DNA of 64,000 nucleotides from a virus. The notes under the pieces were generated by a model. The model worked only from the letters and a program-made list of their open reading frames with translations, did not search any database and was not told the DNA's origin. The stretch is taken from IMG/VR virus record IMGVR_UViG_3300032770_000013, positions 31,989 to 95,988 of that record. One strand, given 5' to 3'. This document shows, one piece after another, positions 1-64,000 of this stretch; position 1 is the first letter of the stretch, and each line of letters begins with the position of its first letter. Made by a program: the position numbers and the translations under genes.

Positions 1-88
1 TTTGCGAGATTGAACGTGGGGAGACTTTCCAATCTCACCCATCAAGACGTGCATATTACGCTTGAGGGCACCGGGGCTGGATGAATGT
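1..88. other. Left edge, no confident gene
   Basis: Downstream of the leftward HNH gene. A leftward frame opens at ATG 54 (or ATG 42) and runs off the window edge without a stop; 14-18 codons are too few to recognise, and no clear ribosome binding site precedes it. It may be the start of the next virion gene. Confidence 0.25.
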
Positions 89-991
89 TCAAGCGGCATG
101 ACTGTTGCTCACAGGGAATATTGCTTCTTTTACCATGACACCGTGCGCAACCTTCGCCCCAAATGCCTTGTGGCAAGAGTAACATAAAGTCCGTCCATTT
201 TCGAGAGAGTATCTAAGTTCTGGGAAAAGCGAGAATGGCTTAATATGATCGGCGTTCAAAACGCCGCCTCTGATGCCGCAAATCGTGCATTTGTAATCGT
301 CGCGCTCGAACACAGCTACGCGCCAACGCTCAGCTTGCCTTGATTTTCTAGCTGCTTCGTTTTTCGTCGTTACACCGCCGCGCCAAAACGGATGATCTGG
401 ACCTCTTAATATTTTTTTATTTGGTGGTTGAGGTATTTTCCCACCGAAAGCAGCCATTACTTTACGGCCAGTTTCACGACGTGCTGCAATAATTTCCGGC
501 CGAGTTTGAACTTCTTTGATAGCGCAGGATCGACACCGTATGCCATGATTATCTATCCTACGCAGCCAGCTACACCCACAATCAATACACGTTGCCTGAA
601 CCATTATGCGGCGTTCATTTTTCTTATGGCGCTCTCCTCCTCGCCAATTAGGATGCTCCTTTCCTCTTAACACTTTTCTTCGGCGATAAGATTCCTTAAC
701 CTCAGGTCGCGAGCTAACCTCTTTCTGAGCGCACGACAAGCATCTACCTTTCCACTTTCGGATATTGCTTACATGCATCATCCAGGTATGACCGCAATCG
801 GAACAAACGACTTGCCGTTTCTTATCTCTATTTGCCTCTCTGTTGCAGACACGAGAACACTCACAGCAGAGAGAACCGCTAGTCCATCGCAACCCCGAAT
901 GACCATAAGGACACGGACGACCTTGATATTGCTTCAAGCCAGCTGCCAAGGCAGCATTCCGCGCTTCAATTGATTCCCGTCTGACCGACAT
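89..991 (-). CDS. HNH homing endonuclease with Cys-knuckle repeats
   Basis: About 300 aa. The C-terminal third carries an HNH nuclease core: CTICG, then NADHIKP, then the RTLCYSCHKAFG zinc/HNH end. The N-terminal two thirds hold at least three CxxC pairs followed by tryptophan (CPYGH, CSDCGHTW, CIDCGCSW), plus two HPNWRGG/HPFWRGG segments, typical of DNA-binding arrays in phage HNH proteins. ATG 991 overlaps the TGA of the preceding gene (TGATG); GTG 994 is an alternative. It probably behaves as a homing endonuclease inserted after a virion gene. Domain assignment is secure; mobility is inferred. Confidence 0.85.
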   Translation of the reverse strand: MSVRRESIEARNAALAAGLKQYQGRPCPYGHSGLRWTSGSLCCECSRVCNREANRDKKRQVVCSDCGHTWMMHVSNIRKWKGRCLSCAQKEVSSRPEVKESYRRRKVLRGKEHPNWRGGERHKKNERRIMVQATCIDCGCSWLRRIDNHGIRCRSCAIKEVQTRPEIIAARRETGRKVMAAFGGKIPQPPNKKILRGPDHPFWRGGVTTKNEAARKSRQAERWRVAVFERDDYKCTICGIRGGVLNADHIKPFSLFPELRYSLENGRTLCYSCHKAFGAKVAHGVMVKEAIFPVSNSHAA

Positions 992-1305
992 CACTTACCT
1001 ATGATGGTCCACGCTGTCCCGTTAAACCAGCAAAGATAGGGCGTTGAATGTCCGCCCGAGGGGCTGGTCCCCCAGCTCGCTCCCGACGCCCCGTCCGTAA
1101 TTCGTGCGATTGTACCTGCACTTGGGCTGCTCGGCAATGTAGCTACCGTATAGCTTTTAATCGGGATGACCGCCAATGCCTGTACGGCGGCGATTAGTAC
1201 AAGCATATTCTGGTTGGCGGCCGAAAGCTGGCTGGTTACGCCCTTGATCTGCGTTGCTAGATCGGTACTACCGGCTGAGCCTTGGCCTACATCGTTTGCG
1301 GCCAT
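991..1305 (-). CDS. Small virion-associated protein, unknown
   Basis: 104 aa, Ser/Gly/Thr/Ala-rich. An N-terminal helical heptad-like stretch is followed by a compact segment ending PYLCWFNGTAWTIIG, which resembles the short C-terminal folds seen in phage fibre or tail accessory proteins. Its ATG lies 2 nt after the TAA of the 759-aa structural gene, so the two are co-translated. Role inferred from position only. Confidence 0.7.
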   Translation of the reverse strand: MAANDVGQGSAGSTDLATQIKGVTSQLSAANQNMLVLIAAVQALAVIPIKSYTVATLPSSPSAGTIARITDGASGASWGTSPSGGHSTPYLCWFNGTAWTIIGK

Positions 1306-1307
1306 CG

Positions 1308-3587
1308 TTAGCGTCTCCCCGCTGGAGCGTACCGGTACTTACACGAACCAAGGCGCCAAAAGCTGCCAATGTCCGCCGATTCCATCGTTATGCTCATCAA
1401 TCGCCCACGAAATCTAACGGACAGAAACTCAGTAGCAGATGTGCATGTGTACGGCCCGAAAACCGTTGGCGTATCGCCTGGATAATTGAGCACGTTAAAG
1501 CTTAATTGGATTTGCGCCGATGTCGCTCCATCAATCGTCTCCCAACGAAAGTCGGGTATGATCTGGTCGACGAAGACGTAGTCCTCGCTCTCCGCAAGAT
1601 AAAAATATCCGGTGGTGAACGTAGCCACCAGTGGGTTACCGGCGGCATCCGCCGTCGTCTCATGCTGATAGACAATGCCATTGGACGCCGCACCGATCGG
1701 CATGCCAAGCACGCTCTGATCGAGCCACGCCGAACGCTGTAGCGCATTGGCAGGTCCGTAATCCCATGGTGCGCCCGGCTCGAGAATGTTCATCTTGACG
1801 TAGCTGTCACACTCGCCCGACACGCTCGCAGCACTCGGATAAAGCCATCCAACCTCGTTGTACGGCGTATTCGGCATTGCCCGCACGTTCTGCAAAAACT
1901 CACTGTTGATATTCTGGAACACCTGATCCCAGATTGGGCACGGGATGATCGAGGCACCATTGCTCGTATAGGAACAGAAATTAGTGCGGTTCATCCAGTA
2001 CAGGCTTCCCCAAACCGCCTGAATCGAATGCGAGGACACCGCTCCCATGCCGGCTCCGACCTTGTTGAAGCCGAATACATTGGGCGGTCCGATATAGTTC
2101 ATCGCCCACAAATCAAGATCGGTGATGATGATGTTCTGATTCGGTGCCGCCAGACCGGCCATAATCATCGAGCCGGTTGAAATGGTATAATTGCCCGCTT
2201 GGTCGGATGCCTCCGCATTCCACTGGAAGAAATTAGATACGTCACACCACGATACCAACAGCGGCTGCTTCTGCCAGCCGATTGCCTGGTGGATCGAGGA
2301 GCCATACGCCACCATGATCTGCTCGGACATCGAGATAAACATGCCATTGTTAAACGGCGGAGCCGTCGCAATAACCTGTGCATTCTGAAAGCCCGAGGTA
2401 GGATCCCAGTAATAAAGCGCGCCGCCGTAAGGATTGGCGGCAAGAATCTCGCCCCAGTTGTCAGTCGTCCAGTCTGATGCCGTAATTTCGGTGCCGGTCT
2501 GCACGCCTTGGACGGACCCGGTGCCATAACCGCCCAAGCCATAACCGCCTAAGCCATAGCCCGTACCGCCAGGCGATGGACCTATGGCGATGTAGTAAAC
2601 CAACTGCGCCTCGCCGCCATTCATCCCGAAGGTAGAGCCGGCTGTGGCAAGCGTATTGGTCGTTATCGTGAAATCATTTGCATCCAGCACCGCATTGACG
2701 TCGTAGCTCCCCGTAATCGTGACGCCATCTGCCGTGGTTGGAATGGCAAAGACCACAATATCCGCAGCTTCAGAACCGGAAGCCGCCACTACGCCGTTAT
2801 CAATGAACGTGACCTTGACCGAATTGCTGCCGTTTGTAGTGGTGAAGACCGGCACGCTGTTGAAGACGATACTGTCTCCCGAACCAACTCCAGGAGCGGC
2901 GACGTTCTGCGATAGCGTAACCGTGGTGCCGCTGACGTTCTGGACTATCGTATTGGCCGGAATCGCAGTCGGATTGGTGAGGTCGAAGGCCACCATGCCG
3001 ATGGTTATCCAGCTTGGAGTTCCGCCGGGATACTGAAGGATTTTGCTTCCCGCGCCGGTCGAGCCTCCCGTGGTTGTTGGGTTAGATACCGTCGCTGTGG
3101 CATTGGTCGGAGCCGTAATCTCGTAAGAGCTCGGCCCGGTAACCTGCGTAATCTGATAGAGGCCATCAAGAATAAGACCGCCAATCGAAACCGGCACATT
3201 GAAAAACACCGCATCATCTACAGTCGGCCCATTGGTATTTGGATCGACAATGGTGACGACAGGACTGTTTATCGTCGTCGACATATTCGGCGGGAAATTG
3301 GAAATCAGTTGCTGCGGCGTGATGTCCTGCAATTGACCATTGGTCAGGACAATCAGCTTCGCCGTGGTTCCTACCGAAAGATGCTTGTTGTTGTTGAGGT
3401 CTTGCCACGCATGGAGATCGCGCGGCAGGCCGGCGATTGGATAGGGATAGTACGGTGTCCAGCCGCCGTATTTTTGCACCAGACTATCGCGGAAGCGGAT
3501 CAGGCTCGACGACGAGAAGCCCGCACGCAACAGCAGCGGCGTGCGCAGAACGTTGACGCCCGGCACTAAGGTAACCGAGCCTTCCAT
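1308..3587 (-). CDS. Large virion structural protein (tail/head-closure type)
   Basis: 759 aa with no signal peptide and no enzymatic motif; rich in Gly, Thr, Ser, Asn and beta-forming repeats, including a GYGLGGYGLGGYG run near residue 345. The N-terminus (PGVNVLRTPLLLRAG, then RFRDSLVQKYGGW) matches what I recall of a podovirus structural family near the adaptor gene. It follows the adaptor and collar genes in the leftward virion operon. It could be a tail hub, a DNA-stabilising protein or a fibre base. Structural role likely, exact role unknown. Confidence 0.7.
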   Translation of the reverse strand: MEGSVTLVPGVNVLRTPLLLRAGFSSSSLIRFRDSLVQKYGGWTPYYPYPIAGLPRDLHAWQDLNNNKHLSVGTTAKLIVLTNGQLQDITPQQLISNFPPNMSTTINSPVVTIVDPNTNGPTVDDAVFFNVPVSIGGLILDGLYQITQVTGPSSYEITAPTNATATVSNPTTTGGSTGAGSKILQYPGGTPSWITIGMVAFDLTNPTAIPANTIVQNVSGTTVTLSQNVAAPGVGSGDSIVFNSVPVFTTTNGSNSVKVTFIDNGVVAASGSEAADIVVFAIPTTADGVTITGSYDVNAVLDANDFTITTNTLATAGSTFGMNGGEAQLVYYIAIGPSPGGTGYGLGGYGLGGYGTGSVQGVQTGTEITASDWTTDNWGEILAANPYGGALYYWDPTSGFQNAQVIATAPPFNNGMFISMSEQIMVAYGSSIHQAIGWQKQPLLVSWCDVSNFFQWNAEASDQAGNYTISTGSMIMAGLAAPNQNIIITDLDLWAMNYIGPPNVFGFNKVGAGMGAVSSHSIQAVWGSLYWMNRTNFCSYTSNGASIIPCPIWDQVFQNINSEFLQNVRAMPNTPYNEVGWLYPSAASVSGECDSYVKMNILEPGAPWDYGPANALQRSAWLDQSVLGMPIGAASNGIVYQHETTADAAGNPLVATFTTGYFYLAESEDYVFVDQIIPDFRWETIDGATSAQIQLSFNVLNYPGDTPTVFGPYTCTSATEFLSVRFRGRLMSITMESADIGSFWRLGSCKYRYAPAGRR

Positions 3588-4091
3588 TTAATTTGGCCTC
3601 GCAAACTCGCCATGAGGCCGATTAGCAGCATCCACATACGCATGATGAGCCGCAATCTCGGTATCGAAAAGTCCCAAATGTATCCGTTTATTCTCGTGTT
3701 GTATGTTTGCGAGCCATTTCTGCGATGCTTTGTGCCAACTCACGCCCTTAAATTTCGAACTCTTCGGTCTAGACCATTGTTTCCGGTTATGCTGATTTTG
3801 CGATTTTGTCGCGGCACGAAGGTTATCAATTCGATTATCGTCTCTAACACCATTTTTGTGATCGACTTCAAATTCAGGCCATTCACCAGTCTCAAAAAGC
3901 CAAGCTATCCGATGTGCCTGATAGACTTTGCCTCGCAGTTCAATCTCGCGATATCCTTGACCGTTTTTGTGACCTGCTTCAGCGCCGACCGAACATCTGC
4001 GTGCAGGAGCGGCCCTCCAATAAAAAAGGCCAGTCTCCGGTTCGTACCGAAGCCAAGACATGAGTTCGTTGCGAGTTAGACTTTCAGCCAT
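3588..4091 (-). CDS. HNH endonuclease with AP2 DNA-binding domain
   Basis: 167 aa. Residues about 15-100 form an HNH_3-type nuclease (AHRIAWL, then EVDHKNG, then DNRIDNLR). Residues about 110-160 match the AP2 DNA-binding domain (FKGVSWHKASQKWLA, then LGLFDTEIAAHHAY). It sits exactly between two virion genes: its TAA directly abuts the ATG of the 759-aa structural gene. A diverged paralogue lies at 14628-15170 just upstream of the portal. Typical free-standing phage homing endonuclease; activity not shown. Confidence 0.9.
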   Translation of the reverse strand: MAESLTRNELMSWLRYEPETGLFYWRAAPARRCSVGAEAGHKNGQGYREIELRGKVYQAHRIAWLFETGEWPEFEVDHKNGVRDDNRIDNLRAATKSQNQHNRKQWSRPKSSKFKGVSWHKASQKWLANIQHENKRIHLGLFDTEIAAHHAYVDAANRPHGEFARPN

Positions 4092-4101
4092 GGCGATAAA
4101 T

Positions 4102-5070
4102 TTATGTCTTCACTAATGGTAAGAAGGAAACGATTGTCGGCTGGACGTTCCCGGACGCGCCACTAAAAGCATTCCGGACGGTAACTGACGTAGTGATGTT
4201 GGCGTAACCTGTCGCGCTATTCAGTCCAGATCCACGGATGACGGGGGCTATGCCTGCGCTATACGGCGAAACTGAGGTGGTAAGTCCGAGATCATGTTGG
4301 TGCCCGCTATCTGTCGAGGTCGCAACAGCGGTATGGTTATGCAGTTGCGGATTATCATCGCCGCCGGCCGAGGCCATCGCACTGCCGTTAATGCCACAAA
4401 CGCTAGGACTCAATCGGCCCGTGCCGACACCATCATAGCCGACTCTCGCCCGCGCGAGCTCGTCCGGCACGGCAAAGGTTAATCCCGGTGTGCCTCCGAA
4501 GGCGTTTCCGAGAACTGAAGCCAGCGCCGGATATGTTGAATTGTTGTAAACTGCGCCGTTCTTGATGAGATAAGGAATGACCGTGCACAGCAGCATCCAC
4601 TTGGGATAATAGGTTGCACCCTGTAAATCATATGCAGTGCCCGGGTCTGGCGCGTTGACAAAGTCCATATTCGTGCCATCGTTGAAGACGTGGCACTTCT
4701 TTCCATAGGGTATCCCAATCGCATTCCCAGCCCCGCCGCTCAGCAGTTGCACGCCATGCGTCGTCGGTGTGCAAAGGTTCTGCACAATGAAGAAGCCAGC
4801 CCGTGGGAAAGTAACTTGGACGTCACCGGTAAGCACTCCGGTAAAGACAATCAGCGAGCTTTGCGATTGATACGGTCCGCTCCAAGCCGCTCCGCTATTC
4901 GGCGGCGTGCTCAGCGTCACCGGCCCGCTCGATAGGCTGATCGTCGCTACGTTGCCGAAGAGGCTGTCAATTGCTCCAAAGTTGGCATTATTGGGCAAAT
5001 CCCAGGTGCCCACGTCCGAGCCCCTTGTCGGCTGGTAGATTTGGATATTGGCTGTCTGTGGATCTGCCAC
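4102..5070 (-). CDS. Tail collar/fibre protein
   Basis: 322 aa. The N-terminal half is beta-rich. The C-terminal half has the phage tail-collar pattern: a low-complexity PDELARARVGYDG region, then GGDDNPQLHNHTA, DSGHQHDLG and a final NVQPTIVSFLPLV, matching the NVxPTxxxNxxI end of collar-domain proteins. The HNH/HQH histidines resemble metal-binding tips of receptor-binding fibres. Probably a distal fibre or receptor-binding component. Follows the adaptor gene by 12 nt. Confidence 0.8.
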   Translation of the reverse strand: MADPQTANIQIYQPTRGSDVGTWDLPNNANFGAIDSLFGNVATISLSSGPVTLSTPPNSGAAWSGPYQSQSSLIVFTGVLTGDVQVTFPRAGFFIVQNLCTPTTHGVQLLSGGAGNAIGIPYGKKCHVFNDGTNMDFVNAPDPGTAYDLQGATYYPKWMLLCTVIPYLIKNGAVYNNSTYPALASVLGNAFGGTPGLTFAVPDELARARVGYDGVGTGRLSPSVCGINGSAMASAGGDDNPQLHNHTAVATSTDSGHQHDLGLTTSVSPYSAGIAPVIRGSGLNSATGYANITTSVTVRNAFSGASGNVQPTIVSFLPLVKT

Positions 5071-5082
5071 GGGTTATCCTTC

Positions 5083-5793
5083 CTAAGCGCGCGGCGGCGT
5101 GGCAATCGGGTTTGGTTGTTTTGGCGTCCAACCTTGCGACTGATACCGTTTGCGCATTTCCTCAGTGTTTGCAGATGCCCACAAATCCTGATAGTGTTTT
5201 GACCAACTCGACGAACCTTGCGGATCGTCTGTAAGAGCGCCGAAGTCTTTCAAATAGCCATAACCAAATATGAGAGATTCTGCTAGGAAAAGGTCCGGCA
5301 GATACAAACTCAAATAAGTTTGCGGGTTAGTAGCACTCAATGGCGTTGGTCTAATTGTCCCGATAACCTCCATCGTGTATGCCGCATCTGGAGGTGGCCC
5401 TACAATGATTGTCTGGTCCGTTATCATCGCGTAGTATTGCGGGACCGATGGCGTTGTTGTTGCCGTCTCGTTGCCCCACATCCAATCGATGAACTCGCGC
5501 GAGGTCGGCACAAGCTGAACGCGATTGCTGGAGTTGAGCGGATAAAAGACATTCATGCTCTCAGTAACAACAAACCGTCCTTGGTCCTGAGGTAGCGTGA
5601 AGCTGCGACTATTAGGTGTAAGAGTCGCGCTGGAATCTACAATTACAGAATTTAAAATATCTAATTCTCTGAGGATTCTTTGCTCGGAATCGTCGATCAC
5701 ATTCGGCAAAAATGTTTGAAAATTCGGGTCATTCTGAGGAATGACCAGCATGTTGGCCAGCGACTGAACGTATGTCGTATAGGTAAGGCTCAT
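5083..5793 (-). CDS. Head-tail adaptor (connector-type) protein
   Basis: 236 aa. The N-terminus YTTYVQSLANML, a PNVIDDSEQRILRELD helix, the central PVPQYY-like SVPQYYAMITDQTIIVGPPPD segment and RPTPLSATNPQTYLS are features I associate with podovirus adaptor or tubular proteins that bridge portal and tail. It heads the sub-block adaptor, collar, large structural protein. No catalytic motif. Family call from memory of sequence style; gp6-like adaptor is the main alternative name. Confidence 0.65.
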   Translation of the reverse strand: MSLTYTTYVQSLANMLVIPQNDPNFQTFLPNVIDDSEQRILRELDILNSVIVDSSATLTPNSRSFTLPQDQGRFVVTESMNVFYPLNSSNRVQLVPTSREFIDWMWGNETATTTPSVPQYYAMITDQTIIVGPPPDAAYTMEVIGTIRPTPLSATNPQTYLSLYLPDLFLAESLIFGYGYLKDFGALTDDPQGSSSWSKHYQDLWASANTEEMRKRYQSQGWTPKQPNPIATPPRA

Positions 5794-5849
5794 ATAACTT
5801 CCCGATAAATAGGAAAGGCCGCCACGTTAGCGACGACCTTTCCACCCCT

Positions 5850-5930
5850 ATCAGACCGGAACTCACCAGAACTCACCCGAGCTAACCATAACCGACCTGA
5901 TCTCACCGCATCTCGTCTCACCATAACAAA
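5850..5930. repeat. Iterated CTCACC elements beside RHH gene
   Basis: On the + strand CTCACC occurs at 5862, 5872, 5902 and 5917, with a one-base variant CTAACC at 5882 (GGTGAG on the other strand), spaced 10, 10, 20 and 15 nt. The array lies between the end of the ribbon-helix-helix gene and the start of the adaptor gene. Short regularly spaced elements of this kind are typical RHH operators, so a regulatory array is plausible. Confidence 0.45.
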
Positions 5931-6115
5931 TGTTGACGAGAAAGAAATTTGGCGAGGATGCGCCGGACGGCCTCGGAACGGGTAGGCTTGTCCTCTTGAG
6001 TTTGCCTCCATTGATCGATCGCACCGCGTAATTTCACAGGCAATCTTATCGCGGTCACAGGGTCTTGACCTGTCTGCGGCCTTCCTCTTTTTCGTACTAC
6101 AGGTATTGACCCCAT
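5918..6115 (-). CDS. Ribbon-helix-helix DNA-binding protein
   Basis: 65 aa, basic. A beta-strand PVTAIRLPVKLRGAIDQW followed by TRSEAVRRILAKFL matches the CopG/Arc-type RHH fold. It faces away from the rightward HNH gene at 6162 and lies immediately upstream of the adaptor gene across an iterated element. Likely a local transcriptional regulator; target unknown. Confidence 0.7.
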   Translation of the reverse strand: MGSIPVVRKRGRPQTGQDPVTAIRLPVKLRGAIDQWRQTQEDKPTRSEAVRRILAKFLSRQHLLW

Positions 6116-6161
6116 AGCCTATTTGTAATACACTTATGCCGCTGAAACAAGACGGCAGAAG

Positions 6162-6593
6162 ATGACCTACGAAGAATACATCCGTTCGCCGCAATGGCAC
6201 GCAAAACGCGAACTTGCCCTTGCAAGGGACGGATTTCGTTGCCGAGCATGCGATGCAACCGAAAATCTTGAGGTTCACCATCGGCGCTATCCCAAAATTC
6301 TTGGCACGGAAAAAGTAGACGATTTGACAACGCTCTGCGGCGGCCAAAACGGCTGCCACATGGCCATCACTAATCTCCTTCGATCTCGCAGACATGCCTT
6401 GGCGACCATCGAGGCTTCCACAACAGTCCGAATCAGCATTGGACGCATAGAGGTATCTCATGAACTACAAGAACCTGAAATTTCGGATACGCAGCGTTGC
6501 ACCCCTGCTCATGCACAACGGGCAACTGGCGGACCCACTGAACCACCATGTGAAAGAAATGCGCAAGATTACGAGCAAGCGGATCAAAACTGA
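6162..6593 (+). CDS. HNH endonuclease
   Basis: 143 aa. MTYEEYIRSPQWHAKRELAL, then CRACDATENLEVHHRRYP, then TLCGGQNGCH is a compact HNH/McrA-like nuclease core within the first 70 residues; the tail is poorly conserved-looking. The gene runs against the surrounding virion operon and overlaps the next rightward gene by 134 nt, which is unusual. The tail may be a read-on after loss of an original stop. Confidence 0.75.
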   Translation: MTYEEYIRSPQWHAKRELALARDGFRCRACDATENLEVHHRRYPKILGTEKVDDLTTLCGGQNGCHMAITNLLRSRRHALATIEASTTVRISIGRIEVSHELQEPEISDTQRCTPAHAQRATGGPTEPPCERNAQDYEQADQN

Positions 6594-7026
6594 TTCCGAC
6601 TTGGAACAACTTGCCAAGCTGGAATGGTTCGGCTCGCTTTACATCAGCAACGGCGTCCCATGCTTGCCTGGAGAACTCGTAGAGGCGACGTTTGTCAACG
6701 CCGCCAAAAAGACCAAACGAGGCCAACAAGCTAAAGCCGGCATAATTTCGGACGGCTTTTGGCCAGTTGAATACGATGGGCCAAAAGACTTGGAAGAAAT
6801 GTGGAAAGATGGACGGTTTCGGCTCACTACCGCCGTTCGCGTATAGCGCAACAAGGTTATGAGGACACGACCGATCTTTCGACAGTGGGAATCCACTATC
6901 CAAATCGACTACCTGCCGGATCAATTGGGCGTCAACGAGATCACAGATATCGTCGCCATCATGGGACGATTGATTGGCTTCGGCGATTGGCGTCCGCGTT
7001 TTGGACGCTTTGAAATCGTCTCTTGA
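6460..7026 (+). pseudogene. Phage protein interrupted by one in-frame TAG
   Basis: From ATG 6460 (preceded by GAGG) the frame gives 128 aa and then TAG at 6844-6846. The same frame continues for 59 more residues, with RNKVMRTRPIFRQW and DWRPRFGRFEIVS, to TGA at 7024. As I recall the family, intact members run through VMRTRPIF to a GDWRPRYGRF end, so this looks like one 188-codon gene with a nonsense codon rather than two genes. A weak internal ATG at 6859 could restart translation. Function unknown. Confidence 0.7.
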
Positions 7027-7057
7027 CCGCATCGCCCCACGTCACCCTTAGCCCCGC

Positions 7058-7624
7058 TTATTCCTCGATCTGCATGGGAACCATGCGGCCGACCTCCTTA
7101 ACCACGCGAGGCCGCACGCGGTCATCCTCCCGCGTCATCTCGCCCTTCGGCGTTTTGCCGAGGCGCTGTTCGGCTTCCCGGATTTGGCGGTTGGCGAGTT
7201 GCTCATTCTCGGTCCGGGCCTCATCGGTCAACTCTTTCGGCCGCTCCATGAGGATCAGGCCATCCTTGATGATGTGCGGCTTGTCGTAGCCCGGAGGCAA
7301 CGGCACCCAATCCGGATGCTGCCGCGGGTCGACGGGCAACCAGCCCTGCTCTTCCATGCGGGAGAGATAGAACGGATCATCGGCGCCGACGTTGCTGAAG
7401 CGCTTCCATTCCACCGATACGTCGGACGGAATCTTATCGAGATTGACCGCATCGAACGGATTGACCTGGACCGAGGCGCTACGCTGCCGGGTGCGTTTCC
7501 GCGGCGCATCGTGCTCGGCTACATGCTCGGTTTCCCGGGCATCGGGCGGCGGTGCTGCCGCATGTTCCGGTGTGCGATCGGCATTGCGACGCTGACGCCG
7601 CTGGGCAACTGTCTCGGGTTCCAT
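7058..7624 (-). CDS. Virion-block protein, unknown
   Basis: 188 aa, charged, with a disordered Arg/Ala-rich N-terminus and a central segment (VEWKRFSNVGADDPFYLSRM, then GWLPVDPRQHPDW) that looks folded. It ends in an acidic MQIEE tail. It follows the scaffold-like gene by 12 nt in the position where small capsid or decoration genes often lie. No recognised domain. Confidence 0.65.
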   Translation of the reverse strand: MEPETVAQRRQRRNADRTPEHAAAPPPDARETEHVAEHDAPRKRTRQRSASVQVNPFDAVNLDKIPSDVSVEWKRFSNVGADDPFYLSRMEEQGWLPVDPRQHPDWVPLPPGYDKPHIIKDGLILMERPKELTDEARTENEQLANRQIREAEQRLGKTPKGEMTREDDRVRPRVVKEVGRMVPMQIEE

Positions 7625-7636
7625 GATCTTTTCCTT

Positions 7637-8740
7637 TTAATATCCAACTCGGCCAATTTTTCCTTCAGCCGTAGCCTTCACAAGCTCGGCCGCATAGGTG
7701 CCAAAGGCCCGCTTGCGGTGTGCTGCCTCATCCTCGCCCTGCTTGGCCGGATAGGAGAACAGCGCGACTTCCTGCTGCTGCGGATTAAGCTGAACCCGCT
7801 GGCGCTGGCTCTGGCCGGTAGACGCAGACGGCGCCTCGCGCGTAACCGGCGCCGATGGCACCGCACGTTGCTGGGTCTGCCGCTGGACTGGTTGCTTGGT
7901 GGCTTGCTGGTGCGCCTCCTCGCCTGCCGGCTTGACATCAGCCGCAGCCGATACCGGCGCACGCGCGCCAATGCTTTCCTCGATCACCCTGAAATAATCC
8001 GGGGTATCTGTCGCAAATCCCTGTTCGATCGCCGCATAATGACCTTTCATCATCGCGGCGTTCTTTTTCGCATCGCCGCCGACTTGCACCGGAACACATT
8101 CAGGATGAGCCCGCAGCCACGCCTGAGAGGCCGGCGTGTATCCAGACACGTATTGCTCAAACGGTGAAAGGCGCGTTTCGACCTGAGTAGTCGTGCGCGT
8201 AGCATCTGCGGCCTGCCGCGCCGCCTTGTTCTCCAAGGCAACTTTATCTGCCTCCAACCGGTCGATCGCCGCGGCAAGCTTGGCGGCTTTGATCTGCGCC
8301 TTGGCTTCCTTCGCAATCTCGCCGGCTTCCTTGGCGTGGATGACTTCGGCTTCCACCGCCTCTAGTTCGCGGGTAGCCGCTTCAAGCCGCGCCGTGACGC
8401 CGTTCAACTGGCTGCTGGCGGCTTCCTCGACGGCTTCCTGCGCCCGCTGCTCGCTTTGCTGGGCCCGCTGTGCCGCTTCATTAGCTCGCAACCGCTCGGC
8501 TTGGGCGGTCTGCTGGGCGGCAATGCGATCCTGCTTTTCCTTTTCCAGCGCCGCCTTCAACGCATCCGCCGCCTCGTCCGCGGCATTCTTTGCCGGCGGC
8601 GCTACTGGAGTCTTTGGCTCAGGCTCCGGTGTCTTGGCCTCAGTCACCTTCGCCGGCTCGACAACCAGATCGCCGTCGACCTCGACCTCGATAACCGTGT
8701 CGTCCTCAATCTCGACTTCGCGTGTGCCAGATTCGGCCAT
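7637..8740 (-). CDS. Scaffold-like coiled-coil protein
   Basis: 367 aa. A strongly acidic N-terminus (EVEIEDDTVIEVEVDG) is followed by an Ala/Glu/Gln/Lys-rich coiled coil (residues about 50-200) and a basic, Gln-rich C-terminus. This acidic, helical, basic layout, between portal and tail genes, is that of phage scaffolding proteins. The frame is closed by TAA, and AAGGAAAT precedes its ATG. Assigned on composition and position, not on a signature motif. Confidence 0.6.
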   Translation of the reverse strand: MAESGTREVEIEDDTVIEVEVDGDLVVEPAKVTEAKTPEPEPKTPVAPPAKNAADEAADALKAALEKEKQDRIAAQQTAQAERLRANEAAQRAQQSEQRAQEAVEEAASSQLNGVTARLEAATRELEAVEAEVIHAKEAGEIAKEAKAQIKAAKLAAAIDRLEADKVALENKAARQAADATRTTTQVETRLSPFEQYVSGYTPASQAWLRAHPECVPVQVGGDAKKNAAMMKGHYAAIEQGFATDTPDYFRVIEESIGARAPVSAAADVKPAGEEAHQQATKQPVQRQTQQRAVPSAPVTREAPSASTGQSQRQRVQLNPQQQEVALFSYPAKQGEDEAAHRKRAFGTYAAELVKATAEGKIGRVGY

Positions 8741-8848
8741 GGCGCTATTTCCTTGCTAACATCATGATAATACACTAGATATAGCGAAGCCGCCAGACGT
8801 TCGAGCGCCCGACGGCTTCTCGCCAACACCAAACCCCAGGAGGTCTAG

Positions 8849-9562
8849 GTGGCTAATTCCCGTATATGCTCGGTTGAAGGTTGCGGCAAGCCGCACGAGG
8901 CACACGGCTATTGCCCGATGCACTACACCCGTTGGCGCAAGCACGGCGATCCACTTTACGAGGTGCCGCTTAAAAACTACGGGCCAATTTGTTCGGTTGA
9001 AGGATGTGAAAAGCCGTCCCGCGAACGAGGTTGGTGCAGCATGCACTATGCCAGATGGCTTACGCATGGCGACGTAAACTACGCAGGCAAGCCGCGTCCT
9101 AAAACCAAGTTGCAGAAGTTCATCGAAGAAGCCGTAGCATACAAAGGCGACGATTGCCTTTACTGGCCGTGGCCGACAAAGAGCCGACGCGGCTCGATCT
9201 TTGTTGACGGCCGACTGGTCAAGGCTCCGCGCTATGTGTGCACTTTGGTTCATGGCGAGCCACCAACGCCAGAATACGAAGCCGCCCATTCATGCGGCCA
9301 TGGCTGGGAAGTATGTCTCAATCCAAACCACTTGAGATGGGCAACACCGATTGAAAATGCGGCCGACAGATACCTCCATGGAACAGATGCAAGAGGGGAG
9401 AACAATCCCGGTGCCGTGTTAACAGAAACCAATGTGCGCGAAATCCGAAAGTTGCTTCGGCGTGGCATGAAACAAAAAGACATCGGAAAGATATTTGGTG
9501 TTTCCAGAGGTGCCATCTTGTCGATCAATCTGCGCAAGTCATGGGGGTGGCTAGAAGATTAG
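8849..9562 (+). CDS. HNH endonuclease with C-terminal HTH
   Basis: 237 aa, starting at GTG 8849 after a perfect AGGAGG. Two tandem knuckles (ICSVEGCGKP...CPMHY and ICSVEGCEKP...CSMHY) are followed by an HNH_3-type core (APRYVCTLVHGEPP, AHSCGHGWEVCLNPNHLRW, TPIENAADR). A C-terminal resolvase-like HTH follows (TNVREIRKLLRRGMKQKDIGK, then FGVSRGAI). This is a well-known phage homing endonuclease layout. It runs opposite to its neighbours. Confidence 0.9.
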   Translation: MANSRICSVEGCGKPHEAHGYCPMHYTRWRKHGDPLYEVPLKNYGPICSVEGCEKPSRERGWCSMHYARWLTHGDVNYAGKPRPKTKLQKFIEEAVAYKGDDCLYWPWPTKSRRGSIFVDGRLVKAPRYVCTLVHGEPPTPEYEAAHSCGHGWEVCLNPNHLRWATPIENAADRYLHGTDARGENNPGAVLTETNVREIRKLLRRGMKQKDIGKIFGVSRGAILSINLRKSWGWLED

Positions 9563-9958
9563 GTCGGGAGCGGGAATCCTCATTGCGATGTCTTGATCTC
9601 TGACTATGCGGCAAAGTTGCCCGTTCACCACGATTTTTCTGCCGTCTACCGTATGAAGCGCAACCCAGTCTCCCGGCGAAACGGAATCGGGTCCGAAATC
9701 ATATTGATCGTCGGATTTGAAAGCCGAATGGCCCAGCATCAGGACGCAGGCCGCCTTGCCTTGGAACTCGTCTTCTTTGATCGTGACGTCGGCCAAATGA
9801 ATCCCAGATTTGGTAACTTTCGGCCGCTCATAGATGCCGACAAGGACGCGATTCCCAAACAATTCAAAGCCGGGCAAAACGCCTAGCTTCTTCATTCCGA
9901 TCTTGTCGTAAATGACCTTTCGCGGATCGTCCTTCGCCTGCATTTCCATATAAGGCAT
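9551..9958 (-). CDS. GroES-like co-chaperonin
   Basis: 135 aa from ATG 9958. FGNRVLVGIYERP, then TKSGIHLAD, then GKAACVLMLG, then VSPGDWVALHTVDG and a C-terminal DQDIAMRI follow the Cpn10 pattern: beta-barrel start, mobile loop with a G-I-x-L element, then GDxV. A phage GroES analogue would pair with host GroEL to fold virion proteins, as T4 gp31 does. No GroEL gene is in the window. Its stop overlaps the end of the opposing HNH gene by 12 nt. Confidence 0.7.
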   Translation of the reverse strand: MPYMEMQAKDDPRKVIYDKIGMKKLGVLPGFELFGNRVLVGIYERPKVTKSGIHLADVTIKEDEFQGKAACVLMLGHSAFKSDDQYDFGPDSVSPGDWVALHTVDGRKIVVNGQLCRIVRDQDIAMRIPAPDLIF

Positions 9959-9971
9959 TGTGGCGTGTTCC

Positions 9972-10457
9972 TTATTTCTTCGGTCCAAAGACCAATGTGA
10001 AAACGGCTGGCGGACCTTCGTATGCTTTCGTCTTGATGCCAGTAGCCGACGTCAGAGCAGCACAGAGAAATGCGCCGTCGCAGGATAATCCTGTACCAAT
10101 CGGAATGTCGCGGTAAAGGAAACAATGGCTGAGCAGGTGCGCTTTCCACCCCGCTTCATTTAGCGCATCGACAATGTCCTCAGCCAATGGTCGGCAATCG
10201 GCATTGTCGCATTCAACCTTCACTTCCTTGCTTGCCGTGACGCCTTTAAGCGTCGCCACAAACTTAGCATATTGGTTGTCGTTCAGTTCGTACCAATGCC
10301 ATTTCCTGTAGCGTTCAAGTTGGCGGTTATTGGATTGGATGGTCGTCATGTTCGACGGAAGATAATAAGCGCCGTTCTTGTCGCTGATCCAGTCATCGGC
10401 AAACGCCGAGCTAACGAGCACGGTGACGAGTAATGCTACGCCGAGAAACGCCCTCAT
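9972..10457 (-). CDS. Exported protein, unknown
   Basis: 161 aa with a clear signal peptide (MRAFLGVALLVTVLVSSAFA, cleavage after AFA), so periplasmic in the host. The mature part holds four cysteines in a CDNADCRP...HCFLY...SCDGAFLC arrangement and no known motif. ATG 10457 is chosen because it begins the signal peptide. Sits among virion genes but is likely host-directed. Confidence 0.7.
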   Translation of the reverse strand: MRAFLGVALLVTVLVSSAFADDWISDKNGAYYLPSNMTTIQSNNRQLERYRKWHWYELNDNQYAKFVATLKGVTASKEVKVECDNADCRPLAEDIVDALNEAGWKAHLLSHCFLYRDIPIGTGLSCDGAFLCAALTSATGIKTKAYEGPPAVFTLVFGPKK

Positions 10458-10461
10458 CCGG

Positions 10462-10686
10462 CTACCCTCTTTGATCTGAAATTGTCTCATAAAGCGTGCC
10501 GGCAATATCATCGCATTTCTGCATGATGACGTTGCAAGCCTCGATAAATCCTACCTGCCCGCGATAGGCCGGATAATCCTCAGCCGCACCTTGGGCAAGT
10601 GAAACCATCCGTTCATCAATCAACTCCAACAAAATCGGATAGAGTTGCCGATAGAACGGATCGTGGATATCTCGCGGACCAGCCAA
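10462..10686 (-). CDS. Small phage protein, unknown
   Basis: 74 aa, helical, with no cysteines in motif spacing except C-N-V-I-M-Q-K-C. Two nt separate its ATG from the stop of the Gly/Pro-rich gene upstream, so it is co-transcribed with the virion genes. Not recognised. Confidence 0.6.
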   Translation of the reverse strand: MAGPRDIHDPFYRQLYPILLELIDERMVSLAQGAAEDYPAYRGQVGFIEACNVIMQKCDDIAGTLYETISDQRG

Positions 10687-10688
10687 GA

Positions 10689-11567
10689 TTACACCGCTTG
10701 CGCTTTGCCGGCCCCTTTGGGCTTCTCGCCGATCTTCTCCAATCTGCCCTCACCCGAAACAGCGCCAGCAGTCATGTGATGCTTCTGGCTCGGCAAGCGA
10801 CCCTTCGGACCAGTGACGCCCTCGACATGGCCGCCCATGGCGCGACCTTCGATCGGCATCTTCTCGGCCTTGTTTGACCGGATCAAGCCTTCTTGCTTGA
10901 GCGTTTTCATAATCAACTGCTTGTCTTGGAGTTCGTCCGGGTGGTTGACCTTACCCCCATGCTTCCGCGGAGGCACGACCCCCGGAGGCACCGCACCGGG
11001 CGCCATCATCGGCCGAGCCATCGCGCCAGGAGGCATCCCAGCGGCCCCCGGAGGCATCATGGGAGGCGGTGGTCCACCAGCCGGTGGAACCATAGGTCCG
11101 CCCGGAGGAACGACAGGCGGCGGCCTCATGCCCATTGGACCGCCTCCGCCTTGGGGTGCAACGATCACATTTACATGCGTCGAGCCCTTATGCTTCGTCC
11201 GACCGCCGCGGGCACGGTTGGCCTGAGACTGATTGAGATTGGCTTCCTCGACCGGGGAATCCGCCGTTGTCGAGCCGCCGCTGTCCCGGTGATGAACCTT
11301 GCCGCCCCGGGCCCGCTTGACATGGCCGCCGCGCTTTAGGGTAGCCACCGGATTGGCTACCATCTGCTTGCGGCTGGCGCGATCGGCTCGAGAACGCGGG
11401 ACTGTGGCATCCGCGCCAAGCCCTACCGCCTGCTCCGGTCCCTCGCCGCCCTTCATCCGCTCGGATGGGGCGAGGATGTCATTGGCCGGGCTTCCGACAT
11501 ATCCGTCCGTCATCCTGCGCATTTTGGCGTTGTGTGACTCGGTCGATTCCTTCTTATGCGGGTGCAT
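10689..11567 (-). CDS. Gly/Pro/Met-rich virion-block protein
   Basis: 292 aa, basic and low in complexity. Residues about 130-200 are a run of PPGG/PPGA/MMPPG units, flanked by several copies of a K/R-RARGGK-H or R-HGGKVNH element, e.g. KRARGGKVHH, NRARGGRTKH, RKHGGKVNH and RAMGGHVEG. Such short GG-basic repeats occur in phage proteins of unknown role next to portal genes. Likely unstructured or DNA-interacting. Function unknown. Confidence 0.65.
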   Translation of the reverse strand: MHPHKKESTESHNAKMRRMTDGYVGSPANDILAPSERMKGGEGPEQAVGLGADATVPRSRADRASRKQMVANPVATLKRGGHVKRARGGKVHHRDSGGSTTADSPVEEANLNQSQANRARGGRTKHKGSTHVNVIVAPQGGGGPMGMRPPPVVPPGGPMVPPAGGPPPPMMPPGAAGMPPGAMARPMMAPGAVPPGVVPPRKHGGKVNHPDELQDKQLIMKTLKQEGLIRSNKAEKMPIEGRAMGGHVEGVTGPKGRLPSQKHHMTAGAVSGEGRLEKIGEKPKGAGKAQAV

Positions 11568-11585
11568 AGCCTCAGTTCCCTCTTC

Positions 11586-11837
11586 TTACGCCGTTTCGGG
11601 TCTAAGAGGGAATTGGATCAACTTATCGCCAATCCCCTGCATGAAATAAACGTCTGATGCCACAACGGGGCCGCCATTTGGCGCGACCGCCGACAACGCA
11701 GCAAGTACAGATGCTTCAGCTTGCCGAAGATCGACCGGGAAAACCACACGTAAGCCGGAAGTATCCTTGGCCGTCATAGCGCATTCCATGAATGCTAAGA
11801 CAGCCTTGTCCAAGACAGCTCGATCAATCCGAAGCAT
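11586..11837 (-). CDS. Small phage protein, unknown
   Basis: 83 aa, Ala/Val-rich, helical start (LDKAVLAFMECAM), no motif recognised. Separated by 1 nt from the stop of the 46-aa gene upstream. Part of the portal-proximal run of small genes. Confidence 0.6.
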   Translation of the reverse strand: MLRIDRAVLDKAVLAFMECAMTAKDTSGLRVVFPVDLRQAEASVLAALSAVAPNGGPVVASDVYFMQGIGDKLIQFPLRPETA

Positions 11838-11838
11838 G

Positions 11839-11979
11839 TCAGTCCTTTTCCTTTGGCTCTTTCGGTGGAGTTCCGTCGCTCTGCTTGTACGGTGTCGTGA
11901 CTTCCTTCTCGCCCTTCATGGCGCGGTCTAGCCATGCTGGCTTGTGCTTGTACTCGGCGTCTTTCTCGGGATAAGCCAT
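11839..11979 (-). CDS. Very small charged protein
   Basis: 46 aa beginning MAYPEKDAEYKHKPAWL and ending in a Pro/Lys/Glu tail. ATG 11979 overlaps the preceding TGA (TGATG), which supports real translation and this start. Function unknown. Confidence 0.55.
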   Translation of the reverse strand: MAYPEKDAEYKHKPAWLDRAMKGEKEVTTPYKQSDGTPPKEPKEKD

Positions 11980-12185
11980 CAGGCCGCCTCCGCTTTTGGC
12001 TTGTCTTGCAGCGAATAACGGCAACTATCAGCGTCGAACATAATCGCCTTAGAGCCGCCGTTCTCACGATAGAAGGTGATAAGTTCGTCGATGTCGTTCC
12101 AGTGCAGCGCGCCAAGCGCGTTCCGCGAAAGCCAGCGGACCGCAAATTCATCCTCGAACATTTCCACCGCGACAGTCGCGCTCAT
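11979..12185 (-). CDS. Small phage protein, unknown
   Basis: 68 aa, MSATVAVEMFEDEFAVRWLS; no motif recognised. First gene after the portal in the leftward operon and coupled by TGATG to the 46-aa gene that follows. Confidence 0.6.
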   Translation of the reverse strand: MSATVAVEMFEDEFAVRWLSRNALGALHWNDIDELITFYRENGGSKAIMFDADSCRYSLQDKPKAEAA

Positions 12186-12228
12186 GTTACGCTCCTATAC
12201 CCGACTTTTCGGCCCTTGTCATGGTGGC

Positions 12229-14631
12229 TCATGGAGCCGCAGGCTCTACTGGTTGTGTCGCCAATTGATGCTGACGCTCCAAGGCATTCTGATTGGCCTC
12301 GTGCTGCCGATCCAGATGGCCTTGGATCATTTCGTGGGCCCGGGCAACACCAGCCTGCCTAGCCTCGTGAACCCTGCCAGCATGCGCCTCTGCGGCTTGC
12401 TGCGCGCCCTGATTCGCCTGCGCCCGGTTCGCCGCGGTCGCCAAAGCCAGTTTATGAATGCGCTCCGCCGCCCGATTCTGATTGCTGATACCCAACTCTT
12501 CCCGCGCAGCCTGCTGATCGGCATTGTGGATTACGAGCTCGCGCGCCACCCCAAGTGAGGCAATTTTTTCCTTGCTGGCAATGGTTTGCGTGTCCGTGGC
12601 GGATTTAAGCTGCGCCTCTTTCGCTCTCGTCTGACTATCCGCCAATCGGGCTTCGGCAGCCAACAGCGTAGCTTGGGCAGTTATTGCACTCGGATCTGGC
12701 TGCGCTGCACCGGGCGGCGGAGCGGGCTTAAAGAATCTCTGACTGTCATCCACGCCCATAACCTGAAAGGCCCAGTCGTCGACTTCGTTCAGGTCTAAAT
12801 TCGGATTGGTCATTGCCATCTGCCGCGCGGCCACGACCTTCAGATACCGCTCGGTCTGGCTCGAGGTGTTCGGATCGGCCGCCGGCACCAATTCACAATC
12901 GCTCAATGCCGCAAGGAATAGCTCCCGGTGCCGCTCTTCGGCTTCGTCCTCAGCGTCTACCACTGGCTGCTGTCCGGCTTCGGCAGTCAGTAGAGCCAAT
13001 ACTTTGCTTTTCTTGTTATGCCTCCAAAGGGCCTCTGGGTCTTCCTCCAAGAGGCTCTTGAGCATATCAAATTCAGCCCCTTGCGCCTGATGTAGTCGCT
13101 TATGAACAGCCGACATCAATTTCGTGGCCTGCTCAATCAGAGCAAGCGTAGTGCCCACCGGAGCATCTTGCCGACCCTCTCCGATCTGCAATTCCGCCGT
13201 TCCACCAACGCGCTGCGCTGTGGTGGCAATGTTCTCGATAAGCTGGATGAAAACCGCGCTCGGATCCTTGTACGGCAACGGCATTATCGCCTTGGAAATA
13301 TCGTTTCCGACCGTATCGATCGCCATGCCGCCGCCTGGCGGAATGCGGAACTGGTTGGTTAATTGCTTGGCGAGGGATTTGAGATAGAGAAATCCGGGGA
13401 AGTTGGCGAACATGCCGGCGTCGATCATCAGCCGCCATGCCGCCGTCACAGCCTTGGTGGCATTGCCGAGAACATTCAGCAGGCCGATGCCGTAGAACCC
13501 CAAGCCTGGAATGAAGATGTAGGCGATGATACGATTGACGGCGAGGCAGAACGCATCGTCCTCATCCCAATTGCGGCGGATTTCAAGAATTTTCCGGGCT
13601 TCCTTGTCGATCGTCACCTTGTACGGCAGCGGCAGTCCGGTTTCCTTGCTCTCCAGTTTATGCTCGAAGCCCGGCAGGTCGTACTCGCAATAACACTCGT
13701 AGAGCTCGCGGTCCTGATCGGCGGTGTCGAGATAGGTGGAAGGCGCTATGCCTTGCGTCTGGTCAATCTTGATATCGACCGCATCGCGCGGTGCCGGCGT
13801 TCCCGGAGCGGGCAAGCTGATATCGCGGTAAACGCCCAACAGTTGCATACGCCGCAACACGCTTGGCCGCATCATGACGCGGTGGGTGACTCGGCCAGCA
13901 CCGTCAATATCCGTCGCCGAGTTGCTGACGATTAAATCGTTCGCATCAATCGAGGCGATGACCGGACGTCGCTTGATCGGATCGTGACTGCCCTTCTTGA
14001 AGGAAATCCCGGAGAACCCGAGCATCAGCAGCATTCTATCCGTGTCGGGATAGTATTCTTTCGCTACCTTGGTCAGGTAATGGTTCAAATCCTTTTCGAG
14101 CGCTTGGGCCAGCCGTGCCGATAGCGAGTTCTCCTCGCCATCATTGCGGACCTTGACCGGCCCATCGGACGGCAAAAGCTCGCCGCGGGCATTCGCCTGA
14201 AAGCGCAGGACGGCCTCGAGCAGGAGCGGATGGTCGACGGTGGATACGCCTTCGGCCGGCGTGGCTCCCGAGGCCGCGGCGCCGCGGGGATTCTTGACTT
14301 GGAGGCCGAGCAACGAAATGCCGTTGCTCATATTCTCCAGCCATTCCTGGCGGCTTTGCAGATCTTGCTCGATGCCGAATAGTAGCTTCTCAGCCATGAG
14401 GCTGAGTTCGGCTTCGCTTAGTTCTTCCGCTAGATTGGCCTTAAAGCCCTTGTCTTCTTTGCTTTCTTGCGGAGGCGGACCCCAAGTAATCTCGACATTG
14501 CCGTCAGGAAGCGGGACTTGTACGGTATTGGTCCCGATATCGTAATCAACTGCGTCCGGGTCATCGCTGGAGAGGGCGACAACCACGTCCGACATGGGCA
14601 TAGAGCGATCTAATTGGTAAACATTGCTCAT
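12229..14631 (-). CDS. Portal protein (podovirus type)
   Basis: 800 aa, the length class of large podovirus portals. N-terminal residues 60-120 hold the acidic LAEELSEAELSLMAEKLL helix. The core has RRPVIASIDANDLIVS, the GFYGIGLLNVLG loop, and VGNDISKAIMPLPYKDPS before a long C-terminal Ala/Gln-rich coiled coil (residues about 640-800). It forms the dodecameric ring through which the terminase packages DNA. The TGA of the upstream HNH gene overlaps its ATG. No other gene in the window could be the portal. Confidence 0.85.
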   Translation of the reverse strand: MSNVYQLDRSMPMSDVVVALSSDDPDAVDYDIGTNTVQVPLPDGNVEITWGPPPQESKEDKGFKANLAEELSEAELSLMAEKLLFGIEQDLQSRQEWLENMSNGISLLGLQVKNPRGAAASGATPAEGVSTVDHPLLLEAVLRFQANARGELLPSDGPVKVRNDGEENSLSARLAQALEKDLNHYLTKVAKEYYPDTDRMLLMLGFSGISFKKGSHDPIKRRPVIASIDANDLIVSNSATDIDGAGRVTHRVMMRPSVLRRMQLLGVYRDISLPAPGTPAPRDAVDIKIDQTQGIAPSTYLDTADQDRELYECYCEYDLPGFEHKLESKETGLPLPYKVTIDKEARKILEIRRNWDEDDAFCLAVNRIIAYIFIPGLGFYGIGLLNVLGNATKAVTAAWRLMIDAGMFANFPGFLYLKSLAKQLTNQFRIPPGGGMAIDTVGNDISKAIMPLPYKDPSAVFIQLIENIATTAQRVGGTAELQIGEGRQDAPVGTTLALIEQATKLMSAVHKRLHQAQGAEFDMLKSLLEEDPEALWRHNKKSKVLALLTAEAGQQPVVDAEDEAEERHRELFLAALSDCELVPAADPNTSSQTERYLKVVAARQMAMTNPNLDLNEVDDWAFQVMGVDDSQRFFKPAPPPGAAQPDPSAITAQATLLAAEARLADSQTRAKEAQLKSATDTQTIASKEKIASLGVARELVIHNADQQAAREELGISNQNRAAERIHKLALATAANRAQANQGAQQAAEAHAGRVHEARQAGVARAHEMIQGHLDRQHEANQNALERQHQLATQPVEPAAP

Positions 14632-15170
14632 TGCGTGGCTGCGCCGTTACTAAAGACCGAAAATTCCTTAGCGTAACGAAGCGAAGCTTGCCTGTAGGCT
14701 AAAGCTGCATCATCAATATTATTGAATAGTCCCAAACTGATCCTTCTTCCAAAGTAAATACTTGCTCTCCATTTTTTTGTTTTTGGATGCCAATCAACTC
14801 CAGTAAATCCACTCGTGTTGTTTTTCTTCTTCTTAACGTTGTGGTTTTGTTGCGATCTGGTCGCCAGCCGAAGATTGGCAATTCGATTGTCGGCTGTATC
14901 TCGATTGACGTGGTCTAGCTCTGATTCTGGCAAAACCCCATAAACATAGAGCCACGCTAGGCGATGCGCTAAATATCTTTTCCCATCAAGCTGAATATAC
15001 CAATAGCCATTTGGCTTTAGATCACCAGCTACCTTCCCGGCAAACCTTTTGTTCCAAGTCTTATCGAATCTATTGGTCTCTACGCGATGCAGCCAAGTAA
15101 ATATGCCGGTCTCTGGCTCGTAATTTAGTCGGACCTTTAAAGTCGGCGCCTCGGTCAAGTAATCGAACAT
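14628..15170 (-). CDS. HNH endonuclease with AP2 domain, second copy
   Basis: 180 aa. The same two-domain layout as 3588-4091: LAHRLAWL, then SELDHVNRDTADNRIANLRLA (HNH), then FTGVDWHPKTKKWRA with LGLFNNIDDAALAY (AP2). It is AT-richer than the flanking portal gene, and its TGA overlaps the portal ATG (ATGA), so it lies exactly at the portal gene junction. Free-standing homing endonuclease by family; activity untested. Confidence 0.9.
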   Translation of the reverse strand: MFDYLTEAPTLKVRLNYEPETGIFTWLHRVETNRFDKTWNKRFAGKVAGDLKPNGYWYIQLDGKRYLAHRLAWLYVYGVLPESELDHVNRDTADNRIANLRLATRSQQNHNVKKKKNNTSGFTGVDWHPKTKKWRASIYFGRRISLGLFNNIDDAALAYRQASLRYAKEFSVFSNGAATQ

Positions 15171-15229
15171 TTAATATACCTTTGTATGGCCGCGAAGCTC
15201 ATTCAGTCCCGCGCGAATCAGGCGCTATC

Positions 15230-15622
15230 TTACTGCTTTTGACTGGCTTCCGGTCCATTAGGCTCTATCCGTGGGCCGCGGCGGGACAAACCCAGGCGTT
15301 TAATAGTCTCATCAAGCTTGGTGTCGGCATTGCCGTCAACGCGGACTGACTTTGCTATGCTAAAAAGCATCTCCTTGTCATAGCACGCCGCCATCAGCGC
15401 GTGCCATTGAGCCAAGCATTTCAGCAAGAAAGGAAAGGCGTGCTTGACCTGATTGATATGAAGATTGTCGGCCACTGAGTTGTATGTAACGGCAAAGCCA
15501 AGGACTTCATTGCCAATTACGATACTCGTAGCATCGCTATCTTTGCGAACGAAAAAACCTTCTGGCAGCGGCGGCAACGCGGCCTTGATTTCTTCAACTG
15601 CCTTGTCGAGAAGCGACGTCAT
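15230..15622 (-). CDS. Phage protein, unknown
   Basis: 130 aa, no recognised motif; VIGNEVLGFAVTYNSVADNLH and a helical C-terminus (DETIKRLGLSRRG). It overlaps the preceding gene by 4 nt, part of a chain of three overlapping genes upstream of the portal. Confidence 0.6.
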   Translation of the reverse strand: MTSLLDKAVEEIKAALPPLPEGFFVRKDSDATSIVIGNEVLGFAVTYNSVADNLHINQVKHAFPFLLKCLAQWHALMAACYDKEMLFSIAKSVRVDGNADTKLDETIKRLGLSRRGPRIEPNGPEASQKQ

Positions 15623-15900
15623 GGCCGCGCCCGCACGATGCTCGACATGGGCTTCGGGTTCACGATCTCGCCCAGCAGCCTAGCCTGTAGCATCCCGGCG
15701 CCGACGTACAGATCACCATGAAGCATTCCCACATAAGCATTCGCCACTCCGCGCTGCTGGCTTATTGCCACGATGCCACAGGCGGCGAGATTGCCGGCCT
15801 TGGCCTGCGCGAGAAATTCTTCCAGCATCTGAACGATGGGATTCTTTAGCTGCGGGATTGGGGGTAGATCGTTGGCCGCTGGTTCGCCGTTCATGCTCAT
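15619..15900 (-). CDS. Phage protein, unknown
   Basis: 93 aa; PIPQLKNPIVQMLEEFLAQA followed by ACGIVAISQQRGVANAYVG resembles small hypothetical proteins in alphaproteobacterial phages. Overlaps both neighbours by 4 nt. Function unknown. Confidence 0.6.
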   Translation of the reverse strand: MSMNGEPAANDLPPIPQLKNPIVQMLEEFLAQAKAGNLAACGIVAISQQRGVANAYVGMLHGDLYVGAGMLQARLLGEIVNPKPMSSIVRARP

Positions 15901-16100
15901 TGCTCTTCCTCTCTCACCCCAACCGGCCGCTCACTCTCCGGCACAAAGTCGGCCCGGATGGCAGACCGCGGAAACACACTCACTACACCGGGAACCTTGA
16001 CGGCTTCCTGTTCCGCCTCGGCGGCGGAATAGGCTTGGGTCTCGACCCAGTCTTCAATAACCTTTTTTACCCGGACGCGCCAGATGTTAGGGCGTGGCAT
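15897..16100 (-). CDS. Small phage protein, unknown
   Basis: 67 aa; starts MPRPNIWRVRVKKVIEDWVE with an Ala/Glu helix and a charged tail. The beta-helix-beta pattern may be a small nucleic-acid-binding fold, but nothing specific is recognised. 4-nt overlap with the next gene. Confidence 0.6.
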   Translation of the reverse strand: MPRPNIWRVRVKKVIEDWVETQAYSAAEAEQEAVKVPGVVSVFPRSAIRADFVPESERPVGVREEEQ

Positions 16101-16265
16101 TCAAATATCGTCCCTGCATTCCTGCTCGCAGTCCGCGCAACAAGTGCAAAACTCTGCATTATCGTCGTCGTTGATCTCCCGCTGATACGGGCATGAATGC
16201 GGCGGCAACGCATCGTTCGGCGCTTGCTCGCGGCCAAAGCGTCGACAGCGTTCACACTTTGGCAT
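16101..16265 (-). CDS. Cys-rich zinc-binding microprotein
   Basis: 54 aa with nine cysteines: CERC near the N-terminus, then C-P-Y, and CTCCADCEQEC near the C-terminus. Probably two zinc knuckles. It overlaps the 66-aa gene upstream by 14 nt and its stop is adjacent to the next ATG. One of many tiny Cys-cluster proteins in this genome. Confidence 0.55.
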   Translation of the reverse strand: MPKCERCRRFGREQAPNDALPPHSCPYQREINDDDNAEFCTCCADCEQECRDDI

Positions 16266-16452
16266 TTGGGTCACGGTCATCAGTCGTCAATCGATGCAAA
16301 AAACCTATTGCATCTCGATTAGCACCCGGACGAAGCCTAGCGGTTAATGGTTCATCGTAAGTCGGGCGCACGATGGGTAAGCGTTTACATTCGTCCTGCC
16401 GGACAGGACGGCCGCTAGGATGTTTTGGCGGCGTATTAATCTTTGTCGACAT
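16252..16452 (-). CDS. Small basic protein, unknown
   Basis: 66 aa, Pro/Arg-rich (TPPKHPSGRPVRQDE), no motif. Overlaps the end of the GT9-like gene by 17 nt and the Cys-rich gene by 14 nt. Weak coding evidence beyond tight packing. Confidence 0.45.
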   Translation of the reverse strand: MSTKINTPPKHPSGRPVRQDECKRLPIVRPTYDEPLTARLRPGANRDAIGFLHRLTTDDRDPNAKV

Positions 16453-17662
16453 AATAAGATTTTACCTCATTAGACCCAGAATGACACGCGGCATCAATCT
16501 CGCCCTTCAGCCCCATCCGCAGTTTGTTCAGCCGCATCGCCTTAACGTGCTGGTCCGATGCTATCTCATTGTGCCGTCCGCCGGTAGCCTTTGGCACCAT
16601 ATCCTCAAGCACGTCAAACGTCTCGGCGTGAATGTCCACCAGCGAACTCAGTAGCTTTGATAAGCCTGGCTGACGAAGCAGAAACCGTCCCGCTTCCGCA
16701 TGACGCTGGTATTCCCGCTCGATCAATGCCCGCTTTTCCGGGCCAAACCGCATCCGCTTCACGATCAATACCGCAAACCGGTCAAGGAAATCACCCGGCG
16801 TCAACGGCATCTTCACCGAGCAAATCGGCGAGGGATCATGCAGACGAAGCCGCCGCGCATTGGCCCCGTCTAGGATAAGCCCAATCAGCTCATCATGGTT
16901 GAGGTCCGTGATCTTATATTCCTCGACGTCGAAATCAAACCCGGCAAACTTCGCCACCGAGGCATAGGGGAAAGTATCCTTTGCCCAATAGGCCGGCGCT
17001 CGGCCGCCATCTATATCCGGTGTTGCCAAGGTCTTGCGACACGGCCATTGGCCGGTGACGAATACCGACATCAACCCGCATTGCGGCCCGATCACCCATT
17101 CGGTCGCGCACGCCTTCGCCAATAAATCATGCAGCCCAAGCTTCTTGTCGTTCACCCATACTTTGCGCCCGGCCGCATAAAGCGCAGCTACCAGCCGCGG
17201 ATAGAAGCTCGGTTGCGTGTTCGGCCATGTTGTCGCTTCCACGATCATCACCGTATTCGGCTCAAACGGCGGCGCATTCGGTAATCGCGGAAGACTTAAC
17301 GGCGCTTGCGGATCCAGCCCGAGCACCATGCGGAACATATCGGCGTGGGTTACGTCATGCTGTGTGGGAAGATGATCGAGCTTGATCCTGTTCCGGACCA
17401 TACACGGATGCGCGTAGAACGGCTGGCCGTTGCCGATGATGTTCTCGTATGATCGCTGAAAAGCCTGGTTTGCCTCCGTGCCGAATGTGGCAATGTCATC
17501 GACGCGGTATCGGACGCCCTTGAACAGATCGACCAAACCGACATGGCCGCTTTTAATAACCAGTTCAACGTTGTCTGTCCGATGCTGGCGGCAGAAACTC
17601 TCATAGAGCGAAGCGACCAAGTAGACATCGCCCAAGCCTCCGAGAACTACGATGGTCTGCAT
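16436..17662 (-). CDS. GT9-like glycosyltransferase fused to DUF6165-like domain
   Basis: 408 aa. The N-terminal 270 residues have the heptosyltransferase (GT9) layout: VVLGGLGDVYLVASLYESF at the start, TWPNTQPSFYPRLVAAL mid-way and IGPQCGLMSVF near residue 190. The C-terminal 110 residues (LTPGDFLDRFAVLIVKRMRFG, then a charged helix) resemble DUF6165, a domain found beside glycan genes. A paralogue without this extension lies at 22990-23775. It may modify host surface glycan or a phage product; the substrate cannot be read from sequence. Confidence 0.65.
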   Translation of the reverse strand: MQTIVVLGGLGDVYLVASLYESFCRQHRTDNVELVIKSGHVGLVDLFKGVRYRVDDIATFGTEANQAFQRSYENIIGNGQPFYAHPCMVRNRIKLDHLPTQHDVTHADMFRMVLGLDPQAPLSLPRLPNAPPFEPNTVMIVEATTWPNTQPSFYPRLVAALYAAGRKVWVNDKKLGLHDLLAKACATEWVIGPQCGLMSVFVTGQWPCRKTLATPDIDGGRAPAYWAKDTFPYASVAKFAGFDFDVEEYKITDLNHDELIGLILDGANARRLRLHDPSPICSVKMPLTPGDFLDRFAVLIVKRMRFGPEKRALIEREYQRHAEAGRFLLRQPGLSKLLSSLVDIHAETFDVLEDMVPKATGGRHNEIASDQHVKAMRLNKLRMGLKGEIDAACHSGSNEVKSYYVDKD

Positions 17663-17667
17663 CTGAT

Positions 17668-17871
17668 TTATGGCGCGTAAGTTATTTCCGGAATCTTACC
17701 TCCGACTACGCGCTTGCAATGATCGCACATCAGATAAATGTCATCCATGTGGGTGACGCCTCCGCAACTTGGACAACGCGGTAAGTGCATGTCGCTGAAC
17801 TCGCAAACGCCATCTACGTGCCATGTCTTACACTTACACTCTTCGCAATGAAGAATCATGTCTGCAATCAT
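17668..17871 (-). CDS. Two-knuckle zinc-ribbon microprotein
   Basis: 67 aa with CEECKCKTW, then RCPSCGGVTH, then LMCDHCKRV, i.e. three CxxC pairs forming one or two zinc ribbons. Preceded by a copy of the shared leader motif (17883-17914). Function unknown. Confidence 0.65.
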   Translation of the reverse strand: MIADMILHCEECKCKTWHVDGVCEFSDMHLPRCPSCGGVTHMDDIYLMCDHCKRVVGGKIPEITYAP

Positions 17872-17882
17872 CTGGCTAGCGT

Positions 17883-17914
17883 CTCGCGTTTATGAGTTCT
17901 CAATGCGTGCTCAC
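17883..17914 (-). promoter_or_regulatory. Shared leader motif, copy a
   Basis: Read leftward: GCATTGAGAACTCATAAACG then CGAGAC, a diverged copy of the motif best seen at 19378-19406 and 53801-53829. It lies 12 nt upstream of the ATG at 17871. Probably a leader or promoter element duplicated in front of several small genes. Confidence 0.45.
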
Positions 17915-18396
17915 TCGGCGGCTTCTGGATAGCCAATTGTGGTGCAGGTTGATCGCTCCACAAATCGCAGTGCGATGCAGAGTTCGGTCGTGTTCGTGAC
18001 AAAGCCTGAGCCAAGTAGATACATCAATTCCGGCTCAAACTGATCTTCGTTCAACATGAACACCACGTCCTTGCCTTGGCCGCAGGCGTAGCCAGCTTCC
18101 AAATGGGCGGAACGCCCACACGGCAGAACAAGCACGCAGGTATCGCACCAGTTAAGCGCGTCCTTGTCGAGCTTGAACCCGGACGCCGCAATAGGATGGC
18201 GCTCGATCTCGACGACGTATTTTTGTAGGGACCAGTCCTTCCATTCGCGATCTATGGCAGACCAGTGGAAGCCCTCGTTGCCATCGGCCGGATGCCGAAA
18301 GTCATAGACTTCGTGACCTTCAGCACGCAACGCCTCGACGACTTTCGGCTGTAGTTTGTTACGCCAAGACGATGCCACATAGATTTTGCGTTTCAT
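17911..18396 (-). CDS. Nucleoside deoxyribosyltransferase-like protein
   Basis: 161 aa. KIYVASSWRN at the N-terminus, a central DWSLQKYV, DTCVLVLPCGRSAHLEAGYA and the GKDVVFML strand are the pattern of the nucleoside 2-deoxyribosyltransferase/SLOG-related Rossmann family; E near residue 98 in SAHLEAGY would be the usual catalytic glutamate. Such enzymes cleave or transfer the base of deoxynucleosides. Preceded by leader motif b. Good family call; substrate unknown. Confidence 0.7.
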   Translation of the reverse strand: MKRKIYVASSWRNKLQPKVVEALRAEGHEVYDFRHPADGNEGFHWSAIDREWKDWSLQKYVVEIERHPIAASGFKLDKDALNWCDTCVLVLPCGRSAHLEAGYACGQGKDVVFMLNEDQFEPELMYLLGSGFVTNTTELCIALRFVERSTCTTIGYPEAAE

Positions 18397-18405
18397 TTTT
18401 CAGAC

Positions 18406-18440
18406 CTCGCGTTAAGGAGCGGTTAGAGCGTGCTTTGCTA
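18406..18440 (-). promoter_or_regulatory. Shared leader motif, copy b
   Basis: Leftward: TAGCAAAGCACGCTCTAACC followed by CCTTAACGCGAGG, just upstream of ATG 18396 and overlapping the stop of the gene at 18438. It shares the GCTCTAA and ACGCGAGG halves with the other copies. Confidence 0.45.
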
Positions 18441-18926
18441 TGGCGCGTCAGCGATGCCACCGCTGGCGCGGAGGTCCGCGTAGCTGGCCTCGTCAACGGC
18501 GCGATTAAGCTCAATCTGCAAAAGCGTCCCGACCACCGTATCTATCACCTGATACCAAGTTGGCGAGCTAGGCGTCTGGTTGCGAAAGACATTCATCAAC
18601 TCGGTGAGTTCGTTCAAGCTCGCCATTTTGCTTCCTTCCTTGCGGCGACAAAGCTTGCAGCGGCCGTTGCCTAGGTTATGCTCCGCTTTGGATATTGGAG
18701 TATTGCAATCTCGACAAACGTGTCGCGGAAGATCGCTCGTTGCTTCGGCTTTTCTTAAAGCTTCGCCAGCGATCTTTCGACATGCTATCAGCCGCGCCGG
18801 TGTGTCTTTGTACTCACCTTCGCCCCAGCCGATCTTCTCGATGGTCCATAGGGCTCTCTCCATTAAAGCCTCACGGCTAGGAGTTTTGCCGTCCTTGTAA
18901 AGATGTGCCGCCCAATGTGAAGTCAT
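18438..18926 (-). CDS. Zinc-finger-containing phage protein
   Basis: 162 aa. A central CRDCNTPISKAEHNLGNGRC then CRRKEG forms a DksA-like CxxC...CxxC knuckle. N- and C-terminal parts are helical and unrecognised. It may have an internal start (MASLNELTELMNVF) giving a short second product. Member of the 17.7-20.4 kb repeat-linked gene group. Confidence 0.55.
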   Translation of the reverse strand: MTSHWAAHLYKDGKTPSREALMERALWTIEKIGWGEGEYKDTPARLIACRKIAGEALRKAEATSDLPRHVCRDCNTPISKAEHNLGNGRCKLCRRKEGSKMASLNELTELMNVFRNQTPSSPTWYQVIDTVVGTLLQIELNRAVDEASYADLRASGGIADAP

Positions 18927-18976
18927 CGGTAAATCCTAAGCGTTCCCGGTGAAGGCATGGCGACGGCGAAGTTCAT

Positions 18977-18994
18977 TTAGAGCGCACTTTGCTA
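18977..18994 (-). promoter_or_regulatory. Shared leader motif, copy c (half)
   Basis: Leftward TAGCAAAGTGCGCTCTAA, one base pair change class away from copy b, located just before the 18438-18926 gene and overlapping the end of the 125-aa gene. Only the GCTCTAA half of the motif is present. Confidence 0.4.
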
Positions 18995-19369
18995 AATCGT
19001 AATGACGGGAGAACTGACCTCAGCCCGATCAGGCCAATATGGAAAACTGATCGCAGCCCGAGGTTCTGCTGCATCTATGTCATAGGCCAATTTGCCATCA
19101 TGGAATCGCGAGTCTTTGAACACGGTGCCGCATCGCTTATTTTGGAAAACGCCGTCAGCGACCTTGACCCATTCGTCATCGGCGCCGGTCAATGGCGCAA
19201 GCGGCTTCCCAGCAATACACCGCATCAGAACCGGTGCGACAGCGTGGACAGCGCCTCCGCTGTCCCATTGACCGAAGAACTTTTCCAGTATCTCGATCAT
19301 TACTCGGCTATCTTCTTCGCCGAAGTTGATTGCGGCGAGTTCGGTTTTAGCTTGGTCAACGATGCTCAT
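18992..19369 (-). CDS. Phage protein, unknown
   Basis: 125 aa; MSIVDQAKTELAAINFGEED, then ILEKFFGQWDSGG, GADDEWVKV. It looks soluble and folded but is not recognised. Preceded by GAGGAGGG and leader motif copy d. Confidence 0.6.
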   Translation of the reverse strand: MSIVDQAKTELAAINFGEEDSRVMIEILEKFFGQWDSGGAVHAVAPVLMRCIAGKPLAPLTGADDEWVKVADGVFQNKRCGTVFKDSRFHDGKLAYDIDAAEPRAAISFPYWPDRAEVSSPVITI

Positions 19370-19377
19370 AGTCCCTC

Positions 19378-19406
19378 CTCGCGTTTATAAGTCCTTAGAG
19401 CGCGCT
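19378..19406 (-). promoter_or_regulatory. Shared leader motif, copy d
   Basis: On the + strand CTCGCGTTTATAAGTCCTTA then GAGCGCGCT. It matches 53801-53829 at about 25 of 29 positions. It directly precedes the ribosome binding site of the 125-aa gene and contains the stop codon of the 53-aa gene upstream. Confidence 0.55.
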
Positions 19407-19546
19407 CGCTCGATCTCGCGACGCGCTATTTCACGGCATTTTCTTTTTGACCATTCCCTTCGCTGACGTGGACCCTCTGCTCGTTCCTCGCGGCGAAGCG
19501 TCAGAAATGCCCGGTGGATCGGATCGGGCCACCGTTGTGTTTTCAT
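19385..19546 (-). CDS. Very small basic protein
   Basis: 53 aa, nearly one third Arg/Lys/Glu (FLTLRREERAEG, then REIARREIERARS), a single charged helix. ATG 19546 overlaps the stop of the 68-aa gene (ATGA), supporting translation. Possibly nucleic-acid binding; not recognised. Confidence 0.5.
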   Translation of the reverse strand: MKTQRWPDPIHRAFLTLRREERAEGPRQRREWSKRKCREIARREIERARSKDL

Positions 19547-19749
19547 TTCGGAACCTCACGATTCTCAATGCGGCGATAGCAGTCTGGATGATATTTCCTA
19601 TGATCGACCTGAATCATCGGACCTTCGCCGAGCGGATTTCGACAAGCTGCGCATGGGATGGCGCTGATGATCGCTCCAAGAAAACACTCAAACCGCTGCA
19701 CCGATGGCTCCGGCTCGTAATATCCATCCCTGTGCCTGCCGTAAATCAT
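19543..19749 (-). CDS. Zinc-knuckle microprotein
   Basis: 68 aa with CAACRNPLGEGPM, then DHRKYHPDCY, a CxxC...H...C arrangement resembling a LIM or treble-clef half. Coupled by ATGA to the 53-aa gene. Function unknown. Confidence 0.55.
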   Translation of the reverse strand: MIYGRHRDGYYEPEPSVQRFECFLGAIISAIPCAACRNPLGEGPMIQVDHRKYHPDCYRRIENREVPK

Positions 19750-19802
19750 CAGAATTTGCCCTCGTCCTTACCTCGCTGTTTCACGCCGACGCGATGACTG
19801 GA

Positions 19803-20291
19803 TCACAGAAACACATCGAGGCGACCGGCCTCTATATTGGCGATGGCCTCTCGTAGCCTCTGAGCTTTGTCAGCGGCCATGCGTTCTTCGGATTCGGCAC
19901 GCTCTAGCCTATAGCGCGCCGATTGAAGCATTTTCGTCAGACTTCGCTTGGCGCCCTTGCGCAGATAGAAATTATCGCGACTCGAATTGGAATGGTTGAG
20001 GTTCACAATGTCCGCATCATCGTAGTAATCAGCCTGGTGCTCACTGGACTTTTCGAGGTCCGCGAGATTGCCCAAGTGCTCCAACGTCAACGCCGGCAGA
20101 TCGGCTTCTGCAAAGGATCGACCGTCATTGCCGCTGCCCCAAAAGGTATCTCGCAGCCGACCATTCTTGACGACGGCTATGCAGGAACAACAATGGTAGC
20201 GACCCCATGAACCGTCGCGCTCAGGGTCGGGTTCGCGAAAGCGCCAACGATAAATGTCGCCTTCCCGCAACTTCTCTGAAACTTCTGCCAT
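19803..20291 (-). CDS. Conserved-looking phage protein, unknown
   Basis: 162 aa. The first 65 residues look like a small beta domain (REGDIYRWRFREPD, HCCSCIAVVKNG, DTFWGSG); the last 50 form a coiled coil (ARYRLERAESEERMAADK). A 44-bp repeat identical to one upstream of 54044-54292 ends 40 nt before its ATG. Confidence 0.6.
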   Translation of the reverse strand: MAEVSEKLREGDIYRWRFREPDPERDGSWGRYHCCSCIAVVKNGRLRDTFWGSGNDGRSFAEADLPALTLEHLGNLADLEKSSEHQADYYDDADIVNLNHSNSSRDNFYLRKGAKRSLTKMLQSARYRLERAESEERMAADKAQRLREAIANIEAGRLDVFL

Positions 20292-20330
20292 CGCTCGCCT
20301 CTGTTTCGCCGCCTCGCGTCTAAGCGATAA

Positions 20331-20374
20331 CTGACGGGCGCTTTGATTTCATTGATCTGCGCACACACACTGCC
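20331..20374 (-). repeat. 44-bp identical repeat, copy 1
   Basis: Identical over 44 bp to 54333-54376. It begins CTGACGGGCGCTTTG on the + strand and ends ACACACACTGCC. It is placed 40 nt upstream of the ATG at 20291, the same distance as the second copy from its gene. It is flanked by the two halves of the shared leader motif (CTCGCG... at 20313 and CCTTAGAGCGCAC at 20373). Probably a duplicated promoter or operator. Confidence 0.7.
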
Positions 20375-20392
20375 TTAGAGCGCACCCATCGA

Positions 20393-20542
20393 TTACCCGA
20401 CTCCACGCCGCGCCGTTCCGAGGTCAGGATAACGTATTATCTCTTGATGCACGGACAAGTCCACTTCCTCAAGGTTAACGCGCCCAAGCCGATGAGGAAT
20501 AAATCCCCGCCACTCTATCGTGCCTATCCGGTTGTCGCTCAT
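20393..20542 (-). CDS. Stand-alone copy of glycosyltransferase C-terminal domain
   Basis: 49 aa. From residue 9 it aligns with the last 45 residues of the gene at 21597-22784: IEWRGFIPHRLGRVNLEE versus VEWGGFIYAVPHRSGRIYLEE, then HQEIIRYPDL versus HPEIMRYSDL, both ending ARR. ATG 20542 overlaps the TGA of tnpB (ATGA). So TnpB is sandwiched between a full gene and a detached copy of its last domain. This may be a remnant of a paralogue or a functional mini-protein. Confidence 0.65.
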   Translation of the reverse strand: MSDNRIGTIEWRGFIPHRLGRVNLEEVDLSVHQEIIRYPDLGTARRGVG

Positions 20543-21600
20543 TGAGCTACACGTCCCCGGCTTCCCTCAACAGGACCCGCAGCACTACGGGCGAGAATGT
20601 TCTTTGCACTATTGTGGTCACGGTCATGGACCGCACCACATTCATCACAAATCCATTCCCTTATTCGCAACCCTTTTTGACCTTTTGGGCCACTGCGCGC
20701 ACCGCACGCAGAACAGGTTACGGTCGTAAAACTCTCGTTCACTTCCTCATAACCTACTGATTTGTATTTCAGCATGGTACGGAAAGTAGACCAACTAGCA
20801 TCCAGCACGGACTTTGCCATCCGTGTCTGTGCAAGCTGCTTCGCATTGACGTTGCCCACGACGATTAGCGAGTATCGAGCCGCAAGCTCCGTCGAAAGTT
20901 TGTGTAGAAAATCTTGGCGACAGTTTTGGATTTTGATCCACAGACGCCGCGACTTTCGCTGGTTATTGGCGCGCTGAGATTTAGCTATTCGCTGTTCATA
21001 TTGCCGATAATATTGCGGTGCTCCAATCCTGCGGCCATCGCTCAATGTGACGAATGATTTTAGACCGAGATCAATCCCAATAGCTGCATCTCCGCCAATC
21101 CGCTGCTCAACCTCAACATGAAAACAAACATACCAGCGACCCAAGCTATCTTCAACGAAGTAGCCGCCTTTAGCATTCTCAGGAAGCGGTCTGCCGCCTT
21201 CCCAAAATCGATATCTCTTACGAAAATAAGTAATAGTATTGCCTTCAATTTGACGACCTTGATTCTGAAATGGTATCCATCCCAAAGAACGTTTCGCACC
21301 AAAACTTGATCTGAAATTCGGAGCACGTTTAATCTTGTCTCGAGCAACAGCAAACTGCCGACAAACCTCGCCTACACTCTGCTGATTCAAATTCAATATT
21401 TTGCTGACTCCCTTGCAAAGCTTTTGTAGATCATAGTGAGTTGCCCATTTACGAGGCTTCTCACCAGCCCGATAGCGTGCTTGCACGTCAAGTTGTTGAG
21501 CACAGCAGTAATTCCAAACCTGATTAACAGCATAAGCATGTCGCCTCAGCGTCTTTTTGGCTGAGCGATCTTTGATGCGATATTTATAAGTGAGAATCAT
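20539..21600 (-). CDS. tnpB: TnpB RNA-guided nuclease (IS200/IS605 family)
   Basis: 353 aa, the usual TnpB length. An N-terminal HTH-like region (LTYKYRIKDRSAKKTLRRHA) is followed by RuvC-I GIDLGLKSFVTLSDG (catalytic Asp), a bridge segment, then SLIVVGNVNAKQLAQTRMAK at RuvC-II where the usual Glu is absent. A zinc ribbon CSACGARSG...CDECG and RuvC-III HDRDHNSAKNIL follow. No TnpA accompanies it. Its ATG overlaps the preceding stop and its stop overlaps the next ATG, so no obvious left/right ends remain; an omegaRNA would be expected from its 3' end. Confidence 0.9.
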   Translation of the reverse strand: MILTYKYRIKDRSAKKTLRRHAYAVNQVWNYCCAQQLDVQARYRAGEKPRKWATHYDLQKLCKGVSKILNLNQQSVGEVCRQFAVARDKIKRAPNFRSSFGAKRSLGWIPFQNQGRQIEGNTITYFRKRYRFWEGGRPLPENAKGGYFVEDSLGRWYVCFHVEVEQRIGGDAAIGIDLGLKSFVTLSDGRRIGAPQYYRQYEQRIAKSQRANNQRKSRRLWIKIQNCRQDFLHKLSTELAARYSLIVVGNVNAKQLAQTRMAKSVLDASWSTFRTMLKYKSVGYEEVNESFTTVTCSACGARSGPKGQKGLRIREWICDECGAVHDRDHNSAKNILARSAAGPVEGSRGRVAQ

Positions 21601-22784
21601 TTTGATGACATTAAGCGTCTGGCTTCTGACAGGTCGGAATAACGCATTATTTCGGGATGTTTTCCTAAGTCGATTTCCTCAAGGTATATTCGTCCTGATC
21701 GATGAGGGACGGCATAGATGAAACCGCCCCACTCTACAAGATTAGCTCCACCATAGGATTCAACCAATCGCGCCCGCGGCCCGCTATGCACAACATTTTG
21801 CGTGTGGCTGTTTACCCGGATCAGCTTCTTCGGCGGCCCTTTCGGCGTCTGCACCGCCGGCAGCACCACATCAGGCGGCTTGGGCAGAATAGCTATCGCT
21901 TCCGCTATTCTGCTCGGCTTGCGCTTTAATGCCGCCAATTGCTGCTCGTGCACCTCTTCCCATCGGTCGAGAACTTCCAGCGCAGCATCGTAAAACCCGC
22001 CATCCGGCGCAAACCGAACTATCCTCGCCCATTCGCCTTGGACCCGCAGCGATCTGGCCTCAGCCACAACCGGCCGACCATACCCGATCGATGTCACATA
22101 CCGGACCGACGATACCAGATCCCACCACGGATATTGCTTAAGATCCAAGACTACACGCGAATACGGCAAGCGCCGATCCCGCTCGGCCAATGGCGTTGAA
22201 TGCGGGATGACGTCGACCGAATGCCCGCGATGAATGAATTGGTCGAGCGTCTTGGTTCGGCGCCGGGTCAGGCTCCCGAAAAAGCAGAAATCATATCGCG
22301 GCATAACCTTGCCTCTTACCCTCGCCACGCTGGTCCGCGGCGGCACTATCGTCTTGAACCGCTTGCCCCAGACCATATCAATATCGGCCGCCCGAGGCAC
22401 AAACCGCCTGATAATCTTGGCGGTATCCGGTGCATAGCACCATGCCGCTGTCATATACGGTGCACTCTCAATGAAGCACTCCGCCCGCTCGATCCAGTCG
22501 TCCGAGGTGCGGTAGTTCCAGACCACGCCTTCATCGGTAACCAATGTCGGCTCTTCCGTCACCAGCACAATCATCTGGTAGCCAGCCTCGGCAAGTGATT
22601 GCACCAGCCTTGGATTATTGGTTACTTCGCTGACGCCTTCGGAGAAGATGTTAAACCACGGCGGAGGGAGGAATATCCCGCGATTGACGGCAAATTCATG
22701 CCCCAATGCTTCGATCTGGTCGCGGAGATCGTCTACTTGATCGCCAGCTTGGGCATCGATCGAGAGCATGTAGCTGAAGCGCAT
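21597..22784 (-). CDS. Glycosyltransferase-like protein with small C-terminal domain
   Basis: 395 aa. MRFSYMLSIDAQAG start, a central RYDFCFFGSLTRRRTKTLD, PYSRVVLDLKQYPWWDLVSSVRYVTS and GYGRPVVAEARSLR look like a GT-B-type glycosyltransferase, with the SxGRPVVxE donor-site loop. The last about 45 residues (WGGFIYAVPHRSGRIYLEE) form a separate small domain, repeated as the 49-aa gene beyond tnpB. It neighbours two GT9-like genes. Acceptor unknown. Confidence 0.55.
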   Translation of the reverse strand: MRFSYMLSIDAQAGDQVDDLRDQIEALGHEFAVNRGIFLPPPWFNIFSEGVSEVTNNPRLVQSLAEAGYQMIVLVTEEPTLVTDEGVVWNYRTSDDWIERAECFIESAPYMTAAWCYAPDTAKIIRRFVPRAADIDMVWGKRFKTIVPPRTSVARVRGKVMPRYDFCFFGSLTRRRTKTLDQFIHRGHSVDVIPHSTPLAERDRRLPYSRVVLDLKQYPWWDLVSSVRYVTSIGYGRPVVAEARSLRVQGEWARIVRFAPDGGFYDAALEVLDRWEEVHEQQLAALKRKPSRIAEAIAILPKPPDVVLPAVQTPKGPPKKLIRVNSHTQNVVHSGPRARLVESYGGANLVEWGGFIYAVPHRSGRIYLEEIDLGKHPEIMRYSDLSEARRLMSSK

Positions 22785-22792
22785 TCATGCCT

Positions 22793-22987
22793 CTATTTTT
22801 GTTTACGGTATTTATGACGATTGGCCGCGATATTGGCCATTAATCGTTGGTCGTAGCAAGGACCGCAATAAGTCTTTCTATTATCGTTCAAGCGCATTCC
22901 GCATTTAGCACATTTTTTAGTAACAATTTTCGCACGGTTGCCCGCTTCAATCCGATGCCCAGCTTCCCATCCAATCGCTCTTGTCAT
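22793..22987 (-). CDS. Zinc-ribbon microprotein
   Basis: 64 aa: an N-terminal basic segment, then CAKCGMRLNDNRKTYCGPCY (CxxC...CxxC) and a Lys/Arg tail. ATG 22987 lies 2 nt from the stop of the GT9-like gene. Treble-clef-like, probably nucleic-acid binding. Confidence 0.6.
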   Translation of the reverse strand: MTRAIGWEAGHRIEAGNRAKIVTKKCAKCGMRLNDNRKTYCGPCYDQRLMANIAANRHKYRKQK

Positions 22988-22989
22988 TT

Positions 22990-23775
22990 TCAAATACCAA
23001 CGGCAATCCTCTCGACGGCCTCTTCCCAATTGGTAGGAGATACCACGAAATGCCTGACGTCCGGATGGTCATTCCCTGCGAAGGTGGAACAATGGCCATA
23101 CGGCATGGTTTCGGTCAAGCCAAAGAGATAAGGATTTGCCTTGCTCAATTCGCAAATAGCAAAGGTCTTGCGGCAAAAGAATAGCGCATCGCAGAGCACC
23201 GACATAACCCCACATTGCGGACCAATGACATGCTCGGAAGCATCGCACTGATCGAACAACTCCCGTAGCGACCATTCCGGCTCGACTAGCCTAGCGTCCA
23301 TGCGCTTTGCCAGCGCCTCCCAGAATTGAGGCGGCAGATTTGGCCACGACCGCGACGTATGGATTATCAGCGTGCCACTACCCCGCACGATCCTTCGTGG
23401 ACCGAACGGGACTTCCAGCGGCGCCCACGGCGAAAGGCCGAGTAATGCGCGGTACATATCCGCTTGGCTGACACGAGGCTTAACCGTCAGTTGGTCGATA
23501 CGAACCGGTGTCCGAACGAAATGCGGGTGAACGTAGTAAAATCCGCGGTCGGCAATCTCGTTGGCATGGCTGAGTTGAAAGAACTGGCTTCCTTCCGCCG
23601 AGGCCACAACCTCATCGCTCGCCTCGTAATCCACGCCGAACATTTGCGGGATTGCGACCTGCGCCGATTTGACTACCACGCAAGCCTTGATGCTGTGTTC
23701 CTTTTCAAAGGCACGGACAAGACCGCAGATGAGATAAGCATCCCCAACGCCATATAGAGCCACGAGGCGAATCAC
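22990..23775 (-). CDS. GT9-like glycosyltransferase, short paralogue
   Basis: 261 aa from GTG 23775, which overlaps the TGA of the preceding gene (GTGA). [39 protein letters not shown] and HVIGPQCGVMSVLCDALFF mirror 16436-17662, including the IGPQCGxMSV donor-site motif. It lacks the C-terminal extension. Heptosyltransferase-type fold; substrate unknown. Confidence 0.6.
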   Translation of the reverse strand: MIRLVALYGVGDAYLICGLVRAFEKEHSIKACVVVKSAQVAIPQMFGVDYEASDEVVASAEGSQFFQLSHANEIADRGFYYVHPHFVRTPVRIDQLTVKPRVSQADMYRALLGLSPWAPLEVPFGPRRIVRGSGTLIIHTSRSWPNLPPQFWEALAKRMDARLVEPEWSLRELFDQCDASEHVIGPQCGVMSVLCDALFFCRKTFAICELSKANPYLFGLTETMPYGHCSTFAGNDHPDVRHFVVSPTNWEEAVERIAVGI

Positions 23776-23960
23776 GACAATCTCTTTCGCTTGGGCCGCA
23801 CATTGTCCCGAGCTCGCTGACAAACTTCATGCCAGCAGCGCCGGCAGAATGCTTTGCCCGGACGCGTTGTCCTCATAATTCCCCGCCACGGATAAGCGGT
23901 CGATTGGATCTTGACCAGCATCGTGTCCGGATGACGTGGACAAAACCAATGGGCGATCAT
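23772..23960 (-). CDS. Zinc-knuckle microprotein
   Basis: 62 aa: CPRHPDTM near the N-terminus and [10 protein letters not shown], then a basic tail (RPKRKRLS). A CxxH...CxxC knuckle. GTGA-coupled to the GT9-like gene and 3 nt from the SLOG gene. Confidence 0.6.
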
Positions 23961-24355
23961 CTGACTGCCGATGCAGCAGCAACGGACGCCCAGTATTTAT
24001 CGTGCAGGCGATCTGGCTGCAAAATACCTACATGACCAGCGGCCTTCGCTCTCCGAACCATGTCCGCCGTACTACGACCGCCAGTAAATGCCACCACCAT
24101 ATCCGGCTTGCCTTCATCTAACATGCGCTGATTCCGGATTGGACCAGCAGCGTTGCCATCCCGCTTCCATGCCGCTGGATAGGGCCACATACGTACACGG
24201 TGCTGATATGCCCATTCGTGAGCAAACGCATCAGCACCGCGCGCCGCACCGTGTATCACGTCCGTAATCGGACGATGACGATTCAGGTGGTCAAGCACAG
24301 CAAATACAAAATCCTTGTCTTTGAAGTCTCGACCGCCGCATACAAGCACGCGCAT
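23957..24355 (-). CDS. DUF2493/SLOG-family protein
   Basis: 132 aa. [52 protein letters not shown] and [11 protein letters not shown] are the standard YspA-like SLOG (DUF2493) motifs: a Rossmann-like nucleotide-binding fold with GGRxF and GAxGAD loops. SLOG proteins bind or process nucleotide-derived ligands; several act in phage-host conflict. Overlaps the zinc-knuckle gene by 4 nt. Confidence 0.85.
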
Positions 24356-24358
24356 AAC

Positions 24359-25159
24359 TCATCCCTGAACCGTGACGGCAAGCGGTTTGCCGTTCATCCT
24401 AGCCTGCATACGGACAGTCTGCGGCGGAGCCAGATCCGTCGTTACCAATAGTCGCAATGATTCTCTCAATCGCGGGTCTGACGGATAGCGGTCGCCAAGC
24501 TCGGATGCTGATATTGGCGAATTTTGATCCCACAAATACGAATCGGGCGGATTGCTTACGCACCACCTCCACCATGCGATTCCGCGCTCGCCATGAAGCG
24601 GCCGGCGCCCGCGGTGCTCATGACTGGTCTGGGCGAGAAACATTGTTCCGGCCGGGCCGTAAATCGTCCGCATAACACCGTCCGGTCCGATAATATCGTG
24701 CGGTCCCTGCTCATCATTAAGCACGTCCGTCAGATAGACGAACATGGCGAGGAAGCCTGCCGGATCGTCCGCATCGCGGTGAAATTCCTGAATGTCAGGT
24801 CGCGTCGGACCCTGCGCTGGTCGTGTGTAAAAACTGTTCGCCGAGTAAGACAGTGCCGGATCGCGGCCGAGATAGCCGCTTACAAAGTCAGTCAACGCCA
24901 TTGCCTTCTCGAGAATGACCGGCGTTAGGATGGCATCACGAAGCGAAATGCAGATTGCGCTATCGTTTGGCACGGTATCTCGTGAGACTGGGTCGAGAAT
25001 GCCGCTGTTCTTCTGTGCTGCTACTCGGATGTGAGAGCCGGGGAATACCGGACGGGAAAGGAGATAGCCGAGCACTTCATTGCGCTCGGCATCGGTCAGC
25101 GGCGGCAGCATTACGTATGCCGTAGCGCGGAGGCTTTGGTCGATAGCTGCGTAGTCCAT
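24359..25159 (-). CDS. Phytanoyl-CoA dioxygenase-like 2OG-Fe(II) enzyme
   Basis: 266 aa. EFHRDADDPAGFLAMFVYLTD supplies the HxD iron ligands, SHEHRGRRPLHGERGIAWWRW the distal His and the 2-oxoglutarate Arg; PHDIIGPDGVMRTIYGPAGTM lies between, as in the PhyH family. Such enzymes hydroxylate small molecules or, in phages, nucleobases. It stands between a SLOG gene and an AAA+ ATPase in a block with glycosyltransferases. Confidence 0.75.
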   Translation of the reverse strand: MDYAAIDQSLRATAYVMLPPLTDAERNEVLGYLLSRPVFPGSHIRVAAQKNSGILDPVSRDTVPNDSAICISLRDAILTPVILEKAMALTDFVSGYLGRDPALSYSANSFYTRPAQGPTRPDIQEFHRDADDPAGFLAMFVYLTDVLNDEQGPHDIIGPDGVMRTIYGPAGTMFLAQTSHEHRGRRPLHGERGIAWWRWCVSNPPDSYLWDQNSPISASELGDRYPSDPRLRESLRLLVTTDLAPPQTVRMQARMNGKPLAVTVQG

Positions 25160-25165
25160 TTTGAT

Positions 25166-26143
25166 TTACCCAAGCGACCGAAAGCCAGCGGCCCGACGCA
25201 AACCGCCGACACCATCAGATTCAAGTTTTTGCTGACGCATTTGCCCGAGACGCTCAAATACCACGTCTTCGTCCTGACCAAAACATTTGATGGCAATAAT
25301 CACTTCACGTAGATGAGCTACGCTGTAGTCTTCAGTAAGTCGGACCCACCGTTCAAGTGTTATTTTGTCCAACGACGGCTCTTTGGCTTGGAAGTAAACG
25401 CGACGCGCATTCGCTGAAGGCATTCCAACGTGCATAATGGTATCAAAGCGCGATGGCCGATCTACGAAACGACGATCAAGGTATTCTGGATAGTTCGTTG
25501 TAGCCAAATGAACGACATTTGAAATCTGCGTTTCACCGTCAAGTAAAGCCAAATACCCATGATCGCCGTACTGCTGCACGAGTGCATCCAAATCTTCCAT
25601 GATTGTAATCATGGGACGATCTGGTTCGATTCGCCTCAGCAAACTGATGCAATCTGTCGCGAGAGTAGGCTTCTCAATGAACACCACAACACCACGATGT
25701 AACCGCACTAACTCCTGCGTCATCTGCCAAATTGCACTGGTTTTACCACTGCCGGGCGGCCCCCACATCAACAGCCCGCGCTTGAATGTAAAGCCGCGCT
25801 CAGAAAAATTATTCCGCAGCGTCCAGAATTTCTTAAATTCTGCCATTAGCTTCTCAACCGCGCCATCAGGCAATGCGAGCAAACTATCAATTTGAATTGG
25901 CATTTTTTCTAAATAAGGACCACGATTAGACAATTGCGGACGATAAGCGCCAGGCGGCAATTCATTCACAACTTCCGATACTGGGAAAAAAGCATCACCA
26001 GATTGCGCCCAACAACGAGCACTAGCTGCAATCTGCGCCCAATTGCTATCTGGTGGCCCTTGTGCTTCTACGGCAGCGGTCGGATTGCCATAAGCAGCCC
26101 GCTCGCGAAGAAGAGAGCCAACCAATTCGTTAAAGTCGTTCAT
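25166..26143 (-). CDS. AAA+ ATPase
   Basis: 325 aa from ATG 26143 (overlapping the previous stop). Walker A GPPGSGKTSAIWQM, Walker B MITIMEDLDALV, sensor 1 VHLATTNYPEYLDRRFVDRP with the arginine fingers, and a C-terminal lid give a single classic AAA module, closest in style to BCS1/Cdc48-like phage ATPases. The N-terminal 120 residues are a specific domain not recognised. Role could be remodelling of a partner from the adjacent genes. Confidence 0.85.
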   Translation of the reverse strand: MNDFNELVGSLLRERAAYGNPTAAVEAQGPPDSNWAQIAASARCWAQSGDAFFPVSEVVNELPPGAYRPQLSNRGPYLEKMPIQIDSLLALPDGAVEKLMAEFKKFWTLRNNFSERGFTFKRGLLMWGPPGSGKTSAIWQMTQELVRLHRGVVVFIEKPTLATDCISLLRRIEPDRPMITIMEDLDALVQQYGDHGYLALLDGETQISNVVHLATTNYPEYLDRRFVDRPSRFDTIMHVGMPSANARRVYFQAKEPSLDKITLERWVRLTEDYSVAHLREVIIAIKCFGQDEDVVFERLGQMRQQKLESDGVGGLRRAAGFRSLG

Positions 26144-26730
26144 TTCTGGAACCACCCAATTCCAAGCCTCTCCCCAATCACAGCCACATCTAGCCCATGC
26201 GCCCGCAGATCGGCAATGAAATGCCGGACCTCGTATTCCGGCGCGAATGCATCATGAAACGCCACAACCCCGCCGGACCGGACCAGCGGGGAATACCGCA
26301 GGTAATCGCTACACGCTTCCCGATAGCCATGATCGCCGTCGATGAACAGCATATCAAACGGCGCTTGCTGCCGCGCCTTCTCCAGCGTCTCCAGATCCCG
26401 GCTGTCCCCATGAATTATTGCGTGCGGGCCTGGTACGCTGCTTAGAAACGTCCCGATATTGTTTTCGTCCCGCTCGATCGTCCATGCCTGATCGAACATG
26501 AGCTCGAAGCAGCAATGAATGGCGCCGGCCGAGCCAAGGCCGATCTGCAAGCACTTGCCGTTGATGCCGAGCTCTTGGAGCACCTTGGCGAACGCCATGA
26601 ACTCGCTGCGCTCCTGCTGAATTGCCGGGAGATAAGGCGTGTTGCTCTCGTAATCATTGTGCCATCCGGAATGTGGCGCGAATCGACCGTCGTAGGCAAC
26701 GGCATCGAAGTCTTGCGGTTGGCAACTCAT
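26140..26730 (-). CDS. Class I SAM methyltransferase-like protein
   Basis: 196 aa. KCLQIGLGSAGAIHCCFELMF (motif I), WTIERDENN, MLFIDGDHGYREACSDYLRY and VRSGGVVAFHDA are the Methyltransf_24/cephalosporin-hydroxylase pattern. A second copy is at 44908-45489 in the rightward operon (HDxx...HPGGVIAFHDA). Substrate unknown, possibly a sugar or base. Confidence 0.7.
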   Translation of the reverse strand: MSCQPQDFDAVAYDGRFAPHSGWHNDYESNTPYLPAIQQERSEFMAFAKVLQELGINGKCLQIGLGSAGAIHCCFELMFDQAWTIERDENNIGTFLSSVPGPHAIIHGDSRDLETLEKARQQAPFDMLFIDGDHGYREACSDYLRYSPLVRSGGVVAFHDAFAPEYEVRHFIADLRAHGLDVAVIGERLGIGWFQK

Positions 26731-26825
26731 CGGACGAAATGCACCACGATTATCTCGACTTGCAGCACGACAATAGCAGCAATGAGGCAGAGGATGGCGA
26801 GAACTATTTTATGGTGGGCGGACAT
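26727..26825 (-). CDS. Single-span membrane microprotein
   Basis: 32 aa, almost entirely one transmembrane helix (IVLAILCLIAAIVVLQVEII). Start overlaps the previous stop (TGATG) and its stop overlaps the next ATG (ATGA), which supports it despite its size. Confidence 0.5.
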   Translation of the reverse strand: MSAHHKIVLAILCLIAAIVVLQVEIIVVHFVR

Positions 26826-27031
26826 CAATCGTTCTCAAGAAACATAGGATGCGCCGCGATCGATTCAGTGTAATGACTTCCGTCAGGTCGAACGCAGTCA
26901 TACCACGGCTGAGGTGCTTTGCATGTTGGCTGTATATCGCAATACTGCTTGCCGTGATCGACTTCGCAGTGTGGCGGATCGGGCGCCAGACAGCTTAGTG
27001 TCGTTGCGAGAACTAAGGTGCATACGTCCAT
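26825..27031 (-). CDS. Exported Cys-rich small protein
   Basis: 68 aa with an N-terminal hydrophobic signal (VCTLVLATTLSCLA) and a mature part with five cysteines in PHCEVDHGKQYCDIQPTC and WYDCVRP. Probably disulfide-bonded in the periplasm. ATG 27031 is chosen as the start of the signal peptide. Confidence 0.55.
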   Translation of the reverse strand: MDVCTLVLATTLSCLAPDPPHCEVDHGKQYCDIQPTCKAPQPWYDCVRPDGSHYTESIAAHPMFLEND

Positions 27032-27033
27032 GA

Positions 27034-27228
27034 TTATTCCCACTCCTCGCAACCAGCACGCCACTCAGCGTCGGCCGCTAGAGCCATCCGCTGTTCAGGC
27101 GTGAATGTATGCCACATCTCACGGGCACGAGCACCAACGTGATTGCGCCAGTCGTGAACGCGCCCCGCATCGGCCCATTGCGGATCGTCCACGTCAGATT
27201 GCTTTGAAGAATTGCGATAGATGCTCAC
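27034..27228 (-). CDS. Small acidic protein, unknown
   Basis: 64 aa, Trp-rich (DPQWADAG, HDWRNHVG, EMWHTFTPEQRMALAAD). Four-nt overlap with the next gene upstream. No motif known to me. Confidence 0.55.
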   Translation of the reverse strand: MSIYRNSSKQSDVDDPQWADAGRVHDWRNHVGARAREMWHTFTPEQRMALAADAEWRAGCEEWE

Positions 27229-27788
27229 GGCCGCCCCTGAAACGATTCGATGAACCGCCGCACATGCGGATTCTTACTCTGCGCCATCTCTTCCGCCGAG
27301 TTAAAAGTCTCACCCCCGGCAGTATGGATCGGCCATACATCGCCGTGATGTGCAGTGGCTTGAGCAGCAGCGTTTACCTTGTCGGCCGCGTCCAATATCT
27401 CGCTGGCCTTGTTGGCAAAGATCGAAGAGATCGGCATGATTGTCATTCCCCCCATTGTGTAGTCGAAGCAAACCGCTTTCCGACCATCGATCGTGCAGAC
27501 CGCGGCTTCTTGCCCTGGCATGCCGACGACAAAGTCGACCTCGTAGCCATTCTCTTCCATGAGCACCTTGGCGATCGCCATCCGCTTCTTGAGCACGGGA
27601 TGACTCTCAACTGTTCGTTCCCATGTCTCGCGGATGTTATTGAGCCATGCGAGCCCCAGCGCAGACTGCATCGCGTGATTGCGCTCAAACCGAAAGCTAG
27701 CATCGGTATCGGCGCCGAACTCTTCCTCGACCAGCGAGGCGGCGTATTCAATGATCTTCTTGGCGACGTCGCGGTAATCAATGGCCAT
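27225..27788 (-). CDS. Phage protein, unknown
   Basis: 187 aa from ATG 27788 (GAGG 7 nt upstream). Two helices, then HPVLKKRMAIAKVLMEENGYEV, a beta segment CTIDGRKAVCFDYTMGGM and a helical C-terminus. Soluble; not recognised. Confidence 0.6.
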   Translation of the reverse strand: MAIDYRDVAKKIIEYAASLVEEEFGADTDASFRFERNHAMQSALGLAWLNNIRETWERTVESHPVLKKRMAIAKVLMEENGYEVDFVVGMPGQEAAVCTIDGRKAVCFDYTMGGMTIMPISSIFANKASEILDAADKVNAAAQATAHHGDVWPIHTAGGETFNSAEEMAQSKNPHVRRFIESFQGRP

Positions 27789-27817
27789 CGCCAATCCTCG
27801 TTCTCTGCTAGAGGGTT

Positions 27818-28060
27818 CTAATAGCCGAACTCAGCTATCTCGTGAACCGTAACACCTTCCGTTGCTGCGGCATGACGTTTAGCCGCCTCGCGATCGTATC
27901 TGCCAGCTTCGTCAATCAACTCGGTATAGCCGCTCCATCCTGGCCGATAAAATAGACCGCGTTTGCGAATCACAACGCCGAGAGAAGATGGGGCGATATA
28001 TGGATCGTCATGTTTAATCATCGTCGTTTCTAATTTGAGTTCCACCAGCGGGCCACTCAT
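27818..28060 (-). CDS. Phage protein, unknown
   Basis: 80 aa. The start is set by AAGGAG 6 nt before ATG 28060. Contains DDPYIAPSSLGVVIRKRG and a helical AKRHAAATEG. Not recognised. Confidence 0.6.
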   Translation of the reverse strand: MSGPLVELKLETTMIKHDDPYIAPSSLGVVIRKRGLFYRPGWSGYTELIDEAGRYDREAAKRHAAATEGVTVHEIAEFGY

Positions 28061-28148
28061 AGTCGCTCCTTGCGGCCACCTCGATCTTGATAGCCGCGTA
28101 TGCCATGTTGAGAAGGATCCAGACTTTGAGGGCTATGAACCAGTTCAC
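28014..28148 (-). CDS. Possible membrane microprotein
   Basis: 44 aa from GTG 28148, which overlaps the TGA of the preceding gene (GTGA). One hydrophobic segment (FIALKVWILLNMAYAAI) then a charged tail. It overlaps the next gene by 47 nt, so coding status is uncertain. Confidence 0.4.
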   Translation of the reverse strand: MNWFIALKVWILLNMAYAAIKIEVAARSDYEWPAGGTQIRNDDD

Positions 28149-28351
28149 GTCACCAACTCCACGCATTTCTCACAGCATAATCCCCAATAGTTATACGGCT
28201 CGGGGATAAACGCTATTCGCCAGCCATGCCGGGCAATTTCTGCGTTGGCCTCAGCATGCAATACGCTCGGCTTGAATACCAGTTCCGACTTGCATGGTAC
28301 GCAGACGAAACGCATTATCGGAGGCTTTTTGGTTTCAGTCACGGCATACAT
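28145..28351 (-). CDS. Zinc-knuckle microprotein
   Basis: 68 aa: FVCVPCKSELVF and WGLCCEKCVE give two CxxC/CCxxC pairs 43 residues apart, a zinc-ribbon-like layout. Overlaps the next upstream gene by 13 nt. Confidence 0.55.
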   Translation of the reverse strand: MYAVTETKKPPIMRFVCVPCKSELVFKPSVLHAEANAEIARHGWRIAFIPEPYNYWGLCCEKCVELVT

Positions 28352-28596
28352 CCCTTTTGTGCTGGCAATACCATTCTATTCCGACGAAGCCGCAGGAACG
28401 CATTTAGCATCGCGCTTACAGAACCCGGAACTTCTCCTGCCTTGTGCCATCGCACTAAAGTTCGCTCAACCACATTGCATCGCAGTCGCAATTCCTGACG
28501 CCATGCGAATGGACCCCAAATCTCTTGGCTGATCGAAACAGCATCGTCCCACGAATAGCGATGGCCCGCAGGCATTAGGATCGAGTTATTGCGCAT
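28339..28596 (-). CDS. HTH-like small protein
   Basis: 85 aa. ELRLRCNVVERTLVRWHKAGEVPGSV resembles a small helix-turn-helix with a recognition helix RTLVRWHKAG; the rest is basic. Possibly a regulator. Overlaps both neighbours. Confidence 0.5.
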   Translation of the reverse strand: MRNNSILMPAGHRYSWDDAVSISQEIWGPFAWRQELRLRCNVVERTLVRWHKAGEVPGSVSAMLNAFLRLRRNRMVLPAQKGCMP

Positions 28597-29092
28597 AGCC
28601 TTTCTTCTCCAACTTCTCCCGCCCGCGGTCCGTCAGCTTAATCCCGAACGCCGCTTCCGATTCAAGCTCTGGACTAGCCGCGCCTGCCCAGATCACGCCA
28701 TGCACCAGCACGCCCATTTGAACGCAGCCCTTGGCCGAAAGCTGGTCGTAAACCGACATTGCCTGATTATCCTCTGGCGCTTTCTTCTTGCGCGATAGCA
28801 CCATGAACCGAGAGGCATATTTGCCGGTCGTAGCTTCGTGCACCTCGGTCAACGCCGCCATTTCCTCACCGGTCAACGGGTCATCGAACTTGACCAGCGT
28901 ATCTTGGTTCTCCGCTCGTTTGGCATTGCGCATGGCTGTGGCAAGCCGATCATGGGCTGCGGTGTAATCCAGATGCGGCCGGACGAACGGATCGGTCTTC
29001 CTCGCCGCCAATGCGCCTTCAATCGCTTTGATTGCGGCTGTGGCGAATATGATGGTTTCGAGATCGTCGTGGTCGACGGTAACTTTGGTCAT
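28586..29092 (-). CDS. Phage protein, unknown
   Basis: 168 aa. N-terminal helical half; C-terminal segment AKGCVQMGVLVHGVIWAGA...KLTDRGREKLEKKGYAQ resembles the wing of a winged helix (LTDRGREKL is a common wHTH ending). Ends 11 nt inside the next gene. Confidence 0.55.
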   Translation of the reverse strand: MTKVTVDHDDLETIIFATAAIKAIEGALAARKTDPFVRPHLDYTAAHDRLATAMRNAKRAENQDTLVKFDDPLTGEEMAALTEVHEATTGKYASRFMVLSRKKKAPEDNQAMSVYDQLSAKGCVQMGVLVHGVIWAGAASPELESEAAFGIKLTDRGREKLEKKGYAQ

Positions 29093-29277
29093 GGCTTAAT
29101 CAACTCCGGCTCGGCAAAAGCAGCATGCAGCAACTGGCGATCATTAAACCAACAGACATCATAGACCACTAATTGCTGCCGATCGCTGGATATGCGGCGC
29201 ACCATATCAATCACCATTGACGGGCCGCCAGACCGCAGCAGCACGATGTCGCCGACTTGGAATTTTGGTTCACTCAT
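29089..29277 (-). CDS. DUF2158-like small protein
   Basis: 62 aa. FQVGDIVLLRSGGPSMVID then CWFNDRQLLHAAF matches the DUF2158 (YodC-like) pattern FxxGDxVxLKSGGPxMTV...CxWF, a small SH3-like barrel. Common in phages and proteobacteria; function unknown. Confidence 0.75.
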   Translation of the reverse strand: MSEPKFQVGDIVLLRSGGPSMVIDMVRRISSDRQQLVVYDVCWFNDRQLLHAAFAEPELIKP

Positions 29278-29293
29278 CGTATAATCTCCTATT

Positions 29294-29458
29294 TCACCGC
29301 AACAGCGTATTCCGCAGTTGGTCCTTCGAGAACCCGGGACCGTAAACCAAGTGATGCTGCACGATCGCTTGGCGCACCTCAGAGACTATGAAACCGATTA
29401 TTATTCCGTAGCTGAAGAATACTACGGCAGGGGCTTTAAGGGTCGGAGCCTCGGCCAT
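29294..29458 (-). CDS. Single-span membrane protein
   Basis: 54 aa: one transmembrane helix (AVVFFSYGIIIGFIVSE) near the N-terminus and a polar tail. ATG 29458 overlaps the TGA of the preceding gene (TGATG). Confidence 0.55.
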   Translation of the reverse strand: MAEAPTLKAPAVVFFSYGIIIGFIVSEVRQAIVQHHLVYGPGFSKDQLRNTLLR

Positions 29459-29697
29459 CACACTTCGACGCCGAGTTCCCGAAGCTCGCGCTTGAGGCGG
29501 ATAATCTCATCCTCCATGATTCCCTTCATGACACCAACTGGATCGCGGAGAAGATGACCGAGATATTCACCTGTTCTTTCCTCGCCACGTCGCAGACACA
29601 TATTTTCCCATGCCGACTTCGGCAGTGCCAAATATGTTTCCACTCGCTCAATCCGACTTCGGAGAGTCGCAGCAGTCGCAATATCTGCGTATTTCAT
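29458..29697 (-). CDS. Coiled-coil small protein
   Basis: 79 aa from ATG 29697 (GAGGAA 8 nt upstream). Helical throughout, ending IIRLKRELRELGVEV. Not recognised. Confidence 0.55.
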   Translation of the reverse strand: MKYADIATAATLRSRIERVETYLALPKSAWENMCLRRGEERTGEYLGHLLRDPVGVMKGIMEDEIIRLKRELRELGVEV

Positions 29698-29738
29698 TTG
29701 AATGTTCCTCTTGATTGTGCCGTAGCCGATTCCGCACA

Positions 29739-29957
29739 TCACTTCGCCTCCGCTCTCATCCACCTCGCCTGCGAGGGGCAGCTTTTATCCATCGTCAACA
29801 CCGCTCCAACCGGACCAGGCTTAACGCCGATGTAGCCCTCGCCTACTCTTGTCAGGAGAGCGCAGGGATTCGTTTCCGCCGGCCAGAGCCACCATCCAAC
29901 CGTTGCGGCTAGAATGCTGCCGAGGATTATGGCGCGGGCGTAGTTGATGAGGGTCAT
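29739..29957 (-). CDS. Membrane-anchored/exported small protein
   Basis: 72 aa with an N-terminal hydrophobic helix (AIILGSILAATVGWWLW) and a short soluble part containing two cysteines. Overlaps the next gene by 4 nt. Confidence 0.55.
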   Translation of the reverse strand: MTLINYARAIILGSILAATVGWWLWPAETNPCALLTRVGEGYIGVKPGPVGAVLTMDKSCPSQARWMRAEAK

Positions 29958-30340
29958 TCATCGCCCCACAACTCGATCTGCTCCTTCTTCCATTCTTCAA
30001 GTGCAGCCAAGTTACTCTCGGTTCCCAAATAGATTTTGCTCCAAGGGACGATCACCTCTTGATTCATCTCAGGAGAGGAAATCGAAATACCTTCCTCACA
30101 CACGCTCATATCGAGGCCGAATGGTTCCTTAAAGAACACCTCAATCACTTCTGTAGCAATCTTGCGAACGGCACGCTCGAGCACTTCCGGCTTTAGATCG
30201 ATGCTAATCTCAAATGAATTACCGTCCTTTTCGATATTCACTGAGATGCCTTTTTCCAAGTCGTCCGGCCAATCTCCCCATTCCCAATTGGAAAGATTGA
30301 CGCGGACCTTCTTCTTTCGCTTCGTCGCTCGTTTTGCCAT
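29954..30340 (-). CDS. Phage protein, unknown
   Basis: 128 aa. A basic N-terminus (AKRATKRKKKVRV), then a beta-rich region (SVNIEKDGNSFEISIDL) and an acidic end. Its ATG immediately abuts the stop of the upstream gene. Not recognised. Confidence 0.6.
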   Translation of the reverse strand: MAKRATKRKKKVRVNLSNWEWGDWPDDLEKGISVNIEKDGNSFEISIDLKPEVLERAVRKIATEVIEVFFKEPFGLDMSVCEEGISISSPEMNQEVIVPWSKIYLGTESNLAALEEWKKEQIELWGDE

Positions 30341-30573
30341 CAGATTATCTCTTTCAGCCCATGCTGATTTTCGAGTATCTTGTTCTTGGCGCGTAATTGC
30401 TCGATCTCATCAGCAGCTTCCAGCATATCGCGCCGAGCGGTTTGTTCATCCATGATTGCGATTGCCGTTCCCGTCATGATCGAACCGCGCGCTATGCTGC
30501 CATCGGGCAAGATTGATCCCAATGTCATCATTGGGTGGCGAAGCCGCTCGACTAAATCGCGGTGGTCGGTCAT
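30340..30573 (-). CDS. Small protein of the Lar/ead-like type
   Basis: 77 aa from ATG 30573. It starts MTDHRDLVERLRHP and ends in a coiled coil (AADEIEQLRAKNKILE), the pattern of small phage accessory proteins that begin with DLxxRLR and close with an ExIExLRxxL helix. Function unknown. Confidence 0.6.
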   Translation of the reverse strand: MTDHRDLVERLRHPMMTLGSILPDGSIARGSIMTGTAIAIMDEQTARRDMLEAADEIEQLRAKNKILENQHGLKEII

Positions 30574-30740
30574 GGCAACCAATAAACTGTTGAGGATTCA
30601 CCATACGGTGCCCAATAGCTTTTGAAACGGACATGCTGCCGCCAAACCCATCGCCTTTGGCCATTGCGCTTGTTAAACTCATGGACCGAAAGATAGGCTT
30701 TAACCGGGAACCAAGCCCACCAAAGCTCTCCGTCTTTCAT
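30570..30740 (-). CDS. Trp-rich microprotein
   Basis: 56 aa with ten aromatic residues (GELWWAWFPV, RRWVWRQHVRF, SYWAPYG). ATGA overlaps at both ends link it to its neighbours. The composition suggests a compact beta fold; not recognised. Confidence 0.55.
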   Translation of the reverse strand: MKDGELWWAWFPVKAYLSVHEFNKRNGQRRWVWRQHVRFKSYWAPYGESSTVYWLP

Positions 30741-30895
30741 TTCCGCTTCTCCACCACATCATCAGCAAATCGCAGGTCGGCAATCGCTTCGGCAATGAGC
30801 GTCCCGATTTCATCCTGCGACAATGAACTAAGTTCTTTGCCTTCAGCTTGGATGCGAGCCAGAACGCAGGCCATGACCATGTTGCGGTCGATCAT
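30737..30895 (-). CDS. Small helical protein
   Basis: 52 aa: ACVLARIQAEGKELSSLSQDEI then a second helix. ATGA overlap with the Trp-rich gene. Not recognised. Confidence 0.55.
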   Translation of the reverse strand: MIDRNMVMACVLARIQAEGKELSSLSQDEIGTLIAEAIADLRFADDVVEKRK

Positions 30896-30920
30896 TTCCG
30901 CTTCTCCGCTTGCCGATTAG

Positions 30921-31052
30921 CTATTGGCCCAAATCTTTAATGGTATTCGGGACAATCCAAAAGCATTCTGAACCTTTTGAGCCGTTGCCATAATAAACGG
31001 CCCATCCCCAAGTAGTTCGCTTGAAGCGTATCCGCACGCATTGCATTTTCAT
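30921..31052 (-). CDS. Microprotein, unknown
   Basis: 43 aa from ATG 31052: MKMQCVRIRFKRTTWGWAVYY, a beta-hairpin-like composition. ATGA overlap with the preceding gene. Confidence 0.5.
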   Translation of the reverse strand: MKMQCVRIRFKRTTWGWAVYYGNGSKGSECFWIVPNTIKDLGQ

Positions 31053-31429
31053 GACTTCTTCTCCGCTTGCCGGCGATACCAAGTACGGCGCGACATCCCG
31101 AGCTTCTTCCACGGTTCCTGCGCCGCTAAGGTTTTCGACCTGTCCTCGAGGCGAGGGCGCTTAAATGGTCGTGGCTTATGATCGAGGGTTCCCGTCTTTC
31201 CGGTCACGCGCGGCCGAGGATTTTTGACCGCAACGTTGTCACCCACAACCTTGTCAGCACCGTCCGCCCGGCGCGAGCCTACTGGGACTTCGACAACCCG
31301 CGGCATCCGAGACCTCGCCGATGCCGCCAAGTCTCCATCCGTTCGCTTGGGATTGGTCCTCGTCTCAAACTTAGGGCACGGCCCTAACCGATGCCGTTCA
31401 CCACAAGTCCTGCATTTCGGCAAATCCAT
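31049..31429 (-). CDS. Basic zinc-knuckle protein
   Basis: 126 aa from ATG 31429. The N-terminal CRTCGERHRLGPCPKF is a Cys-knuckle; the centre is disordered and Arg/Pro-rich; the C-terminus (WKKLGMSRRTWYRRQAEKK) looks like a homeodomain-like recognition helix. Likely DNA binding. Confidence 0.6.
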   Translation of the reverse strand: MDLPKCRTCGERHRLGPCPKFETRTNPKRTDGDLAASARSRMPRVVEVPVGSRRADGADKVVGDNVAVKNPRPRVTGKTGTLDHKPRPFKRPRLEDRSKTLAAQEPWKKLGMSRRTWYRRQAEKKS

Positions 31430-31461
31430 GACACCGGATTGGCACAGAATTGGCACCGCAG

Positions 31462-31908
31462 TCAAGAGCCATCTTCCGGTTTCCTGTTCGCAACTCCCTG
31501 CGGCCCAGATAACTGCGCCATGTCCTCGAATAAGCCGAGTTCCCGCATTTCCTCGAGGATCTCAGCCCGCAATTGATCCCGATCCTTGCCGTTGAGCGGA
31601 TTGTCTTTGTCGCCTGAGACTTTGAGCGCCGAAAGCTTCGGATAATAATAGGGCGCAACCTTATCGGCTAAGGCCGCCGCATCTTTGACATACCCGTCGA
31701 CCGTTTCATCATCGATCCCATTCCGCAGGCAAATCATAGCCTTGCGCCTGAAATGCCACATCGCCTCCTTCATGATCGAGAGGCAATCGAGATTGGGCGT
31801 ATCATCAGCCGCATAGGAAAGAGCGGCCATCGCGCCGCCTGGACTATCGCGCAGTCTGGCTTCGCGGGCGAGCGTCCGTTTGTTCTTTGAGCCCTTTGGA
31901 CGAGCCAT
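31462..31908 (-). CDS. Possible terminase small subunit-like protein
   Basis: 148 aa. A basic N-terminus (MARPKGSKNKRTLAREARL), a central helical region (MKEAMWHFRRKAMICL) and DKVAPYYYPKLSALKVSGDK-DNPL. The GSKNK start and the APYxxPKLSAxxVxGD segment are seen in small phage proteins usually encoded next to terminase, but here TerL is 14 kb away on the other strand. It could equally be a general DNA-binding protein. A good promoter lies 60 nt upstream. Confidence 0.5.
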   Translation of the reverse strand: MARPKGSKNKRTLAREARLRDSPGGAMAALSYAADDTPNLDCLSIMKEAMWHFRRKAMICLRNGIDDETVDGYVKDAAALADKVAPYYYPKLSALKVSGDKDNPLNGKDRDQLRAEILEEMRELGLFEDMAQLSGPQGVANRKPEDGS

Positions 31909-31968
31909 TTACGACCGTATTTCCAATTTTTTCCTGTTGCCGCCCAAACATTTATCGTGAACGGCTGG

Positions 31969-31997
31969 AATATATCCGGGAAATACGAGTATTTCAA
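31969..31997 (-). promoter_or_regulatory. Sigma70-type promoter
   Basis: Leftward: TTGAAA (31992-31997), 17-nt spacer, TATATT (31969-31974); five of six matches in each box. It lies in the 135-nt gap upstream of the gene starting at 31908. Confidence 0.6.
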
Positions 31998-32043
31998 TTA
32001 TAGCTTCGGAGCCTCGCTTACGGCAGGCTTTTCGACTTGGCGT

Positions 32044-33081
32044 TCATAGCCGGTATTCCTTATCGACAAAGCCCAATTCCGGATCGCCAACGAGCATCCA
32101 CTTGATCCAGGTTTTGTGGTCCTCATAATGGCGCCAATGACCGCGGCGGAAATGCAGCCGAACGCGATAGGCCGGCTCGTGATCGTCTGCGGGAAGCGGA
32201 GCAGCGCGAGAGCGACGCGCTAGATTAACCACATGGTACGAGACCAGCGGAAGCTTGCCAGCCCGCTCGCGGGCATGATTGAGTTTATGCGGGGCTCTGA
32301 CAACTTCGGTAGTGGCGATCTCAGCATCCAAGGCCACGGCTATTGCTTTAATTTGCCGGCTTACAAACTCGAATAGGCTTCCTTCATTGCCGCTAGAATC
32401 AACTGGCAGCACAAGCCATCCTTTTCGGACCTGAATAGCGTATTGCAGGTAAAAGGTGCCGTCGGCATCGGTCGCAAACACGATAACATGCCGGTCGCTG
32501 ATGCGAAATTCAAATGCGCAGGCGTCGTCCGGTAACTTAATCTCGCCGCCGAGATAGTCTTTTGCATTTTGGAAAGCCGTAGCCCAATCGTGCTGAATCA
32601 TGAATACCGAAGCGCTTTGGGCTATCTCCTCCCATTCCTGAATATCGCCGAGCCTCGCGTCTTTTGCTTGTAGATTGTAGATATTGCCGTCGACCAGCGC
32701 CTGTTGAAAGGCGTGCATCATTGTGCCGACCGGCTTTTGCAACTTGTAACCACGATCAAACCACTCTTCGATTTTTTCGGCCGCCTCAACTGCGGAGCTC
32801 AAAAACTGTCTTTTGTTCTCATTCGACTTGATGTCACGCTGAATGCCAGTCTCCTCTTTGTCGAGCATTCTGCGCATTTTGTGGAGCAATCGTCGACGCT
32901 CCTTGCCTTCGGGAACCTGCTCGATGATTTCTGCGACCTTGGCCGCCACATCGGTAAGATCACTGTCTTGAATGACTTTTTCAAACTGTCGCGGGAGCTC
33001 CTGCCTTAAAAAAGCGAGCGTCCGAGACTCGACCGCAGTTTGTCCCGCCTGATATGCCTGCTTAAGTGCCTCAGTGTTCAT
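32044..33081 (-). CDS. Phage protein, unknown (large, helical)
   Basis: 345 aa. A long helical N-terminal half (residues 1-130) with charged heptads, then a beta-rich segment (RISDRHVIVFATDADGTFYLQ), and a C-terminal VRLHFRRGHWRHYEDH, TWIKWMLVGDPELGFVDKEYRL. That ending is one I recall from alphaproteobacterial phage proteins of unknown function. Could act in replication or takeover; no catalytic motif. Confidence 0.6.
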   Translation of the reverse strand: MNTEALKQAYQAGQTAVESRTLAFLRQELPRQFEKVIQDSDLTDVAAKVAEIIEQVPEGKERRRLLHKMRRMLDKEETGIQRDIKSNENKRQFLSSAVEAAEKIEEWFDRGYKLQKPVGTMMHAFQQALVDGNIYNLQAKDARLGDIQEWEEIAQSASVFMIQHDWATAFQNAKDYLGGEIKLPDDACAFEFRISDRHVIVFATDADGTFYLQYAIQVRKGWLVLPVDSSGNEGSLFEFVSRQIKAIAVALDAEIATTEVVRAPHKLNHARERAGKLPLVSYHVVNLARRSRAAPLPADDHEPAYRVRLHFRRGHWRHYEDHKTWIKWMLVGDPELGFVDKEYRL

Positions 33082-33181
33082 ACTCGGCCCATAAATTTAA
33101 CTTGTTCCCGAAAGGTCTTTGCCGTACAAGATTCGTGGCGGGTGAACCCCGTCTTCTTAAACCTCCCCAAGGCCAAACTTG

Positions 33182-33219
33182 GAGCGTCGGATGCGAATCG
33201 TCCGGCGCTCTTTTTCTTT
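33182..33219 (+). terminator. Rho-independent-type hairpin on + strand
   Basis: GAGCGTCGGA (33182-33191), 9-nt loop, TCCGGCGCTC (33201-33210), then TTTTTCTTT. The stem is 10 bp with one G-U pair. It faces rightward although the genes here run leftward, so it would end an antisense or small RNA transcript. The flanking 33082-33181 holds no gene that I can see. Confidence 0.55.
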
Positions 33220-33397
33220 ACTTTCGGTTCTCCCATTCCTTGTAAGTAATATGCTTGTTTGTCTCATCTTGGCACGCCTCGCTTAAGTGGCAATCCCAAT
33301 TTGAGCAAGACGCTCCGGCCTCGACCAAACCTTCCCCGACGTGGAACACACCGGGAGAACCGCAAATCGGACACGGCTTGATTTTGTCAGTTCTCAC
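33218..33397 (-). CDS. Lar-like zinc-ribbon protein
   Basis: 59 aa from GTG 33397 (GTGA overlap). KPCPICGSPGVFHVGEG, CSNWDCHLS, ending TYKEWENRK, matches the restriction-alleviation (Lar) style: CPxCGS...C...C...A...WNxR. Lar proteins modulate type I restriction; here only the general pattern is seen. Confidence 0.6.
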   Translation of the reverse strand: MRTDKIKPCPICGSPGVFHVGEGLVEAGASCSNWDCHLSEACQDETNKHITYKEWENRK

Positions 33398-33918
33398 TGC
33401 GCCACGTCCTGATCGAGGATCGGGCTTAACGCCGACAGCGACGTCACCGATATCTCGTTCTTGTCGAGCTTCAACTTGCTCACCTTGATCCGCGCCAGTT
33501 GCTCGCTGATCGGGGAATCATGGTTCAGAAGCTCGGTGTATTGCTTCTGGAAATCCTCGTATTCTGGAGAACCTGGGGGAATCATGGTTGGCTTATGACC
33601 GGCCTTGTCCTCTGGCATCTTGGCGAGGATCTCGCGCACGATTGCCTGGCGGGCATCCTCGGTGCTTTTCTCGACCTGCAACAGCAAGGTGATGTCGCCT
33701 GCAATTGTGGCTCGCAGAGATCCGCTGTTAAACTCCCACGGCACGGTTACTGCGGTTTCTTGACCATTGGCGCCTTTGACGGCGACTTGATGGCCGTCGA
33801 GACTGCGTAGCCCGGCGAGCAATGTCAGGGCTTGCAGGACTGTCAGTTTGGGCTTTGCCTGAGCAAATGCCGTAGTCGACGCGAGCATGGCGGCGAGAAC
33901 GATAGCAACGATCTTCAT
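33394..33918 (-). CDS. Exported protein, unknown
   Basis: 174 aa with a clear signal peptide (MKIVAIVLAAMLASTTAFAQ, AFA cleavage). The mature part is helical and charged with no cysteines. Probably periplasmic when made in the host. Overlaps the following gene by 4 nt. Confidence 0.65.
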   Translation of the reverse strand: MKIVAIVLAAMLASTTAFAQAKPKLTVLQALTLLAGLRSLDGHQVAVKGANGQETAVTVPWEFNSGSLRATIAGDITLLLQVEKSTEDARQAIVREILAKMPEDKAGHKPTMIPPGSPEYEDFQKQYTELLNHDSPISEQLARIKVSKLKLDKNEISVTSLSALSPILDQDVAQ

Positions 33919-34283
33919 GATTTCTCCTCTGGGTTAAACATATCGATGGTCTTGTCGCATCGAACTGGTTGCTTCGGATCGGTGGTGAACGCAGTACAGC
34001 AAGGCTTGCCTTTACGGTCGTAAACCCATTCCTTCGGATAGCGCGGGTCAGCGATTTCAAAAGCGAACGTGGCCGCTATGATTTGACAAGCAATCGCTGG
34101 ATCCGCATCGGGGCCGCCATCACGATACGCCTTGTCACGCTCACAATAGGCGCACCACGCATCGTCAAATGCCATTCCTTCGGTCCCGGAGCCGGGACGA
34201 TATGGCTTGCCAGCCATTTCCGCCCACTCCTCGGTAGCGGCAGCGGTCTTGCCAGCGAATAGTGCCGCGATGATGTCGGTCAT
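33915..34283 (-). CDS. Phage protein, unknown
   Basis: 122 aa with WCAYCERDKAYR, then KGKPCCTAF and PVRCDKT. Cysteines are scattered and may bind a metal. Overlaps both neighbours by 4 nt. Confidence 0.55.
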   Translation of the reverse strand: MTDIIAALFAGKTAAATEEWAEMAGKPYRPGSGTEGMAFDDAWCAYCERDKAYRDGGPDADPAIACQIIAATFAFEIADPRYPKEWVYDRKGKPCCTAFTTDPKQPVRCDKTIDMFNPEEKS

Positions 34284-34612
34284 TGCGGCTTCGGCATAAT
34301 GGTGATGCCAGTCAACTGACCGCGCTTTGGGTCTTTTTCCTTGAAGCGGTCCTCATCGCGCATAACCTTGACGATTTGCGCTCGAATGTCCCGAAGATCG
34401 CGGCCCGTTGTATCGTGATAGGCTGCCGCAAGATGATCGATCAAGTCTGACATGATGATGCCGAACTTAATAGGATCATTTGCCATCGGGTCGAGCTCGG
34501 TAATGTGCAGCCGGAAAAGCTGCTTATCATCATCGGTCCGCTCAACAATGATGATCGGATGATAGAGGATTATCCGATCAGCTTCGTCCCTCAATCGCTG
34601 TTCATCCGGCAT
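34280..34612 (-). CDS. DUF5076-like protein
   Basis: 110 aa. FGIIMSDLIDHLAAAYHDTTG followed by a helix DIRAQIVKVMRDEDRF resembles the small DUF5076 family in alphaproteobacteria and their phages. Tentative. Overlaps the next gene by 11 nt. Confidence 0.5.
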   Translation of the reverse strand: MPDEQRLRDEADRIILYHPIIIVERTDDDKQLFRLHITELDPMANDPIKFGIIMSDLIDHLAAAYHDTTGRDLRDIRAQIVKVMRDEDRFKEKDPKRGQLTGITIMPKPQ

Positions 34613-35069
34613 GACGGCTCCTGAATTTCCGGCCTTTGGGGAACGGGCGCGATGCCCATTTACGCTTGATTTTCTTGCGCTTCTTAATCCGGCGGCGCTC
34701 TCGTTTAATTAGAACTCGGTCGGGATATTGTCCATGTTCCCCACGGACATTTGTCTTGATTTTGTGGGCTTCTTTTTCGCGGTAGATCAAAAATTCCGGA
34801 TCGTTTGCTTCTGGAATATAGCTGATTTCTTCGGTGTAAAAATTAGTCACTTGCTGACGTGCACCAAGCGCAGGATCGTGGTCAAGGTGAAGATCGCGGG
34901 GCTTGCATTTAAGCAACTCGGCCAGTTCCTTTAGCTTGTCCTGCAATAACTCGCCGTAGTGACCCCGAGCAATCGCTATGACTTCCTCGGGCCAAATCTC
35001 GCCGAGTTGCCGTAAGACAACCCGGCAGCGAACATCGAGCGGAATATGAGGGCGGTAAAGACGTGCCAT
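34602..35069 (-). CDS. HNH-like phage protein
   Basis: 155 aa from ATG 35069 (overlapping the upstream TGA). LHLDHDPALGARQ resembles the central His-Asp-His segment of a phage HNH-like protein; YIPEANDPEFLIYREKEAHKIK and RGEHGQYPDR follow, then a very basic tail (RIKKRKKIKRKW). Zinc cysteines are absent, so nuclease activity is doubtful. Confidence 0.5.
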   Translation of the reverse strand: MARLYRPHIPLDVRCRVVLRQLGEIWPEEVIAIARGHYGELLQDKLKELAELLKCKPRDLHLDHDPALGARQQVTNFYTEEISYIPEANDPEFLIYREKEAHKIKTNVRGEHGQYPDRVLIKRERRRIKKRKKIKRKWASRPFPKGRKFRSRHAG

Positions 35070-35407
35070 CACACCGCTCGCCAGACCTTGGCCTTTAATC
35101 CTGTATCATTCGTGCGCCGCTCGCCAGTGAGAACAATTCGCGGCGGCCTCTCTTGGCTTAGTTCGGTTATCCTTGGGCGCACAGCTAAAACCGATTCTCC
35201 GATCGCCGCCGCCGTCTGGTCGGGCGTCAGTCCTTTTGGACCAGCATTGCGGATAGCGGCATAGGCGCGCTCCCGGAGGACAGCGGCTTTGCCTTTGATG
35301 GCAATGGCGGCGTCTCGGGATGTAGTTTTTTCCTTGTATCCAGGCGATGCCGGATATGATTGATCGCCGTAGGCGTCAGCGGAAAATTTCTCTGCAATTC
35401 GGCTCAT
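35069..35407 (-). CDS. Winged-helix protein
   Basis: 112 aa. LRERAYAAIRNAGPKGLTPDQTAAAIGESVLAVRPRITELS, then IVLTGERRTNDTGLKAKVW is a winged helix-turn-helix of the kind found in phage early regions. Likely DNA-binding regulator. Confidence 0.65.
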   Translation of the reverse strand: MSRIAEKFSADAYGDQSYPASPGYKEKTTSRDAAIAIKGKAAVLRERAYAAIRNAGPKGLTPDQTAAAIGESVLAVRPRITELSQERPPRIVLTGERRTNDTGLKAKVWRAV

Positions 35408-35610
35408 AAATCCTCCGCTGGCGCATATTCGCCTACCGCCAATTCATGCTTGCAACCTTCAGTGCACAGCACGCCACAAATAACACAGTCACCGCTCGGA
35501 AAACGTGGATGCTCGTGCACTCGACCGGCATAGCTTCGTTCGCACGGCGGCGGCTCTAGGCCGAGGAACTCATCTGCGGGATTGATGGCTTTCCAAGCGT
35601 CGTAAGTCAT
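35404..35610 (-). CDS. Zinc-knuckle microprotein
   Basis: 68 aa: RFPSGDCVICGVLCTEGCKHE gives a C-x2-C-x3-C-x3-C-x-H cluster. Overlaps both neighbours by 4 nt. Function unknown. Confidence 0.55.
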   Translation of the reverse strand: MTYDAWKAINPADEFLGLEPPPCERSYAGRVHEHPRFPSGDCVICGVLCTEGCKHELAVGEYAPAEDL

Positions 35611-36044
35611 TTCGAGATCATCTTTTCGATTTCAGCCCGCAGTTTCGATTCGGTCATGTCCGGCAGCAAGTCTTGGCAGACGATATAAACCATGCGGTCT
35701 GCCAGTCGGCTTAGCGTTGTGCCGCTCGCCTTCGACAACGATTGCGGAACAATAACGATGCGGCCTTTATGGTCCTTACTAAACCTCGCAAATTTTGCCG
35801 CGATGCGCAGTTGATCCATCGCTACGTCTTTGTCCTCGAACAAGCCGCCCTTTGCCAATTTAGTGGCGAGCGCCCACAAAAAGCGGAGCAACTTCATATT
35901 TTTGGTCGTGCGAATCTCGGCCCAAACCTCTTGTTTCGTCGGCAGCAGTGCGAAGTCGTCCGCAAAAACCTCCTGATCGCAGAACAAACCCATTTCTCCT
36001 GCGCGCTTTGCCGGCCGCTTATGCAGGCTCAATTCTACAGCCAT
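35607..36044 (-). CDS. DUF1367-like recombination-region protein
   Basis: 145 aa. KNMKLLRFLWALATKLAKGGLFEDKDVAMDQLRIAAKFARF and a C-terminal helical segment recall the DUF1367/NinB-like proteins encoded next to annealases. The following gene upstream is the ERF annealase, which fits. Tentative. Confidence 0.5.
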   Translation of the reverse strand: MAVELSLHKRPAKRAGEMGLFCDQEVFADDFALLPTKQEVWAEIRTTKNMKLLRFLWALATKLAKGGLFEDKDVAMDQLRIAAKFARFSKDHKGRIVIVPQSLSKASGTTLSRLADRMVYIVCQDLLPDMTESKLRAEIEKMISK

Positions 36045-36046
36045 GG

Positions 36047-37144
36047 TTACGATTTTGCCATATCCATGTGGCGATCATAGATTTTTTTAATCTCTGCAAC
36101 ATCGGGCGGGAACAACGAAACATCGGCTAAATGCGCTTCGACATTCTCGTAGAACCAATCGCCGAGGCCGCCTGGATCATGCTGCATGGCGAACTCTCGG
36201 CATTTGGCATCAACCGCCTTGAGTAGCTTGTCGGGATTGTCGGGCCATGTCGTTGGCGCCTCAATATCGAACTCCGTGACGGATTCGCTTTCGGCCTTTG
36301 CAGGTCCGAACTTGGAGGCGATTTCCTTGTAGTGAGCGTCGATGCCCGAAAATACTTTCGGCGCATTGGCCTTAATGTCAGCAAGCGCCGCCTCGTTCAA
36401 CGACCTCCATTGAGAGAGCTCTTGGATATTTTTCGCCGTTCCGATCGCGCCATCGAACGCAGCGGCCCATGTTGCGCGACTTCCCTCTGCGGGAATAGCG
36501 CAAGGTGCCCGATGTTGCGCGGGAGTTGCTGACTGCGCCGGATTTGGCGCGCGGCGAGGTGCCGGCTTTTGCGAGGCTGACCCCTCATTCTCGCCGCGGT
36601 CGGCGTCGTCGACGTCACTTGCCGGGATCTGAAACAATGACAGCAGAAAATACTTGCGGGCCGCAATCGCGCATTTATTTAGGCATGCCGGGTCAAAGCC
36701 GCCCTTTTCGCTTTTAGCCAATGACAGGCCGGTAAAGCGCGGACGATGCGGCCATACCGCGCCGCTCTCGTGCATGATTGTGAACTCGTAGACCGCTGCG
36801 ACGTAATTGCTTTCGACAAAGGTGCGGCTAACTTCGTCTTGGATGACCGCGATGCCGTTCTTTCCCATCAGCGGTGTGAGTTTTGTCAGCAAATCATTCG
36901 CAGTCGTGAACTTGAAATGAAAATGCTTATGCTCGCCGGTCTTAGTGACAACGCCGATTTCCGCCATGACTTTCGCAATGGCGCCGGCAAGCTTCGCCAC
37001 ATCCTCGCGCTGGATAACTGGCATGGGTGTAGGAGCAACTTCGGGAACTGGCGGAGTTTCCGTTTGTTCACGCACGGCAATCTCGCCTTTGCTCGTCGGC
37101 TCATCAAAGTTAATTTTCTGCGCGGTTTGCGTTGCGGTCTTCAT
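36047..37144 (-). CDS. ERF-family single-strand annealing protein
   Basis: 365 aa. The ERF core occupies residues about 45-190: KVMAEIGVVTKTGEHKHFHFKF, MGKNGIAVIQDEVS, LAKSEKGGFDPACLNKCAIAARKYFLLSLFQIPASDVDDAD, where the AxxxARKYxLLxLFxIP..DDAD run is the family signature. The N-terminal 40 residues are a linker; residues 190-365 are helical and specific. Promotes homologous annealing in phage recombination. Its ATG overlaps the stop of the coiled-coil gene by 4 nt. Confidence 0.85.
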   Translation of the reverse strand: MKTATQTAQKINFDEPTSKGEIAVREQTETPPVPEVAPTPMPVIQREDVAKLAGAIAKVMAEIGVVTKTGEHKHFHFKFTTANDLLTKLTPLMGKNGIAVIQDEVSRTFVESNYVAAVYEFTIMHESGAVWPHRPRFTGLSLAKSEKGGFDPACLNKCAIAARKYFLLSLFQIPASDVDDADRGENEGSASQKPAPRRAPNPAQSATPAQHRAPCAIPAEGSRATWAAAFDGAIGTAKNIQELSQWRSLNEAALADIKANAPKVFSGIDAHYKEIASKFGPAKAESESVTEFDIEAPTTWPDNPDKLLKAVDAKCREFAMQHDPGGLGDWFYENVEAHLADVSLFPPDVAEIKKIYDRHMDMAKS

Positions 37145-38088
37145 CGAGCCCGTTCCTCCATCTCAACTTTTGTACCTGGCACCTTGATGCCGGCGCCGGT
37201 AGCCTTTTCAGCCAATGATTGCAGCACGTTTGTAATAGCTTCGCTCTCGGCGAAGAACGCCAGAACGGCCGCGCGATCAACGATGCTCACTACTTGGACC
37301 GAATGCAGATGGACTGCCCGGCCACGCGAACCGCTGGTAGTGCGCGTTTTTGCAATGTTGTCGGCCTTGAGTTGTGCCGCCGCAGCTTCCTCGATCTTGC
37401 CGGCCTTGGCCGCCTGTTGAGCCGCCTCGCGGGCCGCCGCTTCGGCCTTCTGTTTTGCCAACTTTTGAGCGGCAAGGAACGGCGCACATACGGCGTCCTT
37501 AAGTTGCTTGTAGATATCCGCAGCGGCAATAACAGCGCGCCACCGCTCATCCACGGCGCGGCCAGCCTCTAGATGCGGTTTCTTCTCGGCTTCGCGCACC
37601 TCATCCGCTTTCTTACGGTACTTGGCAATCTCGTTGGAGAGATCGGCAGCTCTATCGGATTCTTCCTGTGTCTTTGCCGCGCCCTTCGCAATTAGCTGCT
37701 GTGCCTCGCGGGCCAGATCCTCGATGGTATCTCGAATGCTCTCAATCGAATCATCAGGCGGCGGTCGATTGTGCAGGTTGGTCACGGCCTCATGCTGATC
37801 CGGCCACGGCTCGCCGCGCTCCGCGACGGCAACGTAAGTCTCATATGAAATCGGATACTTGGCACACCACGGCCAGACGCGGTCGACCGTAACGGGATAA
37901 CCGCTCAACATAACGGCCCATTCGCCATCCAGCATTTCCGTTAATTCGTCGGACTTCCAGATGCCGACCGGTTGCCATTCGCCGCCTTTACGGCGGGTGC
38001 GGTAATATCCTGCCAATGGCTCGTTGGCATCGAATTGGACGGGTTCGCCAGCAAGAAGCGACCGCCAGCCTGCAAATTGATCGGTCAC
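37141..38088 (-). CDS. Coiled-coil partner of ERF
   Basis: 315 aa from GTG 38088, which has AGAGG upstream and overlaps the previous TGA (GTGA). N-terminal folded part, then IRDTIEDLAREAQQLIAKG, KYRKKADEVREAEKKPHLEAGRAVDERWRAVI and an Ala/Lys/Gln-rich coiled coil (residues about 215-255). The EAEKKPHLEAGRAVDxxW segment is one I associate with proteins encoded beside phage ERF genes. Function unknown. Confidence 0.6.
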   Translation of the reverse strand: MTDQFAGWRSLLAGEPVQFDANEPLAGYYRTRRKGGEWQPVGIWKSDELTEMLDGEWAVMLSGYPVTVDRVWPWCAKYPISYETYVAVAERGEPWPDQHEAVTNLHNRPPPDDSIESIRDTIEDLAREAQQLIAKGAAKTQEESDRAADLSNEIAKYRKKADEVREAEKKPHLEAGRAVDERWRAVIAAADIYKQLKDAVCAPFLAAQKLAKQKAEAAAREAAQQAAKAGKIEEAAAAQLKADNIAKTRTTSGSRGRAVHLHSVQVVSIVDRAAVLAFFAESEAITNVLQSLAEKATGAGIKVPGTKVEMEERAR

Positions 38089-38522
38089 GCTGCCACCTCT
38101 TCCAACACGCCGAAATACTTTTCTGGATGATACCGGCGCATCCACCGCAATGTCAGGTGCAACTCTTCCAGCACCATGACAGTCAGTCCGGGCGTCTGCC
38201 GCAGTCTCATTGCCAAGGCTTGCGTCAGGTTGGCGTCCGTGTTCCAGACCTTCACGCGACGGACGGCATTCTCGATCTGGAATACCCGGTGGTCGAGCAG
38301 ATGCCGGGCCCGAGCGCCGTAGCGGGCGCGGATTACCGGATTATCCGGGCCGCGCTGAATTGCCTTGGCAACGCGGGCTTTAAGATCGTTGGGGATTGCC
38401 GGCTTGGCGAATGCCGCCTCGATCTGAGCGAGCGCAGCGTCCATCGCAGAACCGCCACGAGCAATAACAGCCATAGCAGCAGCGCGGCCACGCGCCATAT
38501 CACGATCTGCATAAAGGTTCAC
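38085..38522 (-). CDS. Phage protein, unknown
   Basis: 145 aa, Ala/Arg-rich, helical (MARGRAAAMAVIARGGSAM, then KARVAKAIQRG). GTG start 38522 overlaps the upstream TGA. Possibly DNA binding; not recognised. Confidence 0.55.
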   Translation of the reverse strand: MNLYADRDMARGRAAAMAVIARGGSAMDAALAQIEAAFAKPAIPNDLKARVAKAIQRGPDNPVIRARYGARARHLLDHRVFQIENAVRRVKVWNTDANLTQALAMRLRQTPGLTVMVLEELHLTLRWMRRYHPEKYFGVLEEVAA

Positions 38523-38656
38523 TTCTTTCCTCCCTTTGGTAACTGATTCGTCGGCCAGCCGTTATCGCGGCATAGCTCGAAGTATCGCTTCTCGGATAAT
38601 TGGCCGGTGCGGAGAAGCGTAAGCGCAACTTCGTGCGTTAGCTTAATGGTATTCAT
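38519..38656 (-). CDS. Microprotein, unknown
   Basis: 45 aa, MNTIKLTHEVALTLLRTGQL; helical. Starts and stops overlap neighbours (TGATG at the start, GTGA at the end). Confidence 0.5.
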   Translation of the reverse strand: MNTIKLTHEVALTLLRTGQLSEKRYFELCRDNGWPTNQLPKGGKK

Positions 38657-38904
38657 AGCGGCTTCTTTTGAAACGCCGGCATTGCCGACATTGCCGACAT
38701 TGCCGACAACATTGCCGAAATCTGTTCAATCATTGGGTTTTGGGCATCATGGTAAACTTGTCGAACGAGCGATGATAATTCCGCATGGAATCTCGCTGCT
38801 TCGTATTTGTCGTCCGGAGCCCAACGTTTCCAGAATTGCTCCATTCCCAATTCAAAAATGCGAGCATCACGTTCATCAGTGGGTTGCGATAACAGGCTGT
38901 TCAT
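38653..38904 (-). CDS. Small protein with Ser-Ala-Met repeats
   Basis: 83 aa. The C-terminal MLSAMSAMSAMPAFQ is encoded by a 9-bp tandem repeat (38680-38718). N-terminal part helical. Not recognised. Confidence 0.55.
   Translation of the reverse strand: MNSLLSQPTDERDARIFELGMEQFWKRWAPDDKYEAARFHAELSSLVRQVYHDAQNPMIEQISAMLSAMSAMSAMPAFQKKPL
38680..38718. repeat. 9-bp tandem repeat in coding sequence
   Basis: CATTGCCGA occurs at 38680, 38689, 38698 and 38710 on the + strand, three copies in direct tandem and one after a 3-nt gap. It encodes SAM/AMS units in the gene at 38653-38904. Confidence 0.8.
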
Positions 38905-39241
38905 GGCGCACCTCCTTCCGTAGTCTCTGAAAATGCTTGGGGTGAAGTACGTTCTGGTGCAGTACCGGATCGCCGAAGAACCACATCGTTATGGTCCGCG
39001 GAAATCTCCGCCGCTGGATAGCTTCGTCGATCAGATATTCGGGTGGCTCGACCTTGCCGACACCCAGCGATTTCATGAACTCGGTGCGCTGCTCGCGGAT
39101 TTCAGCGTCCTCGATATTCCGCAGCAGGCTTGAAATCTGGTGCGCCGTGGCACCGCCTAATGTCTCTCCGATCTCCCGGAGTTTTGCTCCGCTGGCGCGC
39201 ATGGTCATTGCGCGTTGTCGGTCCTCGTCGGAAAACTTCAT
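38876..39241 (-). CDS. HTH-containing phage protein
   Basis: 121 aa. The N-terminal DEDRQRAMTMRASGAKLREIGETLG, then ATAHQISSLLRN is a plausible helix-turn-helix. The rest (TITMWFFGDPVLHQNV) is unrecognised. Overlaps both neighbours; near the start of the leftward operon. Confidence 0.55.
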   Translation of the reverse strand: MKFSDEDRQRAMTMRASGAKLREIGETLGGATAHQISSLLRNIEDAEIREQRTEFMKSLGVGKVEPPEYLIDEAIQRRRFPRTITMWFFGDPVLHQNVLHPKHFQRLRKEVRHEQPVIATH

Positions 39242-39417
39242 TGGACCGCTTCTCTCGGAGTATCGAGAGCTTCACGGCAAGCGTCGATGCCTTCGCCGCG
39301 TCCTTCCTCACGAACAACCCGGAGCCGAGCGGCCCACAATTCCAGAACTTCGGCGACCGGGGAAATCCTAGCGTCTTGCGCCATCTGCTGCGCCAACTCA
39401 TCGGCCCAATCAGGCAT
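39238..39417 (-). CDS. First gene of the leftward early operon
   Basis: 59 aa, MPDWADELAQQMAQDARIS. ATG 39417 is chosen over ATG 39432 because GGAGGT lies 7-8 nt before it. Helical; function unknown. Transcription probably starts in 39433-39506. Confidence 0.55.
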   Translation of the reverse strand: MPDWADELAQQMAQDARISPVAEVLELWAARLRVVREEGRGEGIDACREALDTPREAVQ

Positions 39418-39432
39418 CGTCTTTACCTCCAC

Positions 39433-39506
39433 TAACCGAACACAACAATAGGATTAAATAAAATTTTCCTTGCAGTCAAGCCCTTTCTGTCTATATTTTA
39501 CAGTCT
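39433..39506. promoter_or_regulatory. Divergent AT-rich promoter region
   Basis: Rightward: TTGCAG (39470-39475), 16 nt, TATATT (39492-39497), putting the start within a few bases of ATG 39507, i.e. a leaderless or near-leaderless mRNA. Leftward: TTGACT overlaps the same -35 area on the other strand with an AT-rich spacer (TTTATTTAATCC). The two promoters overlap, as in a genetic switch. Boxes read by eye. Confidence 0.55.
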
Positions 39507-40274
39507 ATGAGCCACTACCATCCAAATCAAGATCAAGGTTGCGTCTACATCATCCGGTGCCCGGATTTTCAGCCGGACTGGGTTCGCATCGGCTTTTCTC
39601 GCTGTCCAGAATTGAGAATTAGAAAGTTCAAGAATGCGTTTGGCAGAGTTGAAGTGATTGCTATCATCCCCGGAACTCAATTGAATGAGAGGCGCGTTCA
39701 CCAACTATTGCGACAATATTCCGTTACTCCCCCAAGAAGCATTGGAGGTGCACAACGTACTTCTAGCAGTTGGTATTTAGCACATAAGAATGTTATCCTT
39801 TTTATTCTTGAAATATCTGGGGTTAACTTTAGGTGGGAAAAGTGCGAGAAAATACGGCGCGTAGAGGCAGTATCTACGCCAAGCGGACAGCTCAGAAATA
39901 ACCTACGGGGGACATTCTTTGAACCAGACCAAAATCCACAGGAATTAATCGTTATGCTACAGGAAGAGCCAGGCGAAGTTTGCCGCAAGAATTTAGTCTT
40001 ACTCGCCAAAACTTTTGCGCGAGCTACCAAGCGCCCGTTGGATCGAATCAGCGCCAAATTCTACGGCAATGTTAACTTTTTCAGGAACTTAGACGAAGGC
40101 GAGCAGACCGTCAGCCTCAAGCATCTCGACCGTCTAGTCCGTGAGTTTAAGAAGGAATGGCCGGACAATGTTCCATGGCCAGTCCTCTCTTCCGCTAGGT
40201 TCCGAGCGCCGGTTAAAAATACTGTTGTGCAGAAGCCCAAAAAGGGCTTCGTAAAAAAATCTCGAATCACGTAA
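39507..40274 (+). CDS. GIY-YIG (T5orf172/MUG113-like) fused to a phage regulator domain
   Basis: 255 aa. Residues 1-95 fit a GIY-YIG module of the T5orf172/MUG113 type (GCVYIIRC, WVRIGFS...RIRKFKNAFG, NERRVHQLLRQY). Residues about 150-225 (LLAKTFARATKRPLDRISAK, FYGNVNFFRNLDEG, LKHLDRLVREFKKEWPDNVPW) resemble the HTH-bearing regulators of alphaproteobacterial phages. The gene is AT-rich and stands directly at the divergent promoter, where a cI/Cro-type gene is expected. It could be a regulator with a nuclease-derived sensor or a homing nuclease that captured a regulator. Confidence 0.65.
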   Translation: MSHYHPNQDQGCVYIIRCPDFQPDWVRIGFSRCPELRIRKFKNAFGRVEVIAIIPGTQLNERRVHQLLRQYSVTPPRSIGGAQRTSSSWYLAHKNVILFILEISGVNFRWEKCEKIRRVEAVSTPSGQLRNNLRGTFFEPDQNPQELIVMLQEEPGEVCRKNLVLLAKTFARATKRPLDRISAKFYGNVNFFRNLDEGEQTVSLKHLDRLVREFKKEWPDNVPWPVLSSARFRAPVKNTVVQKPKKGFVKKSRIT

Positions 40275-40285
40275 CTGCACGGGGC

Positions 40286-40480
40286 ATGAATTTGCCCCTC
40301 GAAGAGGATGTCGAGGATGTGCTGCCGATACCTCTCGATCCAGTAACGGTAAAGCGATTGGCTCGGTTCGCCCGTCTCATCGGTCAGCACCCGCGTGATG
40401 TCGCGGGAATGCTGCTTTGCGACCTATTGGCCGATCAGGACTTTTGGGATGCCGCGGAAGATCACTCCCGGCTTAACTAG
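40286..40480 (+). CDS. Small protein, RHH-like
   Basis: 64 aa, acidic, with TVKRLARFARLIGQHPRDVAG. Helical with ribbon-helix-helix-like size. It ends in TAG followed by an AGGAGG for GapR, evidence that TAG is a normal stop here. Confidence 0.5.
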   Translation: MNLPLEEDVEDVLPIPLDPVTVKRLARFARLIGQHPRDVAGMLLCDLLADQDFWDAAEDHSRLN

Positions 40481-40489
40481 GAGGCTGAA

Positions 40490-40834
40490 ATGGCTAAGAA
40501 ACCCGAGAAGACCGACGAGCCGCAAGCTGCGGGGCACAATTTTGCCAAAGCTCACCTGAAATCATTTGTGGACCGTCTTGAGAGATTGGATGAAGAGAAG
40601 ACCGCAATCACGGACGATATCAAGGACGTGTATAACGAAGCGGCCAGCCAGGGATTTGATAAAAAAGTTCTACGGGCCCTTATCCGCCGCCGCAAGCAAG
40701 ACGCCAACGAACTGGCGGAGTTCGAGGCGCTGTTGGACACTTACCGCCATGCTCTCGGCGATCTGGCGACGACTCCGCTCGGCGAGGCGGCCATGAAGAA
40801 GGCCAGCAACACTGCGGCTCCCACGCCAGCATGA
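40490..40834 (+). CDS. gapR: GapR-family (DUF2312) DNA-binding protein
   Basis: 114 aa. SFVDRLERLDEEKTAITDDIKDVYNEAASQGFDKKVLRALIRRRKQD is the diagnostic GapR region: a coiled coil with DIKxVYxEAKxxGFDxKxxRxIIRLRK. Host GapR binds over-twisted AT-rich DNA ahead of replication and transcription forks in Caulobacter and relatives. A phage copy may steer chromatin or protect phage DNA. Its stop overlaps the RusA ATG (ATGA). Strong indicator of an alphaproteobacterial host. Confidence 0.9.
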   Translation: MAKKPEKTDEPQAAGHNFAKAHLKSFVDRLERLDEEKTAITDDIKDVYNEAASQGFDKKVLRALIRRRKQDANELAEFEALLDTYRHALGDLATTPLGEAAMKKASNTAAPTPA

Positions 40835-41172
40835 TCGTCCTAGACCTGCCGGAACCGCTAAGCGTAAATCGAACTCGTCGGATAGACTGGCGATCACACA
40901 AGCGGATCAAGGATTGGCAGCGCGAGGCCAACGGTTACTTTCTGACACAGAAACGCAGCCTAGCACCGCCGATCGAGGGCCAATACGAACTAACGATCGT
41001 TCTCCGGGAAGGATCGCGGCTCGATTTGGATAATGGTCTGAAATTATTGATAGATTCTCTACGCCGGTTCAATCTCGTTACCGACGATTCACCGAAGTAT
41101 TTTCGGAAGCTAGTCGTGGAATTTGGCGACGTCGAAGGATGCCGCGTTACGGTGCGGAGCCATGAAGCCTGA
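40831..41172 (+). CDS. rusA: RusA-like Holliday junction resolvase
   Basis: 113 aa. LDLPEPLSVNRTRRIDWRSHKRIKDWQREA, then SRLDLDNGLKLLIDSLRRFNLVTDDSPKYFRKL contains the RusA DxDNxxKxxxDxL...DD pattern with conserved acidic residues. Resolves Holliday junctions or clears branched DNA before packaging. Located between gapR and the methyltransferase. Confidence 0.85.
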   Translation: MIVLDLPEPLSVNRTRRIDWRSHKRIKDWQREANGYFLTQKRSLAPPIEGQYELTIVLREGSRLDLDNGLKLLIDSLRRFNLVTDDSPKYFRKLVVEFGDVEGCRVTVRSHEA

Positions 41173-42523
41173 AACCTTCCTTGATGGTCGGGTATTGCTG
41201 TGGTGCGGCGATTGCCTCGAGATAATGGAGGCATTAGCGGAAAATTCTATCGACGCGGTTATCTGTGATCCACCTTACCACCTCCAATCGATCACAAAGA
41301 GATTTGCCAAGACGGGGCGTACCGACAAAACCCGAACCACGTCAGGCCCACACCAACGCACGGCCAATGGATTCATGAACCACCAATGGGACGGCGGCGA
41401 TGTAGCATTTCGCGCTGAGACGTGGGCCAAAGCATATCGTATTTTGAAACCAGGTTCCTACCTCATAGCATTTTCGTCAACGCGCACCTTTGGCCGCATG
41501 CAAGTTGCCATTGAAGACGCTGGTTTTATCACACATCCATTTATCGCTTGGATCTTCTCCCAAGGTTTTCCAAAGGCACACCGCGTCACGGCGAGCGGCT
41601 TAACCGAACTTGACCGCGCTACGGATGGTTGGGAAGGATGGCGCTATGGTACGCAATCTTTGAAACCAGCAATCGAGCCTATCTATGTAGGACAAAAGCC
41701 TTTTGAGGACGACCTTACGGGAACTGAAAACATCATAAAATGGGGGGTTGGCGCCCTCAACATTGACGGTTGCCGAGTGCCTTGCGCCGAAGCCGCTATT
41801 GAGCGAGATGGCGAGCAAACTGCCGAACAGCGTTACACCGACGAAGGGGCTACCGATTTTGCCGCGAGACCGGGAAAACGTCGCGGACGCCCATTGCGGA
41901 TCATAGACCCGAAGCCAGAAGCGAACGGCGTTGTATACTCCGGACGTCGTGTCGCCGGTCACGGTTTCGATGGCGGTTCAAAAGCCGTAGGCGAAACTAC
42001 GCTTGGCCGCTGGCCCGCTAACATAATCTTGGACGGCAGCGAGGAAGTGATTGCCGCGTTTCCTGACGCGCCAGGGCAGCAGTTCTATGTGTGGCCAGAA
42101 CACGGCGAACGGCCTTCTCGAGGCATTTATGGCGATTTTGGCGCTCGGCCCCCGAATGAACCGCGCACCGATGGCGGATCTGCCGCTCGCTTCTTTTACA
42201 GCGCAAAAGCTGATTCTGACGACCGCATCGGTTCCAAGCATCCGACCGTGAAGCCCATAAACCTCATCCGCTACCTTGTAAGGCTCGTGTGTCCGCCTAA
42301 TGGAACGGTGCTTGATCAATTCGCCGGGACCGGGACAACCGCAGAGGCGGCTTTCTATGAGGGAATGCGGGCCATCCTAATCGAACGCGAGGGTGAGTAC
42401 CAAGACGATATCCGCCGACGGATGAAACTCTGCCTCGGCGGACCGGATGAGCGGGCCAGAGAATCGATCAAGGCCAAAACCAAAGACAAGCCGATCGATG
42501 CAGGCCCTCTGTTCAACCGATAG
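41162..42523 (+). CDS. N4/N6 DNA methyltransferase (beta-class order)
   Basis: 453 aa from ATG 41162, which overlaps rusA by 11 nt. Motif IV DPPYHL near residue 40 precedes the target region, and motif I FAGTGTT near residue 390 follows HPTVKPINLIRYLVRLVCPPNGTVLDQ: the beta-class arrangement. The central about 250 residues form a large target-recognition region. Likely adenine-N6 or cytosine-N4 methylation protecting phage DNA from restriction. No cognate endonuclease gene is next to it, so it is an orphan phage enzyme. Confidence 0.9.
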   Translation: MKPETFLDGRVLLWCGDCLEIMEALAENSIDAVICDPPYHLQSITKRFAKTGRTDKTRTTSGPHQRTANGFMNHQWDGGDVAFRAETWAKAYRILKPGSYLIAFSSTRTFGRMQVAIEDAGFITHPFIAWIFSQGFPKAHRVTASGLTELDRATDGWEGWRYGTQSLKPAIEPIYVGQKPFEDDLTGTENIIKWGVGALNIDGCRVPCAEAAIERDGEQTAEQRYTDEGATDFAARPGKRRGRPLRIIDPKPEANGVVYSGRRVAGHGFDGGSKAVGETTLGRWPANIILDGSEEVIAAFPDAPGQQFYVWPEHGERPSRGIYGDFGARPPNEPRTDGGSAARFFYSAKADSDDRIGSKHPTVKPINLIRYLVRLVCPPNGTVLDQFAGTGTTAEAAFYEGMRAILIEREGEYQDDIRRRMKLCLGGPDERARESIKAKTKDKPIDAGPLFNR

Positions 42524-42540
42524 GGTCCAGATAGCCGCCG

Positions 42541-42624
42541 CCATACTACCAGTATGGCTTGGATTTTTCTCGAATCGCCCCTAAAAAACAAATGCCCGGC
42601 TCGGGGGCTTATGCCGAGCCGGGC
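42541..42624 (+). terminator. Two hairpins after the methyltransferase gene
   Basis: Hairpin 1: CCATACT/AGTATGG with a 3-nt loop (42541-42557), then a T-run. Hairpin 2: an 11-bp perfect GC stem GCCCGGCTCGG/CCGAGCCGGGC (42594-42604 and 42614-42624) with a 9-nt loop. Hairpin 2 has no T-tract. One of them probably ends or attenuates the gapR-rusA-methyltransferase transcript. Confidence 0.5.
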
Positions 42625-42728
42625 GGATCGCAATTGGTCTTGGCAGGCAGATTGCGACCTAGGACGGTAAATGCCTTACCGTTTCCTTCCGTTCCCGTCA
42701 AACCAAGCCTGCCACGGACCGATAATCT

Positions 42729-43256
42729 TTGGCGCGCGTGCCCAGAAATAAACGGCAGAACGGACGCTTTGCCTCCAAATTCAGGAGAAATGCGATCCGT
42801 TTCCTTTCGCGCAAAGGCTTGATTGCCGCCCGCGGCATCGAGGTCAGCAACAAAGACCTAGTCGAAATCCTCCTGACACTTTTCCCAACTGCTCCCAAAA
42901 CGGGACGCTTCGCCCAATATCAATTTTTCATCGACGCCGTAGGACCGCAAAAGCCGCCCCAATCGGTCATAGATCGTAAGGAACGACAACGATTCTACGA
43001 CTCCGACGAGTGGCGCACGCTTCGTTACAGTGCCCTCTTGCGGCGTAACGGCTGCTGCCAATGCTGCGGCAGACGACCAACGGCGCAAAACCCGCTGCAC
43101 GTTGACCACATCAAGCCGCGCTCAAAATACCCAGAATTAGAACTCGAACTCTCAAACCTCCAAGTTTTGTGCCGAGATTGCAATCTCGGGAAGCGTGCTT
43201 GGGACGAAACGGACTGGCGAGACAATGTCATCGCCTTTCCCAATCCGCGTAGCTGA
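42729..43256 (+). CDS. HNH endonuclease
   Basis: 175 aa. The core in the last 100 residues: FYDSDEWRTLRYSALLRRNGCCQCCGRRP, HVDHIKPRSKYPELELELSNLQVLCRDCNLGK, the standard McrA-like HNH with CxxC/CxxC zinc pair and catalytic DHIKP. The basic N-terminus is specific. The start is uncertain (TTG 42729 or GTG 42738; no clear SD). HNH genes near terminase can assist packaging, but here it may be a homing copy. Confidence 0.85.
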   Translation: MARVPRNKRQNGRFASKFRRNAIRFLSRKGLIAARGIEVSNKDLVEILLTLFPTAPKTGRFAQYQFFIDAVGPQKPPQSVIDRKERQRFYDSDEWRTLRYSALLRRNGCCQCCGRRPTAQNPLHVDHIKPRSKYPELELELSNLQVLCRDCNLGKRAWDETDWRDNVIAFPNPRS

Positions 43257-43671
43257 GGCTTATCGGCGAGCCAATCCGGTCTCAGTTTTGGATGTGGATG
43301 CTAGGAGAGGATGCGCGCAAAGCATCGTGGGGTCTGGTCGCAAGAGAGGTGCCCCTGCGCGTCACGCGAGCAGCGTGAAAAAGTCTCTCGATAGCGGGTG
43401 CTGTTCAAAAGCCCGCGTCTCCGGCATGCGGGGCCTCGTCCGAAAGGGCAATGCTCTACCCCGGAAGACCGCCAAGGTGCTCACTTGCGAGCGCCTAGGT
43501 TTGGTCTTTCCGGAACCGCAAAGCCTGAACCGAAGGGCAATGACCTTAAGGATTAACTCTTACTTTCTTCTTTCAAACCTATAGAAATTCTTTCTTGTTG
43601 GGTCTTAAAATTTTGCGCGCGATGAGCCTGTGGATAAGTGTTAATAGTGGGGATAAGTAAAGGAGCAAAAG
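43257..43671. other. 415-nt stretch without a confident gene; DnaA-box-like end
   Basis: No frame gives a convincing protein; the longest (43195-43584) lacks any recognisable fold and overlaps the HNH gene. The right end turns AT-rich and carries a perfect DnaA-box core TGTGGATAA (43629-43637) and a near match TGGGGATAA (43648-43656). It could contain a replication origin or only chance matches. Confidence 0.4.
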
Positions 43672-43941
43672 ATGAAAGTGCACGAGCTAAAATCGTGGTG
43701 CGACTTCTTTGAGCCGGTATTCAACGGCAGCAAGAAATTCGAGTTGCGGGTAAACGATCGCAAGTTTCAAGTCGGCGACTTCTTGTATTTGCGGGAATAT
43801 GACGACCGGAAAGGCAAATATACTGGCCGCTCAATCCGGAAGCGGGTGACCTATCTACTCGACGGTATTGGCCAAGGTTCGATTGCTCCGCTTATGGGAT
43901 TGAACCGGAACTTTTGCATCATGTCATTGGAGGACGAATGA
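43672..43941 (+). CDS. ASCH/DUF3850 family protein
   Basis: 89 aa. HELKSWCDFFEPVFNGSKKFELRVNDRKFQVGDFLYLREYDDRKGKYTGRSI is the DUF3850 signature (HELKxxxxxFxxVxxGxKxFElRxNDRxFxxGDxLxLxEYD...YTG), an ASCH-like RNA-binding fold. Preceded by AAAGGAGC. Overlaps the next ATG. Confidence 0.85.
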   Translation: MKVHELKSWCDFFEPVFNGSKKFELRVNDRKFQVGDFLYLREYDDRKGKYTGRSIRKRVTYLLDGIGQGSIAPLMGLNRNFCIMSLEDE

Positions 43942-44093
43942 GCGACGCTCAAACCCGCCGCGGCAACATCCGCCCACCTCGAGACGATAAAGCCGCCCTA
44001 ATGGGTCTAGCCCTGCTGGCGGCAATCGAATACGAGGTAGTTGGCCTACCGCTTACCGAGGAGGAGCAGCGTCGCGCCGATCATCAGAAATGA
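43938..44093 (+). CDS. Microprotein, unknown
   Basis: 51 aa, helical (ALMGLALLAAIEYEVVGL) with a charged C-terminus. ATGA overlap with DUF3850. Its 3' end overlaps the leftward gene 44053-44373. Confidence 0.5.
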   Translation: MSDAQTRRGNIRPPRDDKAALMGLALLAAIEYEVVGLPLTEEEQRRADHQK

Positions 44094-44373
44094 CCGGTGC
44101 AGGCCAAGCTTTTGGCGGCATACCTTCGATACCGACGAGCTCGTCCGCCCAAGTGCCGAGCAGGTAAGCCAAAGCCGCCCGGCCTTGCATGGTGATCTGG
44201 GTATGCTTGGGAGCCACGTTGTCATCGTATTTGATCCAGCCGCGGCCGACTATGGCGGTCAGATTGCGGCGCCGCTGATAATCGCCAGCAACTTCAACTA
44301 CCCGGTTATCTAGGTGCTCCAGCATGATGTACCGGACACGATGTGAGGCTAGGTATGAGGTGTTGGATTCCAT
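44053..44373 (-). CDS. Winged-helix-like protein
   Basis: 106 aa from ATG 44373 (GGAGG 7 nt upstream). SHRVRYIMLEHLDNRVVEVAGDY, then VGRGWIKYDDNVAPKHTQITMQGRAAL looks like a winged helix (wing with QITxQGRxAL). Only leftward gene in this segment; its promoter is divergent with that of 44507. Possible local regulator. Confidence 0.55.
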   Translation of the reverse strand: MESNTSYLASHRVRYIMLEHLDNRVVEVAGDYQRRRNLTAIVGRGWIKYDDNVAPKHTQITMQGRAALAYLLGTWADELVGIEGMPPKAWPAPVISDDRRDAAPPR

Positions 44374-44398
44374 TGGCGGCCTCCATTGGACGGCCAAA

Positions 44399-44477
44399 GT
44401 TATACACCGGATTTGATCGCCAGCAACGGGAAAAAAATACCAAGCAAAATTGACAAGAATGCACGAATGAGTATGCT
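44399..44477. promoter_or_regulatory. Divergent promoters
   Basis: Rightward TTGACA (44450-44455), 16 nt, TATGCT (44472-44477), upstream of 44507. Leftward TTGCTG (44421-44426 on the complementary strand), 16 nt, TATAAC (44399-44404), upstream of 44373. Read by eye; the rightward -35 is a perfect consensus. Confidence 0.55.
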
Positions 44478-44506
44478 GCCCATCGATCAGTCAAGAGGAG
44501 ATTGAA

Positions 44507-44908
44507 ATGGGAACGCGCGCGGACTTCTATGTTGGAACTGGTAAAGACGCGGAGTGGCTCGGCTCAATTGCCTACGATGGCTACCGCGTTAACGACATGA
44601 AAGAGGCGGACGCCAAGGATAACGCCGACTTTGAAGCCTGTTGGGCGATCAAGTCCGCGACTAACGAAACTGATTATCGAGCTGCTGTAGTCACGTTGCT
44701 TTCGCTAAATGACGACGCAACACTGCCGGCGGATGGTTGGCCGTGGCCATGGGATGACAGTCACACGACCGACTACGCCTATGCTTTTGTGGATGGTAGC
44801 TGCAAAGCATTTCCGTGGGGCAAAGGCGTCGATTGGCCAAATATGAAAGACCGTCAGAACATCACGCTGGGGAAGCGAAGCGGGTTGCTGATAATCGGCA
44901 AGTTGTAA
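44507..44908 (+). CDS. Phage protein, unknown
   Basis: 133 aa. GTRADFYVGTGKDAEWLGSIAYDGY, a Trp-rich ADGWPWPWDDSHTTDYAY and a C-terminal GKRSGLLII. The pattern resembles conserved hypothetical proteins in phages. Stop overlaps the next ATG (TAATG). Confidence 0.6.
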   Translation: MGTRADFYVGTGKDAEWLGSIAYDGYRVNDMKEADAKDNADFEACWAIKSATNETDYRAAVVTLLSLNDDATLPADGWPWPWDDSHTTDYAYAFVDGSCKAFPWGKGVDWPNMKDRQNITLGKRSGLLIIGKL

Positions 44909-45489
44909 TGCTCTCGATCACCGACATAGACGCTATGATCGCCCCAGGCCGCTACTCTCCGCGGTTCGGCTGGCACGATAACCACCGGGAGGCAGACGGC
45001 ACCGCCGATTATCTCCCGGCTCTTATGCAGGTCCGCTCCGAGTTCGAGCGATTGCTTGAAGTCATCAACAGCACAGGCGTAAGCCGCAGCCGATGTCTGC
45101 AACTCGGCCTTGGACATTGCCGAGCCTCACATGACGTCTGGAATGCAATCTTCGACGATGGCGCGGTAACGATCGACTACGGTGCCTGTCTTATCGGCGG
45201 CGAGGGGGATCTGCCCGGCGCCGACACCGGGAGCACCCGTGCACTTGGGTTAGCTTCGCGATATGCTCGCTACGGCATGCTGATAATCGACGCCGGCCAT
45301 ACCTATGCCGATGTGGAGCGGGATCACAGGGACTATGCGCCGTTGGTTCATCCTGGCGGGGTGATTGCCTTTCACGATGCCACCCACCGTCCGCAATTCA
45401 AAGAATTGGACGTGTGGAAATATCTTGAGACTTTGCCGGACATTCAGATGATCGTCGGCGAGGTCGGCTGGGGTTATCTGCTGGTGTAA
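44908..45489 (+). CDS. Class I SAM methyltransferase-like protein, second copy
   Basis: 193 aa from ATG 44908. RCLQLGLGHCRASHDVWNAIF (motif I), MLIIDAGHTYADVERDHRDY and VHPGGVIAFHDATH are the same family as 26140-26730. The two share the FGWH/SGWHND start and the HDA ending. Substrate unknown. Confidence 0.7.
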   Translation: MLSITDIDAMIAPGRYSPRFGWHDNHREADGTADYLPALMQVRSEFERLLEVINSTGVSRSRCLQLGLGHCRASHDVWNAIFDDGAVTIDYGACLIGGEGDLPGADTGSTRALGLASRYARYGMLIIDAGHTYADVERDHRDYAPLVHPGGVIAFHDATHRPQFKELDVWKYLETLPDIQMIVGEVGWGYLLV

Positions 45490-45492
45490 ATC

Positions 45493-45720
45493 ATGAACCA
45501 AGCCGAGAGAAAAACTAGCGACTATCTTGCCGGATGGCACGATGCTGTTGCAGCAACGAGACCGCCGCGCATTCTCACCGTAGGTGAAGCGGAGGAATTG
45601 CTGCAACGATGTGAGAAGCCGAGATTAGGACCAAACAACAGCACATCGGACATGATCATTCCAACTGAGATTCTTCACGAATTACTTGTTGTTTGGAAGG
45701 CCGCCCGCGGAAAGAGCTAA
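45493..45720 (+). CDS. Small protein before terminase
   Basis: 75 aa, helical, MNQAERKTSDYLAGWHDAVA; ends at the base before the TerL ATG. Position could suit a small terminase or regulatory role, but no HTH is visible. Confidence 0.5.
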   Translation: MNQAERKTSDYLAGWHDAVAATRPPRILTVGEAEELLQRCEKPRLGPNNSTSDMIIPTEILHELLVVWKAARGKS

Positions 45721-48700
45721 ATGTCCATTGCCAATATTACCCCGAAAGACGATTGGCCGCTCCTCCTAAAGGACAAAGTCTCCCGGCTCGCTATCCTCGA
45801 CCGCCGGTATGAGTATGAGAATAACTTTAGCTTGTTCTTGGAGCAGGCGTGGCCGTCAATGGACGGCTCGCCGTATCAAAAATCTTGGGTTCTGCCGGCA
45901 CTATGCGACCACCTCGAGGCGGTCACGACTGGGCATATTAAACGCCTGCTGGTCAATCTGCCGCCAAGGTGCGGCAAGCCCGTTTGTGAGGACGAGTGGG
46001 TCGTTGAACGTGCACGCGGCCGAATTAGGCTCGCCGATATTAAGGTCGGGGACCTCATTCTCACTCATCGCGGTCGTTTCCGTCGGGTGGCTGAAGTCCA
46101 CCTTCAGGGGATTCTCCCAATCACCAAGATTGAAACTTGGTCTGGCCGCGTAGTACGGGCCGCAGCAGATCATCCCTTTTTGACTACGGAAGGCTGGAAA
46201 GAAGTTCGTGAATTGTTGGTAGGAGATTCGCTGGGCTTAGTATCGCCATTGGAGAATTGCGGCAGTGAGACCTTGCGTCCAGAAGAAGCTCGTCTTTTGG
46301 GATATCTAATAGGTGATGGAAGTATCGCTCAAGGTCAGCCAGGCGTAACAACAGCATCCGTAGGTGTGAGTGATGACGTAAAGGCATGTGCGGCAGCAAT
46401 GGGTTGGCACACAAGGGAGAGTTCCACCCAAAGCAACGCTTGGCTCGTCGTAATTAAACAACATGCTGGAACGACCAGAGGGCCTAACAAATCAGGGTGG
46501 AGACAATGGCTTGAATACCATCGACTATATGGAACGACGAGTTATACGAAGCGCGTGCCGCTGGCTGTAATGGGTGCCTCTAAAGAGATAATTGCGGAAT
46601 TTCTAGGGGCCTATTGGTCTTGCGATGGCCATATCACCGGTCGGGGTAAGCGGGGTGATGGGCGGGAACGCGGCGACTGTGTTGTTGGCTGCGACAGTGT
46701 CAGTCGTGATTTAATGCTGGATGTCCAGCATTTACTTCTGCGACTCGGCATTTTCAGTAGAATACGCCAAAGGCGTGCCAAGATAAAAACCAAACGGCAG
46801 GGCGATGAATACATCTCTTGGTCTCTGACACTAAGCCGGACAGATGATGTTGCGAAGTTCGCAAAAAGGATAAAGCTAGCTCACGAGAAAAGGGTGCGTC
46901 TCGAAAGTCTCGTGCATAGGACCGATTTCGATCGAGCTCTTACTGCTGACCAGATTACTTATATTGAACCCTGCGGTACGGCAGTATGCCGATGCTTAAC
47001 GGTGGAAGACGACGCTTCGTTCACAGCCGCTGATTTTGCAGTCCACAATTCCCTGACGACTTCAATCGCGTGGCCAGCTTGGATCTGGGCTAGAGAACAG
47101 CAGACGTTTGTAAGCGGACCTGGCGTCAAGCTATTAACGGCCAGCTACGGCGCTCATCTTTCGTTAGATCATTCAAACAAAACCAGACAATTGATACTCA
47201 GTCCTTGGTATCAGACTCATTGGGCCGACCGCTTTTCGCTGCGGCAAGATACAAATTCAAAATCGCAATTCGCAAATACGAAAGGCGGCGAACGTCAGGC
47301 AACATCGGTCGGAGGGTCATTGCTTGGCCTAGGGGGTATGATTCTTACAGTCGACGACGCCCACAATGTTGAGACAGAAAAAAAGATAGAGACCGATGCA
47401 GACCGCCGCAGGGTCGCAAGTTGGTGGAAGGAATTACATTCAACGCGCCTCAATGATCCGAAACAGGGCGCAATCGTAGTGATAATGCAAAGGCTGCATC
47501 AATGCCTTGTGAAAGGCACGCCTGTCCGAGTGCCTTCGGGTGAAGCAAAAATTGAGTCTCTCAAAGTGGGAGATCAGGTCTACGGATCGAATGGATGGCA
47601 GCAAATATCGCATGTTGGTTCTCGGCGCTATAAAGGTTTTTCGTATGGCGTCAGAGTTTGCGGTCATTACATTACCTCATGGACGACGAATAATCATTTG
47701 TATTTGACCAAACGTGGGTGGGTAAGAGCGGACGAACTTAAGAAAGCAGATTGGGTTTGTTTGCCAATACTGAAACAAAAAGAAACCTTGGATGTTCCAT
47801 GGGAGCCAGTCAAATGGGCACCTCCGCCGCGAGCGCCGACTGGGAACGCAAAGGCAAATCATAAGAGGCAAACCACAATCAATGAAGCTGAACTGCGTGA
47901 GTTGATTGCTCGCGGTCTAACAAATTGTGAGATCGCGAAACTACTTGGCGTTCATCGTAACACAATCCATAACTCAATGTTTTTCTATCGAATTAATCGA
48001 ATGATGGATCGCAATCCCATTTTTGGAGTGGCCCATCTAGATGATCCTGATTTCTGGCGAGTTGTTGGTTTGTGGATTGCTGAGGGCTCGTTTTGTCTTG
48101 GTAGAGGAAAGATTTGCGGAATAAGATTCACATTTGGCTCTCACGAACCTCATTTCGTCGCGTTTGTGAGAAAAATAATGGGACGATATGGCGTTTCCTC
48201 CTACGGTAAGGTTCCGCATCCAAGTTGTCTTGAGGCGAGTTTGTTTTGTTCGCAACTCGCTAGATGGCTGTGCAAGCATTTTGGGCGCGGCGCGCACAAC
48301 AAACGACTTCCATCGTTCGCATTTTCATTGCCAGAGGCTTATCGTCGCCAAATTTTAGAAGGATGGTTGGATGGCGATGGATGTGTTAGACAGGACGGTG
48401 CGCGACGGGGCTCTACTGTCAGCGTCGCGTTAGTACACGATATGCAGCGTTTAGCTCTTGGTCTTGGATTGCGTTGTTTTATATATAAAAGTCGGAGTTA
48501 CGAAACCATAATAAATGGTCAGAAAGTTACGCCTTGTGGCTATCAATTTGAACTTAGATTTGCTTGGCCGCGGCACAAGAATGCCGTTGCTCCCCAAAGA
48601 TCAATTATTGATGGCGGGTTTCTTTGGTCAAAAGTCGCGTCGATTAAGAAAGAGCCGTATAACGGTAAAGTATATGATATAACGACACCTAGCCACGATT

Positions 48701-51036
48701 TTGTTGTTGGCAATAGCACCGTACACAATAGTGACCTTTCGGGCATCATTCTCGATAGCGACGAGGAATGGGTCCACATGTGTGTGCCCATGTCTTTCGA
48801 TGAGCGGCGCCGCAGCGTAACAGTCGTGCTTCCTCAATACGACGATCCAGAACCTTGGCAAGATCCACGAACCTACGACGGCGAGTTAATGTGGCCAGAA
48901 CGGTTCGATGAAAAAGAGGTGCGGAAACTTGAACACCAACTAGGCCCGTACCTCTCAGCCGGTAGGCTCCAACAAATGCCCGTGCCAAAGGGCGGCGGAA
49001 TCATCAAACGCGACTGGTGGCAATTGTGGGACAAGGACGCAGCTGCACTTTACGGCCTTGAATGGAATCCAAACCTTAAAGAGTTTCCACACTTTGAGCT
49101 CGTATATGCCAGCATCGATACCGCATACGGCGAGAAGGACGAGAACAACTACAATGCCATGACGGTATGGGGCGTGTGGTTGGATCGAAACAAAAACCGC
49201 CGACTCATGCTCATGTTCGGATGGGTCAAGCGGCTCCCGCTTCATGGCCGCGTCATTGCGCAAAAACTCGGCGAGGCGAAAATCAACTTCAAGCAACGTC
49301 AGCAGGCCGAATGGGGATTGGTCGAGCTAATCGCCGATACCTGCAAGCGCTACAAAGTTCAGAGATTGTTAATCGAGAATAAAACCCGCGGTCACGACGT
49401 CGCCAATGAACTTGCCCGCTTGTACGCCCGTGATAATTGGGGCGTTGAAATGATTAATCCAGTGAAGGACAAGGTCTCTCGGGTGCACTCAATTGTCCCA
49501 CTTTTTACCGACAATATGATTTGGGCACCAGAGACGCGCTGGTCCGACGAAATAATCTCCCAAGTTGAAGTGTTTCCCAAAGGGGAGTTCGACGATGCCG
49601 TAGATTCGTGCGTCGCTGGCGACACTGGCATTATAACCTCTAACGGAGTAATTCCGATTTCTGAAATTAAAGTTGGTGACTCAGTTTTGACGCACAAAGG
49701 CAGATTTTGCAAAGTCCTGCGAACTTCATCTAGAATCTCGGATCACTACTATAACTTGAAAGCAAGAGGATTAGAGTTAATTCAAATAACCGGAGAACAT
49801 CCGGCGTATGTTATGACAGTTATTTGCCCAGCCACTTCGGAAAAGTTGTGTGGCGGATTTGGTTGGACGCCAGTTCGTGATCTAGCCCCACGATTGCGCT
49901 ATACTTTCCTTCGTGAAGGAAAGACAGTAAATTCGCAAAAGCGTGGCAATCACGATGCCTTGGTTATCCCTAGGTTTAAGGCTTCGCCTCGAAATAACGC
50001 TTTTATTGATCTTGCATCATTTTGGGGTGAAGAAGTTAAGCGTGATGAAAAAAAGATATATAGAGCGTTTCGGTCAAAGGGACGGTTTACAAAAGAAAAT
50101 GTATCAAAAATTAAATTGCTCTGCAAAACTATTGAACAAAAAGAAGTAGCCAAAATGTTTGGTGTTTCTACTGCTATGATAAGTTTGCTAGTTAATGACC
50201 ATATTGGTCCGTCAAGAAGAGCGCCAGCTTACGCCACTGCTCCAAGATATATTGAACTTAATGCTGAAACTGGATGGGTAATGGGGTTATTCGCGGCCGA
50301 AGGATGTGTTTCAAGACACAATATCATATGGGCTTGTGATAAAAATGGGTTAGAAAAAGTGAGAAAATGGGCAAATCGTACCTTCGATAAGAATTTGTTA
50401 ATTAGAAAAGGCGTTGGTTGCTATAAAACTGTTCTGAGCTCGACCTTGGCTGTTCCGCTTTTCGAAGAATTTGGATATTTAGCCGAAAATAAAATCGTTC
50501 CTCAGTGGGCAATGTGTGCTCCTCCAGACTTTATTCGAGGGTTTGTCGACGGATATGTTTACGGTGATGGCAACCATTACAAAAATCGCACCGTTATGAC
50601 TTCAACATCACGATCTTTGTTATGGGGCATCAGACTAATGCTTTCCCAGCTTGGAAAACCCGCATGGCTCAACATAAGCCGGGAAGCTGGCCCTCGCAAA
50701 GTATTTGGAAAAATATCAAATTGCCTGCGGGCTTATAGCTTGGATTATCTTGAAGCACCAAGCCGACAAGCGATTGTTAGCGACGAATACATTGGCACAC
50801 ATATTGAGAGACTCGAAAGAGTGAATGAGCCGATCACTGTCTATAATCTTTCAGTTGATGAGGATGAAAGTTATGTCACGGTCGGCGGAACCTTTCATAA
50901 TTGCTCCCAAGCGATCAACTGGGCCCGCGAGAACGGCATCGTAGAGCGCGCCGACGAGACCAGCGCGAGTCTGCGGGACGAAATGACTTACAAAGGCCAT
51001 CGGGAATCAGTAGCTCAGGATTATGGAGTTGGGTGA
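45721..51036 (+). CDS. terL: Terminase large subunit precursor with three inteins
   Basis: 1771 codons in one open frame. Extein segments are residues 1-86, 444-594, 1004-1296 and 1728-1771 (574 aa joined), the normal TerL length. Joined motifs: Walker A PPRCGK+SLTTS, Walker B ILTVDD (D545/D546), the QRLHQ+SDLSG segment, nuclease Asp in ASIDTAYG (D1133), Glu in LLIENKTRG (E1219) and FDDAVDS+CSQ (D1291-D1295). It drives ATP-dependent DNA packaging into the capsid and cuts the concatemer. Without splicing, the Walker A motif and nuclease site are split. The stop overlaps the next ATG. Confidence 0.93.
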   Translation: MSIANITPKDDWPLLLKDKVSRLAILDRRYEYENNFSLFLEQAWPSMDGSPYQKSWVLPALCDHLEAVTTGHIKRLLVNLPPRCGKPVCEDEWVVERARGRIRLADIKVGDLILTHRGRFRRVAEVHLQGILPITKIETWSGRVVRAAADHPFLTTEGWKEVRELLVGDSLGLVSPLENCGSETLRPEEARLLGYLIGDGSIAQGQPGVTTASVGVSDDVKACAAAMGWHTRESSTQSNAWLVVIKQHAGTTRGPNKSGWRQWLEYHRLYGTTSYTKRVPLAVMGASKEIIAEFLGAYWSCDGHITGRGKRGDGRERGDCVVGCDSVSRDLMLDVQHLLLRLGIFSRIRQRRAKIKTKRQGDEYISWSLTLSRTDDVAKFAKRIKLAHEKRVRLESLVHRTDFDRALTADQITYIEPCGTAVCRCLTVEDDASFTAADFAVHNSLTTSIAWPAWIWAREQQTFVSGPGVKLLTASYGAHLSLDHSNKTRQLILSPWYQTHWADRFSLRQDTNSKSQFANTKGGERQATSVGGSLLGLGGMILTVDDAHNVETEKKIETDADRRRVASWWKELHSTRLNDPKQGAIVVIMQRLHQCLVKGTPVRVPSGEAKIESLKVGDQVYGSNGWQQISHVGSRRYKGFSYGVRVCGHYITSWTTNNHLYLTKRGWVRADELKKADWVCLPILKQKETLDVPWEPVKWAPPPRAPTGNAKANHKRQTTINEAELRELIARGLTNCEIAKLLGVHRNTIHNSMFFYRINRMMDRNPIFGVAHLDDPDFWRVVGLWIAEGSFCLGRGKICGIRFTFGSHEPHFVAFVRKIMGRYGVSSYGKVPHPSCLEASLFCSQLARWLCKHFGRGAHNKRLPSFAFSLPEAYRRQILEGWLDGDGCVRQDGARRGSTVSVALVHDMQRLALGLGLRCFIYKSRSYETIINGQKVTPCGYQFELRFAWPRHKNAVAPQRSIIDGGFLWSKVASIKKEPYNGKVYDITTPSHDFVVGNSTVHNSDLSGIILDSDEEWVHMCVPMSFDERRRSVTVVLPQYDDPEPWQDPRTYDGELMWPERFDEKEVRKLEHQLGPYLSAGRLQQMPVPKGGGIIKRDWWQLWDKDAAALYGLEWNPNLKEFPHFELVYASIDTAYGEKDENNYNAMTVWGVWLDRNKNRRLMLMFGWVKRLPLHGRVIAQKLGEAKINFKQRQQAEWGLVELIADTCKRYKVQRLLIENKTRGHDVANELARLYARDNWGVEMINPVKDKVSRVHSIVPLFTDNMIWAPETRWSDEIISQVEVFPKGEFDDAVDSCVAGDTGIITSNGVIPISEIKVGDSVLTHKGRFCKVLRTSSRISDHYYNLKARGLELIQITGEHPAYVMTVICPATSEKLCGGFGWTPVRDLAPRLRYTFLREGKTVNSQKRGNHDALVIPRFKASPRNNAFIDLASFWGEEVKRDEKKIYRAFRSKGRFTKENVSKIKLLCKTIEQKEVAKMFGVSTAMISLLVNDHIGPSRRAPAYATAPRYIELNAETGWVMGLFAAEGCVSRHNIIWACDKNGLEKVRKWANRTFDKNLLIRKGVGCYKTVLSSTLAVPLFEEFGYLAENKIVPQWAMCAPPDFIRGFVDGYVYGDGNHYKNRTVMTSTSRSLLWGIRLMLSQLGKPAWLNISREAGPRKVFGKISNCLRAYSLDYLEAPSRQAIVSDEYIGTHIERLERVNEPITVYNLSVDEDESYVTVGGTFHNCSQAINWARENGIVERADETSASLRDEMTYKGHRESVAQDYGVG
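45979..47049 (+). other. Intein 1 in TerL (Walker A; class 3-like, LAGLIDADG)
   Basis: Residues 87-443 (357 aa). Excision must start at Pro87 to restore GK-Ser, so the first intein residue is not a nucleophile. Block B has HPFLTTEGW (Trp159), block F CRCLTVEDD (Cys425), the C-terminus is VHN and +1 is Ser: features of class 3 inteins. The homing part carries LLGYLIGDG (192-200) and AYWSCDG (297-303). Splicing start at Cys89 would leave Pro-Val in the P-loop and is less likely. Confidence 0.8.
47503..48729 (+). other. Intein 2 in TerL (post-ATPase segment)
   Basis: Residues 595-1003 (409 aa): Cys1, block B TTNNHLYLT, block F KVYDITTPSHDF, C-terminal VHN, +1 Ser. The LAGLIDADG pair is VVGLWIAEG (781-789) and LEGWLDGDG (878-886). 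An HTH insert (721-755, ELRELIARGLTNCEIAKLLG) precedes the endonuclease part. Exteins join as QRLHQ-SDLSG, the normal TerL sequence. Confidence 0.88.
49609..50901 (+). other. Intein 3 in TerL (nuclease active site)
   Basis: Residues 1297-1727 (431 aa): Cys1 (CVAGDTGI), block B TGEHPAYVMT, block F TVYNLSVDEDESY, C-terminal FHN, +1 Cys. The LAGLIDADG-like pair is MGLFAAEG (1521-1528) and IRGFVDG (1605-1611). An HTH-like insert lies at 1461-1495 (KEVAKMFGVSTAMISLLV). Visibly AT-richer than the exteins, a sign of recent acquisition. Confidence 0.88.
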
Positions 51037-51542
51037 TGTTTGCGATTAAAGTGATCGGCGAGCGCGACGAATGGTGGGGCGGCTCGAACATTCATACGTG
51101 GGTCGTCGGATTCGATGAAGCTATTCGTTACGAGACTGAGGCAGAGGCCGAAACGCAGGCAGAATATTTGAACCAGTATCGCCCTTGCAAGGTGATTGAT
51201 CTGCGGCACCCATTCGAGAGAGATAAGGAAAAGCTTCGCGAGGTCCGAGAGAAGATCGCCGCCGATATTCTCAACGGGGCACGAGGTAATGACGCAGTCG
51301 TAAGGCGGTGGGAAGAAGTATTTGGAAAGCCAATACCGGAAGTCCTGCTAAATCGACCAAAGATTAGCTTCGGAATTGCCATCGAGCGAATTTGGCCGAG
51401 CGATCTTGTAGCGATTGAAAATGGGCGTGTGCGCCGGCTTACTAATGACGATATACGCAAACACAAGATTGTATTTCCAGAAGGGATCAACGACATAAAT
51501 TGGAAGATCCAGCAGTCCGATGAAACGCCAAAAGTCGAATAA
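51036..51542 (+). CDS. Protein downstream of terminase, unknown
   Basis: 168 aa from ATG 51036 (overlapping the TerL TGA). A beta-rich start (FAIKVIGERDEWWGGSNIHTWVVGFDEA) then a charged helix (EKLREVREKIAADIL). Likely packaging-associated by position, but not recognised. Confidence 0.6.
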   Translation: MFAIKVIGERDEWWGGSNIHTWVVGFDEAIRYETEAEAETQAEYLNQYRPCKVIDLRHPFERDKEKLREVREKIAADILNGARGNDAVVRRWEEVFGKPIPEVLLNRPKISFGIAIERIWPSDLVAIENGRVRRLTNDDIRKHKIVFPEGINDINWKIQQSDETPKVE

Positions 51543-51684
51543 AGTTCTCCGCGCCAAACTGCGCACAGCATCCGGTCGAGCATCCAGGCTAAACCAGCTT
51601 GGCGAGATAAAAACCCGATATAAGCCCAAGCCAATTACGTTACCGGAAGTGAAGTTTCTAAAGCCGTTGGGAGAAGATAGATGA
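51520..51684 (+). CDS. Basic microprotein
   Basis: 54 aa, Lys/Arg-rich (KRQKSNKVLRAKLRTASGRA). Overlaps the genes on both sides (23 nt and ATGA), which argues for translation. Function unknown. Confidence 0.5.
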   Translation: MKRQKSNKVLRAKLRTASGRASRLNQLGEIKTRYKPKPITLPEVKFLKPLGEDR

Positions 51685-51890
51685 CCGATGCTCAGTGTAT
51701 TGCCACACGCGCGGAATTGCTTTCCAGAGCTCGCCTTCTGCCAACCGACAATCCGGTACGGCTACGGTGCGAACGGATGGCACGGTATCTGCTGGGCATG
51801 GCTGGCAGCGATGCAATCCTGCGCGATGATGCCTGGATCCGCTATGAGGCCGAGAAACGCGACCTCGTAAGCTATATCGACGCGCGTTAG
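51681..51890 (+). CDS. Small helical protein
   Basis: 69 aa, MTDAQCIATRAELLSRARLLP; no motif. Last gene of the rightward operon; its stop overlaps the convergent gene by 4 nt, leaving no room for a terminator between them. Confidence 0.5.
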   Translation: MTDAQCIATRAELLSRARLLPTDNPVRLRCERMARYLLGMAGSDAILRDDAWIRYEAEKRDLVSYIDAR

Positions 51891-52345
51891 TGCGGATCGA
51901 CTACCGTCAGTCCAGCAATCGAAACCCGGTGAACGCGAGTCAGGCCCCCACCACTGTTGGGATCATAAACCTCGGCGGTGCCGTCCCCATAAGCCGTCAT
52001 GATGTAGGCCACATGCCGCTTGCCCCATAGCACTACCCGTCCAGCCGCAGGAGCTGCCCTCGGGAACCTGTACCAGTTAGCCACAAGCCATAAATCCCTG
52101 ATCGGACGCCCAAACACCTTCAAAGCCGTCCCGCAGCCGCAAAACAGGTAATGGGGACACCCTGCCGGGTGGGCGACTATCTGGCCTCGGTCGTAAATGG
52201 CCTCATGGCGGCCCATAGATGCGCGCTGGTAAGCCCGGCTGGAATGAGGGGTATCCGTACCCCCCAATCCAAAGAGCCAGCCAGCATTAGCCGTATTGGC
52301 TCCAAACAGGCAGGCAAGCAGGATGGCAGCATAACCGTACCGCAT
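51887..52345 (-). CDS. Exported CHAP-like/Cys-peptidase-like protein
   Basis: 152 aa with a signal peptide (GYAAILLACLFGANTANA). Mature part: YLFCGCGTALKVFGRPIRDLWLVANWYRFPRAAPAAGRVVLW, then HVAYIMTAYGDGTAEVYDPNSGG, with a Cys, a His and an Asp spaced like a CHAP/NlpC-type fold. Such proteins are common in Bradyrhizobium genomes. Could degrade host peptidoglycan or serve outside lysis; not certain. Confidence 0.6.
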   Translation of the reverse strand: MRYGYAAILLACLFGANTANAGWLFGLGGTDTPHSSRAYQRASMGRHEAIYDRGQIVAHPAGCPHYLFCGCGTALKVFGRPIRDLWLVANWYRFPRAAPAAGRVVLWGKRHVAYIMTAYGDGTAEVYDPNSGGGLTRVHRVSIAGLTVVDPH

Positions 52346-52414
52346 CGGGTCAACCTCGTAGCTGTTTCGGGGAAGACTGGAACTTAGCCGGTTTGGGAGA
52401 CTGAGGGAAGTCTC

Positions 52415-52567
52415 CTATTTCTTCACCCAAATTAAGTACGAAATCCAAAAACGCAGCCACCGCACTCGATAGCGCCATGTCTTTGAGTGCGCCACGCAAT
52501 CCTGATAGGCATATGCTTCGGCGCACGGAATCGGTGGGTTGTCCAGAGGATGACAAGTACAATTCAT
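52415..52567 (-). CDS. Cys-containing membrane-associated microprotein
   Basis: 50 aa from ATG 52567, preceded by the strong TAGGAGCGA leader. Starts MNCTCHPLDNPPIPC and ends in an amphipathic aromatic helix (VRWLRFWISYLIWVKK). An overlapping longer frame starting at TTG was rejected in favour of this one. The gap to 52350 holds nothing else. Confidence 0.5.
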   Translation of the reverse strand: MNCTCHPLDNPPIPCAEAYAYQDCVAHSKTWRYRVRWLRFWISYLIWVKK

Positions 52568-52576
52568 AAGTCGCTC

Positions 52577-52840
52577 CTATTGTGACTTTGGGAATTGTAG
52601 GCTGAACCGCGTCCAGAGCGGACAGCCATCATGCACCTTCATTTCGACCTTGATCTCGTAATGTTGGTAACCCGCATTCGCGAGAAGCACGTGCAGCCGG
52701 TTCAATTCCCCGTCATTGTTTAGATCGCCCTCAATGTCCATTTCGTGATGGCACGAGCAGGTCGTGTTGAACCCGTTATCGCGAAGCAACCGCACGGCAT
52801 CACGAATACCAACTTCGATTGCGTCCTCGTACCAACCCAC
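52577..52840 (-). CDS. Phage protein, unknown
   Basis: 87 aa from GTG 52840 (AGGA 6-7 nt upstream); an ATG 52888 start is possible but runs into the next gene. GWYEDAIEVGIRDAVRLLRDNGFNTTCSCHHEM then beta segments. CSCHHE may bind metal. Not recognised. Confidence 0.55.
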   Translation of the reverse strand: MGWYEDAIEVGIRDAVRLLRDNGFNTTCSCHHEMDIEGDLNNDGELNRLHVLLANAGYQHYEIKVEMKVHDGCPLWTRFSLQFPKSQ

Positions 52841-52856
52841 GGCCGATCCTATTCTG

Positions 52857-52982
52857 CTATTTTGACAGCATAGCATATAGACCAGCACTGATTATCATTA
52901 GCGCGCCACAGCCAATTGCGACGCCGAGATAAATCAAAAGTCGCGAGATAAACCATTCGATTATCTGGCTCTTGCCAATCAT
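52857..52982 (-). CDS. Single-span membrane microprotein
   Basis: 41 aa: short N-terminus, one transmembrane helix (LIYLGVAIGCGALMIISAGL). Preceded by AAGGAGCGA further upstream. Likely real, function unknown. Confidence 0.5.
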   Translation of the reverse strand: MIGKSQIIEWFISRLLIYLGVAIGCGALMIISAGLYAMLSK

Positions 52983-52999
52983 GATGCCGCGTCGCTCCT

Positions 53000-53119
53000 T
53001 CAAAACCATTGCTCTGGCGGATCAATTTTTAACCGCCTGCGGATGCGCCACAGCGAAAGGCAGATGTAAACTTGAGCGCCAAAGATCGCACCGAGTTCAA
53101 AATGTTCCAGAGCCAACAT
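53000..53119 (-). CDS. Membrane microprotein
   Basis: 39 aa from ATG 53119 (GGAGCGG upstream), with one hydrophobic stretch (FELGAIFGAQVYICLSLW) followed by a basic tail. Coding evidence is the leader and length only. Confidence 0.4.
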   Translation of the reverse strand: MLALEHFELGAIFGAQVYICLSLWRIRRRLKIDPPEQWF

Positions 53120-53132
53120 TGCGACCGCTCCT

Positions 53133-53324
53133 CTAGCTCGTCGGGTTATTAGCCGATTTTCCAGTGGCTCGTCCTTGCGTTCCTTGAATTGTATAAGGAC
53201 CGAGCGCATCGCATGATGGCGAGTTCGGCCGATGGTGTGCAAGATGCCCCGCCATGTGCGCAATCCATTCTTCCTGGCGGTTCATCCGGCTATAGCCACA
53301 GATCAAACAAAACGGTTCCCACAT
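53133..53324 (-). CDS. Zinc-finger-like microprotein
   Basis: 63 aa from ATG 53324 with AAAGGAGCGA upstream. FCLICGYSRMNRQEEWIAHMAGHLAHHRP looks like a C2H2-type finger (CxxC...H...H). DNA or RNA binding possible. Confidence 0.55.
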   Translation of the reverse strand: MWEPFCLICGYSRMNRQEEWIAHMAGHLAHHRPNSPSCDALGPYTIQGTQGRATGKSANNPTS

Positions 53325-53336
53325 TTGATCGCTCCT

Positions 53337-53471
53337 TTACTGGTTCGGCTTTATCGGCCGACGACGTTTTAACTTCAAGGTCCATCTGGTCGCCTGCTCG
53401 GGGTACGCAAATCTGAAATCCTTTCGCGGCAACCACTTGCGGCACCATCTGCAAGATTCAAATTTCAGCAC
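53337..53471 (-). CDS. Basic microprotein
   Basis: 44 aa from GTG 53471 (AAAGGAGCGA upstream). SCRWCRKWLPRKDFRF and a Lys/Arg-rich tail: a CxxC knuckle followed by basic residues, resembling half a zinc ribbon. Confidence 0.45.
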   Translation of the reverse strand: MLKFESCRWCRKWLPRKDFRFAYPEQATRWTLKLKRRRPIKPNQ

Positions 53472-53495
53472 GTTCGCTCCTTTACTGCTTCGGCT

Positions 53496-53792
53496 TTAAT
53501 CGTTCTGCGCCCCTCGCGTTTTAAGTTTCTTTTTCTTCCTACGCTTCACTGTGGCGCGCGCCTCGGCCAGAACGCGCTGCGTCGGCGTTTCTTCCCGCCA
53601 TAGACCGAGACGGCACGTGCAGGCTTCGTGCGGTTCTTTGTCGGGATTGCCGTCAGTCGATATTCTATATCGACAGGTTTTCTCATGCTGGCTTGGCACA
53701 GCAAGATAGCCGATCAACTGGCCGCGTCCTTCATTGTTGAAGCCCTGTTCGGCGTTATCCGGCGAAATATGCCTAGGCGTGAATTTTTCCAT
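53496..53792 (-). CDS. Phage protein, unknown
   Basis: 98 aa from ATG 53792 (GAGG upstream, leader motif copy f further upstream). Ends in a very basic tail (VKRRKKKKLKTRG). A short Cys pair TCRYR...CTC is present. Not recognised. Confidence 0.55.
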   Translation of the reverse strand: MEKFTPRHISPDNAEQGFNNEGRGQLIGYLAVPSQHEKTCRYRISTDGNPDKEPHEACTCRLGLWREETPTQRVLAEARATVKRRKKKKLKTRGAQND

Positions 53793-53800
53793 AACCGTTC

Positions 53801-53829
53801 CTCGCGTTTTTAAGTCCTTAGAGCGTGTT
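53801..53829 (-). promoter_or_regulatory. Shared leader motif, copy f
   Basis: + strand CTCGCGTTTTTAAGTCCTTA then GAGCGTGTT, about 25 of 29 positions identical to 19378-19406. Lies directly upstream of the gene at 53496-53792. Confidence 0.55.
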
Positions 53830-54036
53830 TCAAATTGTTTGCTTGCGGATCGCGCGAGCGATTTCCTTTTCGTTCCCGCGGCTACTGTCGATCGCCAGAG
53901 CAATCGCAGCGCAACGCTCTCGCTCCGCATTCTTTGCGGCAGTCATAGCGTCGTTAACGACACGGCGGGCATCCGCTTCGCGGACGTATAACTCGCCGTC
54001 AAGCAAAATACCGTCCATCTCGAACGCTGCCGCCAT
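53830..54036 (-). CDS. Small helical protein
   Basis: 68 aa from ATG 54036: MAAAFEMDGILLDGELYVRE then one long charged helix (AERERCAAIALAIDSSRG). Not recognised. Confidence 0.5.
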   Translation of the reverse strand: MAAAFEMDGILLDGELYVREADARRVVNDAMTAAKNAERERCAAIALAIDSSRGNEKEIARAIRKQTI

Positions 54037-54043
54037 CTGGGAT

Positions 54044-54292
54044 TTAGTGACTCTCGTCACCCTCCTGTTGCTGCCGGAAACACCCGCACGGACAATCCAG
54101 CACGACGCATTCGGTGCCAGGCGCGCTAGCATGCAAGCCGTAGTCGTGGCCGCACTGGCACATCTGGTCGAAGCCGAGTAGCTTTGCCGCTCTTTGAGTT
54201 AAACCGCCTTCAGCTTCTCGCTCCATGCGCTCGAGATCGCCCGGAAGTTCTTTCATACCGTTCCACGGATCGACGTAATCGAATCTGCTCAT
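54044..54292 (-). CDS. Zinc-knuckle microprotein
   Basis: 82 aa from ATG 54292. QMCQCGHDYGLHASAPGTECVVLDCPCGCF forms a Cys/His cluster of the zinc-ribbon kind. Its upstream region carries the second 44-bp repeat at the same 40-nt distance as 19803-20291. Confidence 0.6.
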   Translation of the reverse strand: MSRFDYVDPWNGMKELPGDLERMEREAEGGLTQRAAKLLGFDQMCQCGHDYGLHASAPGTECVVLDCPCGCFRQQQEGDESH

Positions 54293-54332
54293 GGCCTCGC
54301 CGCTGTTCTGCTGTTCCCCGCCGACGCGATGA

Positions 54333-54376
54333 CTGACGGGCGCTTTGATTTCATTGATCTGCGCACACACACTGCC
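54333..54376 (-). repeat. 44-bp identical repeat, copy 2
   Basis: Identical to 20331-20374 and 40 nt upstream of ATG 54292. The flanks (CCGACGCGATGA) also resemble the 19.8-kb region. See the finding on duplicated leaders. Confidence 0.7.
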
Positions 54377-54390
54377 ACAACGCGCGCTCC

Positions 54391-55044
54391 TTAGCCTTGT
54401 TCCGGTTGCTTGCGTATCCACTTGTAATCGCCGCTCGCCAGCCGCGTTCGCTTCCAATAAGCATATACGGCCGCTGTGGACAATTTGAAGTGAGCCGCTA
54501 CTTCCGGACCGGTCATCCCCCGGCTTAGCATCCGGCCGGCCTGCTCGACTTTGGCATCGGTCATGATCCGCTTCGGCCCCCACTTCCAACCGTTCGCCCG
54601 CTTAGCCTTGATCGCGGCAATGCCGGCAGTCGTGCGCTGGATAGTGCTCTCGCGCTCGAACTGAGCGAATGACATCATCGTGTTCATGGCGAGACGACCG
54701 GCAGGCGTCGATGTATCAATGTGTTCCGTCAGGCTGCGCAGCTCGACACCCTTTTCTTTGAGAGTCCTGAGCAGTTCATAGAGATCGGGTATCGAGCGCG
54801 TGAGACGGTCCAGACGCCAGACAACCAGCGTGTCACCATCCCGACAGTCCATGATTGCGAACTGCAATGCCTCGCGGCGCTTCATGCTCGCGCCAGATCG
54901 TTTCTCGGTGTGCAGATTGTCCTCAAGCACGCCGGCTTCGCGAAGCGCTTCCTGCTGCATTTCGAGTGATTGATCCTCGGTCGAAACGCGGGCATAACCG
55001 ATCAGCCGACCGCCACTTCCGTTTTTGTCAGACTTTCGGGGCAT
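54391..55044 (-). CDS. Serine recombinase (resolvase/invertase)
   Basis: 217 aa from ATG 55044. Catalytic serine in RLIGYARVSTEDQSLEMQQ, then TLVVWRLDRLTRSIPDLYELL (the conserved LDRLxRS), and the C-terminal HTH SRGMTGPEVAAHFKLSTAAVYAYWKR: full resolvase/invertase architecture. It could resolve dimers, invert a segment or integrate DNA. A divergent palindromic operator lies just upstream (55094-55137). No inverted pair of crossover sites was identified. Confidence 0.9.
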   Translation of the reverse strand: MPRKSDKNGSGGRLIGYARVSTEDQSLEMQQEALREAGVLEDNLHTEKRSGASMKRREALQFAIMDCRDGDTLVVWRLDRLTRSIPDLYELLRTLKEKGVELRSLTEHIDTSTPAGRLAMNTMMSFAQFERESTIQRTTAGIAAIKAKRANGWKWGPKRIMTDAKVEQAGRMLSRGMTGPEVAAHFKLSTAAVYAYWKRTRLASGDYKWIRKQPEQG

Positions 55045-55093
55045 GATGTTGTGATTGCGGCCTTCAGCTAGCAACGCCAAAAATGTAAGCATA

Positions 55094-55137
55094 TCGTACA
55101 GTATGGCTTGACAGCGTGTCAAGCGCAGATTATTTTG
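55094..55137. promoter_or_regulatory. Palindromic operator with divergent promoters
   Basis: A perfect GCTTGACA-GCG-TGTCAAGC palindrome (55107-55125). Rightward: TTGACA (55109-55114), 17 nt, TATTTT (55132-55137). Leftward: TTGACA (complement of 55118-55123), 18 nt, TACGAT (complement of 55094-55099). Each -35 box is half of the palindrome, so one bound protein would shut both directions. Promoter boxes read by eye. Confidence 0.65.
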
Positions 55138-55141
55138 CAGC

Positions 55142-55342
55142 ATGGCAACGAAAACAGCCCTGTTAGGAAAGAGCCGCGAGGAAGCCCGCCGGCTGGCGCT
55201 TTTCGATGCGACCTTTGCCGTCGCAGAGTGCGAAGCCAAGCGCCCGGAACGCAGTCATCGAAATGGCGTTCACTGGAACAAGGGCTATTCGGCGGGCATA
55301 CGCCAGGCGCTCGCTGCGCTGAAGAAGCTGAGAGAGGACTAG
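55142..55342 (+). CDS. Small basic protein
   Basis: 66 aa, MATKTALLGKSREEARRLALF, with a WNKGYSAGIRQALAALKKLRED tail. First gene under the rightward promoter at 55.11 kb. Not recognised. Confidence 0.55.
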   Translation: MATKTALLGKSREEARRLALFDATFAVAECEAKRPERSHRNGVHWNKGYSAGIRQALAALKKLRED

Positions 55343-55346
55343 GCCC

Positions 55347-55631
55347 GTGGATAATTTAACGATCTCCGCTTTTAGCGCTCTTATCATGCACATGTGTCCG
55401 ATGCACCACGATGGCAAATCTTACGTCGCCATCCCGGTCAAAGAACTTTCGGCAGTTATTGTCGAGCTAGGCAAAGAACACGCGCTTGGGCAAGACAACG
55501 CATTGATCGTCCAGCCAACGACGGAAGGATGCTCGCCAGACGACGGCGTGAACGTCCCTGGCGTTAGTTCTGACGATCCAACTTTGGATTTGCCAAGCGG
55601 GCCGCCGAGCAACATTGAAATCCCCCGATAG
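55347..55631 (+). CDS. Small protein, unknown
   Basis: 94 aa; MHMCPMHHDGKSYVAIPVKELSAVIVELGKEH may hold a CxMHH metal cluster. Proline-rich C-terminus. Not recognised. Confidence 0.5.
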   Translation: MDNLTISAFSALIMHMCPMHHDGKSYVAIPVKELSAVIVELGKEHALGQDNALIVQPTTEGCSPDDGVNVPGVSSDDPTLDLPSGPPSNIEIPR

Positions 55632-55654
55632 CAGAAGCGAGGTAAAGGCCCCAA

Positions 55655-55828
55655 ATGAAAGAAGCTGAAGCATTGCGCGATCTCGCGGCTAAGATACGCC
55701 GCTTAGCGGAGGCGCATGAATCATTTTCGATGATCTGCGGGCGTGTAGAAAACTTCTGTGACGACCTTTGCTGTCGCGCTAGAATTATCGAATTAACGGC
55801 GCAGCTCCCACGAAAAGATGATCGTTGA
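55655..55828 (+). CDS. Microprotein, unknown
   Basis: 57 aa, helical (AEALRDLAAKIRRLAEAHESF) with FCDDLCCRARI. Last rightward gene before the leftward lysis block, 20 nt from its end. Confidence 0.5.
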   Translation: MKEAEALRDLAAKIRRLAEAHESFSMICGRVENFCDDLCCRARIIELTAQLPRKDDR

Positions 55829-55848
55829 AGGAGGACGCCGCCAATAAT

Positions 55849-56238
55849 TCAGCGGCGCTTAATCTGAACATCAGTAGGCAATACCGGCCTATGCCATGTC
55901 GCATCTTCCGGGATGTTCGGAGCCCACAGATGGCGGATCAGGGAACTCAAGGCCGTCAGCGCGAAGCTGGCGTGCAGGAACAGCCAAACCGGGGGCGGAT
56001 TGTGCCGCGTCTGCACGATGTGCAGCGCCGCTAATGCGCAAGCCGCCGCCAAAGAGCACATGCAAAGCCTTTGTATCAATCGGATGACCGCCAAGAGGCA
56101 CTGAAATCCGGCACCGTGCGTCACCAATGGGATAAACCAGATGATGACTAGCGACGTGACACCGAGCATCAAAGCCGAATAGGCCCAGAGCGGACCGACA
56201 AACTCTTCGATGACAACCATCATTTGTTGATTTTCCAT
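55849..56238 (-). CDS. Multi-span membrane protein
   Basis: 129 aa from ATG 56238, three or four transmembrane segments (YSALMLGVTSLVIIWFIPLV, CLLAVIRLIQRLCMCSL, VWLFLHASFALTALSSLI). Overlaps the holin-like gene by 19 nt. Likely part of lysis or a holin/antiholin pair. Confidence 0.6.
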   Translation of the reverse strand: MENQQMMVVIEEFVGPLWAYSALMLGVTSLVIIWFIPLVTHGAGFQCLLAVIRLIQRLCMCSLAAACALAALHIVQTRHNPPPVWLFLHASFALTALSSLIRHLWAPNIPEDATWHRPVLPTDVQIKRR

Positions 56239-56510
56239 TTCGTCACCAAAGTAATAAGCCGCTGACAGACTTCCATTGCTGCTAATCCGATGATGAACGT
56301 CAGGCCGCCGTTCGGCTTCAATCCAATGTACACCGGCAGTATCGGCCCGAGATACATCCCAGCGAAGGTTCCAGCAATCACACCGCCGACGCCTCCCCAC
56401 GGATCAGAACGCCAAGTCCCCAACAGCGCAACACGGACGATGCCTCCGGCGAAGCCCGCGAATATGTCGGCGGCCTTGACGCCTATCAAATCCAAGAACT
56501 GGTTGAGCAT
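56220..56510 (-). CDS. Holin-like membrane protein
   Basis: 96 aa, Gly-rich, with two or three transmembrane segments (FAGFAGGIVRVALLG, GGVIAGTFAGMYLGPILPVYIG, FIIGLAAMEVCQRLI). Size and layout fit a class II/III phage holin; located in the lysis block. Confidence 0.6.
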   Translation of the reverse strand: MLNQFLDLIGVKAADIFAGFAGGIVRVALLGTWRSDPWGGVGGVIAGTFAGMYLGPILPVYIGLKPNGGLTFIIGLAAMEVCQRLITLVTKWKINK

Positions 56511-56526
56511 GCCGCAAGTTCCCCCC

Positions 56527-56757
56527 TCAATCCAGTTTTCGGATCAAAACTGCGTACAGGTTCCGGGAACGAATCTCGGTTCCAACGTACTCGATCGAGC
56601 ATTGGCATTGAAGGATGGGTTTGCGGGAGCCTGGAACTACACCAAGGATGCTTTCCATAGTGTGGACGAATGAATCTTTTTGCGGCCGCGCATCACACAT
56701 CAAGGTTCCGGCGGCGAGGCCGATGCAAACCCAGATGATGGCGCGGATGACTTTCAT
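56527..56757 (-). CDS. Exported small protein
   Basis: 76 aa with an N-terminal hydrophobic helix (IIWVCIGLAAGTLMC) whose C may be a lipobox (TLMC). Could be a lysis accessory such as a small spanin, but no spanin partner is obvious. Confidence 0.45.
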   Translation of the reverse strand: MKVIRAIIWVCIGLAAGTLMCDARPQKDSFVHTMESILGVVPGSRKPILQCQCSIEYVGTEIRSRNLYAVLIRKLD

Positions 56758-56960
56758 CTTCCAATCTCGGCTTCCGCCTGATGAACTGCTCCAATCAAAC
56801 GAAGCATGAACTCGTCGGCGTGCCGGCCGCTGCGATCAGTGCCGGGGCCGAACGGCCAGCCAGGGCCACAGTGACGATCCCACCAGCTTTCCCTATTGGC
56901 TTCATACCAAGCGCGAACTTTGTCGGCTACAGCATCGCCTCGTGCGGTCGGGTCCATCAT
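56754..56960 (-). CDS. Small protein, unknown
   Basis: 68 aa, MMDPTARGDAVADKVRAW then Gly/Pro/Trp-rich centre. ATGA overlap with the protease-like gene. Not recognised. Confidence 0.5.
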   Translation of the reverse strand: MMDPTARGDAVADKVRAWYEANRESWWDRHCGPGWPFGPGTDRSGRHADEFMLRLIGAVHQAEAEIGR

Positions 56961-57757
56961 GACGAGAACTGCTGCACGTCGTCTAAAAGGTCTTGGAGCA
57001 AGAAGCCTTCGACCGTCTTGCCTGATCGAAGCGCCTCCTCGGAGACGTATCCCATAGCCTCCCGGCAGTTGTCTTGGATGAACTCGCGCGTGACCGGGAA
57101 GTCGGCTCCCCAAGTGTAGACGTGCGGCATGTTGTCGTTGCCGACGTAGGCGAGCGGCACGTAGTGGAAGTCGTCATCGTTCACCGCCTTGCCGCTCCAC
57201 GGCTCGCCGGCGTCGAACTGGCGCTCCGAATCCTCGGTCAGCGCGACGCCGAGTCCGCAGCCGCCGTCGCAGATGTACGAGGCCGCGATCAAATGCGCGA
57301 TGTTCGTTGGATCAATTGAGACGTAAGCGGCGATCCGGTGCCGTCGCGGCGTGCCGTCCGGCATGACAGTCGCGTCGCGGAAGCCAGTGCGCTGCCAGTA
57401 TGCGGCAACGGAGAGCATATCACCGCCGTTGTCGGTTGCTTCTGTGCCCTGCCAGCCACAGCAATCGCGATAGTCGTCCAAGGCATCGGCGGTCGTGATC
57501 TGGACCGGCCTGCCGGAAAGCTTATTCCAGAGCATAACCACATGATCGGCTCCCGCAATCGTACAATCGCCCCAAGAATTATTCCCCAACATTCCTAGGG
57601 GATATGGATCGTTCGCTGTTCTTGGCGGGAATAGTCCGCCTCGATCAAATGTCGGCGGGATGGGCGGCAAGACGCCGCCAGCGAAGTATGATCTGAACGT
57701 CAAGATCGGCGGGCGCGGAGAAGACCGCAAGCCTGCCTTATATTTGAGAAGCGCCAT
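56957..57757 (-). CDS. Papain/C39-like cysteine peptidase-like protein
   Basis: 266 aa. NNSWGDCTIAGADHVVMLWNKLSG has the NxxxGDCT(I/C)AGxxH pattern of papain-like/C39-like proteins, with Cys in GDC and a later HVYTWG histidine. No signal peptide is visible. Such proteins are seen in phage and rhizobial genomes with unclear substrate. In the lysis block, so possibly peptidoglycan- or structure-related. Confidence 0.55.
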   Translation of the reverse strand: MALLKYKAGLRSSPRPPILTFRSYFAGGVLPPIPPTFDRGGLFPPRTANDPYPLGMLGNNSWGDCTIAGADHVVMLWNKLSGRPVQITTADALDDYRDCCGWQGTEATDNGGDMLSVAAYWQRTGFRDATVMPDGTPRRHRIAAYVSIDPTNIAHLIAASYICDGGCGLGVALTEDSERQFDAGEPWSGKAVNDDDFHYVPLAYVGNDNMPHVYTWGADFPVTREFIQDNCREAMGYVSEEALRSGKTVEGFLLQDLLDDVQQFSS

Positions 57758-58326
57758 TATCGCCGATGATGGTGGGCAGCGGCGCGATGGATCAGCAAAT
57801 TCAGATACGCGGCTGAATTGCTTCCGAAGACTGCCCGGTACTTGCCGGACGAAATTGGCGGAGCCGCACTCGCAAGCGTCTGGGCTTGCGGGATCAAAGC
57901 CGTCACCATGCCGACGATGGCCTCAATCTCTGGAAGTGCCGCGACGATAATGCCGATGATGGATGCCGCCGCACCGATGCCGGGGATGGCACTAATCAGC
58001 GGCAGAAGGATTGGCGCAAGCTGATTGAGATATCCTTCAATTGTCGTCAACAAGCTTTGACCAGCCGCAGGCGTGGTGACACCTGCAACTCCAGCAGCGA
58101 CGGTTTGAATGTCGCCCACGATTGTTTGGATGACCTTCAGCGTACTTGCGGCAATTGTTCCGGCAGGAAGCTCGGCAACAAATTGCCCGACTTGATCGGA
58201 GATGGCTTGGATGGCTTGAGCAAATGCCGCGACGTTGAATGTGGTTACGCCGTTGGTAGTGGCACAGCCAGCAAGAGCAAGTGCGGCAGGGGCAGTCGTG
58301 AAGAGAAGAGTTCGGCGGGAAAGCAT
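57757..58326 (-). CDS. Lipoprotein with Tat-like start
   Basis: 189 aa. MLSRRTLLFTTAPAALALAGC shows twin arginines, a hydrophobic stretch and the lipobox LAGC. The mature part is hydrophobic, Ala/Ile/Gly-rich (PILLPLISAIPGIGAAASIIGII) and could insert in membrane. Possibly an outer-membrane lysis or accessory protein. Confidence 0.65.
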   Translation of the reverse strand: MLSRRTLLFTTAPAALALAGCATTNGVTTFNVAAFAQAIQAISDQVGQFVAELPAGTIAASTLKVIQTIVGDIQTVAAGVAGVTTPAAGQSLLTTIEGYLNQLAPILLPLISAIPGIGAAASIIGIIVAALPEIEAIVGMVTALIPQAQTLASAAPPISSGKYRAVFGSNSAAYLNLLIHRAAAHHHRR

Positions 58327-58334
58327 GATAGCTC

Positions 58335-58640
58335 CTATTTGGTTGGAACAACTTTGTCGTGATCGAGCGCGGCGGCAGCAGCCGGCGTGACTTCGATCTT
58401 TTTCACGCTCGGATCATTCGCGGCACTGGAAACACGGCTTGCTGTGGTCATTGCCGAACCGTTCAGCGCGGTAAGAAATGCCGAGCCAAGGGTGGCAAAA
58501 ATTCCGCACCACGCAGTGACAATTGGAATCCAGCCAGCCGGTACAGCACCTGTAAGTACGAGTGTACCTTGCGAAACGGCGATAGCTACTGTAACAACAA
58601 AGGAAATCCAGAAGCGGATTGTCGGATCAATGACGGGCAT
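58335..58640 (-). CDS. Holin-like membrane protein, second
   Basis: 101 aa with two transmembrane segments (IRFWISFVVTVAIAVSQGTLVLTGAV, WIPIVTAWCGIFATLGSAFLTAL) and a soluble charged tail: class II holin topology. Follows the 64-aa gene in the lysis block. Two holin-type genes in one block may be holin and antiholin. Confidence 0.65.
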   Translation of the reverse strand: MPVIDPTIRFWISFVVTVAIAVSQGTLVLTGAVPAGWIPIVTAWCGIFATLGSAFLTALNGSAMTTASRVSSAANDPSVKKIEVTPAAAAALDHDKVVPTK

Positions 58641-58834
58641 CAGCTTTGCTCCGATGGTTGAGGAACGGCAGCGGCGGCATCAAGCGCATTTGCCGCCCAT
58701 TGCGGGACAAGGTTTCTGATTTCAGCCTCAACCTCGGCGACCAAGAAGCCGGGAGCCTTTTGCTCTACCATCGCATCAAGGTCTTTGTTCAGCGAAGCGG
58801 CGGCGGCATCGATCTGTGCTTGAGTGGCGGCCAT
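58640..58834 (-). CDS. Small helical protein of lysis block
   Basis: 64 aa, MAATQAQIDAAAASLNKDLDA, helical. ATG 58834 overlaps the stop of the membrane gene upstream. Not recognised. Confidence 0.5.
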   Translation of the reverse strand: MAATQAQIDAAAASLNKDLDAMVEQKAPGFLVAEVEAEIRNLVPQWAANALDAAAAVPQPSEQS

Positions 58835-59013
58835 TATAGCGTATCCTTTGCTCCAACTGCGATCCATATTCCCACGGCCAATGGCCACAAGAACGCGAGC
58901 CAAACTAACAGAAGTGCCGTCCGAATACCATAGGTTGCCGGGCGTGCTATCAAAAAGCTGCCAATCCAGCCAGAAATCCAAAAGATAATCGCACACCACC
59001 AAAGATGGGTCAT
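58834..59013 (-). CDS. Two-span membrane microprotein
   Basis: 59 aa with two hydrophobic segments (WWCAIIFWISGWIGSFLI and TALLLVWLAFLWPLAVGIWIAV). Overlaps both neighbours by 1-4 nt. Probably a lysis accessory or third holin-type protein. Confidence 0.55.
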   Translation of the reverse strand: MTHLWWCAIIFWISGWIGSFLIARPATYGIRTALLLVWLAFLWPLAVGIWIAVGAKDTL

Positions 59014-59645
59014 GCCGCCACCTGAAATGGCCGGAAGCTACCAAATGGCCCTAAAGCTATATCCGTGTCGGCATCAAGATTGGCGATTTTCGTATCCATG
59101 CGCTGCTGCACAAGCCGCAGCTCCGATGGCTTGGCCGCGAGATATTCACGCGAATCCGTCCATCCCACCGAACCCGAGAGCCAAGCGTATTGTGCCGTAC
59201 CATCGGCACATACAGCCCTGCACACCGCCCCCGATCCATAGACTCCTACAAGATAGCCCGAACCCTGCATTTCCTTTGCAATGGCCGCAAAGTAGGGACG
59301 GACCTTGTTCTGAATTGCGGCCGCGCTGAAATCCGTATCGCAGGCAAAATAGACGCAAGCCGTCCCGTCTGCCGGCGCTCCAATCTTCGGCATGTAGTTC
59401 TTGGCGAAATAACCGTCGATGGCACCATAACCGCCGTTGATGTCGTCAACCCCATCGGCCCCGCCATAAACCTCGAATACGGTAAAGACTTTGATGCCAG
59501 AGGCACCAAGCGCGCGAGCCTCTTGCGGCTGGAGTAGTTTTGATGCGCCGGTTGAAGTTGTGAGGTAGCGGCCAATGTCCGTGACGTTATCGGCCAGAAG
59601 GTGGGCGATCTGGTCTGCCGCTGGATCTGGCGTGTCGATTATCAC
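59010..59645 (-). CDS. Endolysin-like DUF1906 glycoside hydrolase-like protein
   Basis: 211 aa from GTG 59645 (GGAGCC upstream, GTGA overlap). VTDIGRYLTT, IKVFTVFEVYG, PADGTACVYFACDTDFSAA, YLVGVYGSGAVCRA and YAWLSGSVGWTDSREYLA fit the DUF1906 (Rv2525c-like) GH25-related TIM-barrel used by phages as cell-wall hydrolases. Acidic residues D in ACDTDF would be catalytic. Likely the endolysin. Confidence 0.75.
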   Translation of the reverse strand: MIIDTPDPAADQIAHLLADNVTDIGRYLTTSTGASKLLQPQEARALGASGIKVFTVFEVYGGADGVDDINGGYGAIDGYFAKNYMPKIGAPADGTACVYFACDTDFSAAAIQNKVRPYFAAIAKEMQGSGYLVGVYGSGAVCRAVCADGTAQYAWLSGSVGWTDSREYLAAKPSELRLVQQRMDTKIANLDADTDIALGPFGSFRPFQVAA

Positions 59646-60064
59646 CCCAAGGCTCCGGCCAAAAAGCAACGGACGTGGAAAATCTTAGCTCCGTTCTCGG
59701 AAGTCTCAGTCCAATACCAAACCACGGCGCGGTGATATTTATTTGGTATGTCGAGAAGCGCATTTGCTGGAACATCTACCCATTGGCCCTCGATTTGGAC
59801 CTTGTAACCGTCCTCAGTTTTCCACACCGCTTCTGGCGGATGGCCGTCGAAATCGGCACAGCAGCTAACACCGTCTTTGCTTTTCAGAGAATCAAACCAG
59901 CCCTTCAAAGCTGAGTTTGCGTAGCGACCGTCCGGATCCCGTGCCAGCGCCATAATGACCGAGACGAAGATCAGGCTGACAATGAGAAATACCGAGATGA
60001 TGTAGCGGATGTAATGATCGCAGCGTGGCAGCGGAAGAACGTCCTGTGGTCGCTTGTCGCGCAT
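59642..60064 (-). CDS. Exported or membrane-anchored protein
   Basis: 140 aa from ATG 60064 with an N-terminal signal/anchor (YIISVFLIVSLIFVSVIMALA). Mature part SCCADFDGHPPEAVWKTEDGYKVQIEGQWVDVPANALLDIPN is a small beta domain I recall from Bradyrhizobium and its phages. Function unknown. Confidence 0.6.
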   Translation of the reverse strand: MRDKRPQDVLPLPRCDHYIRYIISVFLIVSLIFVSVIMALARDPDGRYANSALKGWFDSLKSKDGVSCCADFDGHPPEAVWKTEDGYKVQIEGQWVDVPANALLDIPNKYHRAVVWYWTETSENGAKIFHVRCFLAGALG

Positions 60065-60071
60065 CGCCACC

Positions 60072-61913
60072 TCAGCTTGCGGGATATTCCATCGAGAAGC
60101 ATATCGCCAACCCGCTCAGATTTGCATTCGTCACGGCGGTATTTACCGCGCCAGTCGTATAAAATCCGGCAGTGGATGTGTTTGGAATAGTGCGAGCCGA
60201 AACGCTGTTCGGGCCGGTCGACGCCGAGCATTTGATCTGAGTAACAGAGTTTGCATAGCTTTGGTTCGGGACCGCGACCGGAAGTGAAATCACGGCCACA
60301 GAGCCATTACCCGTCGCTGGATAGGTCAGCGCCACATTGACAAAGACGATGTTGCCATACTGACAGTATCTAGCGGAAACAGCCGAAAACGTCAGACTCG
60401 CTCCGCTCTGGTCAGTCGGCGTCCATGATGTACATTGCGTCGGTCCGAGTTCGACGGTAGCCCCACTGAGTTGCAGTCCGGTTCCAACGCTGACGTTCGC
60501 CCATGATGGGGTAGCGCCGCCGCCATTGGTTTGCAAAAATTGTCCGCTCGAGCCGGGCCCGAGGACCGACCATGTCGATGCACCGCGGTAGAGAATGTCG
60601 CCTTCCGTCGCGCCGATGACGTCGAGAACAACGGACGGCGTGGTCGCTACCGGCGTCCCTGAGCCAGCACCCGTGTAGCCAAGCACATGACCCGTGGAAA
60701 TCGAGGCCAACGAGACGGTGCCGCTGGCCGTGATCGGACCGCCAGTAATGCCGCCGCTGGTATCGACCTCGGTAACAGTGCCAGTGCCGGTGACGGTCGT
60801 CCAAGATGGATTGGCGGCCGCACCTCCAGTCGTGAGCACTTGGCCCATCGTGCCTGGAGTAAGCACCATCCACGCCCCGGAATCTCGATAAAGAACGTCG
60901 CCTTGGGCTGAACCCAATGTCGCATCGAATATCGCCGATATCTGATTGGCCTGCGCCGGTATTGTCGACCCGCTGATATTCGAGAGGATCGTATTGTTGC
61001 CGATCGTCGGAAGCTGACTTGCGGAAACCGTTCCCGCAATATCCGAGAATGAGGGTTGCGATGCTACCGGCTGTCCGGCCGTAGTAATCGAATTGATCCA
61101 GAGCGACGTAGTCGGAGCCAAGGAGAAGACGCCGCCGAGCGTGATTGCCGTTGGTGTGGGGAGTTGTGCAGGTCCAACCGAACCGGAAATATCCGTAAAT
61201 GCCGGCTGCGAGAGTTGCGGAACCCCGCTTGTGTTAATAGACCGTATCCAATTGCTCGCAACGGCATTGATGGCCTCGACACCGCCTAGCGTTGACAATG
61301 TCGGATTAGGCAGATCAGCCCCGACCAAGGACCGGAATACCGGAACGCCAGTCGAGCCGTTGGGCGAGGCATAGACGAGGTTTTGAAGCTGGGTGTTCTT
61401 GCTGAATGTCAGTGTGCCGGAGAGCGTAACCGGCGAGCCGGTAACGGTAAATTCGGCCGGAGCCGCAAGCCCAACGCTAGTCACCGTACCGCCGGCCGCA
61501 GGATTGGCCCATGACGTGTTCCCGCTACCGTCCGTGGTCAGTACATAGCTATTGGTCCCGGCATTAGCCGGTAGCGTCAGCGTCCACGTAGAGCCATTTG
61601 CAGCACTCTGGATGGTCGCTACGCCTGCCGTGGCCCCTGCTAATCCAATGCTGCCCTGAAGCGATCCAGCGACGCCTAGGACCGGCGTGGCGGTCTCGCT
61701 CCACACGGAGGCTCCGCGGTTGAGAACCGTCCCCTGCTGAGTGCCGAAGGTATCCAATATGGCCGTGACCGGCTGGGCATTCGGCGGAGCCGTAGATACC
61801 CCTACATTGCCGCACACATAACTTGGAGGAAATTGGCCATTGCATGTCTGTGCCGACGCGGCCATGGGCCACGCCAGCAAACCCAATGCGAAGAGCCAAA
61901 CACCTAGCCGCAT
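60072..61913 (-). CDS. Tail fibre/spike with repeated beta units
   Basis: 613 aa from ATG 61913 with an N-terminal hydrophobic start (VWLFALGLLAWPMAASA) that resembles a signal peptide, odd for a virion protein. Body of Gly/Thr/Ser-rich repeats (GTVTSVGLAAPAEFTVTGSP, GTGTVTEVDTSGGI) and an ending like fibre tips. Probably a receptor-binding fibre. Alternative: exported adhesin-like product. Confidence 0.6.
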   Translation of the reverse strand: MRLGVWLFALGLLAWPMAASAQTCNGQFPPSYVCGNVGVSTAPPNAQPVTAILDTFGTQQGTVLNRGASVWSETATPVLGVAGSLQGSIGLAGATAGVATIQSAANGSTWTLTLPANAGTNSYVLTTDGSGNTSWANPAAGGTVTSVGLAAPAEFTVTGSPVTLSGTLTFSKNTQLQNLVYASPNGSTGVPVFRSLVGADLPNPTLSTLGGVEAINAVASNWIRSINTSGVPQLSQPAFTDISGSVGPAQLPTPTAITLGGVFSLAPTTSLWINSITTAGQPVASQPSFSDIAGTVSASQLPTIGNNTILSNISGSTIPAQANQISAIFDATLGSAQGDVLYRDSGAWMVLTPGTMGQVLTTGGAAANPSWTTVTGTGTVTEVDTSGGITGGPITASGTVSLASISTGHVLGYTGAGSGTPVATTPSVVLDVIGATEGDILYRGASTWSVLGPGSSGQFLQTNGGGATPSWANVSVGTGLQLSGATVELGPTQCTSWTPTDQSGASLTFSAVSARYCQYGNIVFVNVALTYPATGNGSVAVISLPVAVPNQSYANSVTQIKCSASTGPNSVSARTIPNTSTAGFYTTGAVNTAVTNANLSGLAICFSMEYPAS

Positions 61914-62401
61914 AAGTACCAAGCTCCGCCAATCGGTCCCGGGTTTATGACCACCCAGCCATAAGCATTCTCGATAATCAGTTCCGATAACCCATCGCAC
62001 AATTCCCCATTGCTGAAGGAAATCGTGATATTGTTCGTCGCTGCATCTCCGATGAAATCCTTGACCAGCACCGGTCCCGGCGCCGCCATCGAAGCCGCAG
62101 TTGGAAACTGAATATAGCTCGGCGAGCCTATGGTCTTATCGAGAAGGATCCGCGTATTGTTCGGCTGTACCTGATATGGATTAGCCAGTGTAGCCCCGGA
62201 TTGAATCAGCGTCGTATTGAACGACGGATACGACGAGAAGAAAACTGCAAGTGCGGCCGTCGTAACCTGGTAATTATTCCCGTTCTGAGCATTCCCCGGA
62301 GACACAATCTCCATGACCTCGCCACCAGTCAACGAGCCGGTAAGCCCGGGAAGGCTTGTTATCCGGCCGTCGAGAGGAACGAAGAGTGGAGTAGTCGGCA
62401 T
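61904..62401 (-). CDS. Tail fibre-associated protein
   Basis: 165 aa. TSLPGLTGSLTGGEVMEIVSPGNAQNGNNYQVT resembles the N-terminal part of phage fibre proteins, but here it is a separate short gene whose stop overlaps the 613-aa gene. Possibly a virion-attachment unit split from the fibre. Confidence 0.55.
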   Translation of the reverse strand: MPTTPLFVPLDGRITSLPGLTGSLTGGEVMEIVSPGNAQNGNNYQVTTAALAVFFSSYPSFNTTLIQSGATLANPYQVQPNNTRILLDKTIGSPSYIQFPTAASMAAPGPVLVKDFIGDAATNNITISFSNGELCDGLSELIIENAYGWVVINPGPIGGAWYLCG

Positions 62402-62407
62402 CAGCCC

Positions 62408-62926
62408 CTATCCCGGAAACAGGATCAACCCGCCCTCGCTTATCAGAATTTGACCGGATTCGGAAATCAGATACGGATGCGGCGGCCACGGTAAAACAGG
62501 AATCGCCGGATTAACCGGTGCCGGCAATGCCGCTCCCGCTGGATACGGAAGGTACTGAATTATCCGCTCCGTCTCTCCATTCTGGTTCGCCCGTAATATC
62601 GCAGGCCCCGCTCCCCACGGCGGATTGTCCGGCGAGTTGTACTCGATGATCCGGACGGTCTGCTCTTCGTAGGAGAAGAAGGGCACGCGAGAATTAAATA
62701 TGGGCGGCGGATCTGGCTCGAGCACAATTGTCCGGAGCTGCTCATTGGGCACATCAAGGCATTCCCAGCAGCGCAGAGAACCAAACTGAAAAATCCGGTT
62801 TCCAGCCCACTCAGATTGAAAATTCATTTCGCGCAGCGGCCACCAACGGCCGCAAAGATCGCATTGGCCGGCTGACTGAGGATTAAGAGCATCGACCTTA
62901 GTATGTTTGCTCATAGGCCGACTCAT
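62408..62926 (-). CDS. Virion protein with zinc-ribbon start
   Basis: 172 aa. GQCDLCGRWWPLREMNFQSEW...LRCWECLDVP is a CxxC...CxxC ribbon; the rest is Pro-rich and ends PYLISESGQILISEGG. Seen in podovirus structural operons as small virion components. Its stop and start abut its neighbours. Confidence 0.6.
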   Translation of the reverse strand: MSRPMSKHTKVDALNPQSAGQCDLCGRWWPLREMNFQSEWAGNRIFQFGSLRCWECLDVPNEQLRTIVLEPDPPPIFNSRVPFFSYEEQTVRIIEYNSPDNPPWGAGPAILRANQNGETERIIQYLPYPAGAALPAPVNPAIPVLPWPPHPYLISESGQILISEGGLILFPG

Positions 62927-63930
62927 GCGGCATTCTCCAAATAAGAGAAGGACAAGCCAGACGTCGTCGGCTTACCACTGCGACATGCTTCGTAAATCAT
63001 CCAAGATGAAAGTCCCGTAGCATGCACGGCCGCACTATTGTTTGCGAAGACCTCTCCTGTATCGAGGCGGATAACTGGATAGCTGCGTTTCTTGGAAAGC
63101 TTATCTTTCCACCCAGTTTTTATTTTCTGACTTTTTTCAATCGCAGCCGCGAGAGCGATTTGTCTTTCTGGCTCTGACAGCGCGCCAAACATAAAAAACA
63201 GGCCGCTATGATGTGTTCGTCCATGGATGCAGATATACGAGACTGTATTGCGCAACAGTCCTAGAGCCTTATCGGCAGCCATTGCACTTGGGTAAACTAT
63301 CCCTGTATTCAGACACGTAACCTGCCGTCCGTTTTTCTTGGCTACCTTTTCAACTCGCGCTCGCTCGGCAGTGAACTTGTGCTGTTTGAAATCAGCGAGA
63401 AGAGCGAATCTCTGGTCTTCGGTCAGATGCTCGCTAGCATACCTAAAGCCTAGACCTGTTCTAGTTAAACCGATGTGTTCACATAGGTAAGAAACTTGTG
63501 GCTTGCTCAAACCATAAGCCCGAGCGGTTGCTCTAATGCTTGGATAGATCTTGCCGTCGTTTAGACACAAGACTGGCTTGCCTGTTTCCTTCGCTCTCGC
63601 CTGAGAAAATTCCCTCTGTTTGATTTTTGAGGTGAATACCAGCCCACCAGATGCGATGTTGTATTCTGGATCGAGCAGGGCAATGAGCCGCTCTTCTTCT
63701 TTGTACATCTCCTCGGACGTCAGCAGTGTAGCTAACGTCGTCCACTCAAAAGCTTCTCGACCATACTTGCGGATTGCATCGTAAAAACGTGGGCAATCAC
63801 GAGCTTTACGTCTGGCGTCCTTGAAATGCTGTTCGGCTCGCGCCTCTCTGCCAAGTCGCGTTGCGCCGATATAGCGCTTGCCGTTTATTTTGTTGGTTGC
63901 CATATAGACAGTGAAAGTGTGTTCTGTCAC
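62923..63930 (-). CDS. GIY-YIG homing endonuclease with three NUMOD1-like repeats
   Basis: 335 aa. N-terminal GIY-YIG: FTVYMATNKINGKRYIGATRLG, YGREAFEWTTLA, EEERLIALLDPEYNIASGG. C-terminal part has three copies of a NUMOD1/IENR1 DNA-binding unit: KPVLCLNDGKIYPSIRATAR, RQVTCLNTGIVYPSAMAADK and YPVIRLDTGEVFANNSAAV, each followed by a GLGFRY-like close. GTG start 63930. Stands between two virion genes, one on the window edge. Confidence 0.9.
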   Translation of the reverse strand: MTEHTFTVYMATNKINGKRYIGATRLGREARAEQHFKDARRKARDCPRFYDAIRKYGREAFEWTTLATLLTSEEMYKEEERLIALLDPEYNIASGGLVFTSKIKQREFSQARAKETGKPVLCLNDGKIYPSIRATARAYGLSKPQVSYLCEHIGLTRTGLGFRYASEHLTEDQRFALLADFKQHKFTAERARVEKVAKKNGRQVTCLNTGIVYPSAMAADKALGLLRNTVSYICIHGRTHHSGLFFMFGALSEPERQIALAAAIEKSQKIKTGWKDKLSKKRSYPVIRLDTGEVFANNSAAVHATGLSSWMIYEACRSGKPTTSGLSFSYLENAA

Positions 63931-63938
63931 AATACAAC

Positions 63939-64000
63939 CTATGCGCGAAAATAGTTCTGCAACCCAGGAGTGATATACATGGGCGATGGCTCCGTCTGCT
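63939..64000 (-). CDS. Partial virion gene (3' end only)
   Basis: The leftward frame at the edge ends in TEPSPMYITPGLQNYFRA followed by TAG at 63939-63941. It looks like the C-terminus of a phage structural protein. The gene continues beyond the window; the homing endonuclease lies directly after it. Confidence 0.5.
   Translation of the reverse strand, partial: QTEPSPMYITPGLQNYFRA

Follow-up and report, generated by a model that had tools for sequence, protein, structure and literature searches.

A single phage large terminase gene carrying three inteins, probably acquired independently at three conserved sites

Analysis of a 64,000-nucleotide stretch of viral DNA (the window; positions 31,989 to 95,988 of IMG/VR record IMGVR_UViG_3300032770_000013) revealed a phage large terminase (TerL) gene that has very probably been invaded independently by three inteins of three separate site-specific lineages. 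The terL precursor gene (45721..51036, + strand) is a single open frame of 1771 codons with zero internal stops, and no N is present across the window. The inteins, of 357, 409 and 431 amino acids (aa), account for two-thirds of the gene, and the exteins joined give a TerL of 574 aa (86 + 151 + 293 + 44). It should be noted that the triple allele is known from one metagenomic IMG/VR record of 95,988 bp. An initial annotation of the DNA had claimed three complete inteins in this frame and a 574-aa TerL with every motif after their removal. Both claims were borne out, the former by the open frame, the intein and LAGLIDADG domains and the relatives at the same sites, and the latter by the profile match and the invariant catalytic residues of the spliced product described below.

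Extein 1 (45721..45978, +; 86 aa) ends at the Walker A sequence PPRCGK (K86), and extein 4 (50902..51036, +) comprises the last 44 aa and the stop; both were delimited by alignment with intein-free TerLs. Extein 2 (47050..47502, +; 151 aa) contains the remaining ATPase domain with the Walker B sequence ILTVDDAH, up to the coupling motif MQRLHQ, and extein 3 (48730..49608, +; 293 aa) contains the end of the ATPase domain and the nuclease residues D367 and E453, up to DDAVDS. Alignment of the spliced exteins to TerL profiles, which had been proposed as a check, gave two matches: the 574-aa product was assigned to the TerL family PHROG 38 (phrog_38, E 5e-76), and Pfam Terminase_6C scored 26.9 bits for the spliced and 20.9 bits for the unspliced protein, the cut-off of 22.6 being passed only after splicing. 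Residues K86, D188, D189, R234, D367, E453, D526 and D529 were invariant in the TerL alignment (A5), and removal of the inteins left intact the residues of both Walker motifs (A and B), of the coupling motif and of the nuclease D/E/D set. The spliced TerL was ∼60% identical to intein-free TerLs, and it aligned without gaps at all three junctions with published phage TerLs and with the intein-free 571-aa TerL L021. The TerL alignment revealed neither extra nor missing conserved residues at any junction, which was one of the points on which the initial annotation had stated that its reading could fail. A phmmer search of the PDB with the spliced TerL gave zero matches; with a profile, nothing beyond a weak similarity to T7-type DNA maturase B/terminase was obtained.

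Intein boundaries were set by the terminal His-Asn with a +1 Ser or Cys, the start pattern of block A and the agreement of the flanks, once joined, with TerLs that lack inteins. Site A lies in Walker A, directly after the invariant lysine (K86|S87); site C lies in the coupling motif MQRLHQ|SD, between the invariant R234 and D239 and in the interior of the ATPase domain; and site D follows S530, one residue beyond the last nuclease aspartate, D529. Other sites are occupied in relatives, namely site B, just ahead of the Walker B aspartates (L022, L058, L110, L129 and L159), and a fifth site in the nuclease motif EQEPG|SGG (L189 and L204). Thus, the insertions are placed at conserved motifs, as had been proposed, and two of them were located correctly at the outset (inside the Walker A P-loop and beside the last nuclease aspartate), whereas the middle one, previously placed between the two domains, is in the ATPase coupling motif. 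The junction alignments also agreed with the boundaries inferred at that time, among them the atypical start of intein 1 at a proline (Pro1). A start of this intein at Cys89 was rejected because two surplus residues (PV) would stay in Walker A, and intein 1 was therefore taken to begin at Pro87. Insertions of a non-intein type were also rejected, since splice motifs and intein domains are present.

Intein 2 (47503..48729, +; 409 aa, aa 595-1003) occupies site C, with Cys1, a C-terminal His-Asn and a +1 Ser. It matched Pfam Intein_splicing over the cut-off (E 3e-10) and LAGLIDADG_3 (E 5e-8). Its LAGLIDADG motifs are VVGLWIAEG (48061..48087, +), which is conserved among site C inteins, and ILEGWLDGDG (48352..48381, +), and a helix-turn-helix is probably present upstream of them (47878..47973, +; Pfam HTH_38, E 7.5e-5, below cut-off). 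Intein 3 (49609..50901, +; 431 aa, aa 1297-1727) occupies site D, with Cys1, His-Asn and a +1 Cys. It matched LAGLIDADG_3 (E 4e-9) and Hint_2, and Intein_splicing at 15.4 bits, below the cut-off of 35.8. It contains the motifs VMGLFAAEG (50278..50304, +) and FVDGYVYGDG (50542..50571, +) and a predicted helix-turn-helix (50131..50193, +), for which HTH_3 scored weakly, under its cut-off, when the full frame was searched, and which is conserved in the L103 intein. The AlphaFold model of intein 3 had a pLDDT of 31 and was left out of the analysis. The acidic LAGLIDADG residues are found in AEG and GDG in both inteins. Cys1, the block B pattern TxxH (TNNH and TGEH, respectively) and the junctions HN|S and HN|C give inteins 2 and 3 the appearance of class 1 inteins.

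Intein 1 (45979..47049, +; 357 aa, aa 87-443) occupies site A and has Pro1, a C-terminal His-Asn and a +1 Ser. Pfam LAGLIDADG_3 (E 1e-21) and Intein_splicing (E 1e-9, over the cut-off) were matched, and acidic residues are present in both LAGLIDADG motifs, LLGYLIGDG (46294..46320, +) and FLGAYWSCDG (46600..46629, +), as GDG and CDG. A structural model of modest quality (pLDDT 60) gave the endonuclease-containing inteins (HEN-inteins) TliVMA, PI-SceI and PI-PfuI as the best PDB matches in Foldseek (E 3e-15), followed by class 3 DnaB inteins. Block F, CRCLTVED (46987..47010, +), has Cys339 at F:4, in the alignment column that holds the block-F Asp in class 1 inteins of solved structure. The class 3 inteins in the literature have a WCT triplet of Trp B:12, Cys F:4 and Thr G:5, and departures from its Thr or Trp are rare (PMC7891396, PMC3196547). 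Intein 1 shares with them the absence of a nucleophile at residue 1 and the cysteine at F:4, and differs in having Phe67 in place of Trp B:12 and Val355 in place of Thr G:5. The class 3 mycobacteriophage inteins Fenn and Gaia, unlike intein 1, carry W-C-T.

Intein 1 is a member of a well-supported clade with a Pro, Asp or Glu start and a block-F cysteine, without the WCT Trp and Thr. Among 21 members, intein 1 included, the first residue is Pro in 18, Asp in two and Glu in one; F:4 is Cys and G:5 is Val in all 21, and Trp occurs at B:12 in none, this position being Phe with some Tyr, His and Ile. Conservation of the F:4 Cys is partly inherent in the search pattern; the same cysteine was also present in six relatives found via another pattern (L183, L184, L192, L194, L199 and L203). 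Phylogenetic analysis placed 19 F-C-V inteins in one clade (support 99/98), with the WCT clade alongside (100/100). In the same tree the class 1 intein P1201 was placed with the F-C-V inteins at 87/65, and a joint clade of F-C-V and WCT inteins, with a p-AU of 0.15, was not rejected. We tentatively suggest, at slightly less than even likelihood, that intein 1 belongs to a separate lineage which might splice via a class-3-type block-F nucleophile with another supporting triad. If so, class-3-type chemistry would either tolerate the absence of WCT or have re-evolved without this triplet, and the window terL would encode a single precursor polypeptide needing both splicing chemistries. The Pro1/F-C-V clade makes it testable whether WCT is needed in class 3 splicing and whether that splicing has one origin or more. 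The clade (L177-L204) occupies site A and the EQEPG site; L193 and L199 are mini-inteins, and in members of the phiCbK type the LAGLIDADG motifs have decayed. At EQEPG|SGG, in the nuclease domain, L189 and L204 contain Pro1 inteins of this clade, which represents a second TerL site.

A search of other phages for alleles with one, two or three inteins, also proposed by the initial annotation, identified singles and two doubles, with the window TerL as the sole triple among the intein-bearing TerLs retrieved. Among 119 distinct TerLs covering the whole model (from TerL-baited searches plus a site D bait), seven had one intein and none had more, and intein- or junction-baited searches yielded further TerLs, of which two were doubles, L105 (A and C) and L204 (A plus the EQEPG site), and all others singles. 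This survey was shaped by the search patterns, and the counts are not frequency estimates. Scans of viral contigs with single sequences of inteins 1 and 2 gave nothing; alignment and junction-pattern scans then gave the relatives. The Walker A site of L204 holds a Cys1 mini-intein, which makes this TerL a double. An intein-like insertion with the terminus THN|T was observed at the P-loop GKFGTGK|A of a non-TerL protein (L205).

The window TerL belongs to a clade of TerLs 54-61% identical, in which empty alleles (L111, L113, L021, L115 and L118) occur together with A-only (L177, extein identity 60%), B-only (L110 and L022), D-only (L103) and A+C+D (window) alleles; none of the relatives retrieved from this clade combined two or all three of the window's sites in one TerL. 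Such a set of alleles (empty, A, B, D and A+C+D) could be used for homing and competition assays. The genome contigs searched yielded no TerL of this clade, and a host was therefore not assigned. A presence/absence pair was found in the near-identical TerLs L105 (A and C) and L109 (C only): the former contains an additional 1050 nt, in frame, at PPGTTK|T (site A), with flanks 96-100% identical. More insertions distinguish the two contigs downstream (∼9743-11859 of the L105 reverse complement).

For each window intein, the nearest relatives were inteins from the corresponding TerL site of other phages and not the other two inteins of its own gene. The intein tree was grouped by insertion site, with one clade per site (an equally low value was obtained in 0 of 200 shuffles), and on the extein tree intein occupancy was scattered. 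Intein 1 was 52% identical to the site A intein of L177; its identity was 48% to the L178 intein (exteins 36%) and 46% to the L180 intein (exteins 27%), and intein 2 was 50% identical to the site C intein of L106 (exteins 37%). The sequences of conserved exteins should evolve at a lower rate than those of inteins. Therefore, the excess of intein over extein identity in the L106 and L180 pairs points to lateral movement of inteins 1 and 2. The similarity between intein 3 and its full-length homologue at site D, the L103 intein (57%, exteins 56%), is compatible with transfer as well as with descent. At site D, the +1 position holds Cys in the two alleles with an intein and Ala, Val or Thr in those without, a pattern expected of a residue that travels with the intein. 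We also considered that two or three inteins were gained together by one gene-conversion event from a multi-intein phage, an idea favored by the co-occurrence of A and C in the L105 TerL. However, the A and C inteins of L105 are just 32% and 36% identical to those of the window, a same-site relative is carried alone for each intein (L177 for A, L106 for C and L103 for D), and haloarchaeal double MCM inteins homed poorly together (PMC10643990), all of which make a joint arrival unlikely and favor independent invasion.

With regard to mechanism, we propose that each intein combines a HINT splicing domain with a LAGLIDADG homing endonuclease in which both acidic motif residues are kept, to which inteins 2 and 3 would add the probable helix-turn-helix. 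Upon co-infection, each endonuclease would cleave the intein-free terL of the other phage at a conserved target specific to that endonuclease, and repair of the cut allele would copy the intein in. The 1771-aa precursor would then excise all three inteins to yield the 574-aa TerL, with Cys1 as the nucleophile of inteins 2 and 3 (class 1) and the block-F cysteine as the first nucleophile of intein 1 (class 3 type), the latter being proposed because residue 1 is a proline. If intein 1 were not excised, the Walker A site would stay split and packaging should fail. With the Walker A Lys and Ser 357 residues apart in the precursor, it is sound to infer that the phage would need three splicing events. 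We likewise infer splicing, homing activity and loss of function of the unspliced protein.

Absence of the WCT Trp and Thr from intein 1 and the weak splicing-domain score of intein 3 might suggest that at least one intein no longer splices and that the gene is decaying while another TerL packages the DNA. This appears very unlikely, as the 1771 codons are stop-free, the extein motifs are all kept, His-Asn and the +1 nucleophile are intact in all three inteins and the F-C-V pattern is common to the entire intein 1 clade. Even more improbable, to the point of being almost negligible, is an assembly chimera or sequence artefact: the allele comes from one metagenomic record, but its frame is unbroken over six junctions, each precisely at a splice site found in independent contigs. 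On the other hand, the inteins might be retained as sensors, conditional splicing timing the activation of TerL, and thus not be solely selfish. Such a role was proposed for the two TerL inteins of cyanophage Mic1 by its authors (PMC7156551); in addition, intein 1 has a cysteine as its predicted nucleophile, and a DnaB intein of mycobacterial origin has been reported to act as a sensor of oxidative stress (PMC6195587). However, close relatives are intein-free, occupancy is patchy and site-specific as for homing elements, and endonuclease motifs are kept in all three inteins, so that we consider this role improbable.

Among mycobacteriophage proteins, TerL is the one that most often hosts inteins (PMC5050341). 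The inteins described there (TerL1-a to -e, TerL6-f and Pham3880-g), for several of which splicing was demonstrated and for two of which cleavage was, occupy the P-loop (a and b), Walker B (e) and the coupling C-motif (f), but unlike those of the window they are confined to the ATPase domain, and no triple was reported (PMC5050341). The TerL intein of Caulobacter phage phiCbK (P131-N471) resembles intein 1 in its Walker A K|S site, proline as the first residue, block-F Cys, F-C-V pattern and membership of the same clade, and its Pro131 was already remarked on by the authors (PMC3556154); it differs in being a single intein with degenerate LAGLIDADG motifs, and is ∼32% identical. Multiple inteins have been reported in the TerL of cyanophage Mic1, one in the ATPase and one in the nuclease domain, although these are two in number and cysteine starts were reported (PMC7156551). 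The TerL of the Delta crAss-like phage OBYQ01000140 is likewise a multi-intein single frame, but with two inteins described as the Hint-Hop type and with recoded TAG codons (PMC7886860). Three or four inteins per gene are known from Haloquadratum walsbyi polB, Methanococcus jannaschii RFC and Trichodesmium ribonucleotide reductase (PMC10643990, PMC1635734), which are cellular replication genes, whereas the host gene in the window encodes a phage packaging motor. Considering the two-intein TerLs, the Pro1 site of phiCbK and the other multi-intein genes, the triple TerL is an extreme case of something already on record. No three-intein TerL was found in the open-licence part of the literature, which was the part searched. 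The window terL is the most intein-laden terminase found (the published maximum was two in the literature searched) and provides a naturally occurring case in which the sharing of one essential gene by several homing elements can be tested.

Several other genes of the window were also observed. A free-standing homing endonuclease gene of the GIY-YIG/HNH type is located at 62923-63930 (-) (phrog_314, E 6e-23), an IS-type transposase gene at 20539-21600 (-) (phrog_506, E 1e-64) and a serine recombinase/DNA invertase-like gene at 54391-55239 (-) (phrog_125, E 2.5e-58). The portal gene (12229-14631, -), which usually adjoins terL, is ∼31 kb from terL (45721-51036, +) and on the opposite strand.

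Follow-up and report, generated by a model that had tools for sequence, protein, structure and literature searches.

A Pro1 intein in a phage terminase P-loop with probable class 3-like splicing and no WCT signature

TerL, the large terminase subunit, is required for DNA packaging, and an intein within it must therefore be removed. The locus described here carries an intein in the Walker A P-loop of TerL, and its first residue is proline. The linear thioester of class 1 splicing is impossible without a Cys, Ser or Thr at position 1. Which route could this intein take, and from which intein lineage does it come?

The whole stretch of DNA analysed, here called the window, comprises 64,000 nt (positions 31,989 to 95,988 of IMGVR_UViG_3300032770_000013, a 96 kb linear virus record). 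On its plus strand, positions 45721 to 51036 form a single open frame of 1771 aa, and the spliced protein matches the PHROG 38 terminase large subunit with an E-value of 5e-76. The second and third inteins of the gene both have a Cys start; the second (47503 to 48729) is in the ATPase domain, after RLHQ (VHN^S), and the third (49609 to 50901) interrupts the nuclease domain at DAVDS^C (FHN^C). It seems unusual for a single terminase to hold three inteins. Elsewhere, the window holds a transposase (20539 to 21600), an HNH endonuclease (42729 to 43256) and a homing endonuclease gene (62923 to 63930). The features of the TerL gene and of its first intein (intein 1) are listed below, all on the plus strand, with their basis in brackets.

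45721 to 51036, plus strand: TerL gene (terminase large subunit) with three inteins (spliced product against PHROG 38; Terminase_6C match)
45979 to 47049, plus strand: intein 1, 357 aa, Pro1 to Asn357 (TerL Pro87 to Asn443), at GK^S of the Walker A P-loop (excision, AlphaFold model, intein-free TerL)
45979 to 45981, plus strand: Pro1 (TerL Pro87), a first residue that is no nucleophile (54 aligned relatives; intein-free TerL)
45985 to 45987, plus strand: Cys3 (Cys89), alternative start (residue not conserved in relatives)
46162 to 46164, plus strand: Ala62 of the intein, block B position 7 (B:7), Thr in class 1 (alignment)
46171 to 46173, plus strand: His151, block B His (B:10) (invariant in all 138 aligned inteins)
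46177 to 46179, plus strand: Phe153, block B position 12 (B:12), Trp in WCT class 3 (alignment, MchDnaB1 numbering)
46195 to 46197, plus strand: Trp159 at His+8, a Trp typical of class 1 and not the WCT Trp (alignment)
46294 to 46320, plus strand: LAGLIDADG motif 1 (LLGYLIGDG) of the homing endonuclease domain (PF14528; alignment)
46600 to 46629, plus strand: LAGLIDADG motif 2 (FLGAYWSCDG) (PF14528; alignment)
46987 to 46989, plus strand: Cys423, block F position 2 (F:2), first Cys of a CxC motif (Cys in 52/54 relatives, 2/59 class 1)
46993 to 46995, plus strand: Cys425, block F position 4 (F:4), proposed initiating nucleophile (Cys in 54/54 relatives; mostly Asp in class 1)
47041 to 47049, plus strand: block G, with Val441 (G:5), His442 and Asn443, the C-terminal Asn (excision, alignment)
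47050 to 47052, plus strand: Ser444, +1 residue of the C-extein and Ser of the P-loop (excision, intein-free TerL)

Excision of residues 87 to 443, the last codon being that of Asn443 and ending at 47049, gives the P-loop LPPRCGK^SLTT. The K^S junction is contiguous, with no insert, in two intein-free TerL homologues, MW202675 (PPGTMK^SLL) and CRP-902 (PPRHMK^SIS), which are about 40-43% identical and whose alignments cover the whole spliced protein. Intein 1 scores above the cut-off for PF14890 (intein splicing) and has blocks A, B, F and G, an HN end, a +1 residue of the Ser/Thr/Cys set and a HINT fold. An AlphaFold model built from a 16-sequence alignment (mean pLDDT 90.9) aligns over residues 1 to 357 with solved PDB inteins, from residue 1 to the end, at Z 21-32. 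The match to TliVMA reaches Z 31.7; class 1 mini-inteins score about 21, with an rmsd mostly of 1.2-1.9 Å, and the class 3 structures 6bs8 and 6riy score 19.5 and 18.8, a gap between about 21 and about 19 that is too small to decide ancestry. An earlier sequence-only reading had placed the insertion at Pro87 to Asn443 with Ser444 at +1 and had suggested a structure prediction; excision, the empty sites and the model alignment all bear out these boundaries.

The Pro1 start can be set against a start at Cys89, which would make intein 1 a class 1 intein and leave Pro-Val within the P-loop. Cys89 does sit only three residues in, and Cys3 recurs in Mesorhizobium phage Cp1R7A-A1 and in L027, but most relatives have no Cys at residue 3, and both the model and the alignments set Pro at position 1. 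The intein-free TerL proteins carry no Pro-Val insertion of the kind that a Cys89 start would call for. Moreover, the first five residues of many relatives contain no Cys, Ser or Thr (PVHEDE, PGWVEN, PLHVDT), so that Pro1 is position 1. With Pro-Val left behind in the P-loop by a Cys89 start, and with Cys89 missing in most relatives, we take Pro87 as residue 1 and regard the Cys89 start as scarcely credible. The boundaries of intein 1 and its Pro1 start are confirmed.

The defining features of class 3 inteins are the triplet Trp B:12, Cys F:4 and Thr G:5 (WCT), a non-nucleophilic residue 1 and Ser/Thr at +1 (PMC5222942, PMC7664689). In MchDnaB1 the corresponding residues are His65 (B:10), Trp67, Cys124 and Thr143 (PMC7664689), and since His65 is followed by Trp67, B:12 is the residue at His+2. 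Trp159, which had been put forward as the block B Trp of class 3, lies at His+8 and aligns instead with the Trp of the class 1 'T..GW' motif, as in Ssp DnaB (ANHRFLTIDGW); the true B:12 of intein 1 is Phe153. The His+8 column holds Trp in 55/59 class 1 inteins, 54/54 members of the family of intein 1 and 5/25 WCT inteins. Cys425, proposed at the same time as the block F Cys, does fall at F:4, and the Val noted before HN is G:5 (Val441), with the block G Thr absent. The triplet of intein 1 is thus F-C-V, with the cysteine as its sole WCT match.

The alignment with class 3 inteins that had been suggested as a check splits: Cys425 fits F:4, and Phe153 and Val441 do not fit B:12 and G:5. Intein 1 shares with WCT class 3 the lack of Cys, Ser or Thr at position 1 (Pro87), Cys425 at F:4 and Ser444 at +1, and lacks Trp B:12 and Thr G:5. 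It falls within the broad class 3 definition of PMC7891396 (no Cys1, Cys F:4) and, with Pro87, outside class 1, which has Cys, Ser or Thr at position 1. Class 2 inteins are likewise without Cys1 and pass through a single branched intermediate, but known members have Cys+1, which attacks directly, Ala1, Asp F:4 and Ser G:6 (PMC4031507); intein 1 has Ser+1, Pro1 and Cys F:4, its family is mostly Ser+1 with an unvarying Cys F:4, and we consider a class 2-type reading improbable. By the WCT signature, intein 1 does not count as canonical class 3. It is likely class 3-like in mechanism, and it is probably not class 3 by descent. Of the class 3 assignment first proposed, Pro1, Cys F:4 and Ser+1 stand, whereas Trp B:12 and Thr G:5 are absent and trees place the family with class 1.

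Searches with single proteins yielded few relatives, and alignment-based searches performed better. We collected 54 distinct relatives and about 18 more, mostly from TerL P-loops and some from DnaB-type helicases. In protein searches, relatives came from Caulobacter, Brevundimonas and Mesorhizobium phages, where they occupy the TerL P-loop, from many IMG/VR contigs and from one Nostoc and one Hyphomonadaceae assembly. Two members lie in helicase ATPase P-loops (L011, Prim-Pol/DnaB_C; L251, DnaB-like). The family uses two insertion sites, K^S/T and PPG^T/S/C, both in the same P-loop, and includes mini-inteins without an endonuclease (L258 and L267, 134 aa each; L276, 152 aa).

Among the 54 members, position 1 is Pro in 49, Glu in 3, Gln in 1 and Asp in 1, and the +1 residue, readable in 53, is Ser (41), Thr (10) or Cys (2). 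Cys F:4 is present in all 54 and Cys F:2 in 52. Position B:12 is F in 38, Y in 6, V in 5, L in 4 and I in 1, and G:5 is V in 53 and I in 1; Trp B:12 and Thr G:5 occur in none of them. Loss of Thr B:7 is seen in 50/54, and His B:10 is always retained. Some scans were keyed on the N-terminus; a further scan keyed on block F/G alone (pattern CRCL[TSF]V) returned about 18 further members whose N-terminus could be read, each beginning with Pro, the start of L263 being unclear. No intermediate combining Cys1 with Cys F:4 was found within the family, including in the block F/G-only scan. Groups in the residue table were defined by their F:4 and G:5 residues, and the statement that class 1 has Cys1 holds partly by construction, as the first residue of some class 1 rows was set as the nearest Cys; the link between Cys F:4 and Pro1 inside the family is unaffected by how these rows were set. 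Judged by these sequences, the Pro1 family is a coherent phage family, mostly Pro1, with an F/Y/V/L/I-C-V triplet.

The CxC motif of block F (46987 to 46995) was also compared across groups; its F:2 Cys occurs in 52/54 of the Pro1 family, 10/25 WCT inteins and 2/59 class 1 inteins. Cys F:2 may act as a helper or redox switch for Cys F:4.

The boundaries, the family, the invariant Cys F:4, the missing W and T and the tree placement are read from sequence. We infer splicing itself, the role of Cys F:4 as nucleophile, where the branch forms and in which order the steps run, as follows. Cys425, at the position of the class 1 Asp, would attack the Lys86-Pro87 peptide bond with the aid of His151, forming a block F branched thioester on Cys425. 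The N-extein would then be transferred to Ser+1, Asn443 would cyclise, and an O-to-N shift would ligate the exteins to restore PPRCGKS. Splicing through the block F cysteine had been suggested from the outset, and Cys425 remains the likely initiator, as it is invariant in 54/54 relatives, all of which lack Cys, Ser or Thr at position 1.

Published work bears on this scheme from several sides. In class 3 structures, Cys F:4 sits between the two splice junctions, where class 1 inteins have Asp F:4; Thr B:7 spring-loads residue 1 in class 1, and class 3 inteins are generally without it (PMC6195587), a loss that the Pro1 family parallels. The AceL NrdHF intein, a class 3 intein with Met at B:12 (MCT), splices, and it tolerates loss of Thr G:5 at a tenfold slower rate (PMC7891396). 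Since AceL NrdHF splices without Trp B:12 and tolerates Thr G:5 loss, an F-C-V site is chemically plausible. Cys F:4 is also found in some class 1 inteins (PMC3196547) and is therefore not diagnostic on its own. A gp41-1 intein grafted with C1A, F65W and D107C showed no efficient splicing (PMC7664689), which we count against the class 3-like explanation. That intein 1 is dead, in a defective phage gene, has a precedent in a class 3 pseudogene (PMC3196547), but the frame is intact, none of the catalytic residues and neither of the LAGLIDADG acidic residues has been lost, and the family is conserved across cultured phages, which makes this very improbable.

The ancestry of the family was examined by profile search and by trees, with Phrappuccino TerL, its IMG/VR relatives and PDB chains as WCT references. 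A profile built from nine family members matched the class 1 chains Npu DnaB (4o1r, 1.7e-13), Ssp DnaB (1mi8, 1.1e-11) and Mtu RecA (1e-11), gp41-1 at 3e-7 and the WCT-grafted gp41-1 mutant at 1e-8; class 3 chains did no better than 1e-3 (6rix). Maximum-likelihood trees of the splicing domain were built with position 1, B:7, B:12, F:2, F:4 and G:5 removed, on only about 135 usable columns, and rows with long branches (L097, L199, L058, L003, L095, L234, L233, L151) were dropped from some of them. The Pro1 family formed a single group with support of 99/96, 95/95 and then 57/95 in three successive trees. In the first, WCT inteins plus gp41-1 were split from the Pro1 family plus other class 1 inteins at 100/96. 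The N-terminal register of block A, considered as a marker of class 1 versus class 3, was discarded, as some WCT inteins (L008, L057) share the register.

Intein 1 could also be a divergent member of a single WCT lineage, with Trp B:12 and Thr G:5 since lost and the mechanism unchanged. Cys F:4, the non-nucleophilic position 1, Ser/Thr at +1 and the loss of Thr B:7 are common to both groups, and triplet variants exist: AceL NrdHF is MCT and functional (PMC7891396), and L081, L088 and their kin are F-C-N. In the first dataset, where gp41-1 was the sole class 1 row near WCT, the AU test did not reject a joint clade of all Cys F:4 inteins (p 0.285). Against shared descent, both the profile and the trees put the Pro1 family with class 1, the class 1-type Trp at His+8 is retained in 54/54, and the joint clade was rejected in the second dataset (p 0.043; class 1 inteins L230, L232 and L003 added) and in the third (p 0.024; long branches removed), the significant results having arisen after extra class 1 rows were added. 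We regard descent from the WCT lineage as unlikely, though clearly less so than the other alternatives. Independent derivation of the Pro1 family from outside the WCT clade is favoured, not proven, as the most likely reading of these sequences; the route from class 1 would have involved loss of Cys1, loss of Thr B:7 and a change of Asp F:4 to Cys.

We therefore consider it probable, with good though incomplete confidence, that intein 1 splices in a class 3-like manner through Cys425 and belongs to a Pro1 family most likely derived from class 1 independently of the WCT clade. A wider proposal, on which we are evenly divided, is that class 1 inteins gave rise to the block F Cys mechanism on at least two occasions, the Pro1 family (F-C-V, near-invariant CxC) being an independent case that splices without the WCT signature and in which Cys F:2 tunes or redox-regulates the catalytic Cys.

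Two further cases were noted. L081, L083, L086, L088 and L089 form a class 3-like subgroup at GGGK^T whose triplet is F-C-N (Phe B:12, Cys F:4, Asn G:5). L231, from an RNA ligase of Staphylococcus phage Alsa_1, has Ala1, Ile B:12, Cys F:4 and Thr G:5 and groups with class 1 gp41-1 (99/94); it may have switched to a block F cysteine in a further, separate event.

Class 3 has been held to be monophyletic and WCT-defined (PMC3196547, PMC4031507), with W and T deviations in a few per cent (PMC7891396), and it has been argued that class 1 cannot turn directly into class 3, since the WCT plus C1A graft into gp41-1 failed (PMC7664689). If the Pro1 family splices and the tree stands, both the monophyly and the barrier are contradicted. 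A natural, widespread Pro1/Cys F:4 family on a class 1-like scaffold, with Phe B:12 and Val G:5, would serve as a counter-example, and it brings the question within reach of experiment; the 134 aa mini-inteins L258 and L267 are handy for assays, and Pro1 inteins for protein engineering could come from this family.

Among known inteins, the phiCbK TerL intein was described in 2012 by Gill et al. with a K130^P131 junction and Pro1 (PMC3556154). The Pro1 start was thus already known for phiCbK; that description covered neither the signature residues nor the class. This intein and its Caulobacter phage relatives belong to the same family as intein 1 and share its K^S site, Pro1, Cys F:4, Val G:5 and Ser+1, but are without clear LAGLIDADG motifs and about 30% identical to it. 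The WCT class 3 inteins MP-Be DnaB, Msm DnaBi1 and Mch DnaB1 resemble intein 1 in having no nucleophile at position 1, Cys F:4, Ser/Thr at +1 and no Thr B:7, and differ from it in having Trp B:12 and Thr G:5 and in tree position, the Pro1 family lying with class 1. AceL NrdHF, for which a class 3 mechanism has been demonstrated without Trp B:12 (M-C-T; PMC7891396), likewise lacks this Trp but retains Thr G:5, is split and has a different sequence. The class 1 inteins Ssp and Npu DnaB and Mtu RecA are the closest solved structures by profile and have the His+8 Trp and Val G:5 in common with intein 1, whereas the typical class 1 Cys1, Thr B:7 and Asp F:4 are replaced in intein 1 by Pro1, Ala B:7 and Cys F:4.
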